Source: Anaerolineae bacterium
GTDB lineage: Bacteria; Chloroflexota; Anaerolineae; B4-G1
Assembly (NCBI GenBank): GCA_016783285.1
Contig: JADHWW010000159.1
Span: 1-12,660, forward strand
Reading direction: 5' to 3'
Length of the DNA: 12,660 nt
Position 1 is the first letter of the stretch; each line of letters begins with the position of its first letter. Under the pieces are notes generated by a model that had not been told where the DNA came from, did no database searches, and saw nothing but the letters and a program-made list of their open reading frames with translations. Below are positions 1 through 12,660 of the stretch, one piece after another. The translations under genes were made by a program, and so were the position numbers.

Positions 1-51
1 GTGGAACACTACAACGAATTGAGGAAATCGTTCAATAGATACACACATTAA
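1..51 (+). CDS. 3' end of an unidentified plus-strand ORF (partial)
   Basis: The frame is open from the window edge to a TAA at 49-51, giving 16 residues that end in NRYTH. It stops 16 bp before a GTG that could start the broken DUF5372-like gene, in the same orientation, so the two may have been neighbours in one unit. The fragment is too short to identify. An open frame of this length can easily arise by chance. Confidence 0.2.
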   Translation: MEHYNELRKSFNRYTH

Positions 52-67
52 CGCACATTCTGCGTCG

Positions 68-316
68 GTGTGTATCACCCATCCCGCTCATCCGCTGCAG
101 GGACAATCCTTCCCCCTCGTGCAGCATCACAGAAAGGGGTAAGACACACATCTGGTCAAAATCCAACTGGATAACGGTGAATATCGGCTAATTCCTCTAG
201 CGTGGACAGACCAATCTCCACCACGGACAACTTTGCCCGGTGCTCGCTTTGTGCTCGCCAACTTGATTTCCTTGCGTCAACTCCTGGATACGCTTTTGGG
301 CGTGGTTCATTCTTGA
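68..316 (+). pseudogene. DUF5372-like gene interrupted by an in-frame stop
   Basis: Reading plus-strand codons from a GTG at 68 gives a protein-like sequence containing THPAHPLQGQSFPLV, then a TAA at 140-142, then LVKIQLDNGEYRLIPLAWTD and GARFVLANLISLRQLLDTLL, ending with TGA at 314-316. Both halves lie in one frame. The order (HPxHPLxGQ start, a strand-rich middle with PLAWTD, a leucine-rich helical end) matches my memory of DUF5372 proteins, small proteins often found near recombinases and transposases. The whole frame is open from 23, and 68 is only the best placed start. The premature stop suggests a decayed gene, although a sequencing error or recoding cannot be excluded. Its 3' end overlaps the convergent polyferredoxin stop by 10 bp. 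This explains most of the first 306 bases. The family name comes from motif recall, not a search. Confidence 0.5.
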
Positions 317-1290
317 CTAGAAACACCTTTTCCCACCAACGCTCTCCCCCCCGCCAGCGCCTTCAACAGGTCACGCCGCTTGAGCGCCCGCTTGCTGTTA
401 ATTTCGACTGCGCCGGCCTTGTCGTCGGCCATCTTGCTCAGCGCCTCGATCCACGCCGCGCTCTGCACCGGCTCGTGGCGCACGCGCCATCGCTCGACCC
501 AGACGGGCAGTTCGCCGGCGTTGGTGATGCGCGTGCGGGTTATGGTCTTGGTCACGCCCTGCGACTCGAAGGTGAACTCTTGTTCCTCGTACTCGGGCTT
601 GACCGGGCAGACTTGCATACACGCGCCACACTTGATGCAGTAATAGTCGGCCAGCACCAACTCGCCCTCGTCGTTGACGTGCAACGCGCGGGTGGGGCAG
701 ATGTCGGCGCAGGCCAGGCAGCCCGCGACGCACTTTTCGCGCCGCAGTTCCACCTGGCCCTGCCAGGGCTGCACCACCCGGAACGTGCCCCGGCTTGCGA
801 TCTCACATTGGCGGCAGCGGATACAGTGCTCATCGTCCACCACCAGCGTATCCTGCCCCTCGTCGTAACTGATGACATTGGTCGGGCAGTTGTCAATTAC
901 AAAGTCCTTCCGGCTCCAGTCGAACTTTTTCTTGTCGAACGTCGTGGACTGGATCAGATCCGGGAACGCCCCGTAGACTAACACCGGGTTCTCGCGCTCG
1001 CCGTTGATGGTCAGCGTGATGGCGTTCTTGGGACACATTACCTCGCATATACCGCACAGCACGCACTTTTCCGGGTCAATGTCCACCGACGGCCTTTGCG
1101 CCAGATACCCGTCCACGATCTCGCCCTCCACGTGGATGACGGCCTCCTTGGGGCAGACCAGCGGCCCAATCTGGCAGCCCACACAGCGGTCGAGGTCCCA
1201 GGTCATGATATAGTGGCGCGTCACCATCGCGCGTTCGAGCACGATCTCACGCTCGTTGGCTCTCTTCTGCGTTGTTCCTCGTCCACTCAT
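307..1290 (-). CDS. Polyferredoxin with multiple [4Fe-4S] motifs
   Basis: This 327-residue, probably cytoplasmic electron-transfer protein is the last gene of the cluster. Complete Cys sets are C76-C79-C82-C86, C187-C191-C194-C198 and C218-C221-C224-C228, each followed by Pro. Two further sites are incomplete. C36-C39-x6-C46 has Gly where the third Cys is expected. C156-C159-C162 has Ser166 at the fourth position, although a lone C135-Pro could complete it, as in swapped two-cluster ferredoxin folds. The last 100 residues carry no Cys, and the C-terminus is basic. The ATG at 1290 lies 9 bp after the upstream stop, and AGGA, overlapping that TAG, is about 7 nt before it. A second Met at residue 22 is a possible shorter start. 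It probably acts as an electron wire or docking subunit for the Hdr proteins; its partner is inferred from position. Confidence 0.85.
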   Translation of the reverse strand: MSGRGTTQKRANEREIVLERAMVTRHYIMTWDLDRCVGCQIGPLVCPKEAVIHVEGEIVDGYLAQRPSVDIDPEKCVLCGICEVMCPKNAITLTINGERENPVLVYGAFPDLIQSTTFDKKKFDWSRKDFVIDNCPTNVISYDEGQDTLVVDDEHCIRCRQCEIASRGTFRVVQPWQGQVELRREKCVAGCLACADICPTRALHVNDEGELVLADYYCIKCGACMQVCPVKPEYEEQEFTFESQGVTKTITRTRITNAGELPVWVERWRVRHEPVQSAAWIEALSKMADDKAGAVEINSKRALKRRDLLKALAGGRALVGKGVSSQE

Positions 1291-1299
1291 TGTTGCTTC

Positions 1300-2442
1300 C
1301 TACTCCTCGCCCACTTCCATCCACTCATCCTCGCGGAAGGTGATCATTGGTAGTGGGTCCTCGACGCTGCGACCAGGCACGTAATCGAACGCTTCCTGGA
1401 CTTCCTGTCCGATGGTGCGGAAGACCAGTCCCACCGGCAACTCTGCCGGGCAGTCGCTGGTGCACATCCCGCAGCCGACGCAAGAGAGTACCATGTGGTT
1501 GAGCCGTGTCAGATGAAAGAGCGTCGTATCGGCCGGCAGCCGGTAGGCCCCCTTGCGTCGTGCCCAGTTCACGTACTGCATCGGCTCGTGGTCAAAGGTC
1601 GGGCTCTTGAAGAGACAGGTCTTGCAGTAGCAGATTGGACAGACGGTCATACAGTTGTGGCAGCGCACGCAGGCAGCCAAGACCCCTTCGACGCCCTCAT
1701 GCTCGAGTCGCTGGCGCATCTCGGCAAAGCGCTCATCGCGCACCTGGGTGTGGGCCGCGATCACCTTGTCCACCACCCCTGCCCGCTGTCCGCCATCCTC
1801 CACTGGGGCAAGGGCAAGCCTTGCCCCTACATCGTCGGACAGATGCACCGGGATGCCAGTAGTCAGATCCGCGCCGAACAATTCTAGCGTGATAGTCGGA
1901 AATCCGCAATCCGCAATCCGCAATCCGCAATCTCCTACGTGAGGCTTCTCGCACATCTGGCACCCGTCACGGAAAGCGTACCCTTCCTGCGGGGCCAGTT
2001 CGCCGCTCCGGGCGGTCGCCAGGTACGCCGCCAGATTCACCCCGCCGTCCGCTTGCATCCCGTTGTAGACCGGCACGTCGTAGGCGCCCAGGCAGTCCAC
2101 GCCGATGGTCACCAGATCGTCCAGGCTGGCTTGCTTGAGTTTGACCAGTTCCACCAGTGCCCGCAGTTCGCACGGGCGCAGCACCACGCCGATGTGTCCC
2201 CGTGGCTCGCGGATTGAAACTTGACCTGTGACACGCGCTGCGTTGAGTCCCATCACCGGGGCCAGCGGGTTGGCCGCGTCCAGCAGGTCGGGATCGGCTA
2301 CCAGTGCAGGGGTAATGGCGCCGGCGGGGGTCTCCATCGGCACCAGTAGCGCATCAACCACCTCGGCCTCCAACAACTGCCTGAGGAAACCACGCACGGC
2401 GGCCAGTGTATCGTTGTTCTCAACCGGTATTATAGTTTTCAT
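1300..2442 (-). CDS. FrhB/FdhB-like iron-sulfur (flavo)protein
   Basis: This 380-residue protein resembles the beta subunit of coenzyme F420 hydrogenase/formate dehydrogenase. The best match is RPCELRALVELVKLKQ (89-104) followed by VTIGVDCLG (111-119), then CQMCEKP (161-167). The C-terminal third adds two Fe-S regions: a Cys-dense stretch (C258, C261, C264, C268, C271, C273, C276) and a ferredoxin motif C321-C324-C327-C331-Pro. Family members usually bind FAD and move electrons between a two-electron carrier and Fe-S clusters. F420 use cannot be claimed from sequence. Residues about 169-215 hold two repeat-derived segments, from a heptamer array at 1901-1932 and a 9-bp hairpin at 1805-1827. 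The ATG at 2442 follows a GAGGGAAG-type site 19 bp after the giant HdrA stop, so the two are surely co-transcribed. It probably serves as a third electron port. Confidence 0.8.
   Translation of the reverse strand: MKTIIPVENNDTLAAVRGFLRQLLEAEVVDALLVPMETPAGAITPALVADPDLLDAANPLAPVMGLNAARVTGQVSIREPRGHIGVVLRPCELRALVELVKLKQASLDDLVTIGVDCLGAYDVPVYNGMQADGGVNLAAYLATARSGELAPQEGYAFRDGCQMCEKPHVGDCGLRIADCGFPTITLELFGADLTTGIPVHLSDDVGARLALAPVEDGGQRAGVVDKVIAAHTQVRDERFAEMRQRLEHEGVEGVLAACVRCHNCMTVCPICYCKTCLFKSPTFDHEPMQYVNWARRKGAYRLPADTTLFHLTRLNHMVLSCVGCGMCTSDCPAELPVGLVFRTIGQEVQEAFDYVPGRSVEDPLPMITFREDEWMEVGEE
1805..1827. repeat. 9-bp perfect hairpin inside the FrhB-like gene
   Basis: GGGGCAAGG (1805-1813) is the exact reverse complement of CCTTGCCCC (1819-1827), with a 5-nt loop. 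It is in frame in the FrhB-like gene, encoding part of the segment around VGARLALAPVE. The sequence resembles palindromic repeats I recall as scattered through some bacterial genomes. Copy number cannot be judged from one window. Confidence 0.6.
1901..1932. repeat. 7-bp tandem array, unit AATCCGC, about 4.6 copies
   Basis: Four perfect AATCCGC units plus four bases lie inside the FrhB-like gene. On the minus strand they encode the low-complexity stretch GDCGLRIADCG, just after the conserved CEKP motif. The reading frame is kept across the array. Confidence 0.95.
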
Positions 2443-2461
2443 TGTTTCTTCCCTCTATCAA

Positions 2462-5400
2462 TCACCAAGCGCCGCTCATCGCGTCCAACATCTGATAAAC
2501 TTGGCCTGTCCCGAACCCTTTCTGCTGACTGGCCTTGTTGGGGCAGGCGGTGATGCACGTTCCACAGCCCTGGCACAGCACCTCGATCACTTCAGCATAC
2601 GTTGCGCCTGGCTCCAGCACGCGGGCACCATAAGGACAGACTTCAACGCAAAGCCCGCAGGCTGTGCACAAAAGTGGATCAACACAGGCGACAATCGGCG
2701 TTGCATCCAGTTGGTCTCTGGAGAGCAGGCTGACCGCGCGCACCGCCGCGCCCTGCGCCTGCGCAATCGCCTCGTCCAGAAAATGCGGCGAGTGTGCTAA
2801 TCCACACAAGTACACCCCATCTGCTGCAAAGTCCAGCGGTCGCAACTTGACGTGCGCCTCCAGGAAGAAACCATCCTCGTTTAACGGCACCTTGAGCCGT
2901 TGGGCCAATGCTTCGTTGTCCACGTTCGGCTCAATGCCAGCGCTGAGCACGACTAGATCCGCACCAAGCGTAAATGTCTCCCCCTCCGGCTGCACCACCA
3001 CGTCCACCTGGAGATGGGGAGATGGGGAGATGGAGGGATGGAGGGATGGGGGGATGGCCTTCACCTCTGGCTTTTGATCCTTATCGTATTGGAGAAAGAT
3101 CACACCCTGCCGCCGTGCCTCCCGGTAGTAACGTTCCTTGAAGCCGAAGGTGCGGATGTCGCGATAGAGGATATACACCTGTGTCTCTGGGTTACGCTCC
3201 TTGATCACCAGCGCGTTTTTGATTGCCTCCGTGCAGCATACCCGTGAGCAATAGGGGTGCTGCTCGTCGCGGGAGCCCACGCACTGGATCATCACGACAC
3301 TGGTTGGTAGATTGGTAGATTGGTAGATTGGTAGATTGGTAGATGGCCCGGCTTCCCAATTTACCAATTTACCAGTTTCCCAATGTACCAGCATCTCTTC
3401 CAATTCCCGCTGTGTTACAACTCCAGGATGCTCGCCGTAGAGGTACTCCTGTGGCTCAATTTCTCGTGCGCCCGTCGCCACCACGATTACACCGTGCTGA
3501 ATCTCCTCCTGACGTCCATCGGCCAGGGCTACCTGAGTGCGATACTGCCCCACGTACCCGCCCATGTCCACGACTTCAGCGCCGGTCAGCACCGAAATGC
3601 GCGGATTGGCCGACACCTCCTCGATGGTTCGCCGTAGCAATGCCTGGGGATCGGTAGATTGGTAGATTGGTAGATTGGTAGATTGGTCGGTCGGTAACGG
3701 CACAAAGATATGTCGCAAATTCCCTCCCAACTCCGCCTCTCGCTCGACCAGCGTCACCTCAAATCCCTGCCCGGCGATGGAGAGTGCTGCTGTCATCCCG
3801 GCCAACCCGCCGCCGATGACCAGCGCGTGGTGGTTCACGTCGAAAAGGCCACGATCAAGAGGACACAGTTGCCGTGACTTGGCCACTGACATGCGCACCA
3901 GTTCTTTGGCCTTTTCCGTCGCGCTCTTGTGGTTGTCCCGGTGTACCCACGAGTCCTGCTCCCGGATGTTGGCCAACTGGAACAGGTGTGGGTTGAGCCC
4001 GGCTCCGCGAATCGTCTCCTGGAACAGAGGCTCGTGCGTGCGCGGCGTGCAGGAGGCCACCACTACCCGGTTCAGCCCGTGCTCCTCGATCAGTTCTCGA
4101 ATGCGCTCCTGCGTGTCCTGCGAACAGGTGTACAGATTTTCCTCGGCGTAGACCACATCGGGTAACCCCGTGGCATACTCGACCACCTCGGGCACGTCCA
4201 CCACAGCGCCGATGTTGATGCCGCAGTGGCAGATAAAGACGCCCACCCGGGGGTCTTCGTCGCTCACGTCGCGCTCTTCCGGCCAGACGCGCTCCTCCGT
4301 CAACGTGCCGCGCGCGTTGGCCAGCAGCGCTGAGGCCTGCGCCGCCGCGCAGGAAGCCTCGACCACCGTCTCCGGGATGTCCTTGGGCTCGCTGAACGGG
4401 CCGGCGACAAAGATGCCCGCCCGCGTCGTCTGCGCCGGCCCGAAAGAGGGCGACTCGGCGAAGCCGTATTCGTTCAACCCCACCCCCAGCCGTTCTGCCA
4501 GTTCCCGCATACCCTCCGGTGGCCGCAGACCCACCGAGAGCACCACCAGGTCGAACACTTCTTCGACGTTCTTGCCGTCGGCGGTGGCGTGCCTGACCCG
4601 CAAGTTGCCCGTCCCCGGCACATCCGTGATCGTGCTGACCATACTGCGCACGTAGCGCACGCCGTACTCTGCTTCCGCCCGCTCAATGTAACGCTCGAAC
4701 CCCTTGCCGAAGGAACGAACGTCCATGTAGAAAATGGTCGGCTCGACGTCAGGGGCGTGCTCCTTGGCGATGACGGCTTCCTTGGTGGCGTACATGCAGC
4801 AGACCGAGGAGCAGTATCCGTGGTCACACGAGATGTCGCGGGAGCCGACGCACTGGATGAAGGCCACCTTGCGCGGGTGTGCGCCATCGGAGGGGCGCTG
4901 CACTACGCCACCCCACGGCCCGGAGGCTGAGAGCATACGCTCGAACTCAATGCTGGTGACGACGTTGGGCAGCCGCCCGTACCCCAACTCGGGCCGGATG
5001 TCGCCGGGCATCGGCTCCGACCCCGGCGCCAGCACGACCGCGCCCACGTTCAGTTCGAGGATCTCCTCGCGCATATCGTGGTCGATGCAGTGCTTTTGGC
5101 AGGCGTAGACACATTGATTGCACTCGGAGCAGACGCCGCACTGCAAGCAGCGATTTGCTTCGGCGATGGCCTGTTCCTCGGTCATCGGTTTGCAGACCTC
5201 GCACAGGCTGTGAATGCGCTCGTCCGGCGACACTTCCAGAGTATGAGGGCGGCGGCCTGCCACGATCTGCCCGGCGGCCCGCTTGCGGGCAATGTCCTCC
5301 TCGGTCAACTCGGCTACTGGCAGTTGGGGCTCTGGGCCGGGCATTGGCTCGCCCCGCAGGTAGGCATCCATCGCCCGCGCGGCCTTGTGCCCGGCGCCGA

Positions 5401-7090
5401 TGGCGTTCACCACAAAGGCCATCCCCGTCACCGCGTCGCCAGCGGCAAAGATACCCTCGACGTTGGTCATCATCGTGCTCTCGTCCACAGCGATCTGACG
5501 ACTGTTGGAGGTCCGCTCAATGCTCTCCGGGATGCACTCCAGGTTGGGCCGGGCGCCGATGGCCGAAATGACCACGTCGGCGTCCATCAGGAACTCGGAT
5601 CCCTCGATGGGGATCGGACGGCGACGCCCGCTCTCGTCCGGCTCGCCCAGTTCCATGCGGATGCAACTCAAACCGCAGACGTTGCCCTCCCCGTCAGCCA
5701 CCACCTCCACCGGCGAGACCAGCCAGTTCAAGATCACACCATCTTCTTTGGCCTGGCGGATCTCGTCCTCCCGGGCCGGCATCTCCGCCTCGGTGCGGCG
5801 ATAGGCAATTCGCACCTCGGGAGGATCACCTCCGTTCTCATCGGCTTGCATTGTGCCGATGCGCAACGCCGTGCAGACCGCATCCATCGCCACGTCGCCG
5901 CCGCCCAGCACGATCACCTGCTTGCCCATCAGGTCGGGGTGTCGCCCCAGACTGGCGTCGCGCAAGAAATCGTTCGCCAACAGCATCTGCGGCCGGTCAA
6001 CGCCAGGGATGGAGAGTTGTACGTCGGCGTGAGCACCGATGGCCACGAAGACGACGCTGTAACCGTCGTCTTTGAGCGCCACTACGTCGTCCACCCGAGT
6101 GTTCAGTTTCAATTCAATGCCCAGGTCTATGATCTCGTCTATCTCGCGCTGCAACAGGTCGTGGGGCAACCGGTACGCGGGGATACCCACGCGCATCATA
6201 CCGCCGGCCACGGGCAGCGCCTCGAAGACCGTCACGTCGTGCCCCTTGAGTCTGAGGTCCTGGGCCACGGTCAAGCCGGCCGGGCCGGAGCCGACGATGG
6301 CCACACGCTTGCCCGTCGGTTCGACCTCCGGCCGCTCCCACACCCCCACGCCCCCACACTCTTCAGGATGCTCGAAAGCCCAGTCGGTGACGAAACGCTT
6401 GAGCCGCATAATGCTGACCGGCTCGTCCACCTGCCCCCGCGAGCAAACGTCCTCACACACGTGGTTGCACACGCGCCCGCAGACCGCGGGAAAGGGGTTG
6501 TCTTCCTTGATCGCGCGGTAAGCGTCGGCGAAGCGACCCTCGCGGATCAGCGCGATGTAACCCTGTGCCCGCTGCCCGGTGGGACAGGCGTCACGGCAGG
6601 GAGCGCGCCCGTGCTTTTCGATGACGTAGGCGTTGGGTATCGCCTGCGGGTAGAGCCTGTAGACCGCTTGCCGCTCGGACAAGCCGACGTTGAATTGGTC
6701 GGGGCGGGTGATGGGGCAGACTGCCGCGCAGTCGCCACAGCCGGTACATTCATCCACGACGACGTAGCGCGGCTTCTGGCGCACGCGCGCCGTAAAGTTG
6801 CCCGGCTCGCCGGCGACGCTCTCCAGTTCGGCGTAGGTCATCACCTCAATGTTGAGGTGCCGGCCGCACTCGACCAACTTGGGCGAAAGGATGCACATGG
6901 CGCAGTCGTTGGTGGGGAACGTCTTGTCGAGTTGCGCCATCGTGCCGCCGATGGCGGGGCTTTTGTCCAGCAGGTATACCTTGAAGCCGGCCTCCGCCAG
7001 GTCGAGCGACGCCTGGATGCCTCCAATGCCAGCACCAACGACCAGCGCCGCACCGACCTTGCCGTTGTTATCCTCAGAGGACTTTATCAT
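2462..7090 (-). CDS. Giant HdrA-[GltD/NfnB]-HdrA flavin/Fe-S fusion
   Basis: This 1542-residue protein contains three flavoprotein modules. Module 1 is HdrA-like: FAD motif GAGIGGIQAS (20-29), C63-A-M-C66 and ferredoxin motif C115-C118-C121-C125. A GltD/NfnB-like module (about 128-625) is nested in that ferredoxin region: CRDACP (165-170), VCGRVC...VCEDVC (203-216), GSGPAG (267-272), NADPH-type GGGDVAMD (396-403) and AAGDA (549-553). HdrA-1 then resumes with a Cys-rich segment (630-668) and the C747/C760/C764/C765 cluster set. A second HdrA follows: CHCG (954-957), SCTPRTHEP (1013-1021), FAD motif GGGLAG (1093-1098), C1270/C1281/C1285/C1286 and a C-terminal two-cluster ferredoxin (C1475-C1485, C1506-C1516). 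HdrA-2 lacks the CxxC motif. Start: AGGAG 5 nt before the ATG. It probably links NAD(P)H to ferredoxin and Hdr clusters, perhaps by bifurcation. Five repeat arrays sit in its loops without breaking the frame. Confidence 0.88.
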   Translation of the reverse strand: MIKSSEDNNGKVGAALVVGAGIGGIQASLDLAEAGFKVYLLDKSPAIGGTMAQLDKTFPTNDCAMCILSPKLVECGRHLNIEVMTYAELESVAGEPGNFTARVRQKPRYVVVDECTGCGDCAAVCPITRPDQFNVGLSERQAVYRLYPQAIPNAYVIEKHGRAPCRDACPTGQRAQGYIALIREGRFADAYRAIKEDNPFPAVCGRVCNHVCEDVCSRGQVDEPVSIMRLKRFVTDWAFEHPEECGGVGVWERPEVEPTGKRVAIVGSGPAGLTVAQDLRLKGHDVTVFEALPVAGGMMRVGIPAYRLPHDLLQREIDEIIDLGIELKLNTRVDDVVALKDDGYSVVFVAIGAHADVQLSIPGVDRPQMLLANDFLRDASLGRHPDLMGKQVIVLGGGDVAMDAVCTALRIGTMQADENGGDPPEVRIAYRRTEAEMPAREDEIRQAKEDGVILNWLVSPVEVVADGEGNVCGLSCIRMELGEPDESGRRRPIPIEGSEFLMDADVVISAIGARPNLECIPESIERTSNSRQIAVDESTMMTNVEGIFAAGDAVTGMAFVVNAIGAGHKAARAMDAYLRGEPMPGPEPQLPVAELTEEDIARKRAAGQIVAGRRPHTLEVSPDERIHSLCEVCKPMTEEQAIAEANRCLQCGVCSECNQCVYACQKHCIDHDMREEILELNVGAVVLAPGSEPMPGDIRPELGYGRLPNVVTSIEFERMLSASGPWGGVVQRPSDGAHPRKVAFIQCVGSRDISCDHGYCSSVCCMYATKEAVIAKEHAPDVEPTIFYMDVRSFGKGFERYIERAEAEYGVRYVRSMVSTITDVPGTGNLRVRHATADGKNVEEVFDLVVLSVGLRPPEGMRELAERLGVGLNEYGFAESPSFGPAQTTRAGIFVAGPFSEPKDIPETVVEASCAAAQASALLANARGTLTEERVWPEERDVSDEDPRVGVFICHCGINIGAVVDVPEVVEYATGLPDVVYAEENLYTCSQDTQERIRELIEEHGLNRVVVASCTPRTHEPLFQETIRGAGLNPHLFQLANIREQDSWVHRDNHKSATEKAKELVRMSVAKSRQLCPLDRGLFDVNHHALVIGGGLAGMTAALSIAGQGFEVTLVEREAELGGNLRHIFVPLPTDQSTNLPIYQSTDPQALLRRTIEEVSANPRISVLTGAEVVDMGGYVGQYRTQVALADGRQEEIQHGVIVVATGAREIEPQEYLYGEHPGVVTQRELEEMLVHWETGKLVNWEAGPSTNLPIYQSTNLPTSVVMIQCVGSRDEQHPYCSRVCCTEAIKNALVIKERNPETQVYILYRDIRTFGFKERYYREARRQGVIFLQYDKDQKPEVKAIPPSLHPSISPSPHLQVDVVVQPEGETFTLGADLVVLSAGIEPNVDNEALAQRLKVPLNEDGFFLEAHVKLRPLDFAADGVYLCGLAHSPHFLDEAIAQAQGAAVRAVSLLSRDQLDATPIVACVDPLLCTACGLCVEVCPYGARVLEPGATYAEVIEVLCQGCGTCITACPNKASQQKGFGTGQVYQMLDAMSGAW
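3011..3058. repeat. 8-bp tandem array, consensus GRGATGGR, 6 copies
   Basis: Six consecutive 8-bp units (GAGATGGG twice, then GAGATGGA, GGGATGGA, GGGATGGG, GGGATGGC) lie in the second HdrA module of the giant fusion. The 48 bp encode 16 residues (within AIPPSLHPSISPSPHLQ), so the insertion keeps frame. Confidence 0.95.
3304..3343. repeat. 8-bp tandem array, unit TTGGTAGA, 5 copies
   Basis: Five perfect units lie in the giant fusion and encode part of STNLPIYQSTNLP on the minus strand. The same unit appears again at 3653-3684, and a different 8-bp array follows 11 bp downstream on the plus strand. Confidence 0.95.
3355..3386. repeat. Degenerate 8-bp tandem array, about ACCAATTT, 4 copies
   Basis: The units are CCCAATTT, ACCAATTT, ACCAGTTT and CCCAATGT. 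On the minus strand they encode the HWETGKLVNWEAG segment of the giant fusion, immediately beside the TTGGTAGA array. Confidence 0.85.
3653..3684. repeat. 8-bp tandem array, unit GGTAGATT, 4 copies
   Basis: This is a second copy of the TTGGTAGA family, in shifted register, about 310 bp from the first. It encodes DQSTNLPIYQST, after the GGNLRHI motif of the second HdrA module. Confidence 0.95.
6338..6361. repeat. Short 8-bp tandem array, about CCACRCCC, 3 copies
   Basis: The units are CCACACCC, CCACGCCC and CCACACTC. They lie just before the NADPH-module GSGPAG motif (in coding direction), in the linker encoding ECGGVGVWERP. This is the shortest and least certain of the arrays. Confidence 0.6.
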
Positions 7091-7129
7091 CTTGTCTCCT
7101 AAACCTTACTCCTCCCCAATCTCCAACCA

Positions 7130-7555
7130 CTAAACCATCCAGAGCCGCTCAATCGGGCCCAGCGCCTTTACTTCTTCCTGCACCTCTTTTATCAGACGAG
7201 GCAATATGCCCCTTTCCGCGGTCGAGATGTGGGCGAATCTCACTCTCCCTTTCATCACTCCGGCGGCTTTCAGGACCGTTTGCAGGACGGCGATCCTGTT
7301 CTCTGCCATCAGGTTGCCCCTTTTGTAGTGGCAGTCCCCCAGGTGACAACCGGCTACCAGCACACCGTCTATGCCTTCCTGCAAGGCCATCAAGACGTGC
7401 ATTGGGTCCATCCTCCCCAGGCAAGGAATCCTTACGATCCGAACGTTGGGCTGTTCCTGAACCCCGGCAATGTCAGCCCGATCAAGTTCAGAGTACAAGC
7501 ACCAATCGCATAAAAAGACCATGATCCTGGGTTCCCAATCTCGTTCACTCTCCAT
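7130..7555 (-). CDS. mvhD: Stand-alone MvhD-like [2Fe-2S] adaptor
   Basis: This 141-residue protein matches the MvhD family, the [2Fe-2S] subunit that carries electrons between an oxidoreductase and HdrA. Its motifs are FLCDWCLY (C16, C19), PCLGRMDP (C45) and GCHLGDCHY (C70, C75). The family's usual IVGFLCNWCSYAGADLAG start is recognisable but diverged, as LYSELDRADIAG. The gene overlaps the HdrC-like stop by 11 bp and sits 39 bp before the giant HdrA fusion. Start: the ATG at 7555 keeps the family-like WEPRI segment and lies inside a GGAGAAT tandem array that also supplies a GGAG 8 nt upstream. A second ATG at 7522 is possible but has no good ribosome site. It should be the adaptor for the HdrC-like and giant HdrA proteins, and complements the MvhD domain fused to the other HdrA. 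Confidence 0.87.
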   Translation of the reverse strand: MESERDWEPRIMVFLCDWCLYSELDRADIAGVQEQPNVRIVRIPCLGRMDPMHVLMALQEGIDGVLVAGCHLGDCHYKRGNLMAENRIAVLQTVLKAAGVMKGRVRFAHISTAERGILPRLIKEVQEEVKALGPIERLWMV

Positions 7556-8168
7556 TCTCCATTCTCCATTCTCCTCCGTTCCCCGTCTCTTCTGCGAACT
7601 CTCTGATCTGAGCGACGATCGTGTCGTCGCCGGCGTCTATCAGACTGATGGCAGAGACTGGGCAGGTGGTAGTGCAGATGCCACACCCCTGGCAGAGAAA
7701 CTTGTCCACCTGGGGCAAGGCTCTCTGTTGTCTCAGCGTCTGTTGTATCGTCACCCACCTGGGCATCAACTCGATGGCTTCGTAGGGGCAAGCCTGAGCA
7801 CACATGCCACAACCTGCACATGCCCGTTCGTTCACCTGGGCAACGGCTCTTACCGGCTCGTACCCCTCACGGATAGCCACGCTGCGGATGGCCTTCATCA
7901 GATCAGAGATGCGTATACCCTGGGGGCAGCGCCGGTAGCAGACGTCGCAGGCCGAGCAGAGCCAGATAACCGGGCTGGACAGAACCTGCTCTTTCATCCC
8001 CAGCATCACCATCGTGATGATCCGGCGCGGGTTGTATTTCTCTTCCACCCACGCGATGGGACAGGCGGCCGTACAGGTTCCGCAGGAGAAGCAGTACGTT
8101 AGTTTTTCGCCGCCAGGGGAGGTGCGAACTTTGTCAGCAAAGGTCTCACGTCGACTGCTATGATTCAT
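7545..8168 (-). CDS. HdrC-like protein with four [4Fe-4S] motifs
   Basis: This protein of 207 residues joins an HdrC-like N-terminus to a two-cluster ferredoxin. The HdrC part has C26-C29-C32-C36-Pro and C71-C74-C77-C81-Pro-QGI. The ferredoxin part has C117-C120-C123-C127-Pro and C159-C162-C165-C169-Pro. HdrC normally passes electrons from HdrA to HdrB. No HdrB is present, so here it probably relays electrons between HdrA, MvhD and other subunits. I chose the ATG at 8168 because the stop of a 21-codon ORF overlaps it (TAATG) and GGGAG lies upstream; a GTG at 8186 would add six residues but has no ribosome site. The last residues (EWRMENGE) come from a GAATGGA tandem array that runs up to the TGA, so the C-terminus is repeat-derived. 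The ORF overlaps the downstream mvhD by 11 bp. Confidence 0.85.
   Translation of the reverse strand: MNHSSRRETFADKVRTSPGGEKLTYCFSCGTCTAACPIAWVEEKYNPRRIITMVMLGMKEQVLSSPVIWLCSACDVCYRRCPQGIRISDLMKAIRSVAIREGYEPVRAVAQVNERACAGCGMCAQACPYEAIELMPRWVTIQQTLRQQRALPQVDKFLCQGCGICTTTCPVSAISLIDAGDDTIVAQIREFAEETGNGGEWRMENGE
7547..7574. repeat. 7-bp tandem array, unit ATTCTCC, about 4 copies
   Basis: The units are ACTCTCC followed by three ATTCTCC on the plus strand, which read GGAGAAT on the minus strand. The array spans the 3' end of the HdrC-like gene and contains the putative mvhD start. Each perfect unit carries GGAG and ATG. Confidence 0.95.
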
Positions 8169-8233
8169 TATGCCATAATCTCCCACAATCTGATGTGTCG
8201 GACATGGATAAATTGTAGATCGTAACCAGCCAT
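8168..8233 (-). CDS. 21-residue leader-type ORF before the HdrC-like gene
   Basis: An ATG at 8233 begins 21 codons ending with TAA at 8168-8170; the peptide ends HIRLWEIMA. AGGAG lies 8 nt before the start, and the stop overlaps the HdrC-like ATG by one base (TAATG), a layout typical of translational coupling. The peptide matches nothing I know. It could be a coupling leader, a remnant of a longer gene, or chance. The good ribosome-binding site and the overlap are the only support. Confidence 0.4.
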   Translation of the reverse strand: MAGYDLQFIHVRHIRLWEIMA

Positions 8234-8261
8234 CGGGTCATCTCCTGAAGCAAATCATCAG

Positions 8262-8387
8262 TCAATCATGTCCACGGAGTATGACCTTCATCACCTCTTC
8301 CAGACAGGTTTCAAATGATGGTTGTAGGTTCTCTTTCCTCTCAACGTGCTTGTGATAGGGAGGGGTAGAGATAGAGACCTTGTTGTG
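8262..8387 (-). pseudogene. C-terminal remnant of a DUF6516-type toxin (possible)
   Basis: In a frame shifted from the antitoxin-like gene, codons after a TAA at 8388-8390 read STPPYHKHVERKEN, then LQPSFETCLEEVMKVI, ending with TGA at 8262-8264. The HKH motif followed by a PS/LEEV helix resembles the end of DUF6516 (TumE-type) toxins, which usually end with a PHHKH-like motif and a short LEEVL helix. There is no start and no N-terminal part. The 5' end overlaps the last 47 bases of the antitoxin-like gene. This is what an internal deletion joining the two genes' 3' ends would leave. The identification rests on recalled motifs only. Confidence 0.4.
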
Positions 8388-8691
8388 TTATTTCCTCCAG
8401 GGAAGCAATGTCCTTTTGGGTCTCGTCGGCAACCGCAGCCCAATGGTGCCACATAATGTAGTCTTCGTGCATCTCGTAGCCGGCATCGTCGGCCAGTCCG
8501 TCTGCATCCAATTGGGCCAGGCTAACATTGTATTTCTCTTTCAAGTGCCGCACCTTGCTCTCGGCAAGAAAGAGCCGTTTCCTCAAATGGGACAGCCTGA
8601 AGGCAGCCCCGTGACTGATGATGGTCTTTCTCTCCTCGCGGGGAAGTGACAAAAAGATTTGTTCTGTTTGCCTCTCGACGCCTGTGTTCAT
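8341..8691 (-). CDS. Small helical protein, antitoxin-like (uncertain)
   Basis: This 116-residue protein has no cysteines, unlike its neighbours. It is rich in charged helix, with a likely coiled coil in RLSHLRKRLFLAESKVRHL, and has a distinctive EMHEDYIMWHHW motif followed by a second helix. Similar small proteins with an EDYIEW-like motif occur beside DUF6516-type toxins, which suggests an orphan antitoxin; I cannot confirm this without a search. The ATG at 8691 has GGAGG 7 nt upstream. An in-frame ATG at 8715 has no such site and is rejected. The gene lies 72 bp after the HdrA-MvhD stop, with a perfect TATAAT at 8737-8742 between them, and may have its own promoter. It looks like an insertion into the redox cluster and gives no sign of a redox role. 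Its C-terminus (YLYPSLSQAR) may be altered by the deletion next to it. Confidence 0.6.
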   Translation of the reverse strand: MNTGVERQTEQIFLSLPREERKTIISHGAAFRLSHLRKRLFLAESKVRHLKEKYNVSLAQLDADGLADDAGYEMHEDYIMWHHWAAVADETQKDIASLEEITQQGLYLYPSLSQAR

Positions 8692-8736
8692 TTCCCTGCC
8701 TCCGTTCCATCGCATCCTGGTATCTTGACCGGCCTG

Positions 8737-8742
8737 ATTATA
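8737..8742 (-). promoter_or_regulatory. Possible -10 box (TATAAT)
   Basis: The minus strand carries a perfect TATAAT 45 bp before the antitoxin-like ATG, in the gap after HdrA-MvhD. No convincing -35 box is seen at 16-18 bp, only a T-rich run. It could drive the small gene independently of the redox operon. Confidence 0.3.
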
Positions 8743-8763
8743 CTCACATTTCCCCCCAAAAAA

Positions 8764-11268
8764 TCAGTCCTCGCCTTTCATCATCGCTGCTGCGAGGCGA
8801 TCCGCATACGCCAACGCTTCCTCGACTCGTGGCGCCTCGCGCATCCGGCGGGCGCGTTTCTCCATCCTGGGACGCATCCGTTCGATCTCCTCCAACAATT
8901 GCTCTTTGGGAATCGAGTCCAGTGTTTCCTGCATCTCGTTGAGCACGCGCGCGTACTTGTCACCCTGGGCCGCGCTGATCCATTCGATGCGGAAACGGCC
9001 CGGCGTCATCCCCATCTTGCCAAACGTTTTGAGCAACCGGTCAGCACGCCTGGCACCAACCCGCTGGCCGGTGATGTAGTGACAGTCTTGCTCGTGGCAC
9101 CCCGAGTAAAGCACCGCGCCCGCGCCTAGACGGAAAGCCTCGTAGATGAAGTCAGAGTCCATACGGGCCGTGCACATCACGCGCAGCCCGCGCTCGTTGC
9201 TCGAGTACTCAAAGTGACTAGTCCCGGCCAGGTCGGCGCCGGGGTAGGAACACCAGTTGCAGCGGAAGGTCAGGATCTTTTCCTCCGGTTTATCGGCTAA
9301 AAGTGCGTGGATCTGGGCCAGAATCTGCGCATCGGTAAAGTGCAACTGGGTGGTGGCGTTGTGAGGGCACTCGGCCACGCAGGCGCCGCAGCCGTGACAT
9401 TTAGCGGTGATGACACGCGCCGCCTTGCCCTGCTCGTACTCAATGGCGTTGTAGGGGCAGGCTTTGGCGCACAAGCCGCATTTCTTGCCCTTGGCGCTGA
9501 CGCAGCGGTCCTCCCAGACGTAGGCCACGGTGGGCTCGATCTCCCACTCTTCGGCGTGGAGCACGCGCCCGGCCCGCGCCGCCGCAGCGGACCCTTGCGC
9601 CACGCTGGCGGGGATGTCCTTGATCCCCTGGCACGCGCCGGCCAGGAAGATCCCGTCGGTGGGAGTGTCCATCGGGCGCAGTTTGGGGTGGTACTCCATG
9701 AACCACCCGCCCGGGCTCTGGCTGATGTTGAGCACAGAACTCATCGTATCGGCGTCGGGCTGCGGGATGGCCGCCTGATTGAGCATCACCATATCGTACT
9801 CACGCTCTATGACGTGACCCAAATCCCTGTCCTCCGAGTGGACGAAAAGGTTGCCCGTTTCGGGGTCTTCAGTGATCAGGCTGGGACGGCCCTGGATGAA
9901 GCGGATCCCCATCTCACGCGCCCGGTCGTAGAATTCCTCATAGCCCTTGGAGGGAGTGCGGATGTCTATGTAGTAGATGACGATGTCCATATCGGGGTGG
10001 GCCTGCTTTAGCAGGATGGCGTTCTTGATGGCGTACATGCAGCAAAAGTTTGAGCACCAGGGGTTGAAGCGTTTGTCGCGGGAGCCGACGCAGTTGATGA
10101 TGGCCAGCCGGTTGGGGTTGGCCCCGTCGCCGGGGCGGATCAGGTTCCCGGCGGTCGGGCCGGCCGAGTTATTGAGCCGCTCTATCTCCATCGCCGTGAT
10201 CACGTTGGGGAAACGACCGTAGCCGTATTCGGGCATCACGCTAGGGTCAAAATGACTGTAGCCGGTGGCGGTGATGATCGTGCCAATGTCCTCCCAGACC
10301 AACTTGTCCTCGATGCTAAAGTCAATCGCCTCCAACTTGCCGCACGCCTCGACGCACTTGTAGCAATGGATGCAGTTCTCGATGTCAATGGTATAGATCA
10401 GGGGAACGGCCTGCGATTGCGGAACGTAGATCGCCTTACGCGGGGCCAGGTCCATTTCAAAGTAGTTGGGGACTTCGATGGGGCAGACCTGTACACACTC
10501 ACCACAGCCATTGCAGCGGTCAGCACGCACGTATCTGGATTTTTCTCGCAGCAGCACCTTAAAGTTGCCGACGAAGCCTTCCACACGCTCGACCTCGGTA
10601 TACGTTCTCATATCCACCCTGGGGTGACGCGCCGCGTCAACCATTTTGGGGGCCAGAATTCATATACTACAGTCCATGGTGGGAAAGGTCTTGTTGAGTT
10701 GCGCCATCACCCCGCCAATCGTCGGCTGCTTTTCCACCAGGATGGTTTCGATCCCCTGGTCGGCCAGGTCCAGCGCGGCGCTGATGCCGGCCACGCCCGC
10801 GCCGATGACCATCGCCCGCCTGGTGACGGGCACCTTGATCATGTCCAGCGGTGTGAGAAAGGAGGCTTTGGCAACGGCGGCAGCGGTCAGGGCCTTTGCC
10901 TTTGCCAGCGCGCCTTCGGGGTCGTGGCCGTGAGCCCAGGTGCATTGCTCGCGGATGTTGGCCATCTCCATCAGGAAGGGGTTGAGCCCGGCCTCGGCCA
11001 CGACGGCGCGGAAGGTCGGCTCGTGCATCTTTGGCGAACAGGCCGAAATCACTACTCGGTTCAGGTTGTACTTTTTAATGTCCTCTTTGATCAGGTTCTG
11101 ACCGCTATCGGCGCAGGCGTACATTGTATCAGTCGCGTGGACCACGCCGGGTAGATGCGCTGCGTACTCGGCCACGACCGCCGGGTCAATCACCCCGGCG
11201 ATGTTGGACCCGCAGTGGCAGACATACACGCCAATGCGCAGGCCTTCGTTTCCGTTATCTCCTGCCAT
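8764..11268 (-). CDS. hdrA: HdrA-MvhD fusion with in-frame TGA (selenoprotein)
   Basis: Read through the TGA at 10660-10662, this is one protein of 834 residues. In order: CHCG (17-20) and SACSPKMHEP (75-84) of the HdrA N-terminal domain; FAD motif GAGVAG (156-161); the C200-S-I-U203 motif; a ferredoxin domain (C252-C262, C299-C309); cluster ligands C393, C405, C409, C410; a C-terminal two-cluster ferredoxin (C589, C597, C600, C604 and C624-C634); and an MvhD domain from about 663 (C670, C673, C699, C724, C729). The giant HdrA in this window has Cys at the residue aligned with Sec203, and HdrA is an established selenoprotein family in methanogens and some bacteria. Both halves are intact, and the second half has no ribosome site of its own. 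Start: GAGGAG 5 nt before the ATG. HdrA uses FAD to split electron pairs; the fused MvhD should feed it. A recent nonsense mutation is the main alternative. Confidence 0.85.
10619..10656 (-). promoter_or_regulatory. Candidate bacterial SECIS hairpin
   Basis: In the mRNA just after the UGA, CUGG pairs with CCAG (outer stem), GG pairs with CC, and UGACGC pairs with GCGUCA around a GGC loop (apical stem 10625-10639). A single U bulges between the two inner stems and a 10-nt internal loop lies on the 5' side. The loop lies about 30 nt from the UGA, roughly where bacterial SECIS elements fall. It is coding sequence, as expected for a bacterial SECIS. The pairing is seen directly; the role is inferred. 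Confidence 0.5.
10660..10662 (-). other. In-frame UGA read as selenocysteine codon 203
   Basis: The minus-strand codons read D-C-S-I-(TGA)-I-L-A-P-K-M-V, matching N-D-C-A-M-C-I-L-S-P-K-L-V in the giant HdrA. The TGA sits exactly where the second Cys of the CxxC motif belongs, so the motif becomes CxxU. No frameshift occurs on either side. Confidence 0.8.
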
Positions 11269-11298
11269 TATTGCTCCTCGTTGATGACTCGGGCCACT

Positions 11299-11391
11299 TT
11301 CCCGGAAGCTAAAGAACGGCTATCAGATGAGCCACAATTCGCCGTATGAGCCAAATCTCGACTAAACTTGTCCCATTGAATCTTCCGGGAA
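11299..11391. repeat. 10-bp inverted repeat pair, 73 bp apart
   Basis: TTCCCGGAAG (11299-11308) is the exact reverse complement of CTTCCGGGAA (11382-11391). Each arm is itself nearly self-complementary. The 73 bp between them show no ORF. Confidence 0.7.
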
Positions 11392-11403
11392 GGTGAAACA
11401 GAC

Positions 11404-11504
11404 AAAGACTTCCGAAGCCTCTTTTTCGGGTGCCGTTCGTCGCCTCGGCAAGGGTGTTTGCTTCGAGTTTTTCCGAGTAATCGTGGCAGACTTCGGAAGT
11501 CTTT
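11404..11504. repeat. 14-bp inverted repeat pair, 73 bp apart
   Basis: AAAGACTTCCGAAG (11404-11417) is the exact reverse complement of CTTCGGAAGTCTTT (11491-11504). The second arm can also fold alone, AGACTT/AAGTCT around CGG. Terminal inverted repeats around a roughly 100-bp element would fit a MITE-like insertion, but I see no clear target-site duplication. Confidence 0.75.
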
Positions 11505-11546
11505 TAGAACATTTGACCGGCGGTGACGTTGGGCTCGCGCTCGCTC

Positions 11547-12038
11547 CTACCGTCCAAGCACTTCCTCGATGGCCAGTTTGCGCCGTGCCCGTTGCGCCCG
11601 CCGGTCGGGCGTTGTGAGCTCGAGCGCCTCCTTGGGACACCACTTGACGCACTGCGGGCCGTCCTCCTCGTCTTCGCACTGGTCGCAGATTTCGGCCAAT
11701 TTGGTCTCCGGGTTGATCGAGATGGCGCCAAAGTCACAGGCCTCGATGCACCAGGCGCAGCCGTCGCAGCGATTGGCGTCTATGCGGATGACGCCGGTGA
11801 TCGGATCCTGAGACAGCGCATCGCGCGGACAGGCGATGACGCAGGGCGCGTCCTCACACGTGCGGCACGTCACCGCAGTCATCAAAATCTTGTGCGCGCG
11901 CACCGTGCGGATGCGGCTGCGAAAGGTATTGAACACGCCAGTCTTGGTGTACGAGCAGATGTACTCGCATAACTGGCAGCCCACACACTTGCTGGGGTCA
12001 CACGTGACGTATTGGTATTTGGAAGTTGATACAGGCAT
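11547..12038 (-). CDS. AOR-associated ferredoxin-type subunit, four [4Fe-4S]
   Basis: This 163-residue protein of the CooF/DmsB-like four-cluster type has Cys sets C18-C21-C24-C28, C58-C61-C66-C70, C91-C94-C97-C101 and C118-C121-C130-C134. There is no signal peptide or membrane segment, so it should be cytoplasmic. It follows the AOR gene by 9 bp: the AOR TAG is part of the AGGAG ribosome site that precedes this ATG, so the two are translationally linked. Small ferredoxin subunits of this type pair with AOR-family enzymes and carry electrons from their [4Fe-4S] cluster to downstream acceptors; here the likely acceptor is the HdrA-MvhD fusion. The lysine/arginine-rich C-terminal helix (RRAQRARRKLAIEE) is a plausible docking tail. 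Confidence 0.88.
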   Translation of the reverse strand: MPVSTSKYQYVTCDPSKCVGCQLCEYICSYTKTGVFNTFRSRIRTVRAHKILMTAVTCRTCEDAPCVIACPRDALSQDPITGVIRIDANRCDGCAWCIEACDFGAISINPETKLAEICDQCEDEEDGPQCVKWCPKEALELTTPDRRAQRARRKLAIEEVLGR

Positions 12039-12047
12039 ATCTCTCTC

Positions 12048-12660
12048 CTATACCCCGATTTCCTCGGCGACGTCGTCCATCCCCAACGCGATCAGTTTCT
12101 CCCTGGGGATCAACCCGTCCTTGGTCCAACCTTTGGCCTCGTAGTAAATGTCCTTCAGGTACTCTAGTTCCTCCGGCGTGACCACGTACCCGGCGGAAGG
12201 GCCTATTTCCATCGGTTCGTATTGCCACCGGTAGGGCAGGTGGTCGTCCTCGCGCGTCCAGCCCTCGCGGATGTTGAACGCCTTTTTGATCGTATGGGCC
12301 CGCTCGCCGATCACGTCCACGGCGTCGTAGTCAAAGTCCCAGCCGGTCGTGGCGTTGATCAGATTGGCGATGGCCGGCCACGCGCCGGCCCGGTCAGCCT
12401 TGCCGGTAAAGCAGCGCCGGATGAACTTGCACAGCGGCAGCGTGTCGTACACGGCGGCGTACTCCTCGGTGCTCTTGGCCAGTCTGCCCCGCGTCTCGTC
12501 AACACTAAAGCGGTCCACCTCTCCCTTGATGTCGGGGTCGTAGGCCGCCGTGCGGTTGTGGCAAGCGCCGCGCGTGCCCGCCGCCAGCCCCAGGGCAAAG
12601 GTCTTGAGAGTGCGCGCGTCGTAGCCGGGACATTCCAGCCCCTTGATGTTCATAGCCCAC
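12048..12660 (-). CDS. Aldehyde:ferredoxin oxidoreductase, C-terminal part (partial)
   Basis: The frame is open to the right edge, so only the last 203 or so residues are present; the Met at 12653 is internal. AOR-family C-terminal motifs are clear: KGLECPGYDAR, then RGACHNR, then DTLPLC (codon at 12429-12431), which corresponds to the DxxGLC motif whose Cys is the fourth ligand of the [4Fe-4S] cluster, with Pro where Gly is usual. Later NIREGW and a final KGWTKDGLIPREKL helix match the usual AOR ending. AOR enzymes use a tungsten bis-pterin cofactor to interconvert aldehydes and carboxylic acids with ferredoxin. The substrate cannot be told from this part. The remnant looks closer to ordinary AORs than to BamB-type benzoyl-CoA reductases, but this is a judgement from memory. 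It leads the cluster and is coupled to the ferredoxin subunit. Confidence 0.87.
   Translation of the reverse strand, partial: WAMNIKGLECPGYDARTLKTFALGLAAGTRGACHNRTAAYDPDIKGEVDRFSVDETRGRLAKSTEEYAAVYDTLPLCKFIRRCFTGKADRAGAWPAIANLINATTGWDFDYDAVDVIGERAHTIKKAFNIREGWTREDDHLPYRWQYEPMEIGPSAGYVVTPEELEYLKDIYYEAKGWTKDGLIPREKLIALGMDDVAEEIGV

What the first reader, a model, noticed from the sequence alone, without database searches (positions are those of the whole stretch)
8764..11268. Hidden selenoprotein: HdrA-MvhD fusion with a CxxU motif, seen as two split ORFs
Seen: one frame runs 11268 to 8764 with a single TGA, exactly where the aligned giant HdrA has the second Cys of CAMC. All cluster ligands on both sides are intact, and the second ORF has no ribosome site. 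Known: HdrA is a selenoprotein in some methanogens and bacteria. Automated callers would report two genes, or a pseudogene. Inference: Sec at this site would change the redox behaviour of the HdrA motif compared with its Cys paralogue in the same cluster.
Basis: partly seen in the sequence, partly recalled or inferred. Interest (0 to 1): 0.85.

Follow-up and report, generated by a model that had tools for sequence, protein, structure and literature searches.

The report
Selenocysteine HdrA-MvhD fusion in Anaerolineae
A gene that software reads as two pieces is almost certainly one gene for a selenium-containing electron-transfer protein of a known family, found intact in many related oxygen-avoiding bacteria and easily missed by automatic annotation.

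Summary
Window 11268..8764 (-) is one 834-residue frame with a single in-frame TGA at codon 203, within DCSI-U-ILAPK. All 55 Chloroflexota loci in which that codon could be read have TGA there and no other stop in the aligned stretch; 11 of 12 archaeal loci have Cys. Just downstream lies a hairpin that meets the four published criteria for a bacterial SECIS element. Its five degenerate codons are the only 5 of 438 scored codons without synonymous variation. The window's own genome is not held. SelB is over cut-off in 33 of 33 relatives' genomes searched that carry the TGA gene; of nine searched further, 9 have SelD, 8 full-length SelA and 7 tRNA-Sec(TCA). U203 aligns with Cys197 of a solved HdrA, described in PMC9012536 as the ligand one HdrA lends to its partner's N-terminal [4Fe-4S] cluster. 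The residue is therefore probably an inter-subunit cluster ligand. HdrA with CxxU is a known selenoprotein family, so this is a new member of a known kind. It lies beside a tungsten-type aldehyde oxidoreductase and an HdrA/NfnB fusion with Cys at the same site.

The parts
8764..11268 (-). Sec-containing HdrA-MvhD fusion gene (834 residues plus stop)
   Evidence: residues 10-659 match HdrA (5odc_A), 665-784 match MvhD/FlpD (PF02662)
10660..10662 (-). UGA codon 203, read as selenocysteine
   Evidence: TGA in 55 of 55 readable Chloroflexota loci; aligns with position 197 (Cys) of 5odc_A
10622..10642 (-). Coding-region SECIS-type hairpin GG-U-UGACGC-[GGC]-GCGUCA-N-CC
   Evidence: criteria
11547..12038 (-). 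4Fe-4S ferredoxin-type subunit next to the oxidoreductase
   Evidence: PF13247; homologue upstream in relatives
12048..12653 (-). C-terminal part of an aldehyde ferredoxin oxidoreductase (runs off the window)
   Evidence: PF01314; homologue upstream in 50 of 56 loci (hand count)
7545..8186 (-). HdrC-like 4Fe-4S protein
   Evidence: TIGR03290 93 bits, below its 160-bit cut-off
7130..7555 (-). Separate MvhD (all Cys)
   Evidence: PF02662, 142 bits
2462..7090 (-). Giant HdrA fusion (HdrL type) with an NfnB/GltD-like stretch; Cys at the site matching U203

Best explanation
11268..8764 (-) is one gene for a selenocysteine-containing HdrA-MvhD fusion. UGA-203 is decoded by SelB and tRNA-Sec with the help of the coding-region hairpin whose loop begins 26 nt after the UGA. 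Shown from sequence: one frame, conserved UGA, SECIS-model hairpin under RNA-level constraint, sel genes in relatives' genomes. Inferred from published structure descriptions: the protein dimerises and residue 203 of each subunit completes the N-terminal [4Fe-4S] cluster of the other, on the path between the bifurcating FAD and ferredoxin; selenolate would tune that cluster. Inferred from context, less certain: the complex is not a heterodisulfide reductase (no CCG domain among the nine scanned proteins) but an electron hub between the neighbouring aldehyde oxidoreductase with its ferredoxin subunit and an NAD(P)H module (the HdrA/NfnB fusion here; NAD-binding/DHODB and Fer4_22 proteins in the relatives L043 and L040).
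For: TGA in 55 of 55 readable Chloroflexota loci with no other stop. Hairpin identical over 18 bases in 55 of 56 Chloroflexota sequences, one loop change in L066. Codons 210-214 are the only 5 of 438 scored codons with no synonymous variation. All four bacterial SECIS criteria met. Two distant Chloroflexota relatives with TGA, L106 and L119, have another hairpin at the same place that differs between them by a U-A to C-G exchange. SelB over cut-off in 33 of 33 genomes searched; SelD 9 of 9, SelA 8 of 9 plus a contig-end fragment, tRNA-Sec with TCA 7 of 9. U203 aligns with position 197 of 5odc_A; ligand role from PMC9012536.
Against: The window's own genome and reads are not available. No Rfam match. 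A 69-nt fold around the UGA is no better than shuffles (z -0.53). Fold energy alone does not separate Sec from Cys genes: 6 of 17 stretches from 16 Cys loci reach -7.5 kcal/mol, though with interrupted stems. tRNA-Sec was not found in 2 of 9 genomes, G001 (home of the 90% relative L040) and G004. G039, home of L106, gave no selA or selB but has tRNA-Sec and SelD with a TGA. No protein-level evidence. The electron-hub role rests on gene neighbourhood only.
Confidence: 0.92

Rival explanations
1. Two separate genes: a 202-aa N-terminal HdrA piece and a 626-aa HdrA-MvhD protein starting at ATG 10644.
For: Both pieces are open frames, and 119 of 120 listed database proteins are annotated as the second piece.
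Against: No Shine-Dalgarno-like stretch before the second ATG, which overlaps the hairpin. The break lies inside the FAD domain at a residue that is Cys in 11 of 12 archaeal loci and in the full-length relative P0071. The stop is always TGA, never TAA or TAG, in 55 of 55 loci, and synonymous sites after it are frozen.
Confidence: 0.03
2. A pseudogene or sequencing error.
For: An in-frame stop in a single window could be either.
Against: The same TGA in 55 independent contigs, two of them from named cultured species, with intact frames and similar identity on both sides.
Confidence: 0.02
3. UGA is read as another amino acid (general code change or programmed readthrough by another tRNA).
For: The sequence alone shows only that the frame continues.
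Against: A SECIS-type hairpin follows the UGA, and SelA, SelB, SelD and tRNA-Sec occur in relatives. The window's neighbouring genes match their families without internal TGA, which speaks against a general change.
Confidence: 0.02
4. It is a selenoprotein, but Sec203 works with Cys200 as a thiol/selenol redox pair rather than as an Fe-S ligand.
For: The CxxU form resembles thiol/selenol motifs; Cys200 is TGT or TGC in all 57 aligned TGA sequences.
Against: The equivalent Cys197 is described as a ligand of the partner subunit's cluster, with complementary loss of this Cys and of the N-terminal domain in fused or tandem HdrA (PMC9012536); the window's giant HdrA shows the same complementarity by inspection.
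Confidence: 0.15

Closest known systems
HdrA selenoproteins (CxxU; listed under NF040770) of Methanococcales, Methanopyrus, Asgard archaea, Deltaproteobacteria and Clostridia
   Same: Same family, same CxxU position, UGA where homologues have Cys (passages of PMC1794560, PMC11227280, PMC13188914)
   Different: Here in Anaerolineae (Chloroflexota), with a bacterial SECIS in the coding region, fused to MvhD and next to an aldehyde oxidoreductase
HdrA1/HdrL Sec proteins of Desulfobacterium autotrophicum HRM2
   Same: Bacterial Sec-HdrA and HdrA/GltD-type fusions (HdrL) next to MvhD (PMC2702500 passages)
   Different: There HdrL1 and HdrL3 contain Sec; in this window the HdrL-type protein has Cys and the HdrA-MvhD fusion has Sec
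HdrA of the solved HdrABC-MvhAGD complex (5odc)
   Same: Match over residues 10-659, E 1.2e-248; U203 aligns with position 197
   Different: Cys in the chain sequence; MvhD is a separate chain; partners are HdrB, HdrC and a hydrogenase
FlxABCD-HdrABC type clusters (name recalled)
   Same: The relative L043 has HdrC, MvhD-like, Fer4_22 and NAD-binding/DHODB genes after the HdrA; L040 has the same kinds
   Different: In the window an HdrA/NfnB fusion and a 380-aa Fer4 protein are found there instead; no HdrB CCG domain found

Membership tests
HdrA selenoprotein (CxxU) | HdrA domain architecture | tested here: met
   (5odc_A, E 1.2e-248); NCBIfam HdrA2 1032 bits, just below its 1100-bit cut-off
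HdrA selenoprotein (CxxU) | UGA at the second position of the CxxC motif, Cys in homologues | tested here: met
   TGA in 55 of 55 readable Chloroflexota loci; Cys in 11 of 12 archaeal loci and in 16 of 19 loci
Bacterial SECIS element | Loop 3-9 nt, upper stem 4-16 bp | tested here: met
   Loop 3 nt, stem 6 bp (model)
Bacterial SECIS element | G in the first two loop positions | tested here: met
   Loop GGC, GUC in L066
Bacterial SECIS element | 16-37 nt between UGA and loop; MFE at or below -7.5 kcal/mol | tested here: met
   26 nt, -10.0 kcal/mol
Sec-decoding organism | selA, selB, selC, selD in the window's own genome | not testable with these tools
   No genome held; tested in relatives only
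Sec-decoding organism | selA, selB, selC, selD in relatives with the TGA gene | tested here: met
   selB 33 of 33; selD 9 of 9, selA 8 of 9 full length, tRNA-Sec 7 of 9
Heterodisulfide reductase HdrABC | HdrB with CCG domains | tested here: not met
   No PF02754 among the nine window proteins scanned; HdrB elsewhere in the genome cannot be excluded
HdrA selenoprotein (CxxU) | Selenium in the protein; bifurcating activity | not testable with these tools
   Needs expression, 75Se labelling or mass spectrometry, and enzymology

The most novel reading that the evidence does not exclude
In Anaerolineae an aldehyde-oxidoreductase/Hdr electron hub depends on selenium: two Sec-HdrA subunits each lend a selenolate to the partner's low-potential [4Fe-4S] cluster, while a second, fused HdrA pair encoded in the same cluster (HdrL) uses Cys at the matching site. 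One cell would then hold two bifurcating sites that differ in a ligand atom, a natural test of what Se does at a bridging Fe-S cluster.
Probability: 0.35. Interest if true: 0.6.

Novelty: new member of a known kind. Interest (0 to 1): 0.42.

Why it matters
The relatives include cultured Anaerolineae and many metagenome-assembled genomes, and all 55 loci that could be read carry this selenoprotein codon. Yet 119 of the 120 listed database relatives are a stump of 620-637 aa without the N-terminal cluster domain. Reconstructions built on such annotation would miss that domain, the dimer logic and the selenium requirement. By homology the Sec is an Fe-S ligand between subunits, a rare chemical role that could be tested in Pelolinea submarina or Ornatilinea apprima, both of which carry the gene and the Sec machinery.

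Tried and rejected
Rfam at gathering cut-offs gave nothing. A 69-nt fold around the UGA was not informative (z -0.53); the hairpin emerged from the alignment. Fold energy alone was rejected as a discriminator because 6 of 17 Cys-homologue stretches reach -7.5 kcal/mol; continuous stem, loop G and frozen synonymous sites carry the argument. The tRNA-Sec model at E 0.001 is not specific (14 of 14 control genomes ring, 5 over cut-off), so anticodons were checked: L080 holds two tRNA-Ser and a tRNA-Arg, not tRNA-Sec. Two-gene, pseudogene and other-amino-acid readings were rejected (see rivals).

Rows dropped: L057, L059, L063 and L070 do not cover codon 203 and L048 has no readable codon (GNN). 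One search left out the 12 archaeal loci and hits below 70% identity (59 loci plus the window used, n = 56 at codons 210-214). One search found no TGA for L103 in the frame used, so SelD hairpins were seen for 5 of 6 loci. In one search, 11 of 19 loci were on the other strand and were read. In one search L113 gave two stretches, so 16 Cys loci became 17 stretches.

Papers. Passages seen in PMC5736913, PMC1794560, PMC13188914, PMC11227280, PMC9312934, PMC2702500, PMC9012536 (also part 1 of 2 of section 15), PMC6019823, PMC12054007, PMC5322559, PMC1088965 and PMC6687939; other papers only as search listings. Searches showed me no report of a Sec-HdrA in Anaerolineae, but most listed papers were not opened, the library lacks most subscription papers, and NCBI's own annotation of these genomes was not visible.

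On recheck I corrected: the second ATG overlaps the hairpin (not 'two bases before' it); the invariant stretch is 18 bases, not 17; L010 has HdrL and the FdhB-like gene in another order than the window.

Full report
What is there. On the minus strand 11268..8764 is a single frame of 834 residues with one in-frame TGA at codon 203 (10662-10660); the ORF list splits it into 202 and 626 aa. Residues 10-659 match HdrA of a solved complex (5odc_A, E 1.2e-248) and residues 665-784 match MvhD/FlpD (PF02662). The best NCBIfam model is HdrA2 (NF040770, 1032 bits, just below its 1100-bit cut-off; C stands for U). Only the first ATG has a Shine-Dalgarno-like stretch.

Is the TGA kept? A scan of genome contigs brought 72 loci; none of its six peptide patterns includes the TGA site. 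Four loci do not cover codon 203 and one (L048) is unreadable there. Of the other 67, 55 are Chloroflexota, all TGA with no other stop in the aligned stretch, and 12 are archaeal, 11 with TGC or TGT and one (L062) with TGA. Two named cultured species, Ornatilinea apprima (L012) and Pelolinea submarina (L043), are among the 55. Mean identity to the window is 83% before the codon and 80% for residues 204-660 in 48 near-full-length loci. Of the 120 database relatives listed (of 7997 hits), 119 start at the M after the TGA; the one full-length protein, P0071 at 66% identity, has CSIC.

The SECIS element. After the UGA lies GG-U-UGACGC-[GGC]-GCGUCA-N-CC (10642-10622). In the 56 Chloroflexota sequences with TGA (window plus 55), the 18 bases from GG to the last A of the stem are identical except for one loop base in L066; the archaeal L062 differs widely. 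Codons 210-214 (V, D, A, A, R) are the only 5 of 438 scored codons with no synonymous variation (n = 56 sequences there); over the gene the median share of the commonest codon is 58%. The element meets all four points of the bacterial SECIS model quoted in the review PMC13188914: loop 3 nt, upper stem 6 bp, G in the first loop positions, 26 nt spacing, -10.0 kcal/mol. The layout recalls the E. coli fdhF SECIS (recalled, not tested). Two more distant Chloroflexota relatives with TGA, L106 (about 50% identity) and L119 (about 46%), have a different 7-bp hairpin with a GGUC loop at the same spot, and between those two a U-A pair is replaced by C-G. SelD genes with a TGA also show a downstream hairpin in 5 of 6 loci looked at.

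Results that help less or go against. A 69-nt fold around the UGA is no better than shuffles (z -0.53) and there is no Rfam match. Among 16 Cys-encoding Chloroflexota loci, 6 of 17 folded stretches also reach -7.5 kcal/mol, though with interrupted stems.

Machinery. The window's genome is not held. In nine Chloroflexota genomes that carry the TGA gene, SelB is over cut-off in 9, SelD in 9, in 8 of them with an in-frame TGA of its own, SelA in 8 plus a contig-end fragment in the ninth, and tRNA-Sec with anticodon TCA in 7, missing in G001 and G004. SelB was over cut-off in 24 of 24 further TGA genomes. The Bathyarchaeota genome whose HdrA has TGC gave no selA or selD match and no over-cut-off selB or tRNA-Sec. 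In a sample of 151 genomes of the phylum, 17 had a match at E 1e-180 or better, giving 19 loci: 3 with TGA at the site (one is Pelolinea again) and 16 with Cys. Of the 14 of these genomes whose listed matches are only Cys versions, 11 have SelB, so the machinery alone does not predict a Sec-HdrA. G039, home of L106, gave no selA or selB but has tRNA-Sec and a SelD with TGA.

How it probably works. U203 aligns with position 197 of 5odc_A, a Cys there. [quoted passage not shown] I take that structure to be 5odc (recalled; the paper names the organism M. wolfeii). The Sec-HdrA here has both features, so a symmetric dimer with two selenolate ligands is expected (inference). [quoted passage not shown] An NfnB/GltD-like stretch (residues about 158-672) lies in its first half.

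Setting. Upstream lie a 4Fe-4S subunit and an aldehyde ferredoxin oxidoreductase. A homologue of the latter was found upstream in 50 of the 56 Chloroflexota loci in the table (hand count). Of the six without it, L001, L010, L034 and L053 have at most 462 bases upstream, L055 is matched only in pieces, and L040 has a different neighbourhood. The Pelolinea copy is closer to aldehyde oxidoreductase 1aor (E 4.6e-107) than to benzoyl-CoA reductase 4z3w (2.6e-52). Downstream, L043 has HdrC, MvhD, Fer4_22 and NAD-binding/DHODB genes and a polyferredoxin, L040 a similar set with an MvhD fusion, and HdrC- and MvhD-like matches at similar distances appear in most other loci. L010 carries closely related HdrC, MvhD, FdhB-like and the edge of an HdrL, in an order other than the window's. 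No CCG domain (HdrB) was found among the nine window proteins scanned. I picture an electron hub between aldehyde oxidation and NAD(P)H/ferredoxin; direction and partners are inference.

Known or new. HdrA with CxxU is an established selenoprotein family in archaea and several bacterial groups (passages of PMC1794560, PMC11227280, PMC13188914, PMC2702500). Sec decoding in Chloroflexi is known (PMC5322559), and Sec-containing formate dehydrogenases are described in deep-sea Chloroflexi single cells (PMC5736913). PMC12054007 notes HdrA genes broken by misread Sec codons in Methanocaldococcus. The searches showed me no report of a Sec-HdrA in Anaerolineae, within an open-licence library and with most listings unopened. 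I rate this a new member of a known kind, well supported and of moderate interest.

Noticed in passing
window 2462-7090 (-): Giant HdrA (HdrL type, 1542 aa) whose two halves look complementary: the first has the Cys197-equivalent without the N-terminal domain, the second the reverse, with an NfnB/GltD-like stretch in the first half.
   Followed up: partly
window 8341-8715 (-): 124-aa ORF between the Sec-HdrA and HdrC without any Pfam or NCBIfam match.
   Followed up: no
window 1300-2442 (-): 380-aa protein with only a weak Fer4_8 match, possibly an FdhB/FlxB-like subunit; relatives show 20-32% matches in place, L010 65%.
   Followed up: no
L040: Relative with 90% identity in its best segment, yet no aldehyde oxidoreductase upstream (glycosyltransferase and glyoxalase-type genes instead) and a 486-aa MvhD fusion downstream.
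   Followed up: partly
L097, L098: SelD in a 738-753 aa open frame without TGA in G003 (Pelolinea) and G006; G006 also has a SelD with TGA.
   Followed up: no
L062:5547-5549: Archaeal contig with TGA at the same HdrA site but without the bacterial hairpin; its sel genes were not searched.
   Followed up: no
L107: Cys-encoding Chloroflexota HdrA-MvhD (48% identity) with a weaker hairpin (-6.7 kcal/mol) at the SECIS position, possibly a relic of a Sec ancestor.
   Followed up: no
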